From Flavobacterium sp. SUN052 (GTDB lineage: Bacteria > Bacteroidota > Bacteroidia > Flavobacteriales > Flavobacteriaceae), in assembly GCF_028867935.1 (NCBI RefSeq), contig NZ_JAPQNS010000001.1:1426001-1490000 (forward strand): 64,000 bases of DNA. The letters are read 5' to 3'. Shown in pieces: positions 1-64,000 of this stretch (positions are counted from its first letter, which is position 1; each line of letters begins with the position of its first letter). The translations under genes and the position numbers were made by a program. The notes under the pieces are model-generated. The model did no database searches and was not told where the DNA came from. It saw nothing but the letters and a program-made list of their open reading frames with translations.

Positions 1-51
1 GGACGCGAACTTCACGATTGGGTATTTGTTAACGCTAAAATAAAAGAGTGA
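1..51 (+). CDS. Possible 3' end of an upstream gene, frame undecided
   Basis: Two forward frames run in from the window edge and stop within 51 bases. Frame 1 ends at a TGA at 49-51 after 16 residues. Frame 2 ends at a TAA at 41-43 after 13 residues, with an alternating hydrophobic pattern (FTIGYLLTLK) that could be the last strand of an outer-membrane barrel. Nothing else identifies the gene, and either frame could be chance. Confidence 0.25.
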   Translation, partial: GRELHDWVFVNAKIKE

Positions 52-136
52 ATGAGCGAAAGAGTGAATGAGCGTAGTCTGGAATTCCTGCTGGCGCACG
101 CCTTTTCACTCTTTCGCCCTTTCGCTCTTTCGCTTT
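41..136. repeat. Intergenic palindromic element, copy A
   Basis: The left side contains two copies of a GAGTGAATGAGCG-like word with GAAAGAGTG between them. The right side is rich in CTCTTTCGC words that are their reverse complement, so the whole can fold into a long hairpin. The centre (CTGGAATTCCTGCTGGCGCA) resembles the centre of the larger palindrome at 25221-25312 (CCGGCATTCCGGCTGACGCA). I read it as a diverged copy of the same dispersed family. The element sits directly before the small membrane protein gene. Confidence 0.6.
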
Positions 137-640
137 ATGACCCTCCTTGACTTTTTCAATTATATAACGGCCCACTCTGGAGTGGCCGTTCTTTTTTTGC
201 TGGCTATTCCAGCCCTTGCGTTTCTGGTCAATCTGTGGTCGGGTACTACCGCTGAGGAGATCTGGAAATGGCGATATGTCTATGCGGGTTTAGTATATGC
301 AGCCTGCATTCCGGGCATTTTTGCGCTAACGCTTAACATTTACCTCTTCCTGTTTGAGCGGCAGAGTATTTGGGCTATGAACCTTGCCATTCAGGTGCTT
401 CCGTTTCTGTCAATGGTGGCCACGTTAATGCTGATTCGGCGCAAACTTCCGTTTGAGTACATACCAGGGTTTGGTAAACTATCGGGCTTCATGACGTTAA
501 TCTTCGCCCTGATCGGCATCATGTGGTTTGTGGATCGGCTCCGTCTGGTAGCCTTTACATACGTGCCGTTTGCTTATATTGTGGTCGGTTTTGTGCTCGT
601 CCTGATTCTAATCCGGTTTGCCTGGAGTAAGCTATTTTAA
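137..640 (+). CDS. Small integral membrane protein of unknown function
   Basis: The product is a 167-residue protein made of about five hydrophobic segments separated by short charged loops (for example around residues 15-35, 55-75, 85-110, 120-135 and 140-160), so it should sit in the inner membrane. I chose the ATG at 137 because an upstream in-frame start at 68 would translate the palindromic repeat. No conserved motif tells me a function. The stop codon overlaps the stop of the convergent LRR gene by four bases. The assignment as a real gene rests on its length, clean membrane topology and fit between neighbours. Confidence 0.75.
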   Translation: MTLLDFFNYITAHSGVAVLFLLAIPALAFLVNLWSGTTAEEIWKWRYVYAGLVYAACIPGIFALTLNIYLFLFERQSIWAMNLAIQVLPFLSMVATLMLIRRKLPFEYIPGFGKLSGFMTLIFALIGIMWFVDRLRLVAFTYVPFAYIVVGFVLVLILIRFAWSKLF

Positions 641-3600
641 TTCATCTTTACTTGCCGCTCTTTGGCCATAGTGGTTAGCTCCCGGAGGGCATCTCGTTTG
701 TCGGCGGGCAGCGTCGTTCGGTTAAGCCAGGCATCGAACAGATCGAAGCTCCAGTTAATGATCCTGCCCGACGAACTACCGATGTACCTTTTCAGAGCCT
801 GCACCGCTTCAGCGCCTGATTTCTTCCCTTCAACAACAGCAAGCGCGTTGGTCAGGTACTCGTATAAGACACCATTGCCACCTTCGCGTTGGTAAGACTG
901 AAACGTATCGAGTGCTTTATGCCCACGCTCGTATTTGCCTAATACAATGCCCAATTCCACTATAGTTAGCTTGCTGCCAGGGTCAGGATAACCCATTAAT
1001 TCAAACGCCTTCATTGCCCGACTGTACGCAGAATCGGACTCCACAAATTGGCTCTTGACAGCCAATAACTTGCCTTTTTCTGTAAATGCCTGCGCTTCCG
1101 TTTGCCATAGTTGGTGATTCCCACCGCCAGCTACTATGGTTGGCAACCCTGCAATGGCTACATTAATGTCGGATAAGGCGGCATCCGTTTGCCCCAACAA
1201 TTGCCGAATCATTGCTTTTCGCATCCACCAAACCGTGCGCAGTTGCTTTTTTGCCAGCTCAGTAGTTAGACCCATTGCTTGTTGCGTAGGTACCTGAAAA
1301 AGTGGCCAGTTCGCTAATGCCTGATCAAAATTGGTTAGAGCCTTTTCGTATTGTTTTTGAAAGAAAGCAAATTCAGCGCGTTGCGCGTACACAACAGCTA
1401 GTAGCGTGTCAGGGGCATACGAAACAGCCTGTTCCATATCAGCATCTGCCCCAGACCAGTCTCGTTCCCGCATTTTTCGGTTGGCAACCTGCATGAATCC
1501 CTGCGCCACGGACCAGTTTTTCCTCGACATACCATCTAGTGTAACCATACCCGCATCAGCCATGGCCACGCGCAACTGGTCGATACTTTGGAATGCCCCA
1601 CCTACCGATTTAGGCAGCGGGTTACCCATAAGATTAATGAACCGCAACTTCGGGGCATCCAGCATCGCAGGTGGCAGGTCAGTCAGATTGTTCCGGGCTA
1701 GATTCAGCATGTTGATCGATGACTCTTTCCAGCCCGTAGTTGGAAGTTGATGGAGAGGAGTCTGCTCCATCGACAGCTGTTCTAGCGAAGGAATTTTAAG
1801 TAAAATGGCAACAGCCTCGTTGGCTGACAGATTAGGAAAATTACGAAGCTGCACGTTGTTCAAAACCGGGCAAAACTGAAGACTATCGGGCAATTCCATC
1901 AATTTAGCTAGTTCATCTCGGGGGCCGCTAATGCTCAGATTCGTTAGATTTTTAAGCCGTCCCAGTGATTCGGGTAAGCCAATCAACGGGCTATCTTCCA
2001 GGCTGATTGAGGTCAACTTCTGGCAATTACCAATTTCTGAGGGTAGCGTCATGAGGGGGCTCGAACTGACCCGTAACGATGCAAGTTGGCTGAGTTTACC
2101 AACACTGGCTGGCAACAATTTGATCTTGGTTTTATTGATATACAACTCGGTTAGCGCTGTAAGTTGACCAAGTGTGGTTGGCAATGACTCCAACGGATTA
2201 TTGGAGATTGACAGTGTTTTTAACTGGCTCAGATTACCCATCGACTCTGGCAGCGTCGACAATTGATTATTATCGAAGTTGATTGACCGGAGTGCTTTCA
2301 GATTCCCAATGTTCGGGGGCAAACTGGCCAGCCTATTATTCACAATGTATAACTGCGCTAATGAATCGAGCGAACCGAGGGTTGTAGGTAGGGTAGTGAG
2401 TTGGTTGCCTGACACACTCAGTTGATTCAATTCGACCAGTCGGCCCAGATCAGCGGGCAGTTGGTCAAGTTTATTGTTATCCGCAGATAGCATCCGCAAG
2501 GCTGTCATTGTAGCCAACCGATCGGGTAAGCGAGTCAGTTGATTTTGGCTAACAGCAAGGCTGCGTAATGTGCTCAACCGGCCAATATCCTCTGGTAATT
2601 GCGTCAGTTTATTGTTGGCTAAGTTCAGGTTGATCAGTTGGCTTAATTTCAACACGGAAGGTGGCAGTGCTTTTAACTGATTAGTAGACAGATTCAGGAC
2701 TGACAACTGGTTCAGTTGGCTAAGCATATCAGGCAGCGAATCGACCGCTGTCTGCATTACATGCAGAGCCGTCAAACTTGTCAGTTTGCCAATAGTCGTC
2801 GGAATCTGTTTAACGCCCCGCCCTGAAATAATCAAAGATTGAAGCGCTTTTAGGTTCCCGATACAATCGGGTATGACCGTGGATTGCTCCCCATTAATGG
2901 ATAGCTGATTCAGTTTGGTCCAAGAACAAAGGTTCTCGGGCAGCATAACATTGCGCAAAAGCAGTTGTTCCAGCAAAGGCATGTCTACCGTCGCCGGGAA
3001 AGGGGTCCTACTGTGCGTGCTGGTTGACAAATCGAGTTGCCGAAGGTTTTTCCAGTCAGGGTTATAATCATACGGTAACCAATCAGCCAGGAGAGCTAAT
3101 TCCTGGAGGTTAACCAGTTTTTGCACCCCCTCGCCAAGGGCCTTACGCTCGGTGTCCGATAAAACTGACCCATAACTGCTTACCGACAGTTTTTGGAGAT
3201 TTACCAATTTACCTAAAACGCCCAATCCGGTTGGTGAAGGACCATTCACAAACAAACTCAACCTCTTCAGTTGCGTCAGTTTACCCAGTTCGTCCGGGAG
3301 TTGATTGACCTGATCGACAGCGTTGGCAGTAAGGTTAAGTTGCAAAAAGCGTAGGGAACCAGCAGCAGCCAAATTTTTCAGACTGGCTTTCAACTCATTT
3401 ATGTTTAACTGAGGCAGAGTGACATTAGATAACATCGTTAGCCTCGACACGCTCGCCGGTATAGCAATGCTTTGCGCCTTAAAATTAGCGGAATAGGTAC
3501 TAATGAAACTCAGTTGCCGGATAGGCGCATTTTTGACAGCATCCATCAGCGAGTCGAGAGCCAACTGGTTTCCTAAACTAATCTGAAGGTACTGCAAGTC

Positions 3601-3900
3601 GCGCAATTTGGCCAGATGATGCCATCCACCACGAGCAGCCACCCGATCATTGATGTCAATGCCCCGAATTGGCGTTCCCTGCTCCTGCCAGCGAACCAAA
3701 TCGGCAAAGCTCAGGTATGTGTATTTGGCGGGCTTGTTGTCGGCTGGTCTTACGCCGGGAATAGTATACTGCGGATGCCATGTTTGGACCAAAATCGAAT
3801 CAGCAACCGCACCGCTACGATAGTATTGCCCTTGTGCAGCGCCCCCAACCAAAAGGAGCAGCGCAATACTTACCACAAACCCTAAAAACCGGAAGGCCAT
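637..3900 (-). CDS. Secreted leucine-rich-repeat protein with C-terminal TPR region
   Basis: The 1087-residue product starts with a classical signal peptide (cleavage likely after AAQGQ near residue 25). Residues of about 100-760 are filled with leucine-rich repeats, most regular from residue 350 on, where units of about 23 residues follow an L-x-x-L-P-x-x-[IL]-G-x-L pattern. From about residue 800 to the end the repeats give way to helical TPR-like units (for example AQRAEFAFFQKQYEKAL). LRR plus TPR suggests a protein-protein interaction scaffold outside the cytoplasm; no enzymatic domain is visible. The partner is unknown. The gene diverges from the agmatine-deiminase-family gene and converges on the small membrane protein gene. 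Confidence 0.88.
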   Translation of the reverse strand: MAFRFLGFVVSIALLLLVGGAAQGQYYRSGAVADSILVQTWHPQYTIPGVRPADNKPAKYTYLSFADLVRWQEQGTPIRGIDINDRVAARGGWHHLAKLRDLQYLQISLGNQLALDSLMDAVKNAPIRQLSFISTYSANFKAQSIAIPASVSRLTMLSNVTLPQLNINELKASLKNLAAAGSLRFLQLNLTANAVDQVNQLPDELGKLTQLKRLSLFVNGPSPTGLGVLGKLVNLQKLSVSSYGSVLSDTERKALGEGVQKLVNLQELALLADWLPYDYNPDWKNLRQLDLSTSTHSRTPFPATVDMPLLEQLLLRNVMLPENLCSWTKLNQLSINGEQSTVIPDCIGNLKALQSLIISGRGVKQIPTTIGKLTSLTALHVMQTAVDSLPDMLSQLNQLSVLNLSTNQLKALPPSVLKLSQLINLNLANNKLTQLPEDIGRLSTLRSLAVSQNQLTRLPDRLATMTALRMLSADNNKLDQLPADLGRLVELNQLSVSGNQLTTLPTTLGSLDSLAQLYIVNNRLASLPPNIGNLKALRSINFDNNQLSTLPESMGNLSQLKTLSISNNPLESLPTTLGQLTALTELYINKTKIKLLPASVGKLSQLASLRVSSSPLMTLPSEIGNCQKLTSISLEDSPLIGLPESLGRLKNLTNLSISGPRDELAKLMELPDSLQFCPVLNNVQLRNFPNLSANEAVAILLKIPSLEQLSMEQTPLHQLPTTGWKESSINMLNLARNNLTDLPPAMLDAPKLRFINLMGNPLPKSVGGAFQSIDQLRVAMADAGMVTLDGMSRKNWSVAQGFMQVANRKMRERDWSGADADMEQAVSYAPDTLLAVVYAQRAEFAFFQKQYEKALTNFDQALANWPLFQVPTQQAMGLTTELAKKQLRTVWWMRKAMIRQLLGQTDAALSDINVAIAGLPTIVAGGGNHQLWQTEAQAFTEKGKLLAVKSQFVESDSAYSRAMKAFELMGYPDPGSKLTIVELGIVLGKYERGHKALDTFQSYQREGGNGVLYEYLTNALAVVEGKKSGAEAVQALKRYIGSSSGRIINWSFDLFDAWLNRTTLPADKRDALRELTTMAKERQVKMN

Positions 3901-3910
3901 AAGTTTTTTG

Positions 3911-3918
3911 TAATTTTG
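3911..3918 (+). promoter_or_regulatory. Candidate -7 promoter element
   Basis: TAATTTTG matches the Bacteroidota -7 consensus TAnnTTTG exactly and lies 25 bases before the ATG at 3943. I do not see a TTG at the expected distance upstream, so only half of the promoter is supported. Confidence 0.4.
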
Positions 3919-3942
3919 TGGCCGAAATATGCTACTAAGTCA

Positions 3943-5016
3943 ATGAATATACAAGAAAGTACATTGCTAACACCTACTCCCACCTCGCCCGCTGCTCAGG
4001 GTTTTTCTTTTCCCGCCGAATGGCTACCCCACGCAGCTACCTGGCTAAGCTGGCCGCATACCGAAGCATCCTGGTCGACTGAGCGGCAGGAGCTGATGTT
4101 TCCGGCCTATATTGAGTTTATTAAAGCCATTGCCAAAGGCGAACAGGTTTGCATCAACGCCCATAATGAGATCGTGATGCAGGCCGCCAAAATGCGCTTA
4201 TTACTGGCCGATGCCGACCTGTCGAACATTACCCTTCTGCCCCACCCCACCAACGATTCGTGGTGCCGCGATCACGGCCCAGCTTTCCTGACCAACCCTC
4301 CTACTGGTAAACGGATGATTGTCAACTGGGGCTACAATGCCTGGGGGGGCAAATACCCACCGTTCGACAGGGATGACCTGATTCCAGTAGAAATTGCCCA
4401 TTACCGGAAGGTGCCCTACGTTACGCCGGGCATCGTTATGGAAGGCGGTTCCGTGGAGTTTAACGGGGCCGGAACCGTGCTGACTAGCCGGGCATGCCTG
4501 CTCAACAAAAACCGGAATCCAAGTCTGAACCAGGGCCAAATCGAACAGTATTTGTGCGATTATTACGGAGTGCAGCAGGTACTTTGGGTAGAAGATGGCA
4601 TTGTAGGCGACGATACCGACGGCCACATCGACGATACGGTTCGGTTTGTGAATGAAGACACCGTAATTGCGGCTATTGAGCACAACAAAAGTGATGCGAA
4701 CTATGCCCCCTTGCAGGAGATTCACCACGAACTTCGGCAGATGCGGCTGCTCAACGGGAAGCAACTCAACATTGTGGAACTACCCATGCCCGACCCCGTC
4801 GAAAGCGATGGACTACGACTTCCGGCTTCCTACGCCAATTTTTACATTGCCAATGCAGCCGTAATTGTCCCTACCTTCCGGTGCGACAAAGACCAACAAG
4901 CGCTTGACCTTATCGGAACCTGCTTCCCCGACCGCCCCGTCGTTGGGATCGATTCCAAGGATATCGTCTGGGGATTAGGTAGTTTCCATTGCCTGAGCCA
5001 ACAGGAACCAAAGTAA
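3943..5016 (+). CDS. Agmatine deiminase / peptidyl-arginine deiminase family protein
   Basis: The 357-residue protein belongs to the guanidino-group-modifying amidinotransferase fold. The start at 3943 is preferred because an in-frame TTG at 3916 lies inside a promoter-like element. Visible family motifs are WLSWPH near the N-terminus, WCRDHGP (Asp at about 110), the GHIDD segment carrying the active-site His (about 228) and the C-terminal G-SFHCLSQQEP segment with the nucleophilic Cys (about 350). Agmatine deiminase makes N-carbamoylputrescine and ammonia from agmatine. The family also contains arginine deiminases acting on proteins, and without comparison I cannot separate these. No export signal is seen, and no polyamine gene lies next to it. 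Confidence 0.88.
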   Translation: MNIQESTLLTPTPTSPAAQGFSFPAEWLPHAATWLSWPHTEASWSTERQELMFPAYIEFIKAIAKGEQVCINAHNEIVMQAAKMRLLLADADLSNITLLPHPTNDSWCRDHGPAFLTNPPTGKRMIVNWGYNAWGGKYPPFDRDDLIPVEIAHYRKVPYVTPGIVMEGGSVEFNGAGTVLTSRACLLNKNRNPSLNQGQIEQYLCDYYGVQQVLWVEDGIVGDDTDGHIDDTVRFVNEDTVIAAIEHNKSDANYAPLQEIHHELRQMRLLNGKQLNIVELPMPDPVESDGLRLPASYANFYIANAAVIVPTFRCDKDQQALDLIGTCFPDRPVVGIDSKDIVWGLGSFHCLSQQEPK

Positions 5017-5130
5017 TTGGGTTAGAACACGGATGTTAAAAACCATTAATCTTAGGCCGTTTCGTTGCTAAAAATGGGGTATCTTCGTTGTTCATAACGT
5101 ACCAATGCCCGATTGCCCAACACTGATATT

Positions 5131-7467
5131 ATGTCTTCATTGACTTTGCTTACAACCATAAAAGCTCAACTCTTGTCGAAAAACGCCCGTCTACTTACGG
5201 CGACCGTCCTGCTAACTGCCGGATTTTCTGGCTGTAAAACGGCTACTACAACGGTCAACCAACCCACTCCCACTCAGCCCGTTATTCTGACTCTTGGCGA
5301 CCGGGCTTTTTCTACGGACGACTTCTTTCAGTCGTTCACCAAAAACCAAACGAACGGCGATTCGGCCCAACGTACCGACATCAAGGAATATTTCGACCTC
5401 TACACCAACATGAAACTGAAGGTGCTGGCGGCAGAATCGGGGGGGCGTGATACGACGGAGGCCTTTCGGGAAGAGATGACTACCTATCGCAAACAACTGG
5501 CACAGAATTACTTAATTGACAAGTCGGCGGTGGAGGTTCTGGCCAACGAAGCGCACCAGCGGATGCAGCAGGATGTGAGTGCCTCACATATCTTGATTCC
5601 AGTTGCCGAGGACGCTGCTCCAGCCGATACGCTGGCTGCGTATGAAGAAGCGGTGGCTATTCGGAAACGGGCTTTAGCTGGTGAAGATTTTGCTGCGCTG
5701 GCGAAGCAATTTTCCAAAGATGCCAGTAGTGTTTCCAATGGCGGTAACCTGGGGTACTTCACCGCGTTTGCAACGGTTTATCCTTTCGAGACAGCTGCGT
5801 ACACTACGCCCATTGGGAGTATATCGGCCCCGGTACGAACCCGTTCGGGCTACCACCTTATCAAAGTAAACGACCGCCGAACCGGTCGAGGCAAGGTGCA
5901 AGTGGCTCATATTCTGCTCCGCCTGAGTCCATCGGCCGATCCAGCGGGCCAACAAGCCATAAAAGCTCGAATCGACGCCATCTATGATCGCTTGCAGAAA
6001 GGCGAGTCGTTTGATATGCTCGTTCGTGAAACCTCCGACGATGCTACCTCACGCAACAACGGGGGTATTTTACCCATGTTCGAAACAGGTCGTAATGTTC
6101 CGGCTTTTGAAGAGGCCGCTTTTGCCCTGACAACTCCCGGAAGTTATTCCAAACCATTTCAAACCAATTACGGGTGGCATATTCTTAAATTGATTGCCAG
6201 GAAACCCATTGAACCTTACCTTGAGCTGGCTCCTGCGCTCCGGCAAAAAGTGGTAACGGATACCCGTGGAGAGGTTTTACGGCAAGCCACTGATCAACGC
6301 CTACGCCGGGATTATCCAGTTACTGAAAATAAACCTACTCTGGGAGCTGTTCTCGCCAAAGCGGATAGTAGTTTGGTTCGGGGGCAGTGGAAAGCGGTTA
6401 GCATCACCGATGCTGAATTGCTTAATAAGCCAATGTTTAGTATTAGCACCAAACCATTTACGGTTAGCCAATTTGCTCAATATGTTCAGCAGAAACAAAC
6501 ACCCCGGCAGCCCGGAGCTTCTCCCGCAGTGGTGATGCAGCGGTTATACAACCGGTACGTGGGCGACCAGTTAATTGCTTACGAAGAACAAAACCTCGAC
6601 CGGAAATCACCGGAGTTCCGGGCTCTGTTAACCGAAATTCGTGATGGTGTGTTGCTCTCCGAAATGATGGAACAAAACGTCTGGGAACGCTCTATGACCG
6701 ATTCAACGGGTCAGAAACAGCATTACGAAGCCAACAAAGAACGTTACAAACAGCCCGAACGCGCGGTGGCTATGATCATCGAAGCGGCAAATGAGGATGT
6801 TCTGAAACTTACCAACGCAACGCTCAAAGCCAGTCCCTACCAGCTTCGTCGGGCAGGTCCGGCTGTTACGTTTGGCCCTAACGAAACGGCGATTCCCGCC
6901 AGTCAGCGCGAACAGATGTACCAGCTACTGGTAACCATGGTGCGCAACCCCGATTATCTGGTTGAAGTTTCGGGCGCCAGTGCAGCGGGAGAGGCCGATT
7001 CCGTTTCGGCAGGTCGTATTCGCTCGGTGGTCAACTCGCTGACCCGAAGTGGCGTTGCGCTGTCGAGGATCATGGAGAAAGACAACAAATCGTTTGGCAA
7101 CGCGGCTAATCCCCGGCAGGTTACGTTTCAATATTTCTCGACCAATAAACAGGATGTGGCCAAAGCGATTAATGCTGCAAAGCCTAATTCTGTTACGATT
7201 ACAGAGGGTATTTTCGCTCGTGGCACCAATGCTTATCTGGATGCATTTCCGTGGAAAACAACCACTACGACCACACCAGATGGCAACAAACTGGTGCAGA
7301 TAACCATTACCCGCGTTGACCCGCCCCGCCTGAAAACATTCAACGAAGCCAGGGGAACGGTCATCAACGAATACCAGGCTATTTTGGAGAAACAATGGCT
7401 GGCAACCCTCCGTCAGCGCTACCCCGTAAAAGTGAACGAGGACGAAATGAGAAAGCTGATGAAGTAA
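5131..7467 (+). CDS. PpiC-type peptidyl-prolyl isomerase lipoprotein, two parvulin domains
   Basis: The product has a lipoprotein signal ending in a GFSGC lipobox (lipidated Cys at about 35 when translation begins at the ATG at 5131; an in-frame TTG at 5113 is less likely). Two parvulin domains follow in tandem, at about residues 150-250 and 255-360, each with an HIL start, a conserved GG-LG/GG-LP turn and an FGxH-like end (SGYHLI, YGWHIL). The remaining C-terminal half is helical with no domain I can name. Such proteins help outer-membrane proteins fold in the periplasm. It is followed by a SurA-like gene and moxR in the same direction, which suggests one envelope-biogenesis cluster. Confidence 0.9.
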   Translation: MSSLTLLTTIKAQLLSKNARLLTATVLLTAGFSGCKTATTTVNQPTPTQPVILTLGDRAFSTDDFFQSFTKNQTNGDSAQRTDIKEYFDLYTNMKLKVLAAESGGRDTTEAFREEMTTYRKQLAQNYLIDKSAVEVLANEAHQRMQQDVSASHILIPVAEDAAPADTLAAYEEAVAIRKRALAGEDFAALAKQFSKDASSVSNGGNLGYFTAFATVYPFETAAYTTPIGSISAPVRTRSGYHLIKVNDRRTGRGKVQVAHILLRLSPSADPAGQQAIKARIDAIYDRLQKGESFDMLVRETSDDATSRNNGGILPMFETGRNVPAFEEAAFALTTPGSYSKPFQTNYGWHILKLIARKPIEPYLELAPALRQKVVTDTRGEVLRQATDQRLRRDYPVTENKPTLGAVLAKADSSLVRGQWKAVSITDAELLNKPMFSISTKPFTVSQFAQYVQQKQTPRQPGASPAVVMQRLYNRYVGDQLIAYEEQNLDRKSPEFRALLTEIRDGVLLSEMMEQNVWERSMTDSTGQKQHYEANKERYKQPERAVAMIIEAANEDVLKLTNATLKASPYQLRRAGPAVTFGPNETAIPASQREQMYQLLVTMVRNPDYLVEVSGASAAGEADSVSAGRIRSVVNSLTRSGVALSRIMEKDNKSFGNAANPRQVTFQYFSTNKQDVAKAINAAKPNSVTITEGIFARGTNAYLDAFPWKTTTTTTPDGNKLVQITITRVDPPRLKTFNEARGTVINEYQAILEKQWLATLRQRYPVKVNEDEMRKLMK

Positions 7468-7526
7468 GATTGATGTCTTAACAATATTTAAGTCCACTTC
7501 TACGCCAAAAACCGGGCAGATGGCGT

Positions 7527-7534
7527 TATTTTTG
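7527..7534 (+). promoter_or_regulatory. Candidate -7 element before the SurA-like gene
   Basis: TATTTTTG fits TAnnTTTG and lies 33 bases before the start codon at 7568. A short hairpin (GGGCC at 7540-7544 with GGCCC at 7551-7555, followed by CTTTT) occupies the leader and could act as a weak attenuator. No TTG is found at the usual spacing, so this is tentative. Confidence 0.35.
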
Positions 7535-7567
7535 TAACAGGGCCGACAATGGCCCCTTTTCGATTGC

Positions 7568-8950
7568 ATGAGAAAGACACTAATTCATACATTTTTCGTG
7601 GCTTGTTGCCTTTTGTTTTCCGGTATGGCCTTCGGTCAGGGAAAGGGTATTAGCCTGAACAAAGTCATTGCCAAGATCGACAACTACTACGTTCTCCGGT
7701 CTGACCTTGAAGAAACAATTCAATCATATGCCGGGCAAAATCAGCCTGCCCCCCCCAAATGCCAGGTGCTGGAAAGCTTGGTAATCAACAAAATGATGTT
7801 GGCCAAAGCCGAAATTGACTCGGTAGTGGTCGACGACAAATCCGTTGATAACCAGCTAGATAGCCGTATGTCGTACATGGTTCAGCAGTTTGGTTCTGAA
7901 AAGAACATTGTTGAGGCTTACGGCAAAAGCCTTGAACTGCTCAAAAGCGAGCTCCGGACCCAGGTAAAGGACCAGCTGATTGTGCAGAAAATGCAGGCTA
8001 AAATCACCAATGATGTTAAGGTAACTCCCCGCGACGTAAAGAAATTTTTCGAAGGCATACCTAAAGACAGTTTGCCTTTTATGCCTGCCGAAGTAGAAAT
8101 TGGTCAGATTGTTCGTTTCGCCAAAGCTACCAAAGAGCAAAAAGAGGTGCTCCGTCAGCGGTTGTTAGACATTAAAAAGCGCGTTGAAAAAGGGGAAGAT
8201 TTTGCTGTCCTGGCCAAAGAATTTTCGGAGGATGTGGGTTCAGGCCAAAACGGTGGCGACCTCGGATTTGCCAAACGCGGTGCGATGGTAGCTCCCTTCG
8301 AAGGTGCTGCTCTGAAACTGAAACCGAATGAAATGTCAGATGTGGTTGAATCTGAATTCGGCTTTCACCTGATTCAAATGATCGAGTCGCGGGGTGCCGA
8401 ATATCACGCTCGCCACATTCTGCTTCGCCCGGATTATAACCGGCTCGATTTGACGAGCCCAACCCATTTTCTGGATAGCCTGCGTACCCTGATTGTTGCC
8501 GATACCCTCAAGTTTGCCAAAGCAGCAAAAGACTTCTCAGAAGATAAAAACACAGCTGATGCGGGCGGTTTACTCCGCGACCCGCAGTCGGGTAGTTCAC
8601 GTTTGGCTATGGACCCCACCATGGAGTACACCCTGTTTGCTATGCTCGACACGATGAAAGTAGGCAGCGTTTCGGCTCCGCTACCGTATCGTACAGAAGA
8701 TGGCAAAAGCGCCATGCGTATCCTGTACTTCAAATCAAAAGCGCCTGCACACACGGCCAACTACACGCTCGACTTTGAGAAATTGCAGAACATTGTAACG
8801 GCCAACAAAAAGAACCGCGCTATTGATGAGTGGTTCCGCAAATCGGTCAGTGATGTGTTCATCACGGTTGATCCCGAATTTACTAGTTGCCGCGTATTTG
8901 GCACCTCCCAATCCAGTGCATCCGGCGCGGGAACTGGAGGAAATGACTAG
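7568..8950 (+). CDS. SurA-like periplasmic peptidyl-prolyl isomerase
   Basis: The 460-residue product has a signal peptide (MRKT..FGQ, cleaved near residue 24), an N-terminal chaperone region (SurA_N-like, about residues 30-170), a well-formed parvulin domain at about 175-280 (GGDLGFAKRG, FGFHLIQ) and a second, more degenerate one at about 283-400. The tail ends in a short Ser/Gly-rich stretch. SurA-type proteins escort unfolded outer-membrane proteins across the periplasm. It lies 100 bases downstream of another parvulin gene and 66 bases upstream of moxR. The presence of a parvulin motif is seen; the client proteins are not known. Confidence 0.9.
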   Translation: MRKTLIHTFFVACCLLFSGMAFGQGKGISLNKVIAKIDNYYVLRSDLEETIQSYAGQNQPAPPKCQVLESLVINKMMLAKAEIDSVVVDDKSVDNQLDSRMSYMVQQFGSEKNIVEAYGKSLELLKSELRTQVKDQLIVQKMQAKITNDVKVTPRDVKKFFEGIPKDSLPFMPAEVEIGQIVRFAKATKEQKEVLRQRLLDIKKRVEKGEDFAVLAKEFSEDVGSGQNGGDLGFAKRGAMVAPFEGAALKLKPNEMSDVVESEFGFHLIQMIESRGAEYHARHILLRPDYNRLDLTSPTHFLDSLRTLIVADTLKFAKAAKDFSEDKNTADAGGLLRDPQSGSSRLAMDPTMEYTLFAMLDTMKVGSVSAPLPYRTEDGKSAMRILYFKSKAPAHTANYTLDFEKLQNIVTANKKNRAIDEWFRKSVSDVFITVDPEFTSCRVFGTSQSSASGAGTGGND

Positions 8951-8990
8951 AATAATGGATAACTGATTGTGCATATCCATTATTCATTTT
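8951..8990 (+). terminator. Probable terminator after the SurA-like gene
   Basis: An 11-bp perfect stem (AATAATGGATA at 8951-8961 with TATCCATTATT at 8974-8984) with a 12-base loop is followed by CATTTT. It begins directly after the stop codon. The stem is AT-rich and the T-run short, so termination may be partial and allow read-through into moxR. Confidence 0.5.
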
Positions 8991-9016
8991 ACATTGCCCC
9001 ATTATAACCTTTACAC

Positions 9017-9979
9017 ATGCCTTACACCTCCGATGTCGCGGCTGCTGAAGCCCTCAACGATTCCTACAAAAAGCTGAAAGCTGAAATTTCTAAAGTGGTT
9101 ATTGGTCAGGACGACACTGTCAGGCTGCTGTTAACCGCTATTTTTTGTCAAGGCCACTGCCTGCTCGTTGGGGTGCCGGGTCTTGCCAAAACGCTGCTTA
9201 TTCAAACGATTGCCAGCGCCCTTGACCTCGACTTCAATCGCATTCAGTTTACGCCTGACTTGATGCCGTCTGACATCCTAGGGTCTGAAACCCTTGACCA
9301 GGAGCGTAACTTCAAGTTCATCAAAGGCCCTGTGTTTGCCAACATTATCCTGGCCGACGAAATCAACCGGACTCCGCCCAAAACGCAATCGGCCCTGCTC
9401 GAAGCCATGCAGGAATACGCCGTTACCATTGCTGGACAGAAATACAGCCTGGGCAGACCTTTCTTTGTACTGGCCACCCAAAACCCAATCGAGCAGGAAG
9501 GTACCTATCCACTACCAGAAGCCCAACTTGACCGTTTTATGTTCAATATCTGGCTCGATTACCCGTCGTACCAGTCGGAGCTGGACATTGTAAAAAGTAC
9601 CACGAGCGATCAACGTCCTGTTGTAAACCGGGTCGTTACAGGAGAGCAAATCACCGAATTCCAGCATCTGGTACGTCGTGTGCCGGTAGTTGATAATGTG
9701 GTCGAATACGCGGTAAAGCTGGTCCACAGAACTCGCCCGAATACGGAATTAGCATCGCCCGATGCCAATAACTATTTTGAGTGGGGTGCCGGACCACGCG
9801 CTTCCCAAGCCCTCATTTTAGCAGCCAAGTGTAACGCTCTCCTAAATGGAAAGTATTCGCCCGATATTGAGGATGTCCGGGCAGTTGCCCTGCCGATTCT
9901 GCGTCACCGGGTTGTCCGCAACTTCAAAGCGGAAGCAGAGAATATTTCGGTGGAGCAACTGGTGAAACGGATGCTGTAA
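9017..9979 (+). CDS. MoxR family AAA+ ATPase
   Basis: The 320-residue protein has the Walker A motif GVPGLAKT (about 52-59), the Walker B ILADE followed by INRTPPKTQ (about 111-123), the sensor motif ATQNPIEQEGTYPLPEAQLDRF (split here only for description) and the C-terminal AAA lid domain. MoxR ATPases act as chaperones for VWA-domain protein partners and often precede DUF58 and Bat genes. Here none of these follows; tandem terminators and a minus-strand gene come next. The gene therefore looks grouped with the two upstream parvulin genes. Confidence 0.93.
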   Translation: MPYTSDVAAAEALNDSYKKLKAEISKVVIGQDDTVRLLLTAIFCQGHCLLVGVPGLAKTLLIQTIASALDLDFNRIQFTPDLMPSDILGSETLDQERNFKFIKGPVFANIILADEINRTPPKTQSALLEAMQEYAVTIAGQKYSLGRPFFVLATQNPIEQEGTYPLPEAQLDRFMFNIWLDYPSYQSELDIVKSTTSDQRPVVNRVVTGEQITEFQHLVRRVPVVDNVVEYAVKLVHRTRPNTELASPDANNYFEWGAGPRASQALILAAKCNALLNGKYSPDIEDVRAVALPILRHRVVRNFKAEAENISVEQLVKRML

Positions 9980-9995
9980 ATACTATTCAAGTTTC

Positions 9996-10035
9996 AGACA
10001 TGACATCTTTCTAAACAAGATGTCATGTCTTTTTT
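9996..10035 (+). terminator. Strong intrinsic terminator after moxR
   Basis: A perfect 14-bp stem (9996-10009 with 10017-10030, AGACATGACATCTT and its complement) closes a 7-base loop and is followed by a run of T to 10035. It lies 16 bases after the moxR stop codon. Confidence 0.9.
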
Positions 10036-10038
10036 GTG

Positions 10039-10078
10039 AGCCCTGCACGGATACGACCTTGCGGGGCTTTATTTTTTT
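10039..10078 (+). terminator. Second, tandem terminator
   Basis: A 9-bp stem with one G:U pair (AGCCCTGCA at 10039-10047 with TGCGGGGCT at 10060-10068) is followed by TTATTTTTTT. It backs up the first terminator and shields the convergent asparaginase gene, whose stop codon overlaps the T-run. Confidence 0.75.
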
Positions 10079-11117
10079 AGTTGAAATAGCTTTTCGCAGC
10101 CAGCACTTTCGTTGGTATGTCGTTGGAGGTGACGGTATACGTGAAGTTTTTTTGCACTGAGTAAGCGCCAATCTCACCTGCTTTGTTCAACGCAATAAAC
10201 GCCACCTGAAAGGTCTTAGCCCGCTCTACATCGCGCTTCACAATTCGCTCAACGGCTTCCCGACAGGCTTCCTGTGGACCTTTGCCCTGCCGCATTAACT
10301 CCACAACGAGGTGCGCTCCACACATCCGAATAACCTCTTCTCCCTGACCGGTACAGGTTACGGCTCCTATTTCATTGTCTACATAGAGGCCAGCGCCAAT
10401 AATTGGGGAGTCTCCTACCCGACCATGCATTTTAAACGCCATGCCGCTGGTTGTACACATCCCCGACAGGTTGCCGCTGGCATCCAGAGCAATTGTCCCC
10501 ATTGTATCGTGGTTGGGTGTTCCATCATCGAAGAACGAAGGAGCTGAGGGGCCGTTACCTTCTTTGGACGGCCTTGGTTTAGCCCCGTTTTCGATGTTTA
10601 TCACCGGCTTATATTCCGACTTTTTCAGCCATTTCTGGTATTCCTTCTTCGCATCGGCAGAGAGCTGGTCAGATTCCAGTGCGAAGCCGTTGGCCAGGGC
10701 AAATTGCTGCGCTCCTTTACCGGCCAGCATCACGTGGGGCGTTACTTCCATCACCTTACGCGCCACCGAAACCGGGTGTTTAATACGTTCCAGAAAAACA
10801 ACCGAGCCACAGTTGAACTTCTCATCCATAATGCAGGCATCCAGGGTTACGTGTCCATCACGGTCGGGGTTGGCCCCAATACCTACACAACAGCTCAGTT
10901 CGTTTTCGCTGGCAATACCTGCTTGTTCTACAGCGTCCAAGGCTCGCCCTCCTTTTTGCAGTACCGGCCAGGCTCCATTATTAGCCGTCTTGCCACTGTC
11001 CCAGGTCGAAACAACAACAGGTTTTGATGCCAGAGGCTTTGTTTTCAGAAGGTCATTTAGCTTGAATTGGGGAAGGGCAAAAGCGCCCCAGCGGAGAAAA
11101 TGGCGTCTTGATGTCAT
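10077..11117 (-). CDS. N4-(beta-N-acetylglucosaminyl)-L-asparaginase (glycosylasparaginase)
   Basis: The 346-residue product begins with a twin-arginine-like signal (SRRHFLRWGAFAL), so it may be exported folded through Tat. It matches the N-terminal-nucleophile glycosylasparaginase family: a GIGANPDRDG segment, then NHDTMGTIALD around residues 202-211, where autocleavage before Thr205 exposes the nucleophile, then a GRVGDSPIIGAG segment and a GTGQGE-like TCTGQGEE segment. The enzyme splits the link between asparagine and N-acetylglucosamine during breakdown of N-linked glycoproteins. This fits the mannosidases elsewhere in the window, although they are not adjacent. Length and motifs are normal for the family. 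Confidence 0.93.
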   Translation of the reverse strand: MTSRRHFLRWGAFALPQFKLNDLLKTKPLASKPVVVSTWDSGKTANNGAWPVLQKGGRALDAVEQAGIASENELSCCVGIGANPDRDGHVTLDACIMDEKFNCGSVVFLERIKHPVSVARKVMEVTPHVMLAGKGAQQFALANGFALESDQLSADAKKEYQKWLKKSEYKPVINIENGAKPRPSKEGNGPSAPSFFDDGTPNHDTMGTIALDASGNLSGMCTTSGMAFKMHGRVGDSPIIGAGLYVDNEIGAVTCTGQGEEVIRMCGAHLVVELMRQGKGPQEACREAVERIVKRDVERAKTFQVAFIALNKAGEIGAYSVQKNFTYTVTSNDIPTKVLAAKSYFN

Positions 11118-11197
11118 GTTGGTTGAAAATGTAACGGGTAAAATTAGGCAACAAATACGAACCTTATTCTGTGACCAAACAAATTGCCCCTCGTCAG

Positions 11198-11227
11198 TTG
11201 TTACTATTTACAATGTCCGTTTATTTG
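11198..11227 (+). promoter_or_regulatory. Candidate promoter for the M48 protease gene
   Basis: TTG at 11198-11200 is followed after 19 bases by TTTATTTG at 11220-11227, one mismatch from TAnnTTTG. It lies about 70 bases before the start codon in the gap between two divergent genes. Confidence 0.45.
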
Positions 11228-11297
11228 CTTCGCCTTTACCAGCTGATTTTACTCGCAGGCTAAAGGCTCGAATCACCCTTCACTATTCTGTTAAACT

Positions 11298-12761
11298 ATG
11301 AACACGATTCTTATCCGGGTACTCATTCTTGGGTTTCTGGCTGGCGGCATCGCCTGCTCGCGTAACCCCGTTACGGGCAAGCGACAAGTTATTTTGATGT
11401 CGAAAGAGCAGGAAATTGCCATTGGGCAACAATCTCACCCTTCTGTGGTGGCCACTATGGGCCTGTATGAAAACAAACAGATGCAGGACTTCATCAACGA
11501 AAAGGGGAAAGCCATGGCGGCCATTTCGCACCGACCTGATCTGCCTTATCAGTTCTACATTGTTGATTCTCCAGTAGTGAATGCTTTTGCTGTGCCTGGT
11601 GGCTACGTATATTTTACGAGGGGTATTATGGCGCACTTTAACAACGAAGCGGAGTTTGCCGGCGTGCTTGGCCATGAAATTGGTCACATCACGGCTCAGC
11701 ACTCGGCACGCCAACAGACGAGTGAGCTGTTAGGTACACTAGGTGCTATTGCGGTTGCGGTTGCAGTTCCCCAGCTAGGCGAAAGTGCTATGCAGGGTGC
11801 ACAAGTGCTGGGACTTAAATATAGTCGCGACCACGAATCGGAGTCTGACAAAATCGGCGTTGAATATTCCAGCAAAATTGGGTACGACGCCGTTCAGATG
11901 GCGGATTTTTTTGGGACCATAAAGCGGATTCAAGATAATTCGGGTCAGACGATACCGACATTTTTATCTACCCACCCCGATCCGGGCAACCGGCAAACGC
12001 GCGTTCAGAACTTAGCCAAGGAATACCAGACAGCTAACCCAAAGCAGTATGCTGTTGAACGGGACCGCTACCTGCGCCTGATCGATGGGATTGTGTTTGG
12101 GGAAGATCCCAAACAGGGATTCGTGGAGAACGATATGTTTTATCACCCTGTATTGAAATTCCAGTTTCCAGTGCCTAAAGGCTGGAAGCATCAAAACTCG
12201 CCCGAACAATTTCAGATGGGACCTGCGGATGGTAAAGCTGCCATGATTCTGATGCTGGCTAAAGGCAACTCGTTGGACGAAGCCGCTCAGACAATGGTTA
12301 AAGAACTTAATCTAAAGGTGTTGGAGAACGGCAAAACCACCATCGGCGGTAACCCAGCGCTCGTTATTATTTCGCAACAACAACCTCAGCAACAACAGCA
12401 GGGGCAGCCTCAGCAACAACAAACAGCCGCTAATACGTTGCAACTGGCAACCTGGCTTATTCAGTATAACGGAGCCATTTATGCGCTGCACGGACTTTCA
12501 TCAGCGGCCGATTTCAACGGTCGACTAAATTCGTTCAAGGGAGTTGCTGAAGGGTTCCGGGCGTTGACGGATCAGGAAAAGCTCAACCGGCAACCTGAGC
12601 GGGTTCAGGTGGAGCAGGCACCCCGTGATGGTACGTTCCGCGATGTCATGGCGGCCCTCAATATGCCCTCCGGCCGGTTAGAAGAGCTAGGGACGTTAAA
12701 TAGCATGAAAGCCGACGATCGCGTGACGCGTGGAATGTTAATCAAAGTAATTCGGAGATAG
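11298..12761 (+). CDS. M48 family metalloprotease, lipoprotein
   Basis: The 487-residue product has a lipoprotein signal with the lipidated Cys at residue 20 (GGIAC). A peptidase M48 domain occupies about residues 35-250, with the zinc motif HEIGH at 126-130 and a downstream ESE-K segment (ESESDKIG) providing the third ligand. A glutamine-rich linker follows near residue 360-375, and the last 60 residues look like a small LysM- or stalk-like domain (YT-type repeats are absent). BepA/YfgC-type relatives degrade or repair stalled outer-membrane proteins in the periplasm. The glutamine tract is coded by repeated CAA/CAG and may vary in length. Confidence 0.9.
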   Translation: MNTILIRVLILGFLAGGIACSRNPVTGKRQVILMSKEQEIAIGQQSHPSVVATMGLYENKQMQDFINEKGKAMAAISHRPDLPYQFYIVDSPVVNAFAVPGGYVYFTRGIMAHFNNEAEFAGVLGHEIGHITAQHSARQQTSELLGTLGAIAVAVAVPQLGESAMQGAQVLGLKYSRDHESESDKIGVEYSSKIGYDAVQMADFFGTIKRIQDNSGQTIPTFLSTHPDPGNRQTRVQNLAKEYQTANPKQYAVERDRYLRLIDGIVFGEDPKQGFVENDMFYHPVLKFQFPVPKGWKHQNSPEQFQMGPADGKAAMILMLAKGNSLDEAAQTMVKELNLKVLENGKTTIGGNPALVIISQQQPQQQQQGQPQQQQTAANTLQLATWLIQYNGAIYALHGLSSAADFNGRLNSFKGVAEGFRALTDQEKLNRQPERVQVEQAPRDGTFRDVMAALNMPSGRLEELGTLNSMKADDRVTRGMLIKVIRR

Positions 12762-12770
12762 GAGTCATTT

Positions 12771-12844
12771 GTCATTTCGCTACGCGGTCATTGGTCATTA
12801 GTACAACATCCTACTAATGGCTAATGTCAGCGCAGCGAAATGAC
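12771..12844. repeat. Long imperfect inverted repeat between convergent genes
   Basis: Two 33-base arms (12771-12803 and 12812-12844) match at 28 of 33 positions when one is reverse-complemented, with an 8-base loop. The outer eleven bases GTCATTTCGCT are perfect. It fills the whole gap between the M48 gene and the convergent nucleotidyltransferase gene and overlaps the latter's stop codon. It could end transcription from both sides, though no T-run follows. Confidence 0.7.
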
Positions 12845-13437
12845 TATTTTCCATAAAACCGCTCCAGATCCTGCGGTGAATCGAGGTCGATCAGGCCCGC
12901 TTCGAAAGGTACCTCGGCGCAGTCGGCCCGGTGCTTCACGATTATCCAACGGGCACCTTTATCCCCCGTTAAGCTGAGTAACTCGTCAATGTAGTTGGTC
13001 GCAAACAGAGCAGGTACTCCCAGCGGCCCTTCGGCACCGTAACGGCAAGCAACAATTCCCTTTTCGCCTTCCTGAAATGTCTCGACCAGGTTAAGCAACA
13101 AGCCCAGCGACACGTGGGGCTGGTCGGTAAGCAATACCATTACCGCATCGAGCTTGGTTTCGGTCATAAACAGCCCCACCAGACCCATCTTAAGCGATGA
13201 GGATAACCCCTCCTCATGTCGTGGGTTATCGATAAGCGTTACCGGCAACCCTTCCAACTCTTCAGCCACGGCGTGACGATTCGCGCCCAGGACCACTGTA
13301 ACAGGGCCTTTGCGAAGCGCCAGCGCCATGTCGGTGATGCGCCGAACAAGCGTTTTGCCCTGATGGACCAGCAACTGTTTTGGCTGCCCCAAGCGCGACG
13401 ACGAGCCTGCCGCTAAAATTATGGTTCCAATTGTCAT
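12844..13437 (-). CDS. MobA-like / MocA-type nucleotidyltransferase family protein
   Basis: From the ATG at 13437 the product has 197 residues. It opens with the nucleotidyltransferase signature IILAAGSSSRLGxPKQLL (about residues 5-22), the NTP-binding loop of MobA, MocA and IspD relatives. Further family features are VLGANRH, DNPRHEEGLSSSL and LLTDQPHV. The closest described members are molybdenum-cofactor cytidylyltransferases, but no molybdenum gene is nearby, so the substrate is open. The start overlaps the truA stop as ATGA, which decides it over an upstream ATG at 13470 and suggests translational coupling. Confidence 0.88.
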   Translation of the reverse strand: MTIGTIILAAGSSSRLGQPKQLLVHQGKTLVRRITDMALALRKGPVTVVLGANRHAVAEELEGLPVTLIDNPRHEEGLSSSLKMGLVGLFMTETKLDAVMVLLTDQPHVSLGLLLNLVETFQEGEKGIVACRYGAEGPLGVPALFATNYIDELLSLTGDKGARWIIVKHRADCAEVPFEAGLIDLDSPQDLERFYGK

Positions 13438-14189
13438 GGTAAAATAGATTCGGGGTATCCGACTTCGCAAAGGAACAAGCCGCTTGCGGGAGCTGCCCTT
13501 CCGGCTACCTGTCGGTCGAGCGCTAGGATAATTCGTTCAAAATCAGCGGTAGTCATGCGCCCCTGCCCTATTTCCAGCAGTGTTCCGACAATAGCCCGCA
13601 CCATACCCCAGAGAAAACGATTAGCCCGAATATGGAAGGTCATATCATCCCCTGTATCGGGTCGCCATTCGGCAAGGTCAATGGTGCAGTGAAAATGCTT
13701 TACGGCCGCTTTCGCTCGGCTAAAACTTTTGTAGTTAGTGTGTTGTAGCAACAGGCTGGCCGCTTCGTTCATCGCATCAATGTCTAGCGGGTGCCGAAAG
13801 TAATACGACTGTCCCGGCCGGAAAGCGTCTTTTTGCCGCCTGATTCGATATTGGTAATAACGCGAATAGGCCGAAAAGCGGGCATGGGCTTCGGGGGCAA
13901 CCGGGAAAATTCGCCGAATTGCCACATCAGTGGGTAGCATCGCATTCAGCGAATAAACTATCGAATCGGGGTTTTCCAGCTGATCCGGCAGGTCAAAATG
14001 GGCGAACTGCTGCTCGGCGTGAACACCTGCATCCGTTCGCCCACTGCCCAGAATACTGATTGGTTGGCTCAGACGTTTGCTCAGCGCCTGTTCAATTTCG
14101 GCCTGTACACTGTGTCCATTGGCCTGAATTTGCCAGCCGTGGTAATTGGTGCCACAGTAGGCCAATTCCATAAAATAGCGTTGCGTCAT
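13434..14189 (-). CDS. truA: tRNA pseudouridine(38-40) synthase
   Basis: The 251-residue enzyme carries the TruA catalytic motif GSGRTDAGVHA with the essential Asp at residue 53, an N-terminal RYFMELAYCGTNYHGWQ segment and the C-terminal NRFLWGMVRAIVGTLLEIG segment typical of the family. It converts uridines 38-40 of many tRNAs to pseudouridine. It overlaps its neighbours on both sides by four bases (ATGA), so it belongs to a tight minus-strand operon with the Uma2 and MobA-like genes. Confidence 0.96.
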   Translation of the reverse strand: MTQRYFMELAYCGTNYHGWQIQANGHSVQAEIEQALSKRLSQPISILGSGRTDAGVHAEQQFAHFDLPDQLENPDSIVYSLNAMLPTDVAIRRIFPVAPEAHARFSAYSRYYQYRIRRQKDAFRPGQSYYFRHPLDIDAMNEAASLLLQHTNYKSFSRAKAAVKHFHCTIDLAEWRPDTGDDMTFHIRANRFLWGMVRAIVGTLLEIGQGRMTTADFERIILALDRQVAGRAAPASGLFLCEVGYPESILP

Positions 14190-14803
14190 TCTAATCCTTC
14201 TAAACCGCTTTCTTCCTCATCAGGAATGAGCGTGATGCCGTCATAAATAGCTTCCATTGTCAATTCCAGATCAAGCCGGGGCATCACAATAACATCAGTC
14301 GGTAGCTCATAAACAGTGTTAATCCACTCGTCTGTCTCTTCGATCCGGCTGAACAATTCAACGGCCATCGTATATTGATCGACCAGCAGGTAATACCAAA
14401 GCGAAGGCATCCGACGGTAGCGTTGCCATTTGAAACCCCGATCAACATAAGCCGTTGATTTAGACAACACCTCAACCAGTACGCGGGGCTGGCGAATAAT
14501 CAGATTGTCTCCCCGCAAGTCGAACGGATGGCAGGCAACCACCACATCCGGGTAAGGCATGTAAATCCCTCGAACGGCTTCAACTTTCATATTTTCGGAG
14601 AAAACGCGGCAACCTCGCCCTTTAATCCCCGTTTTTAAACCGTCTTTGACATTGTCGACAAGCAGATTATGGTTGACTGTTCCACCCGCCATGGCATAAA
14701 CCTGACCATCACGAAATTCGTGGCGAACGTCGCTAGTCTCCTCAAATTTGAGATAATCCTCAACAGTTAATTTCCGGGAAGAAGGATACGCGTTCGATTC
14801 CAT
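14186..14803 (-). CDS. Uma2 family (DUF820) endonuclease-like protein
   Basis: The 205-residue protein fits the Uma2/DUF820 family, a PD-(D/E)xK restriction-endonuclease fold. Visible elements are KLTVEDYLKFEE near the start, the HNLLVDNV helix, and a catalytic set of Asp86 (PDVVV), Glu111 and Lys115 (EVLSKST). The biological role of these proteins in Bacteroidota and cyanobacteria is not settled. It sits between DUF2442 and truA and overlaps the truA start by four bases, so it is co-transcribed with housekeeping genes rather than lying in an obvious mobile element. Confidence 0.88.
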   Translation of the reverse strand: MESNAYPSSRKLTVEDYLKFEETSDVRHEFRDGQVYAMAGGTVNHNLLVDNVKDGLKTGIKGRGCRVFSENMKVEAVRGIYMPYPDVVVACHPFDLRGDNLIIRQPRVLVEVLSKSTAYVDRGFKWQRYRRMPSLWYYLLVDQYTMAVELFSRIEETDEWINTVYELPTDVIVMPRLDLELTMEAIYDGITLIPDEEESGLEGLE

Positions 14804-14815
14804 AAAGTGCTGGCA

Positions 14816-15097
14816 CTAGGCTTCGTGTCTGTAATAAAGATAATTGCCTAGAATCTGTTCAATGTGAATTACTTCATCACTATCATCGAACGAAAATCCG
14901 TTGCCATACCGATACCATTGTTGGCGTTGTTCTTGAGATAGTTGTCGAATACTTGGAAACCGCTCTAAAGGAAGTGTTATAACCCTTCCATCAACCAGTT
15001 CCACACGTAAGGAATCGTTTGATGGAAAATCTATTGCCTTCAGTTCGGGAGTTATGTTCCAATACCCCTCTACCAGCTTATCGTTTGTAGTTACCAT
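14816..15097 (-). CDS. DUF2442 domain-containing protein
   Basis: The 93-residue product has the DUF2442 layout: a short N-terminal strand, DSLRVELVDGRVITLPLERFPSI-type core, and an aromatic YRYGNGFSF segment before an acidic IHIEQIL end. DUF2442 proteins are small and often sit near DUF4160 proteins in toxin-antitoxin-like pairs; here the neighbour is instead a Uma2 gene 12 bases downstream. Function is unknown. It lies 37 bases after purL. Confidence 0.8.
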   Translation of the reverse strand: MVTTNDKLVEGYWNITPELKAIDFPSNDSLRVELVDGRVITLPLERFPSIRQLSQEQRQQWYRYGNGFSFDDSDEVIHIEQILGNYLYYRHEA

Positions 15098-15134
15098 CTC
15101 AGTTCACTTTAATGATTTCGATCAGGCATTGGAC

Positions 15135-17438
15135 CTACGCCATAATGTTGCCCAAGGCGTTGTCGTAGAGACCTTTTGCATCAGTTAACGACATAACGGA
15201 CTGCCCGTCGATAATGAAGCTTTGCTCCGTTACCGAGCCTAGTTTGGCAAAGGGAACGCTTGCTTCTCCAACAGCTGTCTCAAAAGCAGCCTGGTTATCT
15301 GAAGAAACCGAGACAACTACGCGGCCCTGTGCTTCGCCAAACAACACGGCGTCGAGCCGCAACCCAGCCGAGCTACCCGCCGGAGCGGTTTGCACATCAA
15401 AACCAAGGCTACCTGCCATTGCCGATTCGGCCAGGGCTACGAACAATCCTCCGTCTGACAAATCATGAGCGGATGCAATTAGCTTCTGCGTGATCAGGCT
15501 GCTCAATGCCCGTTGCATGACGAGCTCGGCATCCATATCGAAGGCTGGCGCTGGTGACGCTTTCACACCCCGGTACGAATACAGGTATTCCGACGAAGCA
15601 ATGTCGTTGGCCGGTTGACCCAGCAAATAAATGAGATCACCCTCTTTCTGGAAGTTGAGCGTCATGCGATTATCCAGATCCTCCATCAGACCCAGCATAC
15701 CAATGGTTGGCGTTGGGAATACCGGTCCATCGTCGGACGATTGGTTGTAAAAGCTCACGTTGCCGCCCGTTACGGGAGTAGCGAACCGAAGGCAGGCGTC
15801 TCCCATGCCTTTAACGGCCTCCACAAAATGCCAGTAAACTTCTGGCACATAGGGATTTCCGAAGTTCAGGTTGTTGGTTACCGCCAGTGGCTCTCCACCC
15901 GAACAAACAATATTACGGGCGGCTTCGGCAACGGCAATCTGCGCGCCCACAAACGGGTTGGCGTTTACGTAGCGGCTGTTGCAGTCCACCGTGATGACAA
16001 TGGATTTGTCAGTTGATTTTCCGTCGGGCGTTTTCACCCGAACCACCGCAGCATCCGAAGGCGCGTTGGTACTCCGGTTCGAAGTGCCGACCATAGAGTC
16101 ATACTGCTCATAAATCCACCGGCGCGAACAGATATTCGGGTGGCTTAACAGGTGCTTCGCCACCGTCCCGATTTCGTCGGGCGTCACGTCGGCTACGTCT
16201 CCAATCTGGAATTTTGCAAATTCTTTAATGTAGGCTGGTTCGCGGTATTCGCGGTGATACTGAGGAGCACCACCACCCAACACAAGATCGTGAGCCGGTA
16301 CGTCGGCTACGAGTTGACCGTAGCGGTAGAAATGCAGACGACCATTTCCTCCCTCAGGCGCAGCAACTACCTCCCCAATCTGGGCGCAATGCAGATCCCA
16401 TTTATCAAAAATGCCTTTAATCAGGTCTTCTTTCCCTTTTTCAACCACCACCAGCATCCGCTCCTGCGACTCCGACAGCAGAATTTCGAACGGCTCCATA
16501 TTGGCCTGACGGGTTGGCACTTTGTCGAGGTCGATAATCATGCCGTGTTCGCCTTTGGCGCTCATTTCAGAAGTCGAGCAGATGATACCGGCGGCACCCA
16601 TGTCCTGAATACCAATTACGTAGCCCGACGCAATGATTTCGAGCGTGGCTTCGAGCAGCAGTTTTTCCATGAACGGGTCACCAACCTGTACGGCTGGCAA
16701 CTTCTCCGTCGATTTATCGCTGATGTCTTCAGAAGCAAACGTGGCCCCGTGAATGCCATCTTTGCCCGTTGCCGAGCCAACAATGAACACCGGGTTTCCC
16801 ACGCCGTACGAGGTTGCTTTGGCTACTTTACCCACTTCGACGATACCCGCCGAAAACGCATTTACCAGTGGGTTGGTGTTGTAGCACTCATCGAAATACA
16901 CTTCACCACCCACCGTTGGGATACCGAACGCATTGCCGTAGTCGCCAATGCCTTTTACAACACCCCGCAACAGTCGCCGGGTTTTGACCGAATCGGGATT
17001 ACCGAACCGGAGGGAGTTTAGTTGGGCGATGGGACGGGCACCCATTGTAAAAATATCGCGGTTAATACCGCCCACACCCGTTGCCGCACCCTGGTAGGGT
17101 TCGAGCGCCGAGGGGTGGTTGTGCGACTCGATCTTGAACGAACATGCCAGGCCATCGCCAATATCAACAAGTCCTGCGTTCTCTTCGCCCGCTTTGGCCA
17201 ACATCCGCTCTGAATCGCGGGGCAGCGTTTTGAGCCAGACAATAGAGTTCTTATACGAGCAGTGTTCCGACCACATCACCGAGAAAATACTCAGTTCGGT
17301 AAAGTTGGGTTTGCGCCCCAGAATTGCCTGGATACGCTCGAACTCGTCAGGCAGTAAACCCAGCTTACGGGCGGTTTCAACAGTGGGGAGTGAGGCAACA
17401 GCGGTTTGGTCAGCGGGGGTCTGGTCGATGATTTCCAC
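15135..17438 (-). CDS. purL: Phosphoribosylformylglycinamidine synthase subunit PurL
   Basis: The 767-residue protein is the small PurL form, which works with separate PurS and PurQ subunits. It converts FGAR to FGAM in de novo purine synthesis using ATP and ammonia from glutamine. Visible are the [11 protein letters not shown] segment, [18 protein letters not shown] with its glycine-rich loop, [11 protein letters not shown], the second half [20 protein letters not shown], and NNLNFGNPY. It heads the minus-strand run purL, DUF2442, Uma2, truA. Its start at 17438 agrees with the family N-terminus. No purine riboswitch is visible upstream. Confidence 0.96.
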
Positions 17439-17578
17439 GAAGAGAAGTAAAATTTTTGCCCAGTGGGCGACGAACGATTTCTCGCTAATAACGAACCGGT
17501 TAGCTCATTTTAGCGGGTAAGAACAGGGCAAAAATACGCTTTTTTGCTCAAAATGGCCTTCTCTTTCTCAATCACCCC

Positions 17579-17609
17579 TTGACAAATCATAAAAATCGAC
17601 ATACCTTTG
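17579..17609 (+). promoter_or_regulatory. Bacteroidota-type promoter of tRNA-Ser
   Basis: TTGACA at 17579-17584 and TACCTTTG at 17602-17609 match the Bacteroidota -33 and -7 elements, with 20 bases between TTG and TAnnTTTG. Transcription should start about 10 bases before the tRNA. This is the clearest promoter in the window. Confidence 0.85.
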
Positions 17610-17625
17610 CACCATCAAACCACGA

Positions 17626-17710
17626 AGAGAGATGGCAGAGTGGTCGATTGCGATGGTCTTGAAAACCATTGACTGTAACAGGTCCGGGGGTTCGAATCCC
17701 TCTCTCTCTG
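17626..17710 (+). tRNA. tRNA-Ser (anticodon UGA)
   Basis: The acceptor stem AGAGAGA (17626-17632) pairs with TCTCTCT (17703-17709). The anticodon stem ATGGT/ACCAT (17653-17657, 17665-17669) encloses the loop CTTGAAA with anticodon TGA at 17660-17662. A long variable arm and a T-arm with loop TTCGAAT (17691-17697) follow, as expected for a class II serine tRNA. The discriminator is G at 17710 and CCA is not encoded. The 85-base gene has its own promoter and terminator. tRNA-Ser genes are common integration points, which matters for the AT-rich gene that follows. Confidence 0.96.
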
Positions 17711-17722
17711 CAAAAGCAAACT

Positions 17723-17758
17723 AAAACGCTCACATTCAATATGTTGAGCGTTTTTTTT
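17723..17758 (+). terminator. Intrinsic terminator after tRNA-Ser
   Basis: A 10-bp stem (AAAACGCTCA at 17723-17732 with TGAGCGTTTT at 17745-17754) with a 12-base loop runs into a total of eight T residues. Confidence 0.9.
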
Positions 17759-17982
17759 CTTTTGCACCTTTTAAACTCTATAGTAGACTGACTTTTCTCT
17801 AAATGAGGCCCTAATAAAAATGTAATTTATTCAATCGTAGAGGTTCCAAGTAAAATGTAATTCAAGCAATTGACTATAAAAGGGTAAATCTTTGTTCAAT
17901 AGAACAACACCGCTAATAGACATTTTTAAAGTCTGTAAATTAGCTGTCCATATGAAAAGCTGGCGAATAAGAAATTGATATC

Positions 17983-19542
17983 ATGGCCTCTCTAAAAGAC
18001 AATATTCAAGATCACGCTAATTTGTTAGAATTCTACGGAAAAATCTTCCTAGATCCATTTGTCATAGACTCCCCCCCAGGATACTCAAAGAATATTAAAT
18101 TCCCCTTCTGCTGTAATTATCACAAAGCCGCTTATGAATACTGTGTACAATGGTTTGCCAAGTTTCCGAACTGTTGCCCAGCTCATAAAGAATTGCTGAA
18201 TGAGCCATTGTTCAAAATAGAAAAGTATAAAGGTCTTGAAGATAAAATAATTAGGCAGCTATCTTATACGGAGTACATAATATCAACAAATATTACTCAT
18301 GAAAACTGGCATAGAAATATCACAGATTATTTTGAATATAATTTTTCCAGTTTTGGAAAGCCTTCTATAGGACTAGATAGATACATTGCTTTGCTAAAGT
18401 ACCATTTAAATAATATAAAAAGTAAAATTCATAAATCAAAATATAACCTTTTAACTGAATACATTGAAACTTACACAAAACCATCACTAAAAGAGACAAA
18501 CGTAGATTTCAAAATACTGTATTCTACTTTTCAAAAATGGGCTATAACAATACCTAATTTAGACGTTTTTTCAGAAATCAAAGTAAGTCTATTAGGTCGA
18601 ATACCGATGGACTTATTTTTACATGATTTTCAGAGAAATTTCTATTCAGGCGAAACAAAAGCAAAAATTAGAACAAAAGCAGAATTAATTGATCTATTAA
18701 TTACGATAACAAAAAAACTATTATTAAGTGTACGCACTGAAAAGCTTGTAGAAGCGGGGAGAATTTCGAATATTACTAAACATCAACTTGACATCATTAA
18801 TGAATCTCATAAAATAAATCAAAGTAGTCTATTAAGGGATTATTCGTTAGGGGAAATTAAATACGTGGCCATTTTAAAGAGATGGCTATCCAATGAAGAA
18901 AAGTACTTTGAGAAAGTAAAAAAAATAATTCAAGAAAAAGTATTACTCGAAATAAAAATGCAAGAAAATAAAAGAAGACCTATACTTTTCTTATCTGCAA
19001 ATCCTCTTGATTCTTCTACATTAAGGTTAGATGATGAGTTCCGAAAAATAAAAGATGAGCTATCAGCTTCAGCGCAACGAGAAGCATTTGAGCTAGTTTT
19101 TGAACCTTCAGTAAAAATCAAGAATATAACGTTTGCTATGCAAAGATTATCACCTGAGATTGTACACTTTTCGGGGCATGGTTCAGGTAAGGATGGATTG
19201 ATAGTTCAGGATGAACTGGGAAGATCTGAGTACTTCCCTTCATTTGCATTAAGCAAACTTTTTAAGCTTTCGAAAAAAAACGTTAAGTGTGTCATATTAA
19301 ATGCCTGTTATTCTGCAGAACAAGCTCAAATAATTAGCCAACATGGTATATATGTGGTTGGCATGAATAAATCTATAAGTGACAAAGCGGCTACTGACTT
19401 CTCTATTGGTTTTTATCAAAGTTTAGGTGAAGGAAAAAGCTATAAATATGCTTTTGAAATTGGGGTCATCAACAATTCATCAAATTTTCAGGAGGTTTCC
19501 ACTCCACAGCTTTGGAAGAATGGGAAAATAATTATTTTGTAA
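17983..19542 (+). CDS. CHAT-domain (caspase-like) protease with unknown N-terminal region
   Basis: The 519-residue product ends in a CHAT domain (about residues 330-519): ILFLSANP, then VHFSGHGSG with the presumed catalytic His399, then CVILNACYSA with the presumed nucleophile Cys442. CHAT domains are caspase-like peptidases; in bacteria they act in defence, for example as TPR-CHAT with type III-E CRISPR effectors or beside gasdermins. The first 325 residues match no domain I recognise. They hold two CCxxH motifs (Cys43-Cys44-His47 and Cys64-Cys65-His68) within FPFCC and FPNCC contexts, then a long helical, lysine-rich region. No partner gene adjoins it. The gene is far more AT-rich than its surroundings (16 G+C in the 60 bases from 18301 against 33 in the 60 from 20101) and follows a tRNA gene, which suggests horizontal transfer. 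Confidence 0.85.
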   Translation: MASLKDNIQDHANLLEFYGKIFLDPFVIDSPPGYSKNIKFPFCCNYHKAAYEYCVQWFAKFPNCCPAHKELLNEPLFKIEKYKGLEDKIIRQLSYTEYIISTNITHENWHRNITDYFEYNFSSFGKPSIGLDRYIALLKYHLNNIKSKIHKSKYNLLTEYIETYTKPSLKETNVDFKILYSTFQKWAITIPNLDVFSEIKVSLLGRIPMDLFLHDFQRNFYSGETKAKIRTKAELIDLLITITKKLLLSVRTEKLVEAGRISNITKHQLDIINESHKINQSSLLRDYSLGEIKYVAILKRWLSNEEKYFEKVKKIIQEKVLLEIKMQENKRRPILFLSANPLDSSTLRLDDEFRKIKDELSASAQREAFELVFEPSVKIKNITFAMQRLSPEIVHFSGHGSGKDGLIVQDELGRSEYFPSFALSKLFKLSKKNVKCVILNACYSAEQAQIISQHGIYVVGMNKSISDKAATDFSIGFYQSLGEGKSYKYAFEIGVINNSSNFQEVSTPQLWKNGKIIIL

Positions 19543-19779
19543 ACTTACAAAATAACACAGCTGTGAAACAAAGGAAAAAGATGCTTCCGGTTCTTCTACT
19601 TAACGCATCAGGGAGGTCGATTGTCGGTTCTATTCCTGCTGGCAAGAACCCTCGTTCAGAGCCGGGGTTAGCCATTGCCCGCGAAATGGTTAAACACAAG
19701 CATATTTTGCCCACTCCAATACGTTGAATTGAATAGCATTGTATTACAATTTCACAAACCGCATTTAACCCCAAACCCC

Positions 19780-20019
19780 ATGTGGCAGGAACAAGACAAC
19801 AAACTCGTTCGCGATTTTCAATTCGCTGACTTTTCGGAAGCATTCGGGTTCATGACCCGTGTGGCGCTCATCGCTGAGAAAATGGATCACCATCCCTGGT
19901 GGTCGAATGTGTATAACAAAGTCCGCATCGAACTGACCACCCACGACGCGGGCGACACCGTCACCGATAAAGACCGCAAACTGGCGGACGCCATCAACAA
20001 GTTAACAGTGAACAGCTAG
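19780..20019 (+). CDS. 4a-hydroxytetrahydrobiopterin dehydratase (short pterin-carbinolamine dehydratase)
   Basis: From the ATG at 19780 the product has 79 residues and carries the family signature [26 protein letters not shown] (shown here in two overlapping pieces: EKMDHHPWW and NVYNKV...THDAG), including the paired His residues of the active site. The enzyme regenerates the oxidised pterin cofactor after aromatic amino-acid hydroxylation. It is shorter than the usual 95-110 residues because the N-terminal strand is missing, a form I believe is common in Bacteroidota. Its last five residues and stop codon are formed by a heptamer repeat that begins at 20004. An upstream in-frame extension to 19675 has no family similarity. 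Confidence 0.85.
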
Positions 20020-20087
20020 CAGTGAACAGTGATTACAAGACTTCTGACTCATTCTTTACTGTTGGCTGTTCGCTGATAGTTGTTAAC
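20001..20087. repeat. Heptamer repeat and imperfect inverted repeat
   Basis: Four contiguous heptamers (AACAGTG, AACAGCT, AGCAGTG, AACAGTG) occupy 20004-20031. A degenerate reverse-complement series (TACTGTT, GGCTGTT and related words) lies at 20057-20087, so arms 20001-20030 and 20058-20087 match at about 21 of 30 positions. The repeat covers the end of the pterin dehydratase gene and nearly all of the gap before rsmI. Similar heptamers in opposite orientation lie at 20880-20914. Confidence 0.65.
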
Positions 20088-20092
20088 TGAAC

Positions 20093-20836
20093 ATGCTCTA
20101 CCTCGTTCCTACTCCCATCGGTAACCTCGAAGACATTACGCTTCGGGCGGTGAATGTGCTGAAATCGGCCGATACCATTCTGGCCGAAGATACCCGTACG
20201 TCGGGTGTGCTGATGAAACACCTCGGCATCAACAAACCCTTGCAGAGTTACCATATTTTCAATGAACACCAGTCGGTGCAGCGGGTGATCGACCAGTTGA
20301 AGCAGGGCAAAACCTATGCGTTGGTGTCGGATGCGGGTACGCCTGCCATTTCAGACCCCGGCTTTTTGCTGGTGCGCGAGTGCATTCGCCACAACATACC
20401 GGTAGAGTGCCTGCCCGGCCCAACGGCCTTTGTGCCTGCTTTGGTCAATTCCGGGCTACCCGCCGACCGGTTCACGTTCGAGGGATTTTTGCCCCATAAA
20501 AAAGGTCGGCAAACCCGATTGAGTCAGTTGGCGGAGGAAGAACGGACCATGATCTTTTACGAATCGCCCCACCGACTGCTGAAAACACTGGGACAGTTTG
20601 CCGAAGTATTCGGGCCGGAGCGCCCGGCCAGTGTGAGCCGTGAATTAACAAAGCTATTCGAGGAGACTGTTCGCGGGTCGTTGTCCGAAATTATGGCGTA
20701 TTTTGCCGAGAAACCTGTCAAAGGCGAGATCGTCGTTTGTGTGCAGGGCGCAGAAAACACCAAACAAACGGCTAAGCGCGACAAAGGCAGCGATTACTAC
20801 AAACAAGACCTTGATGACGATGATGACGACGTGTAA
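20093..20836 (+). CDS. rsmI: 16S rRNA (cytidine(1402)-2'-O)-methyltransferase
   Basis: The 247-residue protein is a SAM-dependent tetrapyrrole-methylase-fold enzyme. The N-terminal LVPTPIGNLEDITLRA segment, the AEDTRTSGVLMKHLGI segment, VSDAGTPAISDPG and the LPGPTAFVPALVNSGLP loop are all characteristic of RsmI. It 2'-O-methylates C1402 in the ribosomal P site of 16S rRNA. The C-terminus ends in a run of Asp residues coded by GATGAC repeats, and the following DUF4105 gene begins inside this acidic tail. Confidence 0.96.
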   Translation: MLYLVPTPIGNLEDITLRAVNVLKSADTILAEDTRTSGVLMKHLGINKPLQSYHIFNEHQSVQRVIDQLKQGKTYALVSDAGTPAISDPGFLLVRECIRHNIPVECLPGPTAFVPALVNSGLPADRFTFEGFLPHKKGRQTRLSQLAEEERTMIFYESPHRLLKTLGQFAEVFGPERPASVSRELTKLFEETVRGSLSEIMAYFAEKPVKGEIVVCVQGAENTKQTAKRDKGSDYYKQDLDDDDDDV

Positions 20837-22061
20837 GCGATTCTTTCCAAAAAATTGGGTGTGGCCTGTTCTGTGCCTACTGCTTACTGCTCACTGCTCA
20901 CTGCTTACTGCTCAAACCCTTTCCCCCTCAGCGCGTGTCAGCCTGATTACGTACGGGCCGGGTCAGGATGATATTTCGTCGGTGTTCGGGCATACCGAAA
21001 TCAGGATTTATGACCCTGCCATTGGTCTCGACCGTAACTATAGCTACGGGGGTTTCGACTATAACGCCGACTATTTTATTCTCAAGTTTTTGCGGGGCAC
21101 CCTGCCCTACACGCTGTCGGCTCACGCGCTGTATCAGGCAATTTATTACTATCAGCAAAACAACCGGAGCATTCGGGAGCAGTTGCTGAACATGTCGGCC
21201 ATGCAGCGGCAACACCTTTTTGAGGCTTTGGAGACCAATTATCGTCCAGAAAATCGCCTGTATCGCTACAAGTTTTTTTACGACAACTGCGCCACTCGTC
21301 CCCGCGACATGATTGCGGAGGCTTGCGGTGATAGCCTGCAATTTCCGGCCCCCAAGAAACTCACTAAATCGTATCGGGCTTGGATGAACGATTTTCTGGG
21401 CGAAAAACCGTGGGAGCAACTAGGCATGAACATTGCCATTGGTCGCCCGGCCGACGCCGTTGCTACCACCTGGGAGTCGATGTACTTGCCCAACAACGTA
21501 TTCAATCAGCTTGCGCAAGCCACTATTCAGCAGAGCAATCGGCAGCAGGTTCCGTTTGTTAGCAGCACCCAGACCCTGTTCGAACCGCAAAACCTGCCTA
21601 AACAAAATCTTCCACTCCCCCTTTACCCAGCTTTTGTGTTTGCCGTGTTCGGCGCGTTGATCGGTTTTATCACGTATCGCCAATATATGCAGGGCAAAGT
21701 CAACCGCTCCATCGACAGAGTGCTGTTCGGGTTTGCAGGTCTGTGCGGCTGGCTCCTTCTTTTTCTATGGGTTGTACGAGACGACGACGTTACGTCCTGG
21801 AATCCGTCGATACTGTGGCTGTTGCCACTCCATCTTCCGCTGGTTTTCCGGGCAACAAGCGGAAAAAGCCAACGCTTCACCAATCTGTATTTTGGCATCA
21901 CCGCCGTACTGGCCCTGATTGGATTATTAGTCTGTAATATCCCCGGTGGAGCCCACGCGTTGTTTATTCTAACACTGTTAATCCGGTGCGTCGCTAACAT
22001 CCAGCAAGTGCGTCGAACACGCGCATTGGCTGTATCATCAAAAGATCTGCAAGGCTTTTAA
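20823..22061 (+). CDS. DUF4105 family membrane protein
   Basis: The product (412 residues from the ATG at 20823; ATGs at 20814 and 20820 are also in frame) has a signal peptide ending in LLTAQ near residue 30. A periplasmic DUF4105 domain follows (about 35-230), with a GHTEIRIYDP segment and a DNCATRPRD segment holding the conserved Cys. Then come about five membrane helices (from about 260 to 395). DUF4105 resembles the N-terminal domain of lacto-N-biosidase-like and NlpC/P60-like proteins; its activity is not established. The gene overlaps the end of rsmI by 14 bases. The hydrophobic core of its signal peptide is encoded by five tandem CTGCTYA heptamers. Confidence 0.85.
   Translation: MTTCKRFFPKNWVWPVLCLLLTAHCSLLTAQTLSPSARVSLITYGPGQDDISSVFGHTEIRIYDPAIGLDRNYSYGGFDYNADYFILKFLRGTLPYTLSAHALYQAIYYYQQNNRSIREQLLNMSAMQRQHLFEALETNYRPENRLYRYKFFYDNCATRPRDMIAEACGDSLQFPAPKKLTKSYRAWMNDFLGEKPWEQLGMNIAIGRPADAVATTWESMYLPNNVFNQLAQATIQQSNRQQVPFVSSTQTLFEPQNLPKQNLPLPLYPAFVFAVFGALIGFITYRQYMQGKVNRSIDRVLFGFAGLCGWLLLFLWVVRDDDVTSWNPSILWLLPLHLPLVFRATSGKSQRFTNLYFGITAVLALIGLLVCNIPGGAHALFILTLLIRCVANIQQVRRTRALAVSSKDLQGF
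20880..20914 (+). repeat. Five tandem heptamers inside a signal-peptide coding region
   Basis: CTGCTTA, CTGCTCA, CTGCTCA, CTGCTTA and CTGCTCA follow each other without gaps. They are the reverse-complement type of the AACAGTG/AGCAGTG units at 20004-20031. Translated, they give Leu-Leu-Thr-Ala-His-Cys-Ser-Leu-Leu-Thr-Ala-Gln, which is part of the DUF4105 signal peptide. Confidence 0.8.
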
Positions 22062-22074
22062 AGCCTTACAGATC
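22044..22074. repeat. Hairpin spanning the DUF4105 stop codon
   Basis: Arms GATCTGCAAGGCTT (22044-22057) and AAGCCTTACAGATC (22061-22074) pair at 13 of 14 positions around a 3-base loop. The stop codon TAA lies at 22059-22061. There is no T-run, so it is not a standard terminator; it may be a dispersed palindrome or an mRNA 3' stabiliser. Confidence 0.6.
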
Positions 22075-22092
22075 AACATAATACCCGTTATA

Positions 22093-22908
22093 ATGACTCA
22101 ACTTACCGACGGCTTTCTTACTTCCCTTTGCTCCATTGCCCGCGATGCCGGGGCTTTTTTGTTGCAGGAGCGACAAAAGTTCAGCCTCGATGCGGTCGAA
22201 TACAAAGGCACTAACGATCTGGTGTCGTACGTCGATAAAGAAACCGAAAAACGGCTAGTGGCCGCCCTGAGCGCATTACTACCCGAAGCCGGTTTCGTAA
22301 CCGAAGAAGGAACTACCGGCAACAGCAGCGACCGTAACGCGCTCAACTGGATCGTCGACCCGCTCGACGGCACCACCAACTTCATTCACGGCTTACCCGT
22401 CTTCTCAGTAAGCGTGGGGCTGGCCATTGGCAACAACCCCATTGCGGGCGTTATCTTTGATCCGAACCGCGACGAATGTTTCTTTGGACGCGAAGGTGCC
22501 GGTGCTTTTTGCGGCCGGGGAACAGCCGCCCCAGAACGTATTCGGGTTTCGCAGGCGACACAACTGAGCGCCAGCCTCATCTCGACGGGCTTCCCCTATT
22601 ACCAGTTCGACCGGATGGTTGCTTACCTGAGTATCCTCGAAAACCTGATGCATCAGACCCACGGTCTCCGCCGGATGGGATCAGCCGCCATTGATCTGGC
22701 GTATGTGGCCTGTGGACGCTTTGAAGGCTTTTTTGAGTACAACCTCCACGCCTGGGATATGGCTGCCGGAGTTTTGCTTGTGCGCGAAGCAGGCGGAACA
22801 GTAACCGATTTCGAAGGTGGCAACGAGTTCCTGTATCGGGGCGACATAATAGCCGGGGGCAGTGTTCAACCGGAACTTTTAGCCACTATTCAGCGATATT
22901 GGAGCTAA
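22093..22908 (+). CDS. Inositol monophosphatase family protein
   Basis: The 271-residue protein has the full metal-binding signature of the IMPase superfamily: GTNDLVSYVDK, Glu71 in VTEEG, VDPLDGTTNFIHGLP (Asp89, Asp92) and the C-terminal WDMAAGVLLVREAGG. Enzymes of this kind remove phosphate from myo-inositol-1-phosphate or related sugar and nucleotide phosphates. In E. coli the relative SuhB also works in rRNA antitermination. Substrate cannot be told from the sequence. It is spaced 31 bases from the upstream DUF4105 gene. Confidence 0.92.
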   Translation: MTQLTDGFLTSLCSIARDAGAFLLQERQKFSLDAVEYKGTNDLVSYVDKETEKRLVAALSALLPEAGFVTEEGTTGNSSDRNALNWIVDPLDGTTNFIHGLPVFSVSVGLAIGNNPIAGVIFDPNRDECFFGREGAGAFCGRGTAAPERIRVSQATQLSASLISTGFPYYQFDRMVAYLSILENLMHQTHGLRRMGSAAIDLAYVACGRFEGFFEYNLHAWDMAAGVLLVREAGGTVTDFEGGNEFLYRGDIIAGGSVQPELLATIQRYWS

Positions 22909-22916
22909 AGGATTTC

Positions 22917-23012
22917 GGATTGGGGATCTCGGATTTTGGATTTTTTGCCGGGCCGCGGTCGGCTGATGCAAAAGCCAAACCCGACGTTGGACAGTTCCGA
23001 AATCCCCAATCC
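22917..23012. repeat. Intergenic inverted repeat with GGATT-rich words
   Basis: GGATTGGGGATCTCGG at 22917-22932 is the reverse complement, with one mismatch, of 22997-23012. Further GGATTTTGGAT-type words occur at 22931-22942 and, inverted, at 23013-23026. The element fills the 119-base gap between the IMPase gene and the YfiT-like gene. An open frame runs through it into the latter, but I take the translation as accidental. Confidence 0.65.
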
Positions 23013-23027
23013 AACATCCAAAATCCT

Positions 23028-23567
23028 ATGACTGACCTTGATTCACTTCGTTATCCCATCAGGGATTTTGTTTACGGCCAGACCTACACACTGGATCAGG
23101 TTCGGGCAGCCGTCGACGACATTGCCAACCTCCCTCACAAACTGACCCAGCTTGTGGGCAAATGGGGCGACGACCGGCTTGACACACCCTACCGACCCGA
23201 CGGCTGGACAGTGCGGCAACTGGTGCATCATATGGCCGATAGCCATATTAATGCTTACGTGAGAACCAAGCTGGCCCTAACTGAAAACAACCCGACTATT
23301 TCGCCTTACGAAGAAGGGGAATGGGCCAAGTTGCCCGACTCACACCTCCCCGTGGCACACTCGTTGGTTATTCTGAGCAATATCCATGATCGCTGGGTTG
23401 TTGTTCTGAATAGCATGACCGAGGCCCAGATTAGGCGCACTTACTTTCACCCCGGCAACCAGCGTCAATTTGAACTGGCCGAAGTAGCCCTGCTGTACAA
23501 ATGGCATGGTGAACATCATTACCAACACGCGTATAGGCTTGCCCAACGGAACGGCTGGCTTTCCTAA
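23028..23567 (+). CDS. DinB-superfamily protein of the YfiT (bacillithiol S-transferase-like) group
   Basis: From the ATG at 23028 the product has 179 residues. It begins with LRYPIRDF, then a long helix, a GWTVRQLVHHMADSH segment and a C-terminal KWHGEHHYQHAYRL segment; these supply the three His ligands of the DinB/YfiT metal site. YfiT-type proteins are metal-dependent and are linked to bacillithiol transfer to toxic electrophiles. Bacteroidota are known bacillithiol producers, so that role is reasonable but not shown here. The upstream in-frame ATG at 22899 would add 43 residues read from an intergenic repeat and is rejected. Confidence 0.86.
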   Translation: MTDLDSLRYPIRDFVYGQTYTLDQVRAAVDDIANLPHKLTQLVGKWGDDRLDTPYRPDGWTVRQLVHHMADSHINAYVRTKLALTENNPTISPYEEGEWAKLPDSHLPVAHSLVILSNIHDRWVVVLNSMTEAQIRRTYFHPGNQRQFELAEVALLYKWHGEHHYQHAYRLAQRNGWLS

Positions 23568-23581
23568 TTTGTTAGCCTGAT

Positions 23582-23740
23582 ATGCAGGAAGTCATCATCA
23601 TCGTACTCTTTGCGTTAGCCGCTGTTTACCTCGGCTGGCGGGCCTTTCGGTCGGTAAATCGGGCCGATGCCGGATGCGGCAAAGGTTGTGGTTGTGCGGC
23701 AGATAAAGCGAGCGCAAAGCCTATTGGTACCGGACACTAA
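23582..23740 (+). CDS. FeoB-associated-type Cys-rich membrane protein
   Basis: This 52-residue frame starts 14 bases after the YfiT gene. It has one N-terminal membrane helix (about residues 4-19), a short basic stretch, then a small cysteine cluster (Cys32, Cys36, Cys38 in GCGKGCGC) and a polar tail. That plan matches the small Cys-rich proteins usually found next to the ferrous-iron transporter FeoB, where they are thought to help metal handling. No feoB lies in this window, so here it is an orphan. A strong terminator follows at 23767. Confidence 0.75.
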   Translation: MQEVIIIVLFALAAVYLGWRAFRSVNRADAGCGKGCGCAADKASAKPIGTGH

Positions 23741-23766
23741 GGTTAATTAACTTTTTAAAATATCAT

Positions 23767-23804
23767 AGGTTTGCTGTGTAATGAAAACGCAGCAAACCTT
23801 TTTT
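23767..23804 (+). terminator. Intrinsic terminator whose loop contains the next start codon
   Basis: Arms 23767-23779 (AGGTTTGCTGTGT) and 23787-23799 (ACGCAGCAAACCT) form a 13-bp stem with one G:U pair and a 7-base loop, AATGAAA, followed by a run of T to 23804. The ATG of the DUF4403 gene (23781) sits in the loop. It probably ends the transcript of the Cys-rich gene; its effect on DUF4403 expression is discussed under findings. Confidence 0.8.
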
Positions 23805-25202
23805 ATTTTTCTATTTGGCATCACTTTACTGCTGGCAAATGGTTGCCAAAAAGTGAAGCCTAAGCCCCCTGCGGCTGAAGGCTTTGATGAACCTATTCCG
23901 GCCACTGCTTCCTACCTCACAGGACGAATTACATTTGAACTCGCCGATCTGGAACGGAAAATCAATAAAGAATTGAAACCTGTTTTGGTGACGGAAGATG
24001 CGCTGGAAGGCCGAAAAGGCGAAAAATGGCAACTCCGCGTTGAACGAAGCGGACCGGTAAAGCTGCGCTATGATAAACAACGCGTGTCGTTCACCGCTCC
24101 TTTGCAGGTATGGATCAGTAACCCACTGGCATTCAAACGAAACAAGCGCCGACAGGCAAAAGACTCTTCGTTTGTGGCCAAGAAACAACCGCTGTGTGCA
24201 TTATCGGTTAATTTTGACACGCCCCTGATTGTAACAAATAAGTGGACACTGGCTACGAAATCGCGGTTTGTCGATTACAAATGGATTGAGAAGCCCCAGT
24301 TGCGTATTCTAGGGGTTCGATTGTCCATTCAGAATATTGCTGAGAAGATCATTGATTCACGGAAAGGTGATATTGAAGCAGCCATCGATCAGGCGGTTGC
24401 GGGCGAGCTTCACCTAGATAAGGAAATTCGAAAAATATGGCGTGATATTCAGCGGCCCCTGCTGCTCAACAAAACGCCCGATTCTGTCTGGCTTGTGCCA
24501 GCACCATCAAGTGTAGCCGCTGGACCCATTTCGGGTAACTCCCGAAATATCACGGTACCTTTGCGAATTGGATTTGCGACAGCCACTTATTTTGGTGAGC
24601 GCCCCGTTGTGAAGCCTAACCTTAAACTTCCGGTGCTACAAAAAGTGGCCCACCTTCGTCCTATTTCAGATCTCAAAGTGCTCTTTACTATTCCCTTTGA
24701 TGATCTAAACCGGGTTCTGAGCAAAAATATGAAAGGTCGTAAACTGGAACTGGCGGGTGGACTCCTTACCGTTAAAACGGCTTCGGTCTATGGCGGTCAG
24801 CACGCCCTGATTTTGAAAACCGATGTGGGGGGATCGGTAAAAGGCACCTTATATTTCCACGGGAAGCCTTACTTCGACACCTTGAGCAATACACTACAGA
24901 TACGGGATGTTGATTTTGATGTGCATACCGAAGAACGGTTGCTGGCCACTGCCGACTGGCTCTTGCACGATAAACTCCGCGACACACTCACCACTGCCCT
25001 CAGAATTCCGATGGGGCGTCAACTGGCGGCCCTACCCAAAAAAATTGAAACAGCTTTTGCCCGTGGGAAAGCGGGAGAAAAAACTGCGCTTGATATTGAT
25101 GCGTTCCGCCTGGTCCCCCAACGTATTGCGGTGCGCCCTGATGGCGTCCAGATATTGATTGATATTCAGTCGAAAGTCACGCTGGAAGTGAAGAGACTTT
25201 AG
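23781..25202 (+). CDS. DUF4403 family lipoprotein
   Basis: The 473-residue product has a lipoprotein signal (MKTQQTFFIFLFGITLLLANGC, lipidated Cys22; shown only as the segment up to the Cys) and then a DUF4403 region covering most of the protein. That region has paired beta-rich halves including LRVERSGPVKLRYD and a repeated VRPDGVQILIDIQSKVTL end. It probably stays in the envelope. The function of DUF4403 is not known; its repeated layout resembles lipid-binding TULIP-like proteins, which is only a suggestion. The start codon lies in the loop of a terminator-like hairpin, but no later Met would leave a signal peptide. Confidence 0.85.
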   Translation: MKTQQTFFIFLFGITLLLANGCQKVKPKPPAAEGFDEPIPATASYLTGRITFELADLERKINKELKPVLVTEDALEGRKGEKWQLRVERSGPVKLRYDKQRVSFTAPLQVWISNPLAFKRNKRRQAKDSSFVAKKQPLCALSVNFDTPLIVTNKWTLATKSRFVDYKWIEKPQLRILGVRLSIQNIAEKIIDSRKGDIEAAIDQAVAGELHLDKEIRKIWRDIQRPLLLNKTPDSVWLVPAPSSVAAGPISGNSRNITVPLRIGFATATYFGERPVVKPNLKLPVLQKVAHLRPISDLKVLFTIPFDDLNRVLSKNMKGRKLELAGGLLTVKTASVYGGQHALILKTDVGGSVKGTLYFHGKPYFDTLSNTLQIRDVDFDVHTEERLLATADWLLHDKLRDTLTTALRIPMGRQLAALPKKIETAFARGKAGEKTALDIDAFRLVPQRIAVRPDGVQILIDIQSKVTLEVKRL

Positions 25203-25220
25203 ATAAAGAGTGAGAAGGTG

Positions 25221-25312
25221 AAAGAGCGAAAGAGTGTGGTCCGGCATTCCGGCTGACGCAGAAAATCAATCTGGTGCCAGCCGGAATGCCGGACCACACT
25301 CTTTCGCTCTTT
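25221..25312. repeat. Large perfect palindrome, copy B of the family at 41-136
   Basis: Arms 25221-25255 and 25278-25312 are perfect reverse complements over 35 bases, with a 22-base loop. The outer part is AAAGAGCGAAAGAGTG and the inner part is TGGTCCGGCATTCCGGCTG. It lies between the convergent DUF4403 and aldehyde dehydrogenase genes, and both flanks carry further AAAGAGTG/CACTCGCTTT words. It could terminate transcription from either side. Confidence 0.85.
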
Positions 25313-25326
25313 TACCCACTCGCTTT

Positions 25327-26922
25327 TTATTCTTTTACCAAATTCCCGTCAACCTCGCGCCAGATTCCTAAGGGGTTGGCCTGTTGCAAGGCGAGTGGTA
25401 AGAGGGCGTCGGGGAAACTTTGATAGCTGACAGGGCGCGCAAACCGCTCGATAGCTGCTGTGCCCACTGAGGTTGTACGCGAATCGGATGTGGCAGGGAA
25501 AGGTCCGCCATGAGTCATGGCCTCGCTGACTTCCACGCCGGTTGGATAGCCTCCAAACAGAACACGACCTGCTTTTTGCTGTAACAGAGCAACCCAATTG
25601 TGAGCGCTGGCTTTTAGATCGGCATCCGTTGCAAAGATGGTTGCGGTAAGCTGTCCTTCCATCGTCTGGAGACAAGCAGCCATTTCCGCTTCGTCGGTAC
25701 ATACAACAACCAACGAACTGGGCCCAAAAACTTCATGACTCAAGGCTGGGTTCTGTTTGAAGGCTGCACCCGTTGTGGTCAGTATAGCGGGTCTACCTTC
25801 GGTGTGCTCAGAGCGGGCATTGCTCTCTGACTGAGCCAGCAAACTCACTTCCTGCGCGTGGGTCAGTGTACCAATTCCCCGGCTGTAGTTGTCGCGGATA
25901 CCGGGTGTGAGCATGGTAGCGGGAACAGAAGACCGGATTTTGGCACCAAGTGTTCCCAGAAAGTCAGGCAGCTTATCGGTTTGCAGCACAAACACAATAC
26001 CCGGGTTCGTACAAAACTGCCCCACGCCCAGCGTAACAGAACCGGCCAAACCTTCGGCAATGGCCGTCCCCCGCTCCTGCATGGCTCCAGCCAGTACAAC
26101 CGTTGGGTTTACCGAACTCATCTCGGCATAGACTGGAATTGGCTCTGGTCGTGCCTGGGCAACCCGCAAAAGAGCCAATCCGCCCCCCCGCGAACCAGTG
26201 AACCCAACGGCTTTGATGGCTGGATGGGCTACCAGTGCCTGGGCTACCTCGTTATCGGTATGAACAAGAGAAAACGTGCCTTCGGGCATTCCCGTTTCTA
26301 AGGCCGCTGCCTGAATGGCTCGGCCAACCAGTTCGCTTGTGCCCGGATGAGCCGGGTGGGCTTTCACAATTACCGAACAGCCAGCAGCCAATGCCGAAGC
26401 TGTATCGCCACCCGCAACGGAGAACGCCAGCGGAAAATTACTAGCGCCAAAAATTACAACTGGCCCCAGCGGCACCAGCATCCGGCGAATGTCGGGGCGG
26501 GGCAAGGGCTGGCGATCTGGCAAGGCGGGATTGATGCGGGCATCAACCCACGAGCCTTCACGAACGAGCCGGGAAAACATACGAAGCTGCCCGCAGGTGC
26601 GTCCTCTCTCCCCCGTGAGCCGAGCCAACGGCAGCCCACTCTCGGCACTGGCCCGTTCGAGCAGGGGGTCGCCAATGGCTTCGATCTGGTCGGCAATAGC
26701 GGCCAGAAAGTCGGCGCGTTTGTGAGGGTGAAGTTGTGAATATGCCTCAAATGCAGCTGCGGCTTTGTCGACAACCTGACTCGCCTGAGCCAGATTCAGA
26801 TTGCGGAACGTACCGGGCAGTGTTTCGTTGCGGGCGGGGGCTGTGGCCGAGAATTCGTGGCCTTCGCCAAGGACTGCATTGGAGCCAATCAGGCTTTCGC
26901 CGGTCAGGTTTGTGGTAATCAT
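25327..26922 (-). CDS. 2,5-dioxovalerate (alpha-ketoglutarate semialdehyde) dehydrogenase
   Basis: The 531-residue protein is an aldehyde dehydrogenase of the NADP-dependent alpha-ketoglutarate-semialdehyde type. Features are the IFGASNFPLAFSVAGGDTA segment, VKAHPAHPGTS, GFTGSRGGG, the EMSSVNP segment with the general-base Glu, and GQFCTNPG with the catalytic Cys. The enzyme oxidises 2,5-dioxopentanoate to 2-oxoglutarate, the last step in catabolism of pentoses, uronic acids or hydroxyproline. It lies alone between repeats. It would fit the sugar-degrading genes later in the window, but no pentose or uronate genes adjoin it. Confidence 0.9.
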   Translation of the reverse strand: MITTNLTGESLIGSNAVLGEGHEFSATAPARNETLPGTFRNLNLAQASQVVDKAAAAFEAYSQLHPHKRADFLAAIADQIEAIGDPLLERASAESGLPLARLTGERGRTCGQLRMFSRLVREGSWVDARINPALPDRQPLPRPDIRRMLVPLGPVVIFGASNFPLAFSVAGGDTASALAAGCSVIVKAHPAHPGTSELVGRAIQAAALETGMPEGTFSLVHTDNEVAQALVAHPAIKAVGFTGSRGGGLALLRVAQARPEPIPVYAEMSSVNPTVVLAGAMQERGTAIAEGLAGSVTLGVGQFCTNPGIVFVLQTDKLPDFLGTLGAKIRSSVPATMLTPGIRDNYSRGIGTLTHAQEVSLLAQSESNARSEHTEGRPAILTTTGAAFKQNPALSHEVFGPSSLVVVCTDEAEMAACLQTMEGQLTATIFATDADLKASAHNWVALLQQKAGRVLFGGYPTGVEVSEAMTHGGPFPATSDSRTTSVGTAAIERFARPVSYQSFPDALLPLALQQANPLGIWREVDGNLVKE

Positions 26923-27058
26923 AAAGAGATTCTCTAGTTCAGATTTCAGGCGGGACTATCCATTTAGGATAAATGGCGTCTCGAATCCCAAAAGTCGGGC
27001 TTTACTTCGATCTCCGCAAAATAGCCCCATCAAAATGCAAAATACTCTGTTTTCTTTC

Positions 27059-27125
27059 GACAGGATTACAAGATAAAGCAGGATTTTCAGCCAATAGAAA
27101 TCTTGCTTTATCTTGTAATCCTGTC
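27059..27125. repeat. 28-bp hairpin downstream of the TonB receptor gene
   Basis: Arms 27059-27086 and 27098-27125 match at 27 of 28 positions with an 11-base loop. The words (GACAGGATTACAAGATAAAGCA) resemble a palindrome family I have seen between genes in Cytophagales, a recollection that should be checked. It lies in the 229-base gap upstream of the aldehyde dehydrogenase gene and after the TonB receptor stop. Confidence 0.75.
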
Positions 27126-27151
27126 AAAAAATAAATTTACTCTATCCTCTT

Positions 27152-30100
27152 CTAAAACAAATACCGCACTCCAAACTGGAACTGGCGGGGTGGGGCTGCA
27201 TTGCGCTGTACAATGGCGCTACCGCTGGGGCCAACCTGAATCTGGTTACTCTGAGTAGCATTGTTCGAGTAGCCACTCAGGTTATTGGTATTGAACACGT
27301 TGAAAACATCTGCCCGAATCTCGATCCGACGCGTCGTCCCATCGGCGTTGCCCAATGTACGACCCAGCGGAATCTGGTATTGCAGGCTCAGGTCAATCAC
27401 TTTTGACCAGGGCAAACGGTCGGAGTTGCGCGACTCGCCGGGTTGCCGGTCGGAGTTGCCTACGTAGGCATCGCCAAACGCACCACCGTCGCCGTTGAGG
27501 TCATTGGTCGTAATTGGCTGGCCATTTGTGCCCAACACTGGCTGGCCGTTAGCGCCTATAATGCGGTAGATTGCTCCGTTGGGAATTCGGTTGATGGGTT
27601 GACCACTCTGGATCAGGGCTGCTGCCGTAGCAATAAACCGCCGACCAAGGTAATAATTGAAAATACCGTTGATGATGTGCGTCCGGTCATTGATGCTGGG
27701 GCCCCACTCAGCCGCGAAATTATTGGCATCCATCGCCCGGAAATTAACATCTTCTGTATCATTTCTCAGCGACGACAGGGTGTAAATCAAGCGGTATCCG
27801 AAGTTATCGTCGGCCCGGTCTTTCTGCACATTCAGGCTCAGCGCCACGTACCGCGAACGGCCTTCCGTTTCGGTCATCACCACTGATCGGGCCGCTCCAG
27901 GAAGTGGAACCTGACCAATCAAACCCGAACCATCGGCCCGAATGGGCAGGGGCCGAGTGAGGTCGGCGACCTGCGTAGAGCGGGCAATGCCTTGTTGAGC
28001 GCTCAGGTTATAATCCCAGGCCGCGGGTGCGTTGAGGTTGCGGGTGCGGAACAGGTTGTACGATTCATTGTACACGGCGTCAGCATAGATCAACAGCTTA
28101 TCGCTCGCCTGAAACTGATATCCCAGCGTGGTTTGCAGGGTGTATGGATTGTGGTAGCCATTGGGGTTCAGAATGCGCCGTTCACCCGCAGGCAGGTTAC
28201 GCTGGTCGGCATAGGTGCTGGCGGCTGGTCCCTGCAAATAACGGAACGGCAAACCCGCGTTGTTGCTGGTGCCCACGCCCAGATTACCATCAAACGTGAC
28301 TCGGTCCAGATCGGTGTCGGCAGGCAGAATACCCCGCTCTTTGAAATATTGGAGTTCACGCTTGAAATCGGGGCTGGTGCTGTTCTGTTGCAGGGCGTCG
28401 GAGTAAATCGTGTACAAAATCTTGTCGTAGAACAGCCCTACCCCACCCCGAATTGATGACCGTCCCGACATTTTGTAGTTGAAACTGGCACGGGGGGCAA
28501 TATTGTCAAAATCACCTTTACTGTCCCCACCCTTACTCAGGTTGTCGTAGTCGTAGCGAAGGCCCAGCGTTAGGTTAAGCCGCGAGCTGGCCGCCCACTG
28601 ATCTTCAGCGTAGAGGCTCACAATGTTTTGCGTGGTTCCAAACGAGCTTGGCCGAAGTTCAACGGAATAGGCCGTCACGCGGGCATCAGCAGGAATATCG
28701 TTTACGCCAAGATTACTACCGAGGTTACGCGTCTGAAGGGCCAGCAGTTGAGCCGTTGTCAGTTGAACCGTGTAACTACCGTTAGGATTACCGCCCCCGA
28801 AAAGCCGATGCCGACTGCTAATCAGTTCAGTGCCTGCCCGGAACGTATGGTTTCCCCGGTAAAATGAGAATTTCTGCTGCACCTGCACCGTGTTTTCGTG
28901 CGAATCGAACAGATAACCGGGATGACCCAGGACCGCCACCGTTTGGCCCGATGGGTCGAGTACCGTTACGTTTGGACTAGCGGGGTCAACCGGTCGGGCA
29001 TAGTTCCAGCGGAAGCGGGCATATTGTACGTTGGTTTCCGAGGCAAAGCGTTCGGTATTATAGGTGTTTCGCGAAGCAATCAGCAACGAATTGCGATCCT
29101 GTGCATTGGCAGCCGACGGAAACGCTAAACCGCCAGTAAGGCCACCCGCTTGCCGACCAATAGCGACCTGACCCACGTTAACGCGCACCGACGATTTAAA
29201 GCGCTCCGTCCAGAACTGATCGATCTTGCCCGAGAGGTAAGTGAATTGGTTGGTGCCCCGAACGGTTTCGTTCACGTTCAGCTGGGGTGAGTTGAGCAGG
29301 TTGTCTTTGATGTCGGTGGTGTGTTCGGCGTTGAGGTAGTAGAACGTTTTGTTTTTGACCAGCGCTCCACCAATCCCGAAACCGCCCTGATACCGCTGAA
29401 AACCATCGCGTACCTGGTTGCCCGACAGATCGCGCAGTGGGTATTCCGTTTGGGCGTCGACAATGGCACCGGGGCGCGTTAGGAAGAATGCTTCGCCCGT
29501 TGTCTGGTTGCTGCCCGACTTGGTGGTGAGGTTAATAATCCCGTTGCCCGTATTGCCAAACTCTACCGAATAGTTGTTGGTCAAAACGTTGATGTTACGA
29601 ACAAAACCGATTGGCATAGCGAATTTCTGACCACCCAGAAACCGCTCGTTATTGTCCATCCCATCAATTAGGTAATTGTTAAACAGCCCATTAGCGCCGT
29701 TGATACTCACGTTGGGAGCCTCAGGGAAGAAACCCGTAGCCTGGCTCACGTTGGGCAGACGGTACAGCACACGGGTAATATCGCGGCCTTCAACGGGCAG
29801 TTCTTCCACCTTCCGAATATCGATCTGCGAGGCTACTTCGGCGTTGACAGTATTGATCCGCGACGTGCTCCGGCCCCGCACATTCACCTCCTTCAGGTTC
29901 ACCTCCCGACGCGAAGGCAACAGAAGCGTAACCGACTGCCGGGCGTTGGCCCGCAACACAATGTCTTCCGATGAACTTTCGAGATAGTCGGTGTTTTCGT
30001 TGGCAAAAACCCGGTAAACTCCGTTGAGTGGTAAGCCCCGAAACTGTGCCTGTCCATTGGCTCCCGTAGTAGCGGTGAGGCTGAGCCCAATGGATGAATT

Positions 30101-30238
30101 GGTTAGATACACTGCCTGTCCGGCAATGGGTTGCTGACGCGTAAGTTCGCGCACACTAACGTTGAGGTCGGTTGTTTGGGCATAGGCCCCAAATGATAAA
30201 AGGCTCAAAATGAGCCAGTAAAACGTACAGTTCCGCAT
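27152..30238 (-). CDS. Oar-like TonB-dependent outer-membrane receptor
   Basis: The 1028-residue product has a signal peptide (cleaved after AYAQ, residue 21), an N-terminal carboxypeptidase-regulatory-like beta domain (about 22-110), a TonB-dependent plug (about 135-240, with RDITRVLYRLPNVS and NYLIDGMDNN) and a large beta-barrel ending in RYLF with the terminal Phe expected of outer-membrane barrels. No STN domain and no SusD partner adjoin it, so it belongs with Oar-type receptors rather than SusC. Its ligand is unknown. A 249-base gap lies upstream. Confidence 0.92.
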   Translation of the reverse strand: MRNCTFYWLILSLLSFGAYAQTTDLNVSVRELTRQQPIAGQAVYLTNSSIGLSLTATTGANGQAQFRGLPLNGVYRVFANENTDYLESSSEDIVLRANARQSVTLLLPSRREVNLKEVNVRGRSTSRINTVNAEVASQIDIRKVEELPVEGRDITRVLYRLPNVSQATGFFPEAPNVSINGANGLFNNYLIDGMDNNERFLGGQKFAMPIGFVRNINVLTNNYSVEFGNTGNGIINLTTKSGSNQTTGEAFFLTRPGAIVDAQTEYPLRDLSGNQVRDGFQRYQGGFGIGGALVKNKTFYYLNAEHTTDIKDNLLNSPQLNVNETVRGTNQFTYLSGKIDQFWTERFKSSVRVNVGQVAIGRQAGGLTGGLAFPSAANAQDRNSLLIASRNTYNTERFASETNVQYARFRWNYARPVDPASPNVTVLDPSGQTVAVLGHPGYLFDSHENTVQVQQKFSFYRGNHTFRAGTELISSRHRLFGGGNPNGSYTVQLTTAQLLALQTRNLGSNLGVNDIPADARVTAYSVELRPSSFGTTQNIVSLYAEDQWAASSRLNLTLGLRYDYDNLSKGGDSKGDFDNIAPRASFNYKMSGRSSIRGGVGLFYDKILYTIYSDALQQNSTSPDFKRELQYFKERGILPADTDLDRVTFDGNLGVGTSNNAGLPFRYLQGPAASTYADQRNLPAGERRILNPNGYHNPYTLQTTLGYQFQASDKLLIYADAVYNESYNLFRTRNLNAPAAWDYNLSAQQGIARSTQVADLTRPLPIRADGSGLIGQVPLPGAARSVVMTETEGRSRYVALSLNVQKDRADDNFGYRLIYTLSSLRNDTEDVNFRAMDANNFAAEWGPSINDRTHIINGIFNYYLGRRFIATAAALIQSGQPINRIPNGAIYRIIGANGQPVLGTNGQPITTNDLNGDGGAFGDAYVGNSDRQPGESRNSDRLPWSKVIDLSLQYQIPLGRTLGNADGTTRRIEIRADVFNVFNTNNLSGYSNNATQSNQIQVGPSGSAIVQRNAAPPRQFQFGVRYLF

Positions 30239-30487
30239 TATATAATGAGTAAATTTAACATATCCTCAGTGATTAGATATACTGAGTCTGCCATGAACAA
30301 CACCAAATGGATATTGTCGTTTGGCGCTTTGTGGTAAACTTACGGAGCGGGATTCGTTTTGGATTTTGGGGATAGCCGGGTCACAGGGCTGGACTTAGCT
30401 CGTTACTGATTGGAACGCGGATTAAACGGATGCTTTGCAACGGAGATTCCGCAGATAACAGCTAGTTTTGGTAGAAAACCCTGACCC
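30239..30487. other. Gene-free gap with a GGATTAAACGGAT-type word
   Basis: The gap between the divergent TonB receptor and metallophosphoesterase genes should carry both promoters, but I see no convincing pair of elements. It holds a small hairpin (CTCAGT...ACTGAG, about 30265-30287) and the word GGAACGCGGATTAAACGGAT at 30412-30431, which looks like part of a dispersed repeat. No small gene is visible. Confidence 0.4.
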
Positions 30488-31195
30488 ATGAGACTAATAT
30501 CCCTTGGTGATACCCACGGAAGAACAGCTTGGAAAAACATCGTTACCAGCACTGAATTTGATACAGTTGTTTTAATCGGCGACTATTTCGACACGCACGA
30601 TGATGTGTCTGCAGCGCAGCAACTGTCAAATTTTGAAGAGATTATCCGCTATAAAAAAGAGAATAGTAATAAGGTAATTCTGCTTTTCGGAAACCACGAT
30701 TACCACTATTTAAAAACGGCCAACGAAACCTACAGCGGCTTCCAGAGAGAATATAAAACAGCAATTCAGGACCTGATACATCCCGCTCTGGAGGAAGGGC
30801 TATTACAAATGTGTTTTGTGCAGGACCATTTTCTTTTCAGTCATGCGGGCGTTACCAAAACCTGGTTAAAATCAGTTGGATATACCGGTGAAACACCCGT
30901 TGACAAGTTCATAAACGATTTATTCATCAAGAACCCTCTTGCCTTCAAATTCACCAGTGGCCGTAATCATTCTCCCTACGGAGACGATGTTACGCAAACC
31001 CCAATTTGGGTCCGGCCGGAAAGCCTGAAACGGGACCTCATTGACGGATTTGTCCAAGTGGTTGGTCATACCCCCCAGACACGGATTAAGCTAACGGAAA
31101 AAATTATTCCAATCGACGCCCTCGGCACGTCCAGCGAATTCTTATCCATTACTGAGGGTGAAATGGCTGTGGAGAAGGCGGGGAAAGGAAAATAG
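30488..31195 (+). CDS. Metallophosphoesterase (calcineurin-like)
   Basis: The 235-residue protein has all blocks of the calcineurin-like phosphoesterase core: GDTHG, GDYFDTHDD, GNHDYHY, FSHAG and a C-terminal GHTPQT. These residues hold two metal ions and cleave phosphate esters; the fold covers protein phosphatases and nucleotidases alike. It has no signal peptide, so it acts in the cytoplasm. Slightly higher A+T and its isolation between repeats may reflect a separate history. The substrate cannot be told. Confidence 0.9.
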   Translation: MRLISLGDTHGRTAWKNIVTSTEFDTVVLIGDYFDTHDDVSAAQQLSNFEEIIRYKKENSNKVILLFGNHDYHYLKTANETYSGFQREYKTAIQDLIHPALEEGLLQMCFVQDHFLFSHAGVTKTWLKSVGYTGETPVDKFINDLFIKNPLAFKFTSGRNHSPYGDDVTQTPIWVRPESLKRDLIDGFVQVVGHTPQTRIKLTEKIIPIDALGTSSEFLSITEGEMAVEKAGKGK

Positions 31196-31215
31196 TTGAC
31201 CCCTCCCCTCCTAGT

Positions 31216-32079
31216 TTATTTTTTCTTCCCGTAATCGCACTGCGTATTATCGGCTTTCACGTAATACGATTTGTAGTTTCTGGCTTTAGGGTCCATGCAG
31301 CCTTTCAGATTTAGAATCTCTACTTTCCTGAATTCAACGGGGTGGCTTTCACTTTGCAACGAGATCGAGCCGTGGTCCAGGAGTTTACCATCCACTATAA
31401 GCGAAGGATCATTCCCACTAACGTTGCCGCCCCCCAATTGTGGTTTGTTATACTCCAGCACCTTTTCACCGTTGGCAAAATGCTGGATGAGCGAGTCGCC
31501 CAATACCAATACCTCCGCCTTCACCCACTGGTCGCCATCGTAGGTCTTAGACGTTGAGTTGATACAGTGTTGGGTTCTCAGTTTGCCGTCGATCACAACG
31601 TTGGTGCCGGGCGTACAGAGATTGCAGGTTGTCCGCTTTTTCCCATCGCTATTACCGCCAAGCAACTGAACTTCAATGGAGGCCGGAAAATCCTGATCTT
31701 TTCCCATCGTTTGGGCCGGTTGGCCATGCACCATGATACCGCTGTTACGGATGGCCCAGCCCTCCCCTTTCGGAGCCTGCTCGCCCACAAACCGGTACTC
31801 TACGGCAACGCGGTAATACGAGAAATCGCCTTTGTAGAAAATGTGGCCGTACTTCTGCTTGAAGTCGTCATACTGGTCGTACCGGACTACCATCTTCCCA
31901 TCTTCCACCCGGAACGTATTACCAAAGTTGTCGTTCAGGTTTTGCCCCCTGATTTTGATGTCCCAACCATCGAGGTTCTTCCCGTTAAACAGCGGTTTCC
32001 ACTCTTCTTTAGCGGCATTTTTTTGCCCAAAAGCAATACTGGACAGGCACACAAAAAAGGCAATTATTGAGAATTTCAT
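31216..32079 (-). CDS. Exported DUF1080 (3-keto-disaccharide hydrolase-type) protein
   Basis: The 287-residue product has a signal peptide (cleaved after AFGQ, residue 19) and a single DUF1080 jelly-roll domain: EWKPLFNGKNLDGWDI at the start, NSGIMVHG in the middle and GSISLQSESHPVEFRKVEI near the end. A short Cys-containing tail (CMDPKARNY, QCDYG) follows. DUF1080 proteins include hydrolases and lyases acting on 3-keto-glucosides. It lies 403 bases downstream of a secreted sugar-dehydrogenase-like/cytochrome c fusion on the same strand, which would fit an oxidise-then-split route. The general fold is clear, the exact substrate is not. Confidence 0.9.
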   Translation of the reverse strand: MKFSIIAFFVCLSSIAFGQKNAAKEEWKPLFNGKNLDGWDIKIRGQNLNDNFGNTFRVEDGKMVVRYDQYDDFKQKYGHIFYKGDFSYYRVAVEYRFVGEQAPKGEGWAIRNSGIMVHGQPAQTMGKDQDFPASIEVQLLGGNSDGKKRTTCNLCTPGTNVVIDGKLRTQHCINSTSKTYDGDQWVKAEVLVLGDSLIQHFANGEKVLEYNKPQLGGGNVSGNDPSLIVDGKLLDHGSISLQSESHPVEFRKVEILNLKGCMDPKARNYKSYYVKADNTQCDYGKKK

Positions 32080-32200
32080 AAAGAGTTGATTAACAAATTT
32101 GATTAAACATTTCGGGTGATTCCTAAGTGTGTATCATCACAAACCGGGGACACATAGGCAGACTTGCCTGCCAGTAAATAGACCGATACAAAATTATGGA

Positions 32201-32363
32201 AGCCCTGTTAGGGCGACATGTCAATAGGAAAACCCAAGCTCCAAACGACACAAGCCCCAGCGGGGCGACATGTTCGGGGGCCCCATTTACATATCGCCCC
32301 GCTGGGGCTCTGACTATGAGCATATTCCACTCTTGTCTATTAACATGCCGCCCCGTCGGGGCT
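32201..32363. repeat. Cluster of GCCCCGCTGGGGC-type palindromic units in a 403-base gap
   Basis: Four units of the form AGCCCCAGCGGGGCGACATG occur: two forward (32201-32220, 32253-32272) and two inverted (32291-32309, 32341-32363), so the whole can fold into a large cruciform. They resemble a GC-rich dispersed repeat that I associate with Bacteroidota. The rest of the 32080-32482 gap shows no gene and no clear promoter. Confidence 0.75.
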
Positions 32364-32482
32364 GTACAACAAAACCAATTTATGCTAAAAAAAGGAGTCC
32401 GTTAATTGTCATTTAGTCAATCTTAACCTGATGAATATGGTGTCCTCACTGACCAGGGCTGACAATCAACCTTTTCACACCT

Positions 32483-35128
32483 TTACTTCTTCTGATTCGA
32501 CAGAAAAGCCAGTAATGAGGCAAATTCTTCGTAGGACAAGGAATTGGCTAAACCTGCGGGCATCATGGAGCTTTCCATTTCTTTACGGCTCAAAATATCC
32601 GATGCTTTGATGGTGTAAACCTGTCCGGTGACGTCGCGCATAACCACCTTCGACGCAGTTTCTTCGGTGACAAAGCCCGTGTAGCTCTTGTTGCCTTTAG
32701 CCGAAATCATTACGGTAGAAAAACCCTGTGAAATAGAGGCATTCGGTTTCAGAATTGATTCGGCAATTTGCTCGCGGTTCATGATCGAACCAATTTGCCC
32801 CATAAAAGGCCCTTTCATTGTTTCGCTTTTGCTCAGGCTATGGCACGCAATGCAGCCCTGTTGGGCAAACAAGGTTTTACCCAGCTCTGGATTGCCCTTT
32901 ATTTTACCCATCGCCAACATCACGTCTTCGATGGACGACTCGCCAATCTGTCCTTTTTTGTTCTTGATTTTCTCCAGATCAACTTTCGGTTCCTCCTTGG
33001 CAACAACCGTTTCTTCCTTACCAAACTCGGCAATTTCCATGCGGTGACGACTGTTCAGGTCTTCGAAGAACTTCTTGTCGCTGGCTTTGGTCCATTCGCC
33101 CACCAAAAACGTTTTGATCGCTGGTGACGATTCCCACTCAATGCCTTTGTAGTACGGGCCGTGTGTATCGGGGCGAGTGCTCCACCACCACGAACCATCG
33201 TACTCGGCTTCCTTCTTATACAACCGCGACAGGGTAGTCAAAATCTGGTTTTTCAGCGCTGCATCGTTCGTTTTCTGGTAAGCTGCCATCAGGCCGTTAA
33301 CCGCTTTTGAATCGTGCATATAGCGCAGGGCCCATAGCGCCAGGGTAGAATTTGGGGACCCAACCGCACTCACACAGGCATCCACCGCGTTGAGCGCTAA
33401 CAATGCCCGCACGGCGAGGTGAGGCTGAACAATTGCCGAGTTAGGGGTTGCGTGAGGCCCCTCAGTACCCAGCGCTGGTGGCGCAAACGAGGCAGGAACC
33501 TTCACTTGTAACAAAGCTGAAGCCGCTTCGGGGCGGCCCAGGCGACCAAGGCCAACAATTGCGGCCGTCTTCACCCGTACCGAGGCATCATTCATTCCCT
33601 GCATGAATGGTTCCGTTGGCACTTTACTGAGTATCTGCTTCCGGTCGGCGAGCGCGCGCAGGGCAAACTCACGCATAACATCTTCGGAGCTAAGTTTGAC
33701 GAGGTTACTGATCCCGTCGGCACCAGCTGCCTGCGCGTAGGTATACATGCCGGCAACCCGACCGTACAGCGGGGCACTTTTGTCGGATGCCACTTTCCAG
33801 CCAGCTTTGGCAGCTTCACTGGCTGACCGGCTCAGTAACTCCTGCTGAGCGGCCAGACGAGCTACCGCGCTACCAGCTGTTAAAGCGGCCGTCAACTCTT
33901 TAACCGATGCCTTTTTGATATCCATAAACGGTTTGTATGTCCAGCTTTTTGGCACCATCCGCACCACAAATCCTTTATTCGGATTTCCCGAATAACCGGC
34001 ACCGTCCCAGGCCGACAGATACGCCCTACCCGAAGCATCGATGTCGACATCGGTGATCTGGGCCAGCTTCACAAATTCTTCTTCTTTCTGCGTGAACGTT
34101 GGTCCGTCGGGGGTAACGCGGTGGATATATAGCTGATTACGACCCCAATCGGCCATCATGGGTACCTTATTGTAGTTGGCGGGCCAGGTATCATCGTCCA
34201 GAAAGATCGACCCGGTACCGGAGCCTCCCCCCACATCAACCAGGGCCGGAATAATCTCATCTGTAAAATGCTTGAACAGAACCGGATAGCCATATTCACC
34301 CGATTGAATCTGGTTGCTGAACCGGATGTTCCAGCCACCGCCATCGTTGGTATTGTCCCGCGTAAAAATATTCATGTACGGGTCAATAGCGACGTCATAA
34401 ATGTTGCGCATTCCGTGGGTATACACCTCCATTTCGGTGCCATCAGGACGTACCCGTACAATGCCGCCCCCTAGCATGGTCAGTTTGGTACCGGCCCGGT
34501 CTACGGCATCGTGGAACCCAAAATCGCCCACAGCAATGTAAATCCAGCCATCGATACCCATGCGAATACCGTTGGTCGAGTGGTCGGTGCCGCGGCTTTG
34601 CAGGAATTTAGGGTTGCTGATGTGCTCAATAAGCGGACGAGACGGACCATCAGCCACGCCATCGTGATTTTTATCGTCGAACACCACCAGGTCCATACCC
34701 GTGGCAATGCCTTTGTCTTTGGAGAAAACGGTGTGCAACACAAACAGCTGATCGCCAACGGGCAGAATACCACGCGGGTTGTCGACCATTGCGAAGGTGG
34801 TATGCTGGTCCATTTTACCATCGTTGTTCGAATCAACCAGTTTCAAAATACTCCCCTTGCCTGGCTTTTTGCCCAGCGAGCCAATCATATCCACTCCCAC
34901 ATACACCTCACCGGCGGGTGCCACGGCCAGACAGGCAGGGCTCGGGGTGAGGTCGGCACTGGTAAAGTTGGTAACGGTAAAGTCGGCGGGCCAGCTGCTG
35001 GCATTTCGCAGCGTATCGGCCTGAGATTTTACGATGTAACGTGTCACTTTTTCTGACGAATCCTGATCCAGACTATTCCATATTAAAAGGAGCAGGACCG
35101 AAAAGAAAGAAAGGTTGAATTTTAACAT
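32483..35128 (-). CDS. Secreted sugar-dehydrogenase-like / HEAT / PVC-type cytochrome c fusion
   Basis: The 881-residue product has an export signal, then a glucose/sorbosone-dehydrogenase-like beta-propeller (about residues 40-395) with GIRMGIDGWIYIAVGD and GMRNIYDVAIDP. HEAT-like helical repeats follow (about 400-660), and the C-terminus is a PVC-type haem-binding domain with CIACH at 759-763 and a likely axial Met near 856. Proteins of this plan are abundant in Planctomycetes and Bacteroidota; they probably oxidise a sugar or alcohol outside the cytoplasm and pass electrons to the haem. The substrate is unknown. The DUF1080 gene lies downstream on the same strand. Confidence 0.9.
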   Translation of the reverse strand: MLKFNLSFFSVLLLLIWNSLDQDSSEKVTRYIVKSQADTLRNASSWPADFTVTNFTSADLTPSPACLAVAPAGEVYVGVDMIGSLGKKPGKGSILKLVDSNNDGKMDQHTTFAMVDNPRGILPVGDQLFVLHTVFSKDKGIATGMDLVVFDDKNHDGVADGPSRPLIEHISNPKFLQSRGTDHSTNGIRMGIDGWIYIAVGDFGFHDAVDRAGTKLTMLGGGIVRVRPDGTEMEVYTHGMRNIYDVAIDPYMNIFTRDNTNDGGGWNIRFSNQIQSGEYGYPVLFKHFTDEIIPALVDVGGGSGTGSIFLDDDTWPANYNKVPMMADWGRNQLYIHRVTPDGPTFTQKEEEFVKLAQITDVDIDASGRAYLSAWDGAGYSGNPNKGFVVRMVPKSWTYKPFMDIKKASVKELTAALTAGSAVARLAAQQELLSRSASEAAKAGWKVASDKSAPLYGRVAGMYTYAQAAGADGISNLVKLSSEDVMREFALRALADRKQILSKVPTEPFMQGMNDASVRVKTAAIVGLGRLGRPEAASALLQVKVPASFAPPALGTEGPHATPNSAIVQPHLAVRALLALNAVDACVSAVGSPNSTLALWALRYMHDSKAVNGLMAAYQKTNDAALKNQILTTLSRLYKKEAEYDGSWWWSTRPDTHGPYYKGIEWESSPAIKTFLVGEWTKASDKKFFEDLNSRHRMEIAEFGKEETVVAKEEPKVDLEKIKNKKGQIGESSIEDVMLAMGKIKGNPELGKTLFAQQGCIACHSLSKSETMKGPFMGQIGSIMNREQIAESILKPNASISQGFSTVMISAKGNKSYTGFVTEETASKVVMRDVTGQVYTIKASDILSRKEMESSMMPAGLANSLSYEEFASLLAFLSNQKK

Positions 35129-35266
35129 GCTGATTTTTAATGAAATGAACTATCTACTGACGAGAATTTAACCTAAATCTCCCGTCTTACATTAAAAGTA
35201 TACGAATTGTGTTCGATACCCTATTCAGGACAAAAAGATTAGCCGCAAATGTACAACGACTCTTAC

Positions 35267-36958
35267 CTAAGCCGTTTTTTCGGCTACCAGCCCTAACTCC
35301 TCAGCAATTTGCTGACGGAGCAGGTATTTCTGAATCTTACCCGTTACCGTCATCGGAAACGATGACACAAAGCGGACGTAGTGCGGAACCTTGAAGTGGG
35401 CAATCTGCCCCTGACAAAACGCCTTAAACTCGTCGGGGGTAGCCGATTGCCCTTCCTGGAGAATGATACAGGCACACAATTGCTCGCCATATCTGGCGTC
35501 GGGCACGCCGATGCACTGCACGTCGCGCACTTTCGGATGGCGATACAGGAATTCTTCCACCTCACGCGGAGAAATGTTTTCACCCCCGCGAATAACCAGA
35601 TCCTTCGACCGCCCCGTTATGTTGCAGTAACCCGCGTCATCAATGGTAGCCAGGTCGCCGGTATGCATCCAGCCGTCGATGAGTACCTCGTGAGTCTTTT
35701 CTTCATCGTTCCAGTAGCCCGCCATAACGGAGTAACCCTTCGTACAAAGCTCGCCAACGGTGCCGCAGGGTACAATCTCGCCCGTTTCGTTCACAATTTT
35801 TACCGCCAGATGCGGATGTACCCGCCCTACCGTACTCACACGACGTTCAAGAGGGTCGTCGGTAGAGCTCTGGAAACTAACGGGGGACGTTTCGGTCATG
35901 CCGTAGCAGATGGTCACCTCATGCATACCCATCTTATCCACCACCCGGCGCATCACCTCAATGGGACAAGGCGACCCGGCCATCACCCCTGTCCGCAACG
36001 AGCTAAGATCGAAGCACTTGTTTTGCAGCAATTCCAAACAGGCGATAAACATGGTTGGCACACCGTGTAGTCCCGTACATTGTTCGGCAGCAACAGCTTG
36101 CAGGGTAGCCTCGGGGTCGAACCCTTCGCTCGGATAAATCATGGCGGCTCCGTGGGTCACGCAAGCCAGATTACCGATCACCATGCCAAAACAATGGTAT
36201 AGCGGTACGGGAATACACAGGCGATCCTGTTCGGTCAGGCGCATGGCTTCACCCACAAAATAGCCGTTGTTCAAAATGTTCCGGTGCGAAAGCGAAGCTC
36301 CTTTGGGCAAGCCAGTAGTGCCCGACGTAAACTGAATGTTAACGGGATCGTCGGCCCGTAGGGTAGTCCCAATCTGTTGCACTTGATCCAGTTCGGAGGA
36401 AGTGGCTGGGGTTAGCAAGTCGCCCATGTTAAGCATGCCCGGCGTTTTTTCATCGCCAAGCCGGATCAGCAGCCTCAGTTCGGGCAAGCGCTCTGCCCCA
36501 AGGGAGCCCGGTTCCGATTCGGCCAGTTCAGGAGCCAGCGTATTCACCATACCGATGTAATCGCTGGTTTTAAAACCGGGGGCCAGAATCAGCGCTTTGC
36601 AACCCACTTTTACCAGAGCAAATTCCAACTCGATAAGTCGGTATGCAGGATTAATATTGACCAAGATTAACCCGGCTTTTGCGGTGGCAAACTGCGCCAG
36701 TACCCATTCGGCGGTGTTCGGCGACCAGATACCGATTCGGTCGCCGGGTTCCAATCCCAACCGAAGCAGCGAACTAGCTAGGTTATCAACCCGCTCTTTA
36801 AGATCCCGGTAGGTCCAGCGAATCTGTTGGTGGCAAACAATCAAAGCTTCCCGGTCAGCATACCGGTCAACCATCGAATCGAAATACGCACCGATGGTTT
36901 CGTCAATCAGGGGTACGTCGGTTGCTCCTTCGACATAGCTACGTTTTTGATCAGGCAT
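35267..36958 (-). CDS. AMP-binding acyl-CoA ligase
   Basis: The 563-residue protein is an acyl-adenylate-forming enzyme: [15 protein letters not shown] around residue 212 (P-loop), [26 protein letters not shown] and a C-terminal [20 protein letters not shown] followed by GKIQKYLLR with the catalytic Lys. The overall pattern matches medium-chain or fatty acyl-CoA synthetases of the ACSF2/FadD type, which activate a carboxylic acid to its CoA ester at the cost of ATP. No beta-oxidation gene adjoins it, so the acid is open. No signal peptide is present. Confidence 0.91.
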
Positions 36959-37145
36959 TTCTGGGTGGGATTTTCGTTAATAATGGCCTGAATGAAAAGC
37001 GGTTTACCCGGATAAACTTACCCAAAAGGAAGGCCCAAATAAATTGTTTCGACCGACAAACAGAAATCATAGACTATGCATGAAAACAAATTTATTTATA
37101 GGGTTTCAGCATGTACCTTGGACCAGACCAAATCCTCAATTCATC

Positions 37146-39221
37146 ATGTTACGGCTCACATTTCCAACTATTCCTCTCCGCCAGGCCATTCGGTTGATGG
37201 GCGGACTGTTCTGTTTACTAATGCTGCTTGGTTCCTGTCGGGACGCTCTCGATCAGGCTCCCAACCGACAGGGAACGGCCCGTGTCGCAGCCAGTTCACC
37301 CATTGTGCTGGGTTATTTTCCATCGTGGAGCGAAACGCAGTTGCTCAATGGAAACAGTAAACTCACATCGATACCAGCCCACGTAACGCACCTGTTTTTC
37401 TCGTTTGCCAAACCAAACCTACGCTATACCAAAGGATCGTACGATCTGTCGCAGACGGGCATTGAAGTTCCGTACGACGGACAAACCCTGCGAACTGCCC
37501 TGTCAATTGTTAATCAGAAAGGCATCAAGGTGATTCTGTCGCTGGGTGGTGAAACCTACTGGGGAACCGCCGATGCCTATAATATCAACTATCAGCAGAT
37601 AAAAGATCTGGTTGATGATATGGGGTTTGCCGGTATCGACTGGGATTTTGAGCCGAACGGTTCATTCGATCAAATTGGAAACCCGACCAACGTGGCGCGA
37701 CTCATTCAGTTTATTAATTCGTCGCGGCAGTTGATGCCCCGTTCTGCCGGATACCTGATTGCCTGTGCCCCGGCAGGCTGTGGAGCACTTGGTGGTCTGA
37801 ACAACGACGACCCGGCGGCAAAGTATGCGTATGCCAAACGCAACCAGATTACCGGCGAACCCGATACGTATCTGTATGCCTTCACCGACGCTCAGCACAC
37901 CATCTCGATTTTTGGATTTACGTCCACGGGCCACATGATTCCCGTTTTCAAGGCAGCAGGCAGCAACCTCGACATTGTGGCTTTCCAGGGGTACAATGTT
38001 GGCGCTACCAAAGACCGGACGCTTATGTACAATGCCTACGCCTGGTATGCCAACCAATATGGATTTCGGGTGGCAGCCGGTACGCACGTGCCTAACGAGC
38101 CCTGGGGTCCCTATTACACCTATTCCGCTCAAAATACAGCCGCCCTTTCGGAGTATATTCGTAACGGCGGTGCCGAGAGTAGAGCCGGAAAAGGAGATGG
38201 TATCATGATATGGCAGATACTGGCCCCGTCGTCTTTTGCAGCCGATGCTAATTATACGGGCGTCACCTACCTCAATATAGCGTCGAAAGTGTTGAACGGG
38301 GCAACACCCGCAGCAGCCATTGCAGCCGCGTTCGACTACCAGACCAACAATCCCCCACCCGGTATTCCGTCGGCTCCGGTGGTAACGTCAACATCAGTTG
38401 TGGTCAACAATACCATCACCGGATCGTCGGTATCAGGCACGCTCATCGTACTGAAAAACGGGGTTCAACTCAGCACGCAAACGGTGTCGGGTTCAACCTG
38501 GAGTTATACGCCCACCAGCACCGGCAGCTATACGTTTAAAATTCAGACGAGCGGAGGAACGTCGGCCGCGTCGGCGGTGGTCACGGTGACAGCAGGCAGT
38601 TCGGGAGGCTGTAATTATGCGGCCTACGACGCCAGTAAATCGTATCCGACAGCGGGCATGCGGGTTTATTACAATCAGAAAATCTACGAGAACAAGTGGT
38701 GGGCAAATCCGGGAGAAGCACCCAACCCAGCCGATCCGTGGGGTGTCTGGAAATACATTCAGGATTGCACTGGCGGGCCGGTTAATCCCGAAACACCACC
38801 TGCTGCGCCTGTGCCAGCGTCTACGTCCGTAGCCGTTGGAGCAGCCATTACCGGCAGCGCTGCTTCAGCAGGCACATTACTTATACTGAACAATGGGGCT
38901 CAGATTGGCAGTGTGGTGCTGACTAATAATTCCTGGAGTTATACCCCCACCACAACGGGCAGTTACACCTTCAAGCTACAAACATCAGGTGGCACGTCGG
39001 TAGCGTCGACGCCAGTGACCGTATACACGCCAACGCCCAACAATCCAAGTGGGTGCGGGGCACCAGCTTACGATGCCACCAAAGCGTACCCCAAAACGGG
39101 CACTCAGGTGCTGTATAATGGAAAAGTATTTGAAAGCAAATGGTACATAAACCCCGGCCAGATTCCCGATCAGACCGATACCTGGGGACCGTGGAAATTT
39201 ATTCAGAACTGTACGAACTGA
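37146..39221 (+). CDS. GH18 chitinase lipoprotein with two Ig-like/CBM5-12 pairs
   Basis: Counted from the ATG at 37146 the product has 691 residues. It starts with a lipoprotein signal (LLMLLGSC, lipidated Cys31), then a GH18 barrel (about 50-400), an Ig-like repeat, a CBM5/12 module, a second Ig-like repeat and a second CBM5/12 module. Each CBM has YDASKSYPxxGxxVxYN-type and WW/WY...DPWG/DTWG.W motifs. The catalytic stretch reads A-G-I-D-W-D-F-E (162-169): the acid Glu169 and two Asp are present, but the usual first Asp of DGxDxDxE is Ala. It should hydrolyse chitin or a related GlcNAc polymer at the cell surface. An in-frame start at 37044 gives no signal peptide. Confidence 0.9.
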   Translation: MLRLTFPTIPLRQAIRLMGGLFCLLMLLGSCRDALDQAPNRQGTARVAASSPIVLGYFPSWSETQLLNGNSKLTSIPAHVTHLFFSFAKPNLRYTKGSYDLSQTGIEVPYDGQTLRTALSIVNQKGIKVILSLGGETYWGTADAYNINYQQIKDLVDDMGFAGIDWDFEPNGSFDQIGNPTNVARLIQFINSSRQLMPRSAGYLIACAPAGCGALGGLNNDDPAAKYAYAKRNQITGEPDTYLYAFTDAQHTISIFGFTSTGHMIPVFKAAGSNLDIVAFQGYNVGATKDRTLMYNAYAWYANQYGFRVAAGTHVPNEPWGPYYTYSAQNTAALSEYIRNGGAESRAGKGDGIMIWQILAPSSFAADANYTGVTYLNIASKVLNGATPAAAIAAAFDYQTNNPPPGIPSAPVVTSTSVVVNNTITGSSVSGTLIVLKNGVQLSTQTVSGSTWSYTPTSTGSYTFKIQTSGGTSAASAVVTVTAGSSGGCNYAAYDASKSYPTAGMRVYYNQKIYENKWWANPGEAPNPADPWGVWKYIQDCTGGPVNPETPPAAPVPASTSVAVGAAITGSAASAGTLLILNNGAQIGSVVLTNNSWSYTPTTTGSYTFKLQTSGGTSVASTPVTVYTPTPNNPSGCGAPAYDATKAYPKTGTQVLYNGKVFESKWYINPGQIPDQTDTWGPWKFIQNCTN

Positions 39222-39246
39222 TTTGGTCTAACCAATTAGCACCTAA

Positions 39247-39300
39247 AACCCTCAAAACCCACAAACTGTCATTGATTACAGTTTGTGGGTTTTGAGGGTT
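39247..39300. terminator. 23-bp perfect hairpin after the chitinase gene
   Basis: Arms 39247-39269 and 39278-39300 (AACCCTCAAAACCCACAAACTGT and its complement, split only in this description) pair perfectly over 23 bases around an 8-base loop. It lies between the chitinase and the convergent 117-residue gene. There is no T-run on either side, so it may be a dispersed palindrome acting as a bidirectional stop. Confidence 0.6.
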
Positions 39301-39347
39301 GATGCAGTAGCAATGGGCCACCATCAGGTAGGCCTTGGCCGGTATGC

Positions 39348-39701
39348 TTACTGAATAACAAAGCTCTCAATGGGATTTGTCTGTACAACAAATGATTTGG
39401 TGATAGTTTCCGTGTCTGTAACGAGCGTCAACCGGTAGGTGCCGCTACCCAGGCTTGAAAAATCGAATTGCTGACTCAATCCTTTTTGGAGAGCAACAGT
39501 ACTGCTGTAAATCGCCTGGCCGTTGGCATTCAGAATCGCCAGTTGGACTTTGGCTTGCAGAGGTTGAACGTAAAGTTTGATCTTTTGTCCGCTGGTCATC
39601 ACCAGACGGGTCTGAGGAGCATTGGCTTGAGGACTTGATGTAGTAGCGAACGATGCGGTAGTGGCTACCAGGCTCAGCATCAGAATAAGTACCTTTTTCA
39701 T
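39348..39701 (-). CDS. Small secreted protein resembling a lone T9SS-type C-terminal domain
   Basis: The 117-residue product has a signal peptide (MKKVLILMLSLVATTASFA). The rest is a single beta-sandwich-like stretch: VQLAILNANGQAIYSS, a GLSQQFDFSSLGSGTYRLTLVT segment and a KSFVVQ ending. That pattern is the hallmark of type IX secretion C-terminal sorting domains and of DUF3244-like proteins, which normally hang on the end of larger enzymes. Here it stands alone after the signal peptide. Its role is unknown; a stand-alone adhesin-like or periplasmic beta-domain is possible. Confidence 0.75.
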   Translation of the reverse strand: MKKVLILMLSLVATTASFATTSSPQANAPQTRLVMTSGQKIKLYVQPLQAKVQLAILNANGQAIYSSTVALQKGLSQQFDFSSLGSGTYRLTLVTDTETITKSFVVQTNPIESFVIQ

Positions 39702-39780
39702 GGCTTTCTTTTTTAGTTCGTATTTGTTTGTCTTGTTTGATGGAACAAAGTTGCCACGAACGTTACTGACCTGAAAATCA

Positions 39781-39823
39781 AAAGCGACGAGCGCCCAATA
39801 AAGATGGACGACCGTCGCTTTTT
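39781..39823. terminator. Bidirectional terminator-like hairpin
   Basis: AAAGCGACG at 39781-39789 pairs with CGTCGCTTT at 39813-39821 (9 bp, 23-base loop). TTTTT follows on the plus strand and TTTTGATTTT on the minus strand. It lies just downstream of the GH43 gene, which reads on the minus strand, so it probably ends that transcript. Confidence 0.6.
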
Positions 39824-39856
39824 AAGTGCTGAGTGCCTGACGCTAAACGAATTTCG

Positions 39857-41023
39857 TCACTTTCTGGTAGCTGCCATTACCCCGCCTGAAGGGATTTTTT
39901 GGGGCGCGGTGGTAGGACCCACTATTGTTATCTGGCCGTTTTTAACCTGCATTCGATCAATACAAACAACCCGTTCGGTGCCGGTTTTGTCGGTTCTGGC
40001 GTGGTAAACGCAGAACATCTCTTTACCGTCGGGCGAGTAGGCAATGCTGTTGTGACCCGTGCCCGTCACTGCCCCTCCCCGATCGGCGTTTTGCTGCAAT
40101 ATCGGATTGTTAGCTGCTTTTTTATACGGGCCTAAGGGCGACGTGGCCGTGGCGTAACCAATGGCATAATACTTACCGCCGAAATTATTGGCCGAATACA
40201 TCATGTAATAGGTATTGTCTTTTTTAAACGTCACCGAACCCTCCGTCCACCGACGGTTTACTTCACGGGCCGTTACCGACCGACTTTCCCATTCGGCCTG
40301 TTTATCGTTGAGTTTAACCGGTGGTCGCAGGAGCAAAACGGGTTCACCAATAACGCCGGAGAAATCGGGCTTGAGTTCGACTCCGTACACCCAACTTTCT
40401 TCAACCTCTTTGAACCAACCATTTTTCCGGGCTAAATCAGCTACTTCACTCTCAACCGGGTGTTTGTAGCAGCAGCGCGAATAATATAAGTAGGCTTTGC
40501 CGTTCGTATCGAAAAACACGTTGGCATCAATAATGGGATAACCCGGATCAAAAACGGGCTTGTCATTCAGGTCAACAAACGGGCCGGTTGGTTTATCGGC
40601 AACAGCTACCCCAATGCGGAAATTTTCCATTTCCCTGGTCGGGTTTTCTTTCCATTGCGCACTGTAAAACAGGTAAAACTTGCCCTTTACTTCATACACT
40701 TCGGGTGCCCAGTAAGCCCCGCCCCAACTGGCTTTGGGGTCGCTCCAGCCGTTTTTGTTGTCGTGAAAATAGACCTGCCCTTCGGCTTTCCAGTTCACCA
40801 TGTCTTTGGAGGAATAGGCCGAAAAACCTTTGTTGGCTCCTCCGCCAGTGCCGTACATGTAATACATCCCCTGGGTGTGCAAAATGTATGGATCACCAAA
40901 CTGGACGGGTAAGGGATTGGAAAACGTAGCTTTGGTGGTGGGCATGCTTTGTGTAGTTTGCGCTATTCCGTGGCGCATAAACAGCATAGTAAAAACGAGA
41001 AGCAGGGGCAGTGATTTTTTCAT
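39857..41023 (-). CDS. Glycoside hydrolase family 43 protein, exported
   Basis: The 388-residue product has a signal peptide (cleaved after GIAQ, residue 21) and a single five-bladed propeller of the GH43 family. The three catalytic acids are visible: Asp44 in FGDPYIL (base), Asp166 in PIIDANVF (pKa modulator) and Glu261 in RWTEGSV (acid). GH43 enzymes are mostly arabinofuranosidases and xylosidases acting on plant hemicellulose or pectin side chains; the subfamily is not clear. No accessory domain follows. Confidence 0.91.
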   Translation of the reverse strand: MKKSLPLLLVFTMLFMRHGIAQTTQSMPTTKATFSNPLPVQFGDPYILHTQGMYYMYGTGGGANKGFSAYSSKDMVNWKAEGQVYFHDNKNGWSDPKASWGGAYWAPEVYEVKGKFYLFYSAQWKENPTREMENFRIGVAVADKPTGPFVDLNDKPVFDPGYPIIDANVFFDTNGKAYLYYSRCCYKHPVESEVADLARKNGWFKEVEESWVYGVELKPDFSGVIGEPVLLLRPPVKLNDKQAEWESRSVTAREVNRRWTEGSVTFKKDNTYYMMYSANNFGGKYYAIGYATATSPLGPYKKAANNPILQQNADRGGAVTGTGHNSIAYSPDGKEMFCVYHARTDKTGTERVVCIDRMQVKNGQITIVGPTTAPQKIPSGGVMAATRK

Positions 41024-41099
41024 TCTATAGTAAGCAAAAACAAGTCATAAGCTAACGTAGCGTAATTCGCACGTCTTTACAAACCTAGATTCTGGTCGT

Positions 41100-42080
41100 A
41101 TGATAAAGAAAAAATTTACGTTGTTGACCACTAAACAGGTCCGAACCCATCTTTTGTTGCTGGTGGGCCTTTGGATTTGCGCGGTGGCATTGCCGGTAAA
41201 CGGACAAACACCAGCCGCTTCCCGGCGATTAATCCTGCGGGATGAAGGCTTGTCGCAGTTAAGTTATGTCGACATTGCTCAGCCCCAAAACAACTGGTAC
41301 GTACCCATTCCGGCGGGTCGCGATTTACAACTAGTTGGGAAGGGTCGTGTTTTAATTGGTACGGGCGATGGGTACGAAGAACGGTCGATTAAAACTGGCG
41401 ACAAGGTTCACGAACTGACCACGTTTACGGGTACGCTGGCCGCCCGGCGGTTACGCAACGGCAACACCCTGTTAACGGGTTTAAACTGGCAGGGCAAAAC
41501 GGGAATTGTACTCGTTGAAGTCGATCAAGCCGGTGCGGTCAAACGGCTCATCAATTATCCGGGCTTTACCTACGTCCGCCTGGTTCGGGAGACCACTTCG
41601 GGCACGTTTCTGGTCACCTCCGACAACACCGTGTTTGAAGGCAAACCCGACGGTACTATCCTGTGGCAGGTGAAACTGAACAGCCGGGTAAAACCACAAC
41701 ATGCCTGGCAGGCAGTACGGATTGCCAACGGTGAAACGCTGGTTAGCGGTGGTTTCTCGGCTAATCTGCAACGCATCGACAAAAGCGGTTCACTGGTCGA
41801 TAGCATCAGTGGGCCTACTGACGTAAATCCCAAATTTTACGCAGGTTTTCAGATCGTAAAAACCGGCAATATCGTCGTCACCAACTGGCAGGGTCATGGC
41901 AAGACAATGGGCGATAAGGGAACCCAGCTACTCGAATACACCCCCAAAGGCAAGTTGATCTGGTCATGGAAGCAGGACCCGTCGAAATTCTCGTCGATCC
42001 AGGGAGTCATTGTTCTGGATGGTCTGGATGTAAATCGTTTACACGTTGAAAATGAGAAGGGGCAATTAGCCCCTTTGTGA
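41100..42080 (+). CDS. Exported beta-propeller protein of unknown function
   Basis: The 326-residue product has a long N-terminal export signal (ending near VNGQ, residue 36). Repeating blades follow with G-x-L/V-L-x-G-x-x turns (for example VLIGTGDGYEE, TLLTGLNWQG, TLVSGGFS, IVVTNWQGHG), so it is a propeller of about six blades resembling PQQ-binding-like or arylsulfotransferase-like proteins. No active-site residue is evident. It is first of three genes on the plus strand, before an exported sugar isomerase and a Gfo/Idh/MocA oxidoreductase, and probably helps with the same sugar. Confidence 0.75.
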   Translation: MIKKKFTLLTTKQVRTHLLLLVGLWICAVALPVNGQTPAASRRLILRDEGLSQLSYVDIAQPQNNWYVPIPAGRDLQLVGKGRVLIGTGDGYEERSIKTGDKVHELTTFTGTLAARRLRNGNTLLTGLNWQGKTGIVLVEVDQAGAVKRLINYPGFTYVRLVRETTSGTFLVTSDNTVFEGKPDGTILWQVKLNSRVKPQHAWQAVRIANGETLVSGGFSANLQRIDKSGSLVDSISGPTDVNPKFYAGFQIVKTGNIVVTNWQGHGKTMGDKGTQLLEYTPKGKLIWSWKQDPSKFSSIQGVIVLDGLDVNRLHVENEKGQLAPL

Positions 42081-42155
42081 CGAACAGATGCATTTTGCAC
42101 AGTTCATATTAAGTGCTGAGTAGCGTGTGTATTCTAACACTAAGATTCCTAAATC

Positions 42156-43118
42156 ATGACTAACCAGATCAGTAAAAAAAGAAAATGGCCGTTTGTGGGG
42201 TACATAATGCTAACCACACTAGTTCTGGTGAGTTACCATTCAGCGTCAGCACAGGGAATCGAAAAAGACAATCATCCGGCGCATATCAAGCTTGCGTTGA
42301 ACGCCTACTCATTTAACGATATGTTGACGGGCAACCGGCAAAAAGATAATAAGCCGACCATGACGCTGTTTGACCTGCTGGACTGGTGCGCTACTCAGAA
42401 CATCGATGCCGTCGATTTAACGGGTTATTACTTCCCCGGCTATCCAGCAGTACCTTCCGATGAGTACATCTACGAACTGAAACGAAGAGCATTCAAGCTG
42501 GGTATCGACATCAGCGGAACGGGTATCCGAAACAATTTTGCATCTCCTGATCCGGCCGTTCGGGCGGCCGATGTAAAACGGGCCAAAGAATGGATCGTGG
42601 TAGCCTCCAAATTGGGGGCACCAGTCATGCGATTGTTTGCCGGTGAGATTCCAAAAGGGTACGAAAACAAATGGGATGAGGTAGCCGGGTGGATGATCGA
42701 GTGCTACAAAGAATGTGCGGAGTTTGGCGCGCAACATGGCGTGATCATCGGTATTCAAAACCACGGCGATATGCTACAAACGGCCGATCAGTGCATTAAA
42801 GTGGTCAAAGCAGTGAACTCGAAGTGGGCGGGTATTATTCTCGATACGGGTAATTTTAAGGTGGCTGACCCTTACGTGGATATTGAAGCGGTGATTCCGT
42901 ATACCGTAAACTGGCAAGTGAAAGAAAGTGTGTTCGGGATCGGCAGTGAGATCACAACGGATGTGCCCCGTCTGATGAAAATATTGAAGAAAAGTGGGTA
43001 TCGGGGCTATTTACCAATCGAAACGTTAGTTGTGAAGGGAAAACCTTACGACCCATATGTGTTAGTACCGGCACTCTTAAAAGAACTAAAAACGGCTCAG
43101 GATGCCGAATTCAAGTAG
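42156..43118 (+). CDS. Exported sugar phosphate isomerase/epimerase-like TIM-barrel protein
   Basis: The 320-residue product carries an export signal ending near SASAQ (residue 33) and then an AP-endonuclease-2-type barrel. Features are LALNAYSFND, VDLTGYYFPGYP, APVMRLFAGEIP, GVIIGIQNHGDM (ligand His), GIILDTGNF (ligand Asp) and PIETLV (ligand Glu). Family members isomerise or epimerise sugars and keto-sugars. Export is notable, since most relatives are cytoplasmic, and it is shared with other enzymes in the region. It lies 12 bases before a Gfo/Idh/MocA gene, a pairing typical of keto-sugar pathways. Confidence 0.89.
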   Translation: MTNQISKKRKWPFVGYIMLTTLVLVSYHSASAQGIEKDNHPAHIKLALNAYSFNDMLTGNRQKDNKPTMTLFDLLDWCATQNIDAVDLTGYYFPGYPAVPSDEYIYELKRRAFKLGIDISGTGIRNNFASPDPAVRAADVKRAKEWIVVASKLGAPVMRLFAGEIPKGYENKWDEVAGWMIECYKECAEFGAQHGVIIGIQNHGDMLQTADQCIKVVKAVNSKWAGIILDTGNFKVADPYVDIEAVIPYTVNWQVKESVFGIGSEITTDVPRLMKILKKSGYRGYLPIETLVVKGKPYDPYVLVPALLKELKTAQDAEFK

Positions 43119-43130
43119 CTAGTTGTCATT

Positions 43131-44171
43131 ATGTCGCACGAAAAAATCAGTGTCGGGTTGGTGGGGTTTGGATTGTCTGGGCGGTATTTCCACGCCCCGT
43201 TTTTGTCAGTTCATCCCGGTTTTCAACTAAAAAAAGTAGTAAGCAGTCGAGCCAGTGAGGTGGCCGCTTTCAACCCGGAACTCCAAACGGTTGGTTCTGC
43301 CGATGAGTTGTTTTCCGATGAGTCTATTCAACTGGTGTTCATCTGCTCGCCCAACGAGACCCATTATCCGTATGCCAAAGCTGCGTTGGAACACAACAAG
43401 AACGTGGTAGTAGAAAAGCCGTTTGCCATCACCGAACAGCAAACAGACGATCTGCTGAACCTTGCCAACCAACGCGGGTTGATGATAACGGCCTATCAGA
43501 ACCGGCGCTGGGATGCCGACTTTCTGACCGTAAAAAAACTGATACAGGAAAACCGACTGGGCAACGTAGTCGATTATGAAGCCCGGTATGATCGATACAT
43601 GCCCGCCTATCCCGCCAACCAATCCTGGAAAGAAATTGCCGGTGAAGGGCGCGGTATTTTGTTTAATCTGGGGCCACACCTAATCGATCAGGCCTTACAC
43701 CTGTTTGGTAAACCGCAGACAGTCTCAGCCGTAGTCCGAAACATTCGACCCAATAGCCAGGTCGTTGATTTCTTTACTCTTGAGCTGGGTTACAATGACA
43801 AACAGGTGACTCTGAAATCGAGTCTGATGGCGCATCAGAATCACCTCCGGTTTATGATTCACGGAACCACCGGCTCGTTTAGTAAAGGGGGTCTGGATGT
43901 TCAGGAAGAATGGCTGCGGAAAGATTTGCTTCCCAATATTCCGAACTGGGGTTATGAACCGAAAGAGAATGGGGGACTGCTCACCAGCGAAGGACGTTCG
44001 AAACAGATTAACAGCCTGCCTGGAAACTACGGAGCTTTTTACGCGGGGCTTTACGACTCCCTTGTCAACGGTGCCGAGGCAGTCATAAAACCCCACGAAA
44101 TTCAACAGATAACCCGAGTCATTGCACTATCCGAACAAAGCAGCCGCGAGGGAAAAAGGCTCACCTTCTGA
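43131..44171 (+). CDS. Gfo/Idh/MocA family oxidoreductase
   Basis: The 346-residue protein has an N-terminal Rossmann fold (GLVGFGLSGRYFHAPFL, about 9-25), the SPNETHYPYAKAAL region, the EKPFAIT motif with the conserved Lys of this family, and a C-terminal alpha/beta domain with the LGPHLIDQALHLFG segment. It uses NAD(P) to oxidise or reduce a sugar or inositol carbon. There is no signal peptide, so it acts in the cytoplasm although its operon partners are exported. It follows the isomerase gene with a 12-base spacer. Confidence 0.93.
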   Translation: MSHEKISVGLVGFGLSGRYFHAPFLSVHPGFQLKKVVSSRASEVAAFNPELQTVGSADELFSDESIQLVFICSPNETHYPYAKAALEHNKNVVVEKPFAITEQQTDDLLNLANQRGLMITAYQNRRWDADFLTVKKLIQENRLGNVVDYEARYDRYMPAYPANQSWKEIAGEGRGILFNLGPHLIDQALHLFGKPQTVSAVVRNIRPNSQVVDFFTLELGYNDKQVTLKSSLMAHQNHLRFMIHGTTGSFSKGGLDVQEEWLRKDLLPNIPNWGYEPKENGGLLTSEGRSKQINSLPGNYGAFYAGLYDSLVNGAEAVIKPHEIQQITRVIALSEQSSREGKRLTF

Positions 44172-44194
44172 ACAACCCAAAAATTTACTGATTT

Positions 44195-45814
44195 TCAGTG
44201 AATTTCGGCAGCGTCAACCATCGCCTGCTGCTCAATCAACATGTTACGCAGTTGCTCATAAGGCACGCGTTGCACAGGTACACCCAGTTTTTGAGCCAGC
44301 ACGGCAGCGGTACCACAGGCCTGTCCCATTCCCATAAATGTAAATTCGATTCGAATAGCCCCGTACGCTACATGACTCGATGATGGGCAAGAAGCGGTTA
44401 GCAAGTTGGTACACTCAGACGCTTTGGGTACCAGGGCACGGTACGAAATCCCGAATGGACGCCAAAAATCTCCGTCGAATACAGACCCTTCGTTGTAAGC
44501 GTGGCCATCCTTCACGATCCGGCGGACGGAGTGAAGATCCATTGGCCAGTACGTTACAGCAACCGGGTCTTCAACGGGTATGGCTTTGTCGCGCTTGCCA
44601 TGATGCTCGGTTATGACATAGTCTGACACCATTCGGCGAGCATCGCGTACATAAAACATACGCGGAAAACCGCGATTGTCCGTAAACTCATCTTTCGCAT
44701 ATCCCCACTGACTCCAGACCCGACGAGTGGCCTCGCTCACCTCAGGGTCGTTGGCCAAAAAGTAAAATAACCCCTGCGTGAATACCCGGTGCTGGTCGAG
44801 GATTTTCTTTCTAACGGCATACGTTCCTCCCGGATACGCCCTGTTCATACCGTAGAGGTTGTGCGACAAATCGTGCCAAGCCCCGAGGTCAGTTTTGCCG
44901 TTGGGTATGTCGACCCTCGGCGAGTAAAGTTTTCCGCCCGCCCGTTCGTAACGCAGATAAATTTCGTACTGGCTGCGATCGAAACCCTCGGGTTTGTAAA
45001 ATGAAATCTGGTTCGCTTTGTTCTGGGTCAGGCATACTCGAAAACAATAGGCCTGCAAGTGGTCGTCACCAGCGCCGGGCGTGCCGAAGGGTTCGTCCTG
45101 GACCATTGGAATAAGGCCGCTTTTGGGGTCACCGGGCTTTCGATACGGGTCGACGTTTATTTTAAACTGGGCATGGTCGGTCACGGCGCGAATGCCATTT
45201 CGAGTTTCGCCATAGGTTGCATTGCTTTCGCGCCCAATCACGGTAGAAACACCGGCTGCGGCTAGCAAATCGCCCTCAATTGTAGCATCGATAAAAACTG
45301 AAGCCCGAAAGGTAGTGCCGTTTTCGGTTTGAATCTGGGTAATCCGGGGGCCATTTTTCTGGACAGCCTGGCGATTTTCGCGCAGGCGGGCTTGGTAGTA
45401 AACATCGATTTTGTGTTCGGCCAACCAATCTTTGATAACCTTCTCGGCCACGCTGGATTCGAATCGCCACAGGTTGGTATTTTTCTCCCGCTTGCGAAGC
45501 ATGGTGTCAAAGGCAGCTTCGCGTCCGTAGGCTTTGGCAATGCGCCGGTAGAATTCCAGCGCCATACCGCCAATAGCGCCACTATTCTGAAATTCCTGAT
45601 GATTGTCGATGTCAGTGCCCCCAAGACCCTCTACGTTTGTACCACCAACGTGATTGGTCGGTTCAAGCAACGCCACTGTTTTTCCCAGTCGCGCTACCTG
45701 AATGGCTGCCGTAAAACCACCAGATGTGCCTCCATATACAATCACATCGTACGATTTCTGGGCACAGGTCAAGTATGGAACTAGCAGATAAACTATCAAA
45801 ATAAGGTTTCGCAT
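44195..45814 (-). CDS. Exported FAD-dependent oxidoreductase, second of a tandem pair
   Basis: The 539-residue product has a signal peptide (MRNL..YLTCAQ, residue 19), then the dinucleotide-binding loop VYGGTSGGFTAA and the ALLEPTNHVGG segment of the PF12831 FAD-oxidoreductase family. GSVFIDATIEGDLLAAAGV-type motifs follow (here SVFIDATIEGDLLAAAGV). The C-terminal YGAIRIEFTFMGMGQACG segment completes the FAD site. Relatives occur in polysaccharide loci but few have a known substrate; some were once labelled xanthan lyases. It starts 3 bases after the stop of its paralogue and is the last gene of the sigma/FecR/SusCD run. Confidence 0.9.
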   Translation of the reverse strand: MRNLILIVYLLVPYLTCAQKSYDVIVYGGTSGGFTAAIQVARLGKTVALLEPTNHVGGTNVEGLGGTDIDNHQEFQNSGAIGGMALEFYRRIAKAYGREAAFDTMLRKREKNTNLWRFESSVAEKVIKDWLAEHKIDVYYQARLRENRQAVQKNGPRITQIQTENGTTFRASVFIDATIEGDLLAAAGVSTVIGRESNATYGETRNGIRAVTDHAQFKINVDPYRKPGDPKSGLIPMVQDEPFGTPGAGDDHLQAYCFRVCLTQNKANQISFYKPEGFDRSQYEIYLRYERAGGKLYSPRVDIPNGKTDLGAWHDLSHNLYGMNRAYPGGTYAVRKKILDQHRVFTQGLFYFLANDPEVSEATRRVWSQWGYAKDEFTDNRGFPRMFYVRDARRMVSDYVITEHHGKRDKAIPVEDPVAVTYWPMDLHSVRRIVKDGHAYNEGSVFDGDFWRPFGISYRALVPKASECTNLLTASCPSSSHVAYGAIRIEFTFMGMGQACGTAAVLAQKLGVPVQRVPYEQLRNMLIEQQAMVDAAEIH

Positions 45815-45817
45815 AAC

Positions 45818-47398
45818 TTACTGTTTAATGTCTTTCATGCCATTCCACACCTGATGGTCGGCTTTGATGATAACGCCCCGCTTTTTTAGGGTTTCCTGCA
45901 AGGTAAGTGTGTCGATCAGCTGAACTGCTTTTTTCTGGCGGACGGCCATTGCCGCAGCAATTCCGGCGCTGTTGCCCAACTGCATCCAGGTTGATTCGAC
46001 CCGAGTCGAGCAAAAGGCCACGTGCGAGGTCGAGAGGCAAACCGGCACCAGCAAATTAGTACACTCGGCACGTTTCGGGGTCATGGCCCGATACGAAAAC
46101 TCGTAGGGCTGCGAAATGGGCTCCCAAATGCGCCCTTCGTTTACAAACTGTGTTTTCGATACGGCAACCCGTTGCACATGGTGACTGTCGATCCAGTGCG
46201 AACCCAGGCAAACCGCATCGGGTTTGGTTCGGTCCTGCAAAATATCCTTTTGGGTCTGGACGTACTCACCAATCATCCGGCGGGCTTCCCGGACGTACAG
46301 ATAAGGCGGAAAATTGCCGTTGTCTTTAAACTCATCGGGCGTCAGGCCATACTGATTCACTTCATCGTGGAGCGCCTGAGGCACCGATGAATCGTTCGCC
46401 AGAAAGTACAATAACCCTTGCGTCCAGCTTTTATGGTCCTGATAAATGTCCTCCCGCTTTTTGTAATCAGCATCGGGATAGTCAACATTGCCACCAAAAT
46501 GCCCGAGTGAGATGACAGACTTTTGCTTGTTGTTGGTTTCGTATTTCCCTTTTGGGTACTCCCAGGAGTACATGTCGATAATGTCTCTGAACTTGGTTTC
46601 AGGATGGTTTTTCAGCAAGCGCGACAGCAGAATATACCGGCCCTTAGTGTATGTATCCGGTTTGGGAAACGGCACCCGGTCGGCATTCGATGACATCATC
46701 ACCCGGAAGTTATAATTCATCACTCGTTTGTCAGCTTGCCCCTCTGTCAGTGCCGACCGCTCCACAAATCCCGGAAGCAACTTACCGGCATCATCGTAGG
46801 GTGAGGCTTCAATGGGTGTGTCGATCAACCGAATCCCAGCCAGTGATTCACCATATTGCTCCCGGTTTTCGCGCCCATAGGTGTATGAAACGCCAGCTCT
46901 GGCCATTAGGTCGCCTTCGTAGGTAGCATCAATAAACACGTTTCCCCGAACAAGCTCTCCATTTGTCAGCGTGATTGCCTGAATGAAGGCACCTTTTTTC
47001 TGGACTTTATCGACAAACTGGCCGTACTGAACCGTCACCTTGTTTTCGTTGAGCATATCCATCATTACTTTTTCGGCAACGTGCGATTCGAAGTAAAAGG
47101 CTGGTCCAGATTTTCCGTATTGGTTGCCAAGGCGCTGGTAAAACTCCAGCGGTAAGCCCGAAATCGTTTCCTCGATCATGTGTTCCGACTCGGCCGTACC
47201 AATGCCGCTGGTGTTTAAGCCGCCCACATGCCTGGTTTGCTCGATCAGTAAAACGCGGACACCTTCGCGAGCGGCTGCTGTAGCGGCTATCACCCCGCCG
47301 GGAGTTCCCCCGTACACTACTACATCGTAAGTTGATTGAGCGGTTGTCAGGAGCGGGGATAAAAGAAATAGTAGAGTATAAACAAGTGAATTTTTCAT
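45818..47398 (-). CDS. Exported FAD-dependent oxidoreductase, first of a tandem pair
   Basis: The 526-residue product has a signal peptide (ending TTAQ, residue 20), the FAD loop VYGGTPGGVIAA, LLIEQTRHVGGLNTSGIG, the NVFIDATYEGDLMARAGVSY segment and a C-terminal TRVESTWMQLGNSAGIAAAMA. It is clearly paralogous to the neighbouring gene but well diverged. The two probably arose by tandem duplication and now act on related substrates. It follows SusD by 58 bases on the same strand, so the sensory locus upstream probably controls both. Confidence 0.9.
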   Translation of the reverse strand: MKNSLVYTLLFLLSPLLTTAQSTYDVVVYGGTPGGVIAATAAAREGVRVLLIEQTRHVGGLNTSGIGTAESEHMIEETISGLPLEFYQRLGNQYGKSGPAFYFESHVAEKVMMDMLNENKVTVQYGQFVDKVQKKGAFIQAITLTNGELVRGNVFIDATYEGDLMARAGVSYTYGRENREQYGESLAGIRLIDTPIEASPYDDAGKLLPGFVERSALTEGQADKRVMNYNFRVMMSSNADRVPFPKPDTYTKGRYILLSRLLKNHPETKFRDIIDMYSWEYPKGKYETNNKQKSVISLGHFGGNVDYPDADYKKREDIYQDHKSWTQGLLYFLANDSSVPQALHDEVNQYGLTPDEFKDNGNFPPYLYVREARRMIGEYVQTQKDILQDRTKPDAVCLGSHWIDSHHVQRVAVSKTQFVNEGRIWEPISQPYEFSYRAMTPKRAECTNLLVPVCLSTSHVAFCSTRVESTWMQLGNSAGIAAAMAVRQKKAVQLIDTLTLQETLKKRGVIIKADHQVWNGMKDIKQ

Positions 47399-47456
47399 TA
47401 CGAAGGGAGTAAAACGGGCTGACTAAAAACGCTAACCAGCCCGTTTGTTCGCTGGA

Positions 47457-48887
47457 TTAATAGCCGGGGTTCTGCGTAAGCGCCGAGTTAACATCCCGCT
47501 CATTCTGGGGTATGGGATACAGTAAATGTTTTTGATCAGCCAGAATACCCAGTTTTTTCATCGCGTCGAGGTAGCGACCCGTGCGGAGCAAATCCCATCG
47601 GCGATGTCCTTCGGCAAACAGTTCCCAACTCCGTTCCTGCCAGACAGCCTCACGGAACTGAGCCTGCGTTACTCCTTTTAAATCCTGGGGCTCGGCGGTT
47701 GCCGCCCCATTCCTTGCTCTGGCCCGCACCTGATTGATGGCGTTGTAGGCATCAACCGTTGGTCCGCCCGCTTCATTCAGCGCTTCGGCATACATCAGCA
47801 GCACGTCGGCGTAGCGAATCACCAGGAAATTATTCCGGGCGGCATTACTTCCACAAGCAAGCGGGTCCCAATACTTGTCGATGTGTGGGCCCGTGCGCGA
47901 CTGCACCACTGTTCCATTGGCGATCCTCTTTTCGGTTATCACCGAAACCGTTTTCCGGTAATCGCCTTTCAGATACGAATCCACCAACTGGGGCGTCGCC
48001 TGATACGTGCCACCGGTCAGGTTGATCGGATAGCTGAAGAAGATGGCGAAGCTCTCGGCCATCGGGCTGCCATATCGGGGTAGCGTGCAGCTGTACTGAA
48101 CGGAAAAGATGTGCTCGGGACCGTTTTCTTTTTCGGGGATAAACACGTCCTTAAAGTCGGGAACGAGGCTATAGATTTTGGCATCGATCACCTCTTTGGC
48201 CTTAGCAGCCGCATTCGTCCAGTCTTTTCGAGTGAGGTACACCTTGGCCAGAATAGACTTAGCCGCCCCCACTGTGGCCCGGCCAATCTCTGTGGCTGCC
48301 GTATACCTGGCGGGCAACACTTTTTCGGCATCCTGCAAATCCAGCACAATCTGCTGGTACACCTTTTCGACCGGGTCGCGGGGAATGGCAACGTTCACAA
48401 CGTCGTTAGAGGTCATAGTTACCAGGGGCACATCGCCGAACGCCTGAACCAGGTTGAAATATGTCAGCGCCCGCAGGAATTTGGCCTCGCCCACAATCTG
48501 GTCGCGCTGCTTGGTATCCATCGTAATTTTGGGCACGTTGAGAATCACCCGATTGGCCCGGTCAATTAGTACGTAGCTGCTGGTGTAAAATGAGTCAAAC
48601 ACTCCGGTACCACTGTTATAGAGGTTTTTATGAATTTCAGACCCACCCGCGTTATCGGCTCTCACCTCAACTTCGTCGCCGTTCAGGTCGGCGAGGTTAA
48701 TCATAGTCAGCCCGTAAATTCCCTTCAATCGGTCGTAAACGGCATTCACCGCCGATACCGCATCAGCCGCCGAGTTGAAGGAGTTCGACTCTTCAAAAAA
48801 GCTGAGGGGCACTTCTTCCAGATTCTTTTCGCAGCCAACTGAACCAACCAGGCAGCTAAGCACAAGTACTATTGTTCTTATTTTCAT
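47457..48887 (-). CDS. SusD/RagB-type substrate-binding outer-membrane lipoprotein
   Basis: The 476-residue product has a lipoprotein signal with the lipidated Cys at residue 19 (VGSVGC). The SusD fold follows: the N-terminal EEVPLSFFEE segment, a TPR-like core with AKFLRALTYFNLVQAFGDVPLVT, and the C-terminal RYADVLLMYAEALNEAGG and WQERSWELFAEGHRRWDLLRTG motifs. SusD lids bind the ligand at the cell surface over the SusC channel. It lies 24 bases downstream of susC. The ligand is unknown. Confidence 0.95.
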   Translation of the reverse strand: MKIRTIVLVLSCLVGSVGCEKNLEEVPLSFFEESNSFNSAADAVSAVNAVYDRLKGIYGLTMINLADLNGDEVEVRADNAGGSEIHKNLYNSGTGVFDSFYTSSYVLIDRANRVILNVPKITMDTKQRDQIVGEAKFLRALTYFNLVQAFGDVPLVTMTSNDVVNVAIPRDPVEKVYQQIVLDLQDAEKVLPARYTAATEIGRATVGAAKSILAKVYLTRKDWTNAAAKAKEVIDAKIYSLVPDFKDVFIPEKENGPEHIFSVQYSCTLPRYGSPMAESFAIFFSYPINLTGGTYQATPQLVDSYLKGDYRKTVSVITEKRIANGTVVQSRTGPHIDKYWDPLACGSNAARNNFLVIRYADVLLMYAEALNEAGGPTVDAYNAINQVRARARNGAATAEPQDLKGVTQAQFREAVWQERSWELFAEGHRRWDLLRTGRYLDAMKKLGILADQKHLLYPIPQNERDVNSALTQNPGY

Positions 48888-48911
48888 GATCTTGATACTG
48901 GCTAAGCCGTT

Positions 48912-51900
48912 TTAGAATGAGAGCGATGCACCAAGCGTGTAGGTACGAGCGGCCGGATAGGCGTACATGTCGATGCCATAGCTGGTGTTGCTGTTAAAAT
49001 CAGAATTCACCTCAGGGTCGTAGCCCCGGTATTTGGTCCAGGTAATCAGGTTTTGCCCACTGACATAGACACGAGCCCGTTTGATGAATTTGGTCTTGAG
49101 CGGCAGCACATATCCCAGCGATACGTTTTTGAGTCGGACAAAAGCGCCATCTTCAATAAAAAAGGAGTCGGTGCTGGTCGGCCGCCACTGACGGATCGAC
49201 GGGAGTGTTGTTGATGGCTTGTCAGCTCGCCAGGCACCTTCAACGTAGGAACGAAGCAGGTTCTGGCTGGGGTCTGAGGTCTCCATCGACCGGCGGGCAT
49301 AGTTATGGATCTGGTTTCCCTGCACACCCTGAAAGAATATTGACATGTCGAATCCTTTAAAGGTAAGCGAGTTGGTTAAACCAAAAATGAATTTCGGTAG
49401 CCCGTTACCCAGAATCGTACGGTCGGTTGCTTCGTTGAAAATACCGTCGCCGTTCAGGTCTTTGTAGCGGATAGCACCGGGCAAATCGCCCGCCCTGGCT
49501 ATCTGCCCGGCGGCCTTTATTTCATCGGTCGATTGCCAGATGCCATCAAACACATTACCATAGAACGACCCAACGGGCTCGCCCACTCTGACGATGGAAT
49601 TACCAGCCCCCGACGACGACGTGACAATGAACTGATTGGAATCGTTGAGCTTCAGCACCTTGTTCCGGTTGAACGAGATATTACCGCTAGTTTTCCAGCC
49701 GAATGCACCGGTCGTATTTACCGTGTTGATTCCCAGTTCAAAGCCCCGGTTTTCGAGACTGCCGACATTGCGCGTTACTGTTGTGAACCCCGTTGTCGCG
49801 GGCAGTTCAACACCCAGCAATAAATCGGTGGTTGTTTTGATGTAGTAATCGGCGGTGAGTTGAAAGCGGTTGCTGAGCATTCCGAAATCGAGCCCGGCAT
49901 CAAACTGCGCGGTTTTCTCCCACCGTAAATCGGGGTTGGCAATACTTGATGCCTGCGTCATGAGCACTTCCTGGTCGCCAAAAACAGTTCGGGAGGTGCT
50001 GTATTGCGACAGCGAACTATAGAGCCCGATGCCGTCGTTGCCGGTGATACCGTAGCTGAGCCGTAGTTTCAGATCGCTGACAATCCGATTGTTTTTCAGG
50101 AAATCTTCATCCGACACCCGCCAGGCAAACGCCCCGGAGGGGAAGAAACCGTATTTGTTATTGGCACCAAAGCGCGACGACCCGTCGATTCGGCCGGTCA
50201 GCGTAAACAGGTACCGGTCTTTAAACCGGTAGTTTACCCGTCCAAGGTAGGAGTTCAAACCCCACTTCTGCACAGAACCCCTGGCCGGTTGTGGCTTGTT
50301 AGCGAGGCCAATGTTGTTGGACCCCAGCGTGTAGTTTGGAAAATCCTGAGCTTCGGCATACGTCCGTTCCTCGCGATTGCTCTGGAACGTTATACCTGCT
50401 ACCACGTCGAACGCATGAATACCGAGCGTGCGAGTGTAAGTCAACGTATTTTCGTTCAGCAGGTTAAGATTGTTAGACGTCCCGTTACTGCCGTAGCCAT
50501 TCACCGTATTGGCAAGTAGCGTTTGGGGCGTATAGAAAATATTTCGGCGGGTGTTGAGTAAGTCGGCCCCAACACTGACCCGGGAGCTTAAGCCTTCGGC
50601 CAGCTGAAAATCACCAAAAATATTGCCCAACACCCGGTCGCTGGTGAGCAGATTGGTGGTGGTACGGGCAACGGCCACGGGGTTAGCAAAGCTGCCAAAC
50701 CCAGAACCCGCCCCCACGTTCAGAAGTTGGTAATTACCCGTTGCGTCGTAGATCGGGCTGGCCGGCGATTCGTTCAGTGCAGCTCCCACCACGCCACCCG
50801 AGCCAAGCTCGTTAACGCTGTTGTTGTCGCTGCGGGTAATGGTGAAGTTGGTCCCGATTTTAAGCCGGTTGCTCACCCTCGCATCCAGATTGATCCGGGC
50901 ATTGTAGCGCTTAAAATTACTGGTGATCACAATACCGTCCTGATTGAAGTAATTGCCACTCACCAGGTACCGCAGTTTGTCGTTCCCCCCCGAAAATGTC
51001 AGTTGGTAATTCTGCATGGGCGCAACCTGATAAATCTCTTTCTGCCAGTTGATCCCTTCGCCATACTCCGACGGCTTTTTCGGATAGGCTCCCGTTGCAA
51101 CGCCGTACCGTTCGGCAAAACCCAGGTTTCGGAGTTGTTCGTTTTTAGCCGAGGTATGCTGTTCGGCGGTGGCCATATCCAGCAATTTTGTTATTTTCTG
51201 AAGTCCGTAATAAGCCTCAAAATCAATGTTCGACTGGCCTTCTTTACCGCGCCGGGTTGTTACCAGTACCACCCCATTAGCACCACGAGAACCATAAATA
51301 GCGGTAGCTGAAGCATCTTTCAGAATTTCGATGGACTCAATATCGTTGGGATTAATTGAGGCCAGAGGATTGGGAAACGAAGCCGAATTGCTGGCGCCCG
51401 TAGCCGGAGCTGGGTTCGTGACCGGAAACCCGTCAATCACATAAAGTGGATCGTTGCTGGCCGAGATCGAGTTGCCACCCCGCACCCGAATCGTGACGCC
51501 ACCACCCGGCGCATTCGACGAATTCGTAACCTGAACACCGGCCACCCTACCCTGCAAAGCCTGATTAAATGACGAAATGGGTTGCGCTTTCAACTCCTGA
51601 CTACCGATAGACGCCACGGCTCCGGTAACGTCCCGTTTTTTCACGGTCCCGTAGCCCACCACTACCACTTCGTTCAGGGTTTTATCGTCGACCAGCAGCG
51701 ACACATTGATCAGTTGCTGATTGCCTACTTCCACTTCTTTGGGCAGATAACCCACAAAGCTGAAAACCAGCGTACCGCCGTTGTCGGATAGAGCCAACCG
51801 GTATTTTCCGTCAGCGTCGGTTGTAGTACCACGAGTGCTTCCTTTTAGCACTACACTCACACCGGGTAACGTTGCCCCGTTCTGGTCAGAGACGGCACCG

Positions 51901-52343
51901 GTAATAATACGGTCGAAGGATGCCGATTCTGTAAATAACCGGTTAGGAATCGTATTGGGCAAAACGGAGGGCAGTGGTGTTTGCCGGCTCAGTAAAATCT
52001 GTTTTTTGCCAACTACTTCGTAACCGATAAGGGTGTTCTTAAAAAGCCCATCCAGAACAGTCGACAGGCGCTGGTTGCTAACGTGGAGCGTCACTTTGCG
52101 ATCGGCCTGGATTTGCCGGGGAACGTATGAAAACGAAACGCGGGCAATTTTCTCGATTTTAGCCAGAACGACACTAAGCTCCTTCTGTTCCATCGACAGG
52201 CTAATGGAATGCTCCAAAACAGCCTGCGCCGACGCCTTTTCGGCGTGGCTAATGCCAATGAACAGACTGGCAATAAGTAGCTGAGTTAGTGTAATACGCA
52301 TGAGAGCCAACCAGAATGCATTACAGTGTTGGGGTAATTTCAT
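48912..52343 (-). CDS. SusC/RagA TonB-linked outer-membrane transporter with STN signalling domain
   Basis: Counted from the ATG at 52343 the product has 1143 residues. Order of parts: export signal (to about residue 40), an STN (secretin/TonB short N-terminal) domain (about 50-110), a carboxypeptidase-regulatory-like domain (about 150-230), the SusC hallmark VVVVGYGTVKKRDVTGAV with the TonB box, the plug (VRGGNSISASNDPLYVIDGFP) and a barrel ending in LSF. The STN domain is the piece that talks to FecR, so this transporter can report ligand binding to the adjacent sigma factor. Starts at 52385 and 52463 are in frame; the latter lies in a hairpin and the ATG at 52343 has an A-rich leader, so I prefer it. 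Confidence 0.94.
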   Translation of the reverse strand: MKLPQHCNAFWLALMRITLTQLLIASLFIGISHAEKASAQAVLEHSISLSMEQKELSVVLAKIEKIARVSFSYVPRQIQADRKVTLHVSNQRLSTVLDGLFKNTLIGYEVVGKKQILLSRQTPLPSVLPNTIPNRLFTESASFDRIITGAVSDQNGATLPGVSVVLKGSTRGTTTDADGKYRLALSDNGGTLVFSFVGYLPKEVEVGNQQLINVSLLVDDKTLNEVVVVGYGTVKKRDVTGAVASIGSQELKAQPISSFNQALQGRVAGVQVTNSSNAPGGGVTIRVRGGNSISASNDPLYVIDGFPVTNPAPATGASNSASFPNPLASINPNDIESIEILKDASATAIYGSRGANGVVLVTTRRGKEGQSNIDFEAYYGLQKITKLLDMATAEQHTSAKNEQLRNLGFAERYGVATGAYPKKPSEYGEGINWQKEIYQVAPMQNYQLTFSGGNDKLRYLVSGNYFNQDGIVITSNFKRYNARINLDARVSNRLKIGTNFTITRSDNNSVNELGSGGVVGAALNESPASPIYDATGNYQLLNVGAGSGFGSFANPVAVARTTTNLLTSDRVLGNIFGDFQLAEGLSSRVSVGADLLNTRRNIFYTPQTLLANTVNGYGSNGTSNNLNLLNENTLTYTRTLGIHAFDVVAGITFQSNREERTYAEAQDFPNYTLGSNNIGLANKPQPARGSVQKWGLNSYLGRVNYRFKDRYLFTLTGRIDGSSRFGANNKYGFFPSGAFAWRVSDEDFLKNNRIVSDLKLRLSYGITGNDGIGLYSSLSQYSTSRTVFGDQEVLMTQASSIANPDLRWEKTAQFDAGLDFGMLSNRFQLTADYYIKTTTDLLLGVELPATTGFTTVTRNVGSLENRGFELGINTVNTTGAFGWKTSGNISFNRNKVLKLNDSNQFIVTSSSGAGNSIVRVGEPVGSFYGNVFDGIWQSTDEIKAAGQIARAGDLPGAIRYKDLNGDGIFNEATDRTILGNGLPKFIFGLTNSLTFKGFDMSIFFQGVQGNQIHNYARRSMETSDPSQNLLRSYVEGAWRADKPSTTLPSIRQWRPTSTDSFFIEDGAFVRLKNVSLGYVLPLKTKFIKRARVYVSGQNLITWTKYRGYDPEVNSDFNSNTSYGIDMYAYPAARTYTLGASLSF

Positions 52344-52442
52344 ACTTTTGGATGTTTTTGTTTGACTGGAATTAGGCAAAGACATGTTGGCCCCTACACA
52401 TCTGCCAGGATGTAGCGGAAATCTACCGGAGGGACCATTCAG

Positions 52443-52477
52443 AGTCGGTGATGCTGGAACCATCGCCGACTTTTTTT
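52443..52477 (+). terminator. Plus-strand terminator in the susC leader
   Basis: AGTCGGTGATG (52443-52453) pairs with CATCGCCGACT (52461-52471), 11 bp with one G:U pair and a 7-base loop, and seven T follow on the plus strand. No plus-strand gene precedes it. On the minus strand the same hairpin lies between fecR and susC and lacks a T-run. Confidence 0.6.
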
Positions 52478-52537
52478 ATGGAGAACTGATTCGTTACAAT
52501 TTGTGCATAGCGTACGGTTAATGGTAAAACAGACCAA

Positions 52538-53572
52538 TTATTGACAGCCTTGGCCGGTGATAACCAGTTGAGCATCAATTTCTTTATAGGAAGCTCCCAG
52601 CAGTTTGCAAAGAATTGTCAACTTGTCGTGGAGGTCTTCACTTTCAAGTGAGGTGGTGATATAGCAATTGCCCATGACCTCTTCGTCATACACGATATCA
52701 ACACCATACACTTTTTCGATAGCCGCCAGCACGCGCGAAACGGGTGCATTCTGAAACGTAAACGATACCTGTTCAGCCGGTGAGATCAGGAGTGCCGGTT
52801 TCTCGACCAGCGACTTTACCAAACGCGACTCGTCGTGCAGATATGTTACCTGCTGATTGGGTGTTAACACCACCCCGATCGTTTCGGGGTCCGACTTGGC
52901 ATTTGTTAGTTTTGCCAGCTTGGGCGAATACACCGAAACTTTACCCGTTCGTACGGCTACCGTTACGTTTTTGCTGGCCGAATTGGTTTTGATCCGAAAA
53001 CTGGTTCCCAATACTTTGGTGACTACATCGTTGGCATATACCAAAAATGGCTTGGTCGGGTTTTTCTGGACGGAAAAGAAAGCTTCGCCTTCCAACGTAA
53101 CCTCCCGCTGGTTTTCCGAAAACACCTCTGGATATTGTAGCGAGCTGTTCGGTTCCAGGGTTACTCTACTGGAATCTGACAAACGAATTTCCAAGGGGGT
53201 TGCAGCGGTGTTTACTCGTTTCAGCATCGTCGGTTTTTCAACCAAGCCGTTTTGGGAGCTGGCCTGGTCAACTACTACCCTTCTCGAGACGTACCAGCCA
53301 ATCCCCAGCAGTAGAACCAAACTCGCAGCAGCAGCTACCCAACGGTACCACTGCCCACCCAATCGCCGGACAACTGGCTGATCCTGAACTGTTCGGGCGG
53401 CCAGTTGTTGCCAGTTTTTGGCAATCAACTGTTTTTTTTCGTTCTCATCGGCAGGCAACGCCACGTCGGAGTCAAGCGACGCAAACCATTCATCGAGCAG
53501 GACCCGTTCCTCATCGGTACATTGTCCGTTCAGATATTTTGTCAGTAATTCCTGATAAGGTGTGTTCTCCAT
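52538..53572 (-). CDS. FecR family anti-sigma factor
   Basis: The 344-residue protein has a cytoplasmic helical N-terminus (about 1-70) that should hold the sigma factor, one membrane helix (about 78-95), a periplasmic FecR domain (about 115-220, with VTLEGEAFFSV and VRTGKVSVYSP) and a C-terminal DUF4974/STN-like domain (about 265-340) that would contact the SusC STN domain. It sits between the ECF sigma gene and susC, the standard order for such loci. On ligand signal it should release or activate the sigma factor. Confidence 0.94.
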   Translation of the reverse strand: MENTPYQELLTKYLNGQCTDEERVLLDEWFASLDSDVALPADENEKKQLIAKNWQQLAARTVQDQPVVRRLGGQWYRWVAAAASLVLLLGIGWYVSRRVVVDQASSQNGLVEKPTMLKRVNTAATPLEIRLSDSSRVTLEPNSSLQYPEVFSENQREVTLEGEAFFSVQKNPTKPFLVYANDVVTKVLGTSFRIKTNSASKNVTVAVRTGKVSVYSPKLAKLTNAKSDPETIGVVLTPNQQVTYLHDESRLVKSLVEKPALLISPAEQVSFTFQNAPVSRVLAAIEKVYGVDIVYDEEVMGNCYITTSLESEDLHDKLTILCKLLGASYKEIDAQLVITGQGCQ

Positions 53573-53631
53573 TGGTCTGCATCGTGCGTTCTATTGGTGT
53601 AGACGAACGAGGCAGAAAATTCCCTAAGCTG

Positions 53632-53657
53632 AATTTCACTTTTTTGTGAAATTTTTT
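53632..53657. other. Hairpin between the sigma factor and fecR
   Basis: AATTTCAC (53632-53639) pairs perfectly with GTGAAATT (53646-53653) around TTTTTT, with TTTT following on the plus strand. On the coding (minus) strand it starts three bases after the sigma stop codon and lacks a U-run. It could lower read-through into fecR or stabilise the sigma message. Confidence 0.45.
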
Positions 53658-54232
53658 CAGGAAAGAAGCATCAAGACCCAAACGGAGGCAAAATCGCGCA
53701 GGTGGTCGCGTAAAAAGGCAGTCGACCGGGCGAGGTGATACTCGATCGTTTTCTCGGAAAGGCCAACCCGCTGGGCTATTTCCCGGATAGTCAGGTGTTC
53801 GAAGCGGTTGAGGATAAAAATCTCCCGTGTTTTATCGGGTAGTTTGGCTAGGGCTTTTTGTAATGCCTCGCTGAGTTCGTTTAACTGAACGGCTTCAGTA
53901 GTAGCGAAAACTTCGGCCGGAAAAAACTGCTGTAGCTGGACCAGATAATGCTCTTCCTGAATGTTGCGCCGGATATAGTCGATCATCAGGTTTTTCAGTG
54001 ACACGCCCAGAAAGGCAGGCAGATTGCTAATCCGCAACGAGTCCCGTTTCTGCCAGAGCATCACAAACAGCTCTTGGGCTAATTCTTCGGCAACTTCTTT
54101 ACGCCGAAGTTTACGGTGAGCAACCACATACATGTTGTACCAATACCGGTCATACAACTCCCGAAACGCCTGCTCATCATCATTGCGGAGCAGGTTCAAC
54201 AGGTCGTTGTCGGTGAGTGATTGCGAAGACAT
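53657..54232 (-). CDS. ECF RNA polymerase sigma factor of the FecI-like Bacteroidota type
   Basis: The 191-residue protein has sigma region 2 (about 10-75, AFRELYDRYWYNMYVVAHR and EELAQELFVMLWQKRDSL) and region 4 (about 120-180, LPDKTREIFILNRFEHLTIREIAQRVGLSEKTIEYHL split in description), with a short linker, as in ECF factors. It precedes FecR and a SusC with STN domain and should drive their expression, and probably that of the two FAD oxidoreductases, when the transporter senses its ligand. A promoter-like sequence lies at 54252-54280. Confidence 0.95.
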   Translation of the reverse strand: MSSQSLTDNDLLNLLRNDDEQAFRELYDRYWYNMYVVAHRKLRRKEVAEELAQELFVMLWQKRDSLRISNLPAFLGVSLKNLMIDYIRRNIQEEHYLVQLQQFFPAEVFATTEAVQLNELSEALQKALAKLPDKTREIFILNRFEHLTIREIAQRVGLSEKTIEYHLARSTAFLRDHLRDFASVWVLMLLS

Positions 54233-54251
54233 TGAGCCGGTGTTTTATTCA

Positions 54252-54280
54252 CAAAGGTGCAAAAAATTGCAAATTACCAA
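54252..54280 (-). promoter_or_regulatory. Candidate promoter of the ECF sigma gene
   Basis: On the minus strand TTG (54280-54278) is followed after 18 bases by CACCTTTG (54259-54252), one mismatch from TAnnTTTG. It ends 20 bases before the start codon at 54232. Confidence 0.5.
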
Positions 54281-54319
54281 CACCCGGTATCCCTCACCTT
54301 TCTTTTCATACGGTAGCCC

Positions 54320-56485
54320 TTACATAGGCAAATAGACGCTAAAGGTAGCTCCCTGACCCGGTTGGCTCGTGGCTGTGATGACACCCCCGTGGTTAGTAAC
54401 TACCTTTTCGCAGATAGCCAAGCCAATTCCAGTACCGGCAAATTCGTTTTTCCCGTGCAACCGCTGGAACACCTGAAAAATACGGTCCAGGTACTTTTCT
54501 TCAAAGCCAATGCCATTGTCTGATACCTCGAAGCAATAGTAAGACTGAGCCCAACGCGCTGGTTTAGCGGTGATCGGTAATTGCTCCGCCGTAATGAGTT
54601 GCCCCGTAATCGTAATTACCGGAATTGTATCGCGACGACGAAATTTCAAGGCATTCGTCAGCAAATTCTGTATCAGTAACCGAAGCTGAGGTGCATCTCC
54701 GATTAGGGTTACCAACGGGCTCACTGTTATCTCTGCTCCTGTTTCCTGAATCAACAGGTCTAAATCGTTCAGGACGTCCGCAATAACTTCCGTCAAATTC
54801 ACCAATGCATTAACCTCACGCTGCGAAGCAATCCGTGAATAGGCCAGCAGGTCCTGAATAAGGGTTGACATGCGGCTGGCAGCCAATTGCATCCGGTTCA
54901 GATAGTCTATTCCGTTCCCTAACGATTCGGCGTACTGACTTTTGAGAATATCGCCAAACTGCTGGATCTTACGCAGGGGTTCCTGTAAATCGTGGCTAGC
55001 CACGTAGGCAAATTGTTGCAGGTTATTGTTGGATCGGGTCAGCAAGCTGTTAGCCTCTTCCAGATCAGTATTGACAACCGCATATTCCTCGTTGCTGGCT
55101 TCCAATTCTTCAATAGAGGCTGCCAGCTCTTCGTTGGTTGCTGCCAGCTCTTCATTGGTTGCTGCCAGTTCCTCGGTCCGGAGCTGAACTTCGCTTTCAA
55201 GGGCTAGTTGAAGCTCTCGCTGCATCGTTATATCCTGGGCGGTCCCATTCATTCGGATAGCTTTTCCGGTTTCGTCGTAAACGACTTTTCCCTGCGCGCG
55301 CAGAATGCGTTTCTTGCCCGTTTCGGGATGAATAATCGTATATTCCTCATCATAAATTCCGTCCGACTCGGGATTCAATGCCCATGCCACAGCACTCGAC
55401 ACCCGTTCCTGATCATTCCCCTGTAGAATTGGAATCACCTCTTGATAGGGATGCTCTGCGGGGTCGTAACCAAACCACTCGATCATCCGGTCAGAATATA
55501 TAAGCCCATTAGTAGCCACATCGATACTCCATGTACCCAATTCCGCCAGTTCTATCGCACCCCGAAGCGATATCTCTGCTTCTTCCAGCTTTTGGTGGGC
55601 TAATACCTGCTTTGTTACATCAAAAGCAGTATCCAGAATAGCGTAAACCTTTCCAGTAGAATCAAACAACGGTTTGTAGGAAAAGTCGAAATAATAGACC
55701 CCTAGCACTCCATTTACACTTAGCTCGGCCCGGGCAGCCTTTTGCTCCACCATTTTACCGGTATTAAAAACCTGTTCCAGCAGCTTAGGGAAGGGTTGAC
55801 CAATCATTTCCGGCATCACTTCCAGCATGGGCTTGCCCAGTACTCCATCACCTTTCCCCCAGTAATCAAGAATAATTCGATTGGCTATCTCAATACGCAT
55901 CTCAGGTCCCGCATACATGCAGGTACCTACGGGCGATTCTTCGATGAGGGATCGAAACCGGGCTTCACTTTCTTCGAGCTTTTGGATGCCCTCCACCGCC
56001 TTCGTTGTTTCAGAACACGTTACCAGAACGCCATTTACCTCTCCCGAATCGTCAGTAAGCGGGCTAAAACTGTAGGTCCAATACGCATACCCCATCTGCC
56101 CATCGCGGTAAAGCGGTAGTTTTTGATCTTCAAACCAAACCGCTTCACCACCAGCCATAATATTGTAAATCATAGGGCCAATAACAGGCCACGATTCAGC
56201 CCAGCTTTGTTCGCCCCGCTGACCCAGTGACGATGGATGCTTACCGTTGTTACCTAGACTCGGCCGAAAGGCATCATTGTAGAAAGTTATGAGTTCTGGC
56301 CCCCAGAATATGAGCATGGGAAAGCGGGATGTCAGCATCATGCTGATCAGTGTACGCAGGCTGGAAGGCCATTGATCGAGCGTATCTAATGGGGTGGTTG
56401 ACCAATCATAGAGACGAATGAGTTCACCCATCTCTCCACCGCGTGCCAGAAAAGAAAAGCTATTCGATTTGTCAGTCGGATTCAA
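54320..56485 (-). CDS. PAS-domain sensor histidine kinase
   Basis: The 721-residue protein has no membrane helix or signal peptide, so it is cytoplasmic. Three PAS-like domains follow one another (about 15-165, 175-295 and 300-430); between about 430 and 490 lies a signalling coiled coil of seven-residue units (ELAATNEELAATNEELAAS), coded by near-identical 21-base repeats. The HisKA domain holds the phosphorylated His498 (VASHDLQEPL), and the ATPase domain (about 595-721) has NGIGF and GTGIGLAI. It is an orphan: no response regulator lies near. The first PAS region matches those often seen in CheY-linked kinases of this phylum, but the signal is unknown. Confidence 0.92.
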   Translation of the reverse strand: MNPTDKSNSFSFLARGGEMGELIRLYDWSTTPLDTLDQWPSSLRTLISMMLTSRFPMLIFWGPELITFYNDAFRPSLGNNGKHPSSLGQRGEQSWAESWPVIGPMIYNIMAGGEAVWFEDQKLPLYRDGQMGYAYWTYSFSPLTDDSGEVNGVLVTCSETTKAVEGIQKLEESEARFRSLIEESPVGTCMYAGPEMRIEIANRIILDYWGKGDGVLGKPMLEVMPEMIGQPFPKLLEQVFNTGKMVEQKAARAELSVNGVLGVYYFDFSYKPLFDSTGKVYAILDTAFDVTKQVLAHQKLEEAEISLRGAIELAELGTWSIDVATNGLIYSDRMIEWFGYDPAEHPYQEVIPILQGNDQERVSSAVAWALNPESDGIYDEEYTIIHPETGKKRILRAQGKVVYDETGKAIRMNGTAQDITMQRELQLALESEVQLRTEELAATNEELAATNEELAASIEELEASNEEYAVVNTDLEEANSLLTRSNNNLQQFAYVASHDLQEPLRKIQQFGDILKSQYAESLGNGIDYLNRMQLAASRMSTLIQDLLAYSRIASQREVNALVNLTEVIADVLNDLDLLIQETGAEITVSPLVTLIGDAPQLRLLIQNLLTNALKFRRRDTIPVITITGQLITAEQLPITAKPARWAQSYYCFEVSDNGIGFEEKYLDRIFQVFQRLHGKNEFAGTGIGLAICEKVVTNHGGVITATSQPGQGATFSVYLPM

Positions 56486-56599
56486 CGTAGAATAGAGTTA
56501 AGCGTTTGCAAGATAATCAACCCTACTTAGTTGACTAACTGACAGTCGCTTTTCTTTTCCTGTGGCCTCACAACGGCGGTTTTCCTCGATCTACCCCAG

Positions 56600-58216
56600 T
56601 TATTTTGCTTTACCAGCCGCTGTTCGCGGAATAAACTCAATAAAATCGACCCGGGCTGTTTCGGTGCCGTTGGCCATCCCGACGAGTTCAATTTCATCAC
56701 CGGTGTTAATTTTCACATTCGGAATGGTCTTCCGTTTCCAGCAGTCAATATCTTCGGTTAGTCTCCACGATGCCTTTTGTTTACCGGCAACCGATAGAGC
56801 GAGATTGCCCTGACCACCTTTTTCATCGGCATACGACACCACAATGTCATACATCCCCGATGGATTTGTAAAGGCGGATTTTGCGGTTCCTGTCGTGCTC
56901 GTCTGTACACAGGGTTCAATCAGAAACTTGTCGGTTTTATAGCCCGTCAGCGTCATGGTTTCAACTTCCATACCCATGATGGGTGTAAAACCCGCAACTC
57001 CTGCTTCACTCAGTCCATTACGGACAGCCCGCAACAGCGAAAACGGCGAACCATCATAGTGCTTCACGCCGATTCCCTTTGCCCCTCCGTCTACGGAAAT
57101 CTTGATGCTTGATTTTACAATTTCTGGGGTTGTGAGTAAGCGGGTTGGTACGCCGGGGATGATGGGAATGTCATTACCCATAAAGTATTTGGTAGTAGCA
57201 ATCCGGGACTTGCGATCTGATTTCTGATAGCCGTTTTGCTCCGTATGTGTCGATAAATGCACCGAGTTGATGTTGTTTTTCAGTTCTTCAAGTGCCAGTC
57301 CCGATGTTCTGTCGTTCAGGTCATTCAGGCGAAAATCAATCTTCGGGTTAATCTCATGGAGCTTGTCGGTCACCAATTTATAGATTTCGGTGGTCGACGC
57401 TTTGCGGAAGTTCCGCCAGTTATCGAGCTGGGGTTGCGCATACGGATTGTCTTTCAGAACGGGAATGGCGGCTGCCATATCGAAACCCATTGCTTTGGCC
57501 TTGCGCTGACACGATCCGCAGAAACACGTACCCCCTTTTACGGGATCGTCGGACCGGCTAAACAACAGCATACAGGTTTGAACGTAATCGACATCGTAGT
57601 TTTTAGCTAAATCGCCGTACAAGGCCACCAGGTATTCACGCACGTCAGGATGATTGGTGCAGGGGCGCTCAACCGGATTGTTGTTGATGTCGCGCTGTTT
57701 AAACTCTTCATGCTGGTTCAGGTATTCAACCGGAATATAGGTATGGGAAACCTCTGCTCCTGCCCTGAGCCCTCGCGCATGGGCTTTATCCAATACCAGT
57801 TTCAGCCAGTCGGTTTCGTTGAGCCAGGCATGCGCTGAAAACATCGGTTTAATTCGGCCGTACAGATCCATTTGGGGACGGAAATACGCTCTGGAATCTT
57901 CGGCGTCCCACTCTCGCCGAACCGGATTATGGTTGAACGTAAACGTGCCAGGCAGTTTATCGTTATTAAAAGGGCGGTGCTCCTGGTGCATCACAGCCAG
58001 CATATACACCGAATTGATACCGGCAATGCCCGTCATATTGTCGAGAATCTGATCAATGCCTTCATCGTGTACCTCCCAGGGGTAAATGCTGCCGGTAACC
58101 TCAAAATTTGGCGCTGGCACATTGGACCGCTTGGCAACCTGTGCATTCAGTTTGGCCGTACACAGCAAGGCAAGCAATACGGCCGTAGTTTCTATACGGA
58201 AAATGAATCGTTTCAT
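56600..58216 (-). CDS. Exported TIM-barrel protein, glycoside-hydrolase-like, with C-terminal beta domain
   Basis: The 538-residue product has a signal peptide (cleaved after LNAQ, residue 26). Residues of about 35-400 look like a TIM barrel of the hydrolase-like kind (IYPWEVHDEGIDQIL, AHARGLRAGAEVSHTYIP, CTNHPDVREYLVALYGDLAKNYDVD), with a CxCxxC motif at Cys231, Cys233 and Cys236 that is typical of several uncharacterised GH-like families. A C-terminal beta domain (about 415-530) resembles a carbohydrate-binding module. I cannot name the family or catalytic residues. It lies 41 bases after the lactate-permease-type gene, on the same strand as the GH92 genes. Confidence 0.75.
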   Translation of the reverse strand: MKRFIFRIETTAVLLALLCTAKLNAQVAKRSNVPAPNFEVTGSIYPWEVHDEGIDQILDNMTGIAGINSVYMLAVMHQEHRPFNNDKLPGTFTFNHNPVRREWDAEDSRAYFRPQMDLYGRIKPMFSAHAWLNETDWLKLVLDKAHARGLRAGAEVSHTYIPVEYLNQHEEFKQRDINNNPVERPCTNHPDVREYLVALYGDLAKNYDVDYVQTCMLLFSRSDDPVKGGTCFCGSCQRKAKAMGFDMAAAIPVLKDNPYAQPQLDNWRNFRKASTTEIYKLVTDKLHEINPKIDFRLNDLNDRTSGLALEELKNNINSVHLSTHTEQNGYQKSDRKSRIATTKYFMGNDIPIIPGVPTRLLTTPEIVKSSIKISVDGGAKGIGVKHYDGSPFSLLRAVRNGLSEAGVAGFTPIMGMEVETMTLTGYKTDKFLIEPCVQTSTTGTAKSAFTNPSGMYDIVVSYADEKGGQGNLALSVAGKQKASWRLTEDIDCWKRKTIPNVKINTGDEIELVGMANGTETARVDFIEFIPRTAAGKAK

Positions 58217-58257
58217 CGCTCTTCGATTGGTTTAGGACAGATTTTTCATTCACACCG

Positions 58258-60027
58258 TCAGCTTGCCAGGTTCGGCGATTGTGGCTTTCGCCGGGTCATA
58301 ACAACAATGGTTATTGCCAGCACAAGCAACAGAACAACCAAACCAAGCAGGTACGTGTATCCGCGAGTGACGTCGGGCGTGGCCGTGGCTTTGGTGTTGC
58401 TGAGCATTTCATAGACCGGAATAATACCACTGACGAGGTATGCCTGGGCCAGCGTAATGAGGCAGATGACGAGCAACATAATAAAGCTGTGCTTCACGGT
58501 AAACCGGAATAGTTGCGACTCCTGCCCCACTAAATCACCAGCCGCAGCCGCCACGGCAATGGATTGGGGCGAAATCATTTTGCCCACAACGCCCCCCGAT
58601 ACATTGGCGGCAACGGTCACCACCGGGTCGACTCCAATGGACTGAGCCGTGGCATACTGTAGTTTACTGAACAGAGCGTTGGCCGAGGTGTCGGAGCCAG
58701 TAATAAAGACACCTAGCCAGCCTAAGACCGGCGCAAAAAATGGAAACAAAACGCCCGTGTTGGCCAGCACAGCCGCCAGCGTTAAGGTGATACCCGAGTC
58801 ATTTACGATATAGGCGAACCCCAAAACCGCAGCAATGGTCAGGACCGGGAATTTTAACTGGTTCACCGTAGCAACAAACACCTTTAGCCCCTCGGCGTAG
58901 GTTAGCCCAATGAGTGGAATGGCAATCAGATCGGCAATTAATATGGCCGTGCCAGCCGCCGACAAGTAATTGACTTTAAATATCTTAGGCAGCAGATTAC
59001 CATCTTTATCCTGAATAATATTGTGCAGTCCCGGCACTTCAAACTGAAATAGCCCGACGGAGTTCAGAACATCCTTTATGGGTTGAATACCCCAGGCAAT
59101 CACCATAATGGTGAGCACTATAAACGGCGACCAGGCTCGCAGCAGTTGTCCACTCGTGTACGACACATTCGCGTTAAACGTGGGGGCAGGCTCATTGGCA
59201 AAGCGCCATACCTGTTGCGGTTTCCAGAACCGGAGAAAGCTCATCAGGCACACAATGGAACCCAGGCCAGCGATCACATCGGGTAGTGCAGGCCCTAAAT
59301 AATTGGACGAAAACCACTGTAAAAAAGCAAATGAAACACCCGAAACCAGCACGGCCGGTAGAATCTCCCTGGCCTTTTTAAAGCCAGCAATGATCGTTAC
59401 CAGGTAAAAAGGCAGCAGTATTGACAAAATGGGCAGAGTACGGCCAACCATTTGTGATATGGGCAGCTCGGGAATCCCCGACACCTGTGAAGCTACCGTG
59501 ATAGGAATCCCAATAGACCCAAACGCAACCGGGGCGGTGTTGGCAATCAGGCAGATCCCCGATGCATACAGTGGATTGAACCCTAAACCAACCAGCATGG
59601 CCGCTGTGATGGCAACTGGTGCCCCGAAGCCAGCCGTCCCTTCCAGAAACGAGCCAAACGAAAAGGCAATTAACAAGGCCTGCAACCGTCGGTCGGAGGT
59701 GATGGAGGCCATGTAGTGTTTGATGATTTCGAACTGACCACTTTTAACGGTTAGGTTAAAGAGAAAAACGGACATGATTACCAGCCAGCAGATGGGAAAC
59801 AGACCGTAAAGAGCTCCGTGACCAATGGATAGAATGGCCAGCTTAACCGGCATTCCATACACCAGAATAGCAATGAAAGTGGCAATGACAATCGCGATAA
59901 GGCTAGCCTGGTAACCCTTCATTTTCCGGATGATCAACGCCCAGAAAATAAAGATGATGGGTATTGCCGCGACCAGTACAGACAGGACTATGTTGTTCAG
60001 TGGGTCGATAACCTGAGTCCATTTCAT
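58258..60027 (-). CDS. L-lactate permease (LctP) family transporter
   Basis: From the ATG at 60027 the product has 589 residues and about twelve to fourteen membrane helices. The LctP signature FGSFLEGTAGFGAPVAITAAMLVGLGF and the later FITGSDTSANALFSKLQ and GGVVGKMISPQSIAVA segments (described in pieces) are plain. LctP carriers bring in L- or D-lactate or glycolate with a proton. A longer frame from 60108 overlaps the upstream GH92 gene and has no membrane segment. Its place between glycan-degrading genes suggests that the transported acid is a sugar-derived one, but that is inference. Confidence 0.92.
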   Translation of the reverse strand: MKWTQVIDPLNNIVLSVLVAAIPIIFIFWALIIRKMKGYQASLIAIVIATFIAILVYGMPVKLAILSIGHGALYGLFPICWLVIMSVFLFNLTVKSGQFEIIKHYMASITSDRRLQALLIAFSFGSFLEGTAGFGAPVAITAAMLVGLGFNPLYASGICLIANTAPVAFGSIGIPITVASQVSGIPELPISQMVGRTLPILSILLPFYLVTIIAGFKKAREILPAVLVSGVSFAFLQWFSSNYLGPALPDVIAGLGSIVCLMSFLRFWKPQQVWRFANEPAPTFNANVSYTSGQLLRAWSPFIVLTIMVIAWGIQPIKDVLNSVGLFQFEVPGLHNIIQDKDGNLLPKIFKVNYLSAAGTAILIADLIAIPLIGLTYAEGLKVFVATVNQLKFPVLTIAAVLGFAYIVNDSGITLTLAAVLANTGVLFPFFAPVLGWLGVFITGSDTSANALFSKLQYATAQSIGVDPVVTVAANVSGGVVGKMISPQSIAVAAAAGDLVGQESQLFRFTVKHSFIMLLVICLITLAQAYLVSGIIPVYEMLSNTKATATPDVTRGYTYLLGLVVLLLVLAITIVVMTRRKPQSPNLAS

Positions 60028-60070
60028 AAAGTTGACTGCATTAATATGTAAATTGTATAGTGGCTGGCAA

Positions 60071-62374
60071 TTAGTTCTGCATATCCCATTTGGCATCGGT
60101 TTTTTCACCCATCTCCAGCTCCAGCGTGCCGCCCCCGAGCAACTCCTCGTGGCTGAACGAGAGCGACTTTAACGGCTTGCCGTTCAGCCGCGCCGACTGG
60201 ATGTACTTGTTGCGCCGGGAGGACTTGGGGGCCGACACGGTGAAAGTCTTGCCGTTGGGCAGGTCGATGCTTACTTTGGTAAACAGCGGGCTGGTGATGC
60301 TGTAGCGCGGCAGACCGGGCGTGGTGGGATAAAAACCCATCGCCGAGAAGACTACAAACGACGACATCGACCCGCCATCCTCATCACCCGGCACCCCGAA
60401 AATGGTATCCTGAAACCAGGTGTCCAGCAACAGGCGCGTGTATTTCTGGGTTTTCCAGGGGGCGTTGGTGTAGTTGAAGAGATAAGGAATAAAGAAGGTC
60501 ACCTGGTTACCCATGGCAAACTGACCGATCATGCCCGTCTGGTTGGGCCATTTCTCCCAGAACACGGGTTTGCTGCGATCGAGCCCTTCTCGAAACAGCT
60601 GGTCGAGTTTCTGCTCCATTTTATCGGGGCCACCCAGCAACTCTCTCAACCCCTTCACGTCCTGCTGCACATTCCACAAATAGCTCCAGCCGTTATTCTC
60701 GTTGTAGTAATCGAACCCATTATGGCCCCCGTCGAATTTGGGATCGATATTGATCCAGTTCCCCTTGGCGTCTTTGGGCATGAAGAAGCCTATTTTCTCC
60801 TGCCAGAGGTTTTTGTAGTTCTGGGCTCGGGGGGCGTATTTTTTATAGACATCCTGTTTCCCAAGCTCTTTTCCCAGCTCACTCAGTGCCCAACTATCAT
60901 ACGAATCGCCAAGGGCAATGGCTACAGCTGACCGTTTCTGACCGGGTTTCTGTGACGCAAAAGCATCAGTTTCTTTTTCGTCGGGGTGGAGGGCTGGATA
61001 ATAGCCTTTTGTATAATAAAATTCTTCCAGATCGCCTTTGGGGCCATTTCTAAAGGGAAGCATGGTGGCCTGCTCGGCATTTTTAAGCATCCCTTCGAGG
61101 GCTGTTTTCACATCGAAATCACGAATCCCCTTGCGGTACGCATCCAGAAACATCACCGACGATTTGAAACCGAACATACCCGGTCGGTCGCCAAAAGGTC
61201 TTGGATATTCGGGCATCCAACCGTTTTGCTGATACATGGTTACGTATGATTGCAGCATGTCGGCTTCCCGTTTGGGGTCCAGAATGGTCCGCAACGGATG
61301 CAACGCCAGGTAGTTGCCCCAGGTGTAATCGTCATTATAAAAAGGACGGGTGGCGTCATGTACCTGTTTATCGGCACCACTGAAGTATTTCCCGTTTTCG
61401 GAAAAGTCGATCATGCGGACGTAGCAGCGGTAGAGGGCCGTATAAAAGCTTCGTTTCTGCGCTTCGGTGCCCCCTTCAACTTTCACCTGTCCAATTACTT
61501 TCTCCCAGGCGGCTTTCCCTTTTGCCTTGAGCTGCTCAAACGAAACATTCGTGAGTTCTTTCTCAAAGTTTTTCTTTGCCTGCTCGGGGCTGACAAACGA
61601 AACAGCGTAACGAAACTCCTGCACCGGTGCATCGTTCTCGGCATAAGTGGCATAAGCGCGTTCGCCGGGCATTTTCTTAGGCTTTTCGGGCACTGCACTT
61701 ACGGTGTACTTGCCCCAGTCTTTTTCGCCGTCTTTTTTACCGGTTTGTGGCTTCCCCGTAAAAACTCCGTACAGATACGCTGTCCCCTTTTGGTCGTGAA
61801 TCACATCGACTACGTTTTCTGTCCCGATTACCGTAGTGACGTTCTGAAGCTCGTATTTGCCATTGGCGTAGTGATGCGATAGCAGCAGGTTTTTCTTCAC
61901 GCCAGCCGGAAACGTAAACCGGTAGATACCCGTTTTTTCGCCTGCCGTGAACTCTGTCAGTACATCGTTATCGGTTAGTTTCACCGAATAGTACCAGGGC
62001 TGGGTCACTTCCAGATCATGGTCGTAGGTCAATCGACTATACCAGGCAGTATCGGCCAGGCTTCCGGTCGATGGTTTTATAGCAAAAATCATCTGGGGTG
62101 TAATGATGTTCTGGCAGAGCATCGGAAAGTCGGTGATCTGCATGTCCAGATGGTCCTGCCGACGGGGAAACACACGCACCATCTGGTTGGGCAGATGAAC
62201 AATTGGCCGATTGGTATTTAGTAACGGCGCGACGTTTCCAATGGTAGGGTCAATATAGTCGATCCCCGAACGGCTTACTTTTTTGGGTTGCGCCAAACTG
62301 AATTGGCACAAAGCAGTGGCAATAAACAGACTTGTTAAACCTGTTCTGAAGAGACCTTGGTGTAGCAGGAACAT
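60071..62374 (-). CDS. GH92 family alpha-mannosidase, copy 1
   Basis: The 767-residue product has a signal peptide (ending FSLAQ near residue 29) and a full GH92 domain: IDPTIGN at the start, FYTALYRCYVRMIDFSENG, the DDYTWGNYLALHPL segment, GFDYYNENNGWSYLWNVQ and the PGDEDGGSMSSFVVFSAMGFYP active-site block. GH92 enzymes are calcium-dependent exo-alpha-mannosidases that strip mannose from N-glycans or yeast mannan. The C-terminal third is nearly identical to the adjacent upstream GH92 gene, including at the DNA level, whereas the rest is more diverged. Confidence 0.94.
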   Translation of the reverse strand: MFLLHQGLFRTGLTSLFIATALCQFSLAQPKKVSRSGIDYIDPTIGNVAPLLNTNRPIVHLPNQMVRVFPRRQDHLDMQITDFPMLCQNIITPQMIFAIKPSTGSLADTAWYSRLTYDHDLEVTQPWYYSVKLTDNDVLTEFTAGEKTGIYRFTFPAGVKKNLLLSHHYANGKYELQNVTTVIGTENVVDVIHDQKGTAYLYGVFTGKPQTGKKDGEKDWGKYTVSAVPEKPKKMPGERAYATYAENDAPVQEFRYAVSFVSPEQAKKNFEKELTNVSFEQLKAKGKAAWEKVIGQVKVEGGTEAQKRSFYTALYRCYVRMIDFSENGKYFSGADKQVHDATRPFYNDDYTWGNYLALHPLRTILDPKREADMLQSYVTMYQQNGWMPEYPRPFGDRPGMFGFKSSVMFLDAYRKGIRDFDVKTALEGMLKNAEQATMLPFRNGPKGDLEEFYYTKGYYPALHPDEKETDAFASQKPGQKRSAVAIALGDSYDSWALSELGKELGKQDVYKKYAPRAQNYKNLWQEKIGFFMPKDAKGNWINIDPKFDGGHNGFDYYNENNGWSYLWNVQQDVKGLRELLGGPDKMEQKLDQLFREGLDRSKPVFWEKWPNQTGMIGQFAMGNQVTFFIPYLFNYTNAPWKTQKYTRLLLDTWFQDTIFGVPGDEDGGSMSSFVVFSAMGFYPTTPGLPRYSITSPLFTKVSIDLPNGKTFTVSAPKSSRRNKYIQSARLNGKPLKSLSFSHEELLGGGTLELEMGEKTDAKWDMQN

Positions 62375-62429
62375 ATTCCGTTTAGGGTTAAAGGCGGTTC
62401 GATCAAATGCACTCAGGCACCCACGCGGG

Positions 62430-64000
62430 CTAGTACGTTATCTCCCATTTAGCATCGGTTTTTTCACCCATCTCCAGCTCCAGCGTGCCGCCCCTGAGCA
62501 ACTCCTCGTGGCTGAACGAGAGCGACTTTAACGGCTTGCCGTTCAGCCGCGCCGACTGGATGTACTTGTTGCGCCGGGAGGACTTGGGGGCTGACACGGT
62601 GAAGGTCTTGCCGTTGGGCAGGTCGATGCTCACTTTGGTAAACAGCGGACTGGTGATGCTGTAGCGGGGCAGACCGGGCGTAGTGGGGTAAAAACCCATT
62701 GCCGAGAAGACTACAAACGACGACATCGAACCGCCATCCTCATCGCCGGGCACCCCGAAAATAGTATCCTGAAACCAAGTGTCCAGTAGCAGGCGGGTGT
62801 ACTTCTGGGTTTTCCAGGGGGCGTTGGTGTAGTTGAAGAGGTAGGGAATAAAGAAAGTCACCTGGTTGCCCATTGCAAACTGACCGATCATACCCGTCTG
62901 GTCGGGAAATTTCTCCCAGAACACAGGTTTACTGCGGTCGAGCCCCTCGCGAAACAGCTGATCCAGATTCTGTTCCAGTTTGTCAGCCCCACCCATCAAC
63001 TCCGTAAACCCTTTAATGTCCTGCTGCACATTCCAGCGGTAACTCCAGCCGTTATTCTCGTTGTAATAATCATTACCGGCGTGCCCTCCGTCGAATTTGG
63101 GGTCAATTTCGATCCAGTTCCCCTTGGCGTCTTTGGGCAGAAAGAAGCCAGTTTTGGCATGCCAGAGGTTTTTGTAATTCTGGGCTCGGGGGGCATATTT
63201 TTTATAGACATCCTGCTTACCCAGTTCTTTCCCCAGTTCGCTCAGTGCCCAACTATCGTAGCTATTCCCCAGGGTAATGGCTACCGCTGAGCGCCGTTGA
63301 CCAGCGTGCAGTTTGGCCACCGAATCGGTTTCTGTTTCGCCGGGGTGCAGGGCTGGATAATAGCCTTTGGCATAATAAAAATCATCCAAAGCCCCTTTTG
63401 GATCGTTCCGGTGCGGCAGCATGGTTCGCTTATCGGCGCTTTTCATCATGCCTTCGAGGGCTGTATTGACGTCGAAATCACGGATTCCTTTGCGGTACGC
63501 ATCCAGAAACACCACCATTGATTTGAAGCCGAACATGCCCGCCCGATCGCCAAAGAATTTGGGATACTCCGGTATCCAGCCACTCTCTTTGTACATCCGC
63601 ACGTACGTCTGCAAGATGTCGGCTTCGCGCTTGGGGTCCAGAATAGACCGTAGAGGGTGCAGGGCCAGGTAATTCCCCCAGGTGTAATCGTCGGTGTAGA
63701 ACGGCCGGGCATCAGTATGCACTTTTTTATCGTAGCCACTGAAATATTTCCCTTCCTCTGACATGTCGACCATCCGGGCGTAGCAGCGGTAGAGGGCGGT
63801 GTAGAAACTGCGTTTCTGCGCGTCGGTGCCCCCTTCTACCTTTACCTGCCCAATGGTTTTTGCCCAGGCCGCTTTTCCTTTTTCTTTGAGCTGATCGAAG
63901 GACACGCCGGTAAGTTCTTTTTCAAAGTTTCGCTTTGCCTGTTCGGGACTGATGAACGAAATGGCGTAACGAAACTCCTGCACGGGTGCATCGGCTTCGG
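62430..64000 (-). CDS. GH92 family alpha-mannosidase, copy 2, 5' end outside the window
   Basis: The frame stays open to the right edge of the window, where it reads EADAPVQEFRYA in line with ENDAPVQEFRYA of copy 1, so the N-terminal third is missing here and the real start lies beyond 64000. The visible 523 residues carry the DDYTWGNYLALHPL, YYNENNGWSYRWNVQ and PGDEDGGSMSSF blocks of GH92. It lies 55 bases upstream of copy 1 on the same strand. The last 150 residues differ from copy 1 at very few places, which suggests recent duplication or gene conversion. Confidence 0.93.
   Translation of the reverse strand, partial: EADAPVQEFRYAISFISPEQAKRNFEKELTGVSFDQLKEKGKAAWAKTIGQVKVEGGTDAQKRSFYTALYRCYARMVDMSEEGKYFSGYDKKVHTDARPFYTDDYTWGNYLALHPLRSILDPKREADILQTYVRMYKESGWIPEYPKFFGDRAGMFGFKSMVVFLDAYRKGIRDFDVNTALEGMMKSADKRTMLPHRNDPKGALDDFYYAKGYYPALHPGETETDSVAKLHAGQRRSAVAITLGNSYDSWALSELGKELGKQDVYKKYAPRAQNYKNLWHAKTGFFLPKDAKGNWIEIDPKFDGGHAGNDYYNENNGWSYRWNVQQDIKGFTELMGGADKLEQNLDQLFREGLDRSKPVFWEKFPDQTGMIGQFAMGNQVTFFIPYLFNYTNAPWKTQKYTRLLLDTWFQDTIFGVPGDEDGGSMSSFVVFSAMGFYPTTPGLPRYSITSPLFTKVSIDLPNGKTFTVSAPKSSRRNKYIQSARLNGKPLKSLSFSHEELLRGGTLELEMGEKTDAKWEITY

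Follow-up and report, generated by a model that had tools for sequence, protein, structure and literature searches.

Does a gene that stands alone behind a tRNA amount to a defence system that has not been described before? The question is raised by a gene for a CHAT-domain protein within the 64,000 nucleotides analysed here (the window, to which all positions refer unless a locus or an accession is named), for which an earlier note had proposed an AT-rich defence islet consisting of a single gene.

The gene and its insertion site

The gene (17983..19542, forward strand) encodes a two-domain protein of 519 residues, an N-terminal module followed by a CHAT protease, and it is as isolated as the earlier note had it. 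On its left lies a tRNA-Ser with anticodon TGA (17626..17711, forward strand; ARAGORN and Rfam RF00005), a recurrent insertion site, preceded by the conserved purL (15135..17438, reverse strand), and on its right are two genes which we take to be PCD (pterin-4a-carbinolamine dehydratase-like; 19780..20019, forward strand) and rsmI-like (20093..20836, forward strand). No defence gene was recognised among these direct neighbours. The gene is also poorer in G+C than its surroundings, again as claimed (31.7% vs. 50.4% for the whole window). The tRNA is followed by a terminator-like stem-loop with a T-run (17715..17760, forward strand, borders approximate), the fold of 17712-17765 reaching -16.5 kcal/mol, and a search of the locus for direct repeats of the tRNA end gave nothing above chance. 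Between the CHAT gene and PCD there is a remnant (19543..19773, GC ~0.44) without a match among the fetched relative loci at E 0.01. Part of this remnant (19585-19720) is richer in G+C, and an older insertion at this site is possible.

Relatives for comparison were chosen by PurL identity, since the genomes labelled as the same genus match the PurL of the window mostly at 25-35% and over parts of its length, vs. up to 91% in the family of genome G470, labelled merely as the same class; the taxonomy given for the window genome may thus be wrong. tRNA-Ser(tga) adjoins purL in 26 of 31 relative loci, and at least one of the other five (L087) stops at a contig end. Longer stretches (10-15 kb) were compared for 18 of the 31 relatives, a choice that favoured the closest; 17 of them have the tRNA at the locus and none of the 18 carries the CHAT gene there. 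Only one relative, L114, is colinear with the window, having PCD, rsmI and five more genes in the same order, and its homology to the window (blastn) stops at 17709 and restarts at 19774, so that 17712..19773 has no counterpart. About 47 bases 3' of the tRNA are conserved at 83-85% in two relatives (L116/L090, which are one genome, and L105); the stem-loop is therefore probably chromosomal, and the insert proper may begin near 17759. The window protein was not found in any of the four genomes of the nearest genus, and in 36 genomes of a second genus no full-length relative appeared, each half on its own being matched twice. By these comparisons the gene is an insertion, acquired horizontally, as the earlier note had supposed; presence at the same place in most relatives, which that note had named as evidence to the contrary, was not what the relatives revealed.

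Other relatives use the same site for different contents. A tyrosine integrase is the first gene behind the tRNA in seven of the 17 tRNA-bearing relatives (L115, L119, L121, L122, L123, L126 and L131), calls that were confirmed by a profile which has L115 and L126 among its seeds. AT-rich genes (GC 0.24-0.33) come first in another five (L124, L125, L127, L128 and L130), and immune families occur in four of these: AbiGi, a PNP-type effector accompanied by an AAA_35/TPR protein, an OLD/GajA-like ATPase, and a short NACHT accompanied by SNaCT5. Behind the integrase, PtuA/PtuB (Septu) are encoded in L123 and TIR-TM in L122, and in the remaining five of the 17 no integrase or immune gene was seen by eye. 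In a blind PADLOC count (ORFs of at least 150 aa, one NtrC-type match omitted, best 25 of 75 families) at least 6 of 56 ORFs within 4.5 kb of the tRNA were positive vs. at most 2 of 55 at 9-13.5 kb, a difference that is not significant (Fisher p 0.27 for 6 vs. 2) and in which the six were assigned using the immune families identified at the site, because PADLOC tabulates its results by family, not by protein. The presence of AbiGi, the PNP-type effector, the OLD-like ATPase, NACHT, PtuA/PtuB and TIR-TM at this insertion site supports an immune reading of the window gene.

A CHAT protease joined to a conserved module

The C-terminal part, residues 330-519 (18970..19539, forward strand), scores 29.5 bits against Pfam CHAT (PF12770), for which the curated threshold is 24. 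The catalytic His399 (codon 19177..19179) and Cys442 (codon 19306..19308, both forward strand), already named in the earlier note, are kept in 27 of 27 CHAT rows, and the predicted model has a caspase-like fold (pLDDT 89.5). By score, dyad and modelled fold the window protein is a CHAT peptidase, with proteolysis as its predicted activity. Outside the module family the nearest CHAT domains are those of EAD11-CHAT proteins (up to 62% identity), and in a quick tree of 75 rows the five CHAT domains joined to the module form one group near them (SH-aLRT 93). The genome of the window also encodes a second CHAT-like protein (L002 442-2004, 520 aa), with the protease part at the N-terminus, next to a gene that looks SGNH-like by eye.

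CHAT proteins have non-immune roles as well as immune ones, and a CHAT protease is part of SAVED-CHAT. The window protein differs from SAVED-CHAT (8tl0): Pfam gives no SAVED domain for it, the PADLOC SAVED_CHAT profile aligns with its CHAT part alone, and no cyclic-nucleotide-synthase gene is present among its identified neighbours. Borvo is a single gene; a PADLOC scan of the window protein, with a library that may lack a Borvo model, gave no match named BovA. CHAT proteases are described in type III-E CRISPR and in Borvo, which likewise employs a CHAT-type protease in phage defence (PMC10952713). The TPR-CHAT of type III-E CRISPR (craspase) also combines CHAT with a regulatory N-terminal half, but the window protein has no TPR among Pfam matches to E 1 and no CRISPR gene is found among purL, tRNA, PCD and rsmI. 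The gasdermin-activating proteases differ in that the window islet has no second gene of gasdermin size. The earlier note's observation that TPR, CRISPR and gasdermin are missing beside the gene is thus borne out.

Residues 1-320 (17983..18942, forward strand) make up a conserved, helical module. It contains two CCxxH motifs in the arrangement CCxxH-x16-CCxxH (C43, C44, H47; C64, C65, H68; 18109..18186, forward strand), a possible zinc site. These cysteines and histidines are kept in 71-74 of 75 rows per position and are among the near-invariant positions of the module, which further include W109, G125, W186, P191, T243 and W301. Modelled alone, the module reaches a pLDDT of 86.5. Residues 1-320 gave no significant match in Pfam or among solved structures, which does not in itself prove a new fold, and residues 1-325 showed no known housekeeping domain, the other finding that the earlier note had regarded as contrary to a defence role. 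Among the titles and abstract openings surveyed there was no description of the module or of its tie to integrases.

In the first homology search, 17 of the 120 matches listed (of 408) share the N-terminal half, and only four of these 17 have a CHAT domain. The family was enlarged with a 13-row profile, a second search and a third search with 74 rows, after which the module was present in 178 of 281 collected proteins, the window protein included. Its distribution is patchy, as it occurs in 10 of 395 genomes of the class (the window's own included) and in 4 of 200 genomes of the family. One protein (L146 1477-3033) ends in the module, which follows an N-terminal part of ~170 residues. Two neighbouring genes (L003 1129-2454 and 2512-3570) appear by eye to encode the same C-terminal tail of ~110 residues, with the module in only one of them, and this tail might constitute an independent interaction domain. 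A plasmid of Hymenobacter sp. 5317J-9 (NZ_CP095051.1 40204-41364; L132) encodes a module protein of 386 aa whose tail is short; an integrase precedes it by ~3.8 kb, and a protein with a dsDNA nuclease domain is encoded close by.

Exchange of C-termini

The constant module is followed by very different C-termini. The largest cluster, nuclease-like, has 67 proteins, 59 with an intact DIL...ECK motif and one with TIR (P0193), and a second, PD-(D/E)xK-like type has seven. CHAT follows the module in five proteins and SEFIR/TIR in four. Tails in which no domain was recognised fall into three main families of 47, 10 and 5 proteins; a GNNNN type, weakly like PADLOC PDC-M14B, comprises seven and a P0048 type five. 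Eleven smaller groups or singletons include one EAD11 (P0183) and one Mrr-like C-terminus, and eight module proteins have little or no C-terminus. These numbers are shaped by the queries, and separate families may have been joined by the single-linkage clustering; the PD-(D/E)xK and Mrr labels were given by eye, the sole Pfam hint being PDDEXK_9 below its cut-off. Two phage records from human faeces (PV036449.1 62231-62614 and MT838941.1 3943-4335) match the ECK nuclease-like part of P0009 and not its module.

A maximum-likelihood tree of 74 modules has two sides (support 99/95). One holds 13 of the 14 integrase-associated genes and 3 of the 33 nuclease-labelled rows, the other all CHAT, TIR and GNNNN rows and the remaining 30 nuclease-labelled rows. 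With unclear C-termini left out, the module tree requires seven changes among five labels; counted singly, nuclease changes six times, integrase-associated three times, TIR twice, and CHAT and GNNNN once each. The seven changes, together with the six for nuclease and the two for TIR, indicate repeated swapping of C-termini, and the C-termini other than CHAT appear to have been exchanged more often. For CHAT itself, which is compatible with a single origin on the module tree (support 47/84), the simplest history is one fusion with an EAD11-type CHAT, as the module-CHATs group together near the EAD11-CHATs. The module and CHAT trees are compatible with either the integrase-adjacent or the effector lifestyle as the earlier one. 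Together with the closeness to EAD11-CHATs, the EAD11 fusion of P0183 suggests that perhaps the same link exists in trans and in cis.

The EADs likewise follow a principle by which effectors are exchanged while a non-catalytic part stays constant (PMC8195603). EADs are small adaptors, whereas the module has ~310 residues and is fused straight to its effector; the window protein has no EAD match in Pfam, EAD11 being found only in the sister protein P0183. PADLOC assigned the C-termini of two sister proteins to the effector parts of bSEFIR (E 4.1e-33) and PDC-S54 (E 1.1e-58), and PDC-S54 seems to have another N-terminal half, since the match covers only positions 237-406 of the 410 in its profile. 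Likely immune effectors of at least three kinds are attached to the module, for which Pfam has no model: caspase-like protease, nuclease-like and SEFIR/TIR. Because it is joined to such different domains, its output may be a general signal that activates whatever effector is attached, e.g. oligomerisation. By analogy, the module would be the input and CHAT the output of the window protein. The suggestion in the earlier note that the N-terminal half might act as a sensor has gained strength, as this half proves to be a conserved module that occurs in fusion with a variety of effectors.

The integrase-adjacent branch and the role of the module

A second branch of the family, not foreseen in the earlier note, adjoins integrases. 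Association was taken as an integrase within 300 bp upstream of the module gene on the same strand. Among 28 distinct loci of a first set, it was found at 12 of 18 without a recognised effector vs. 0 of 10 with one (p = 9e-4; 0.003 when L044, of the GNNNN type, is taken as having no effector); two further loci without a recognised effector (L042 and L052) have an integrase farther upstream, at 1.7-3.2 kb, and one lies ~8 kb off on the opposite strand at the effector locus L051. Genes near L051 resemble mobilisation genes by eye. Another sample of 395 genomes of the class contributed six new loci, L142 and L148/L151 (repeats of L040 and L046) and L146 (module C-terminal) being left out; here the integrase was present at 4 of 5 loci without an effector and 0 of 1 with one (L149). 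In the pooled data a tyrosine integrase accompanies 16 of 23 module genes without a recognised effector, whereas 0 of 11 with an effector have one (Fisher p 1.3e-4; counting L044 in the first group gives 4e-4), values that serve as a guide only because the loci are related by descent. Of the 16, thirteen start 1-21 bp behind the integrase, two overlap it by 1 or 4 nt and one (L045) lies 259 bp away, the module gene starts being first-ATG guesses. Downstream of the module, 50 ORFs pooled from eight integrase-associated loci (L042 and L052 among them; best 25 of 34 families, counted over the pool and not per locus) yielded HTH_17 (9), BT4734-like_N (5), DUF3987 (4), DUF5906 (2) and D5_N (2). Gene by gene, L048 reads integrase, module, HTH_17, DUF3987 (Pfam).

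This arrangement resembles PICMI satellites, for which the published account gives the gene order int-iolg-alpA-prim, with iolg required for excision in the element studied, and search criteria of an integrase, alpA (PF05930/PF12728) and a DUF3987/DUF5906 primase (PMC10803314). Most PICMI are said there to carry a gene of unassigned function that overlaps the integrase, as iolg genes do, and two of the tail-bearing module genes overlap theirs likewise. Gene order and PF12728, PF13148 and PF19263 are common to both; by gene order, the tail-bearing module gene occupies the place of iolg. Module elements differ from PICMI, as described in that article, in that they belong to Bacteroidota, have restriction-type cargo and are only putative satellites.

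Since this branch adjoins integrases without a recognised effector, the core job of the module may not be immune sensing. The module could primarily be a mobile-element factor, a partner of the integrase in excision or induction like iolg, and the window gene a displaced descendant whose protease controls or protects an element instead of fighting phage, e.g. by cleaving a repressor. The integrase association, the HTH_17 and DUF3987/DUF5906 genes behind the module, and the need for iolg in PICMI excision (PMC10803314) all point this way, but the window gene has no adjoining integrase, HTH or primase and no above-chance repeat of the tRNA end, and SEFIR/TIR and nuclease-like partners suit killing better than regulation. 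We consider this explanation unlikely for the window gene. Less likely still is a horizontally acquired, regulated protease that serves stress responses or development and has nothing to do with phages. CHAT and caspase-like proteases do occur in signalling roles and the host has a large genome with a second CHAT-like protein (L002), but such a role fits poorly with the patchy spread of the module, the occurrence of SEFIR/TIR or nuclease-like domains in place of CHAT in other members, and an insertion site common to immune families. It is very improbable that the gene is a decaying leftover, intact in appearance and non-functional, for although it lacks the first ~20-30 residues that many relatives have, the model is poor over residues 1-20 (pLDDT block means 45-69) and the promoter motif TAnnTTTG is absent from the 272 bases upstream, the 519-codon frame is open, the conserved module positions and both catalytic residues are retained, and members of the L003/L004 type also begin at the shorter point.

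We regard it as fairly probable that the window gene is a single-protein immune system. A lone gene behind a tRNA, with a module that elsewhere accompanies likely cell-killing enzymes or integrases, is probably an antiviral system of an undescribed kind. Residues 1-320 would act as a sensory or regulatory module that keeps the C-terminal CHAT protease inactive; a cue derived from a phage or mobile element, perhaps bound by the lobe containing the CCxxH motifs, would alter or oligomerise the module and free the protease, which would then cut proteins of the cell or phage and abort the infection. A regulatory part fused to CHAT is of a known kind, and what appears to be new is the module of residues 1-320 and its integrase-adjacent tie. 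If the single-protein reading is true, caspase-like defence by one protein that contains its own sensor would offer a minimal and tractable model of protease-based abortive infection.

The integrase-adjacent link also provides a testable proposal for the origin of the sensor and for the role of the integrase-overlapping genes of satellites. It is conceivable, if on the unlikely side, that satellite-like elements of Bacteroidota use the module, encoded right after the integrase, to detect incoming phages and switch excision, and that immune genes borrowed it and repeatedly rewired it to effectors, a protease in the window gene and nuclease-like or TIR/SEFIR domains elsewhere. Such borrowing would trace an evolutionary path from the helper-phage sensor of a satellite to a suicide system. 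Elements with the order integrase-module-HTH have restriction cargo of type I (L057) and of a type III-like kind (L047), that of L052 includes AAA_5 (McrB type by eye), and ThaI and BrxA matches occur among the 50 pooled downstream ORFs. Upstream of the integrase-module pair there are Cas9-like genes, so named by eye on the basis of their N-termini, on a Flavobacterium cyanobacteriorum contig (L053 1393-6048, 1551 aa) and in a Bacteroidetes MAG (L054 3382-7746, 1454 aa).
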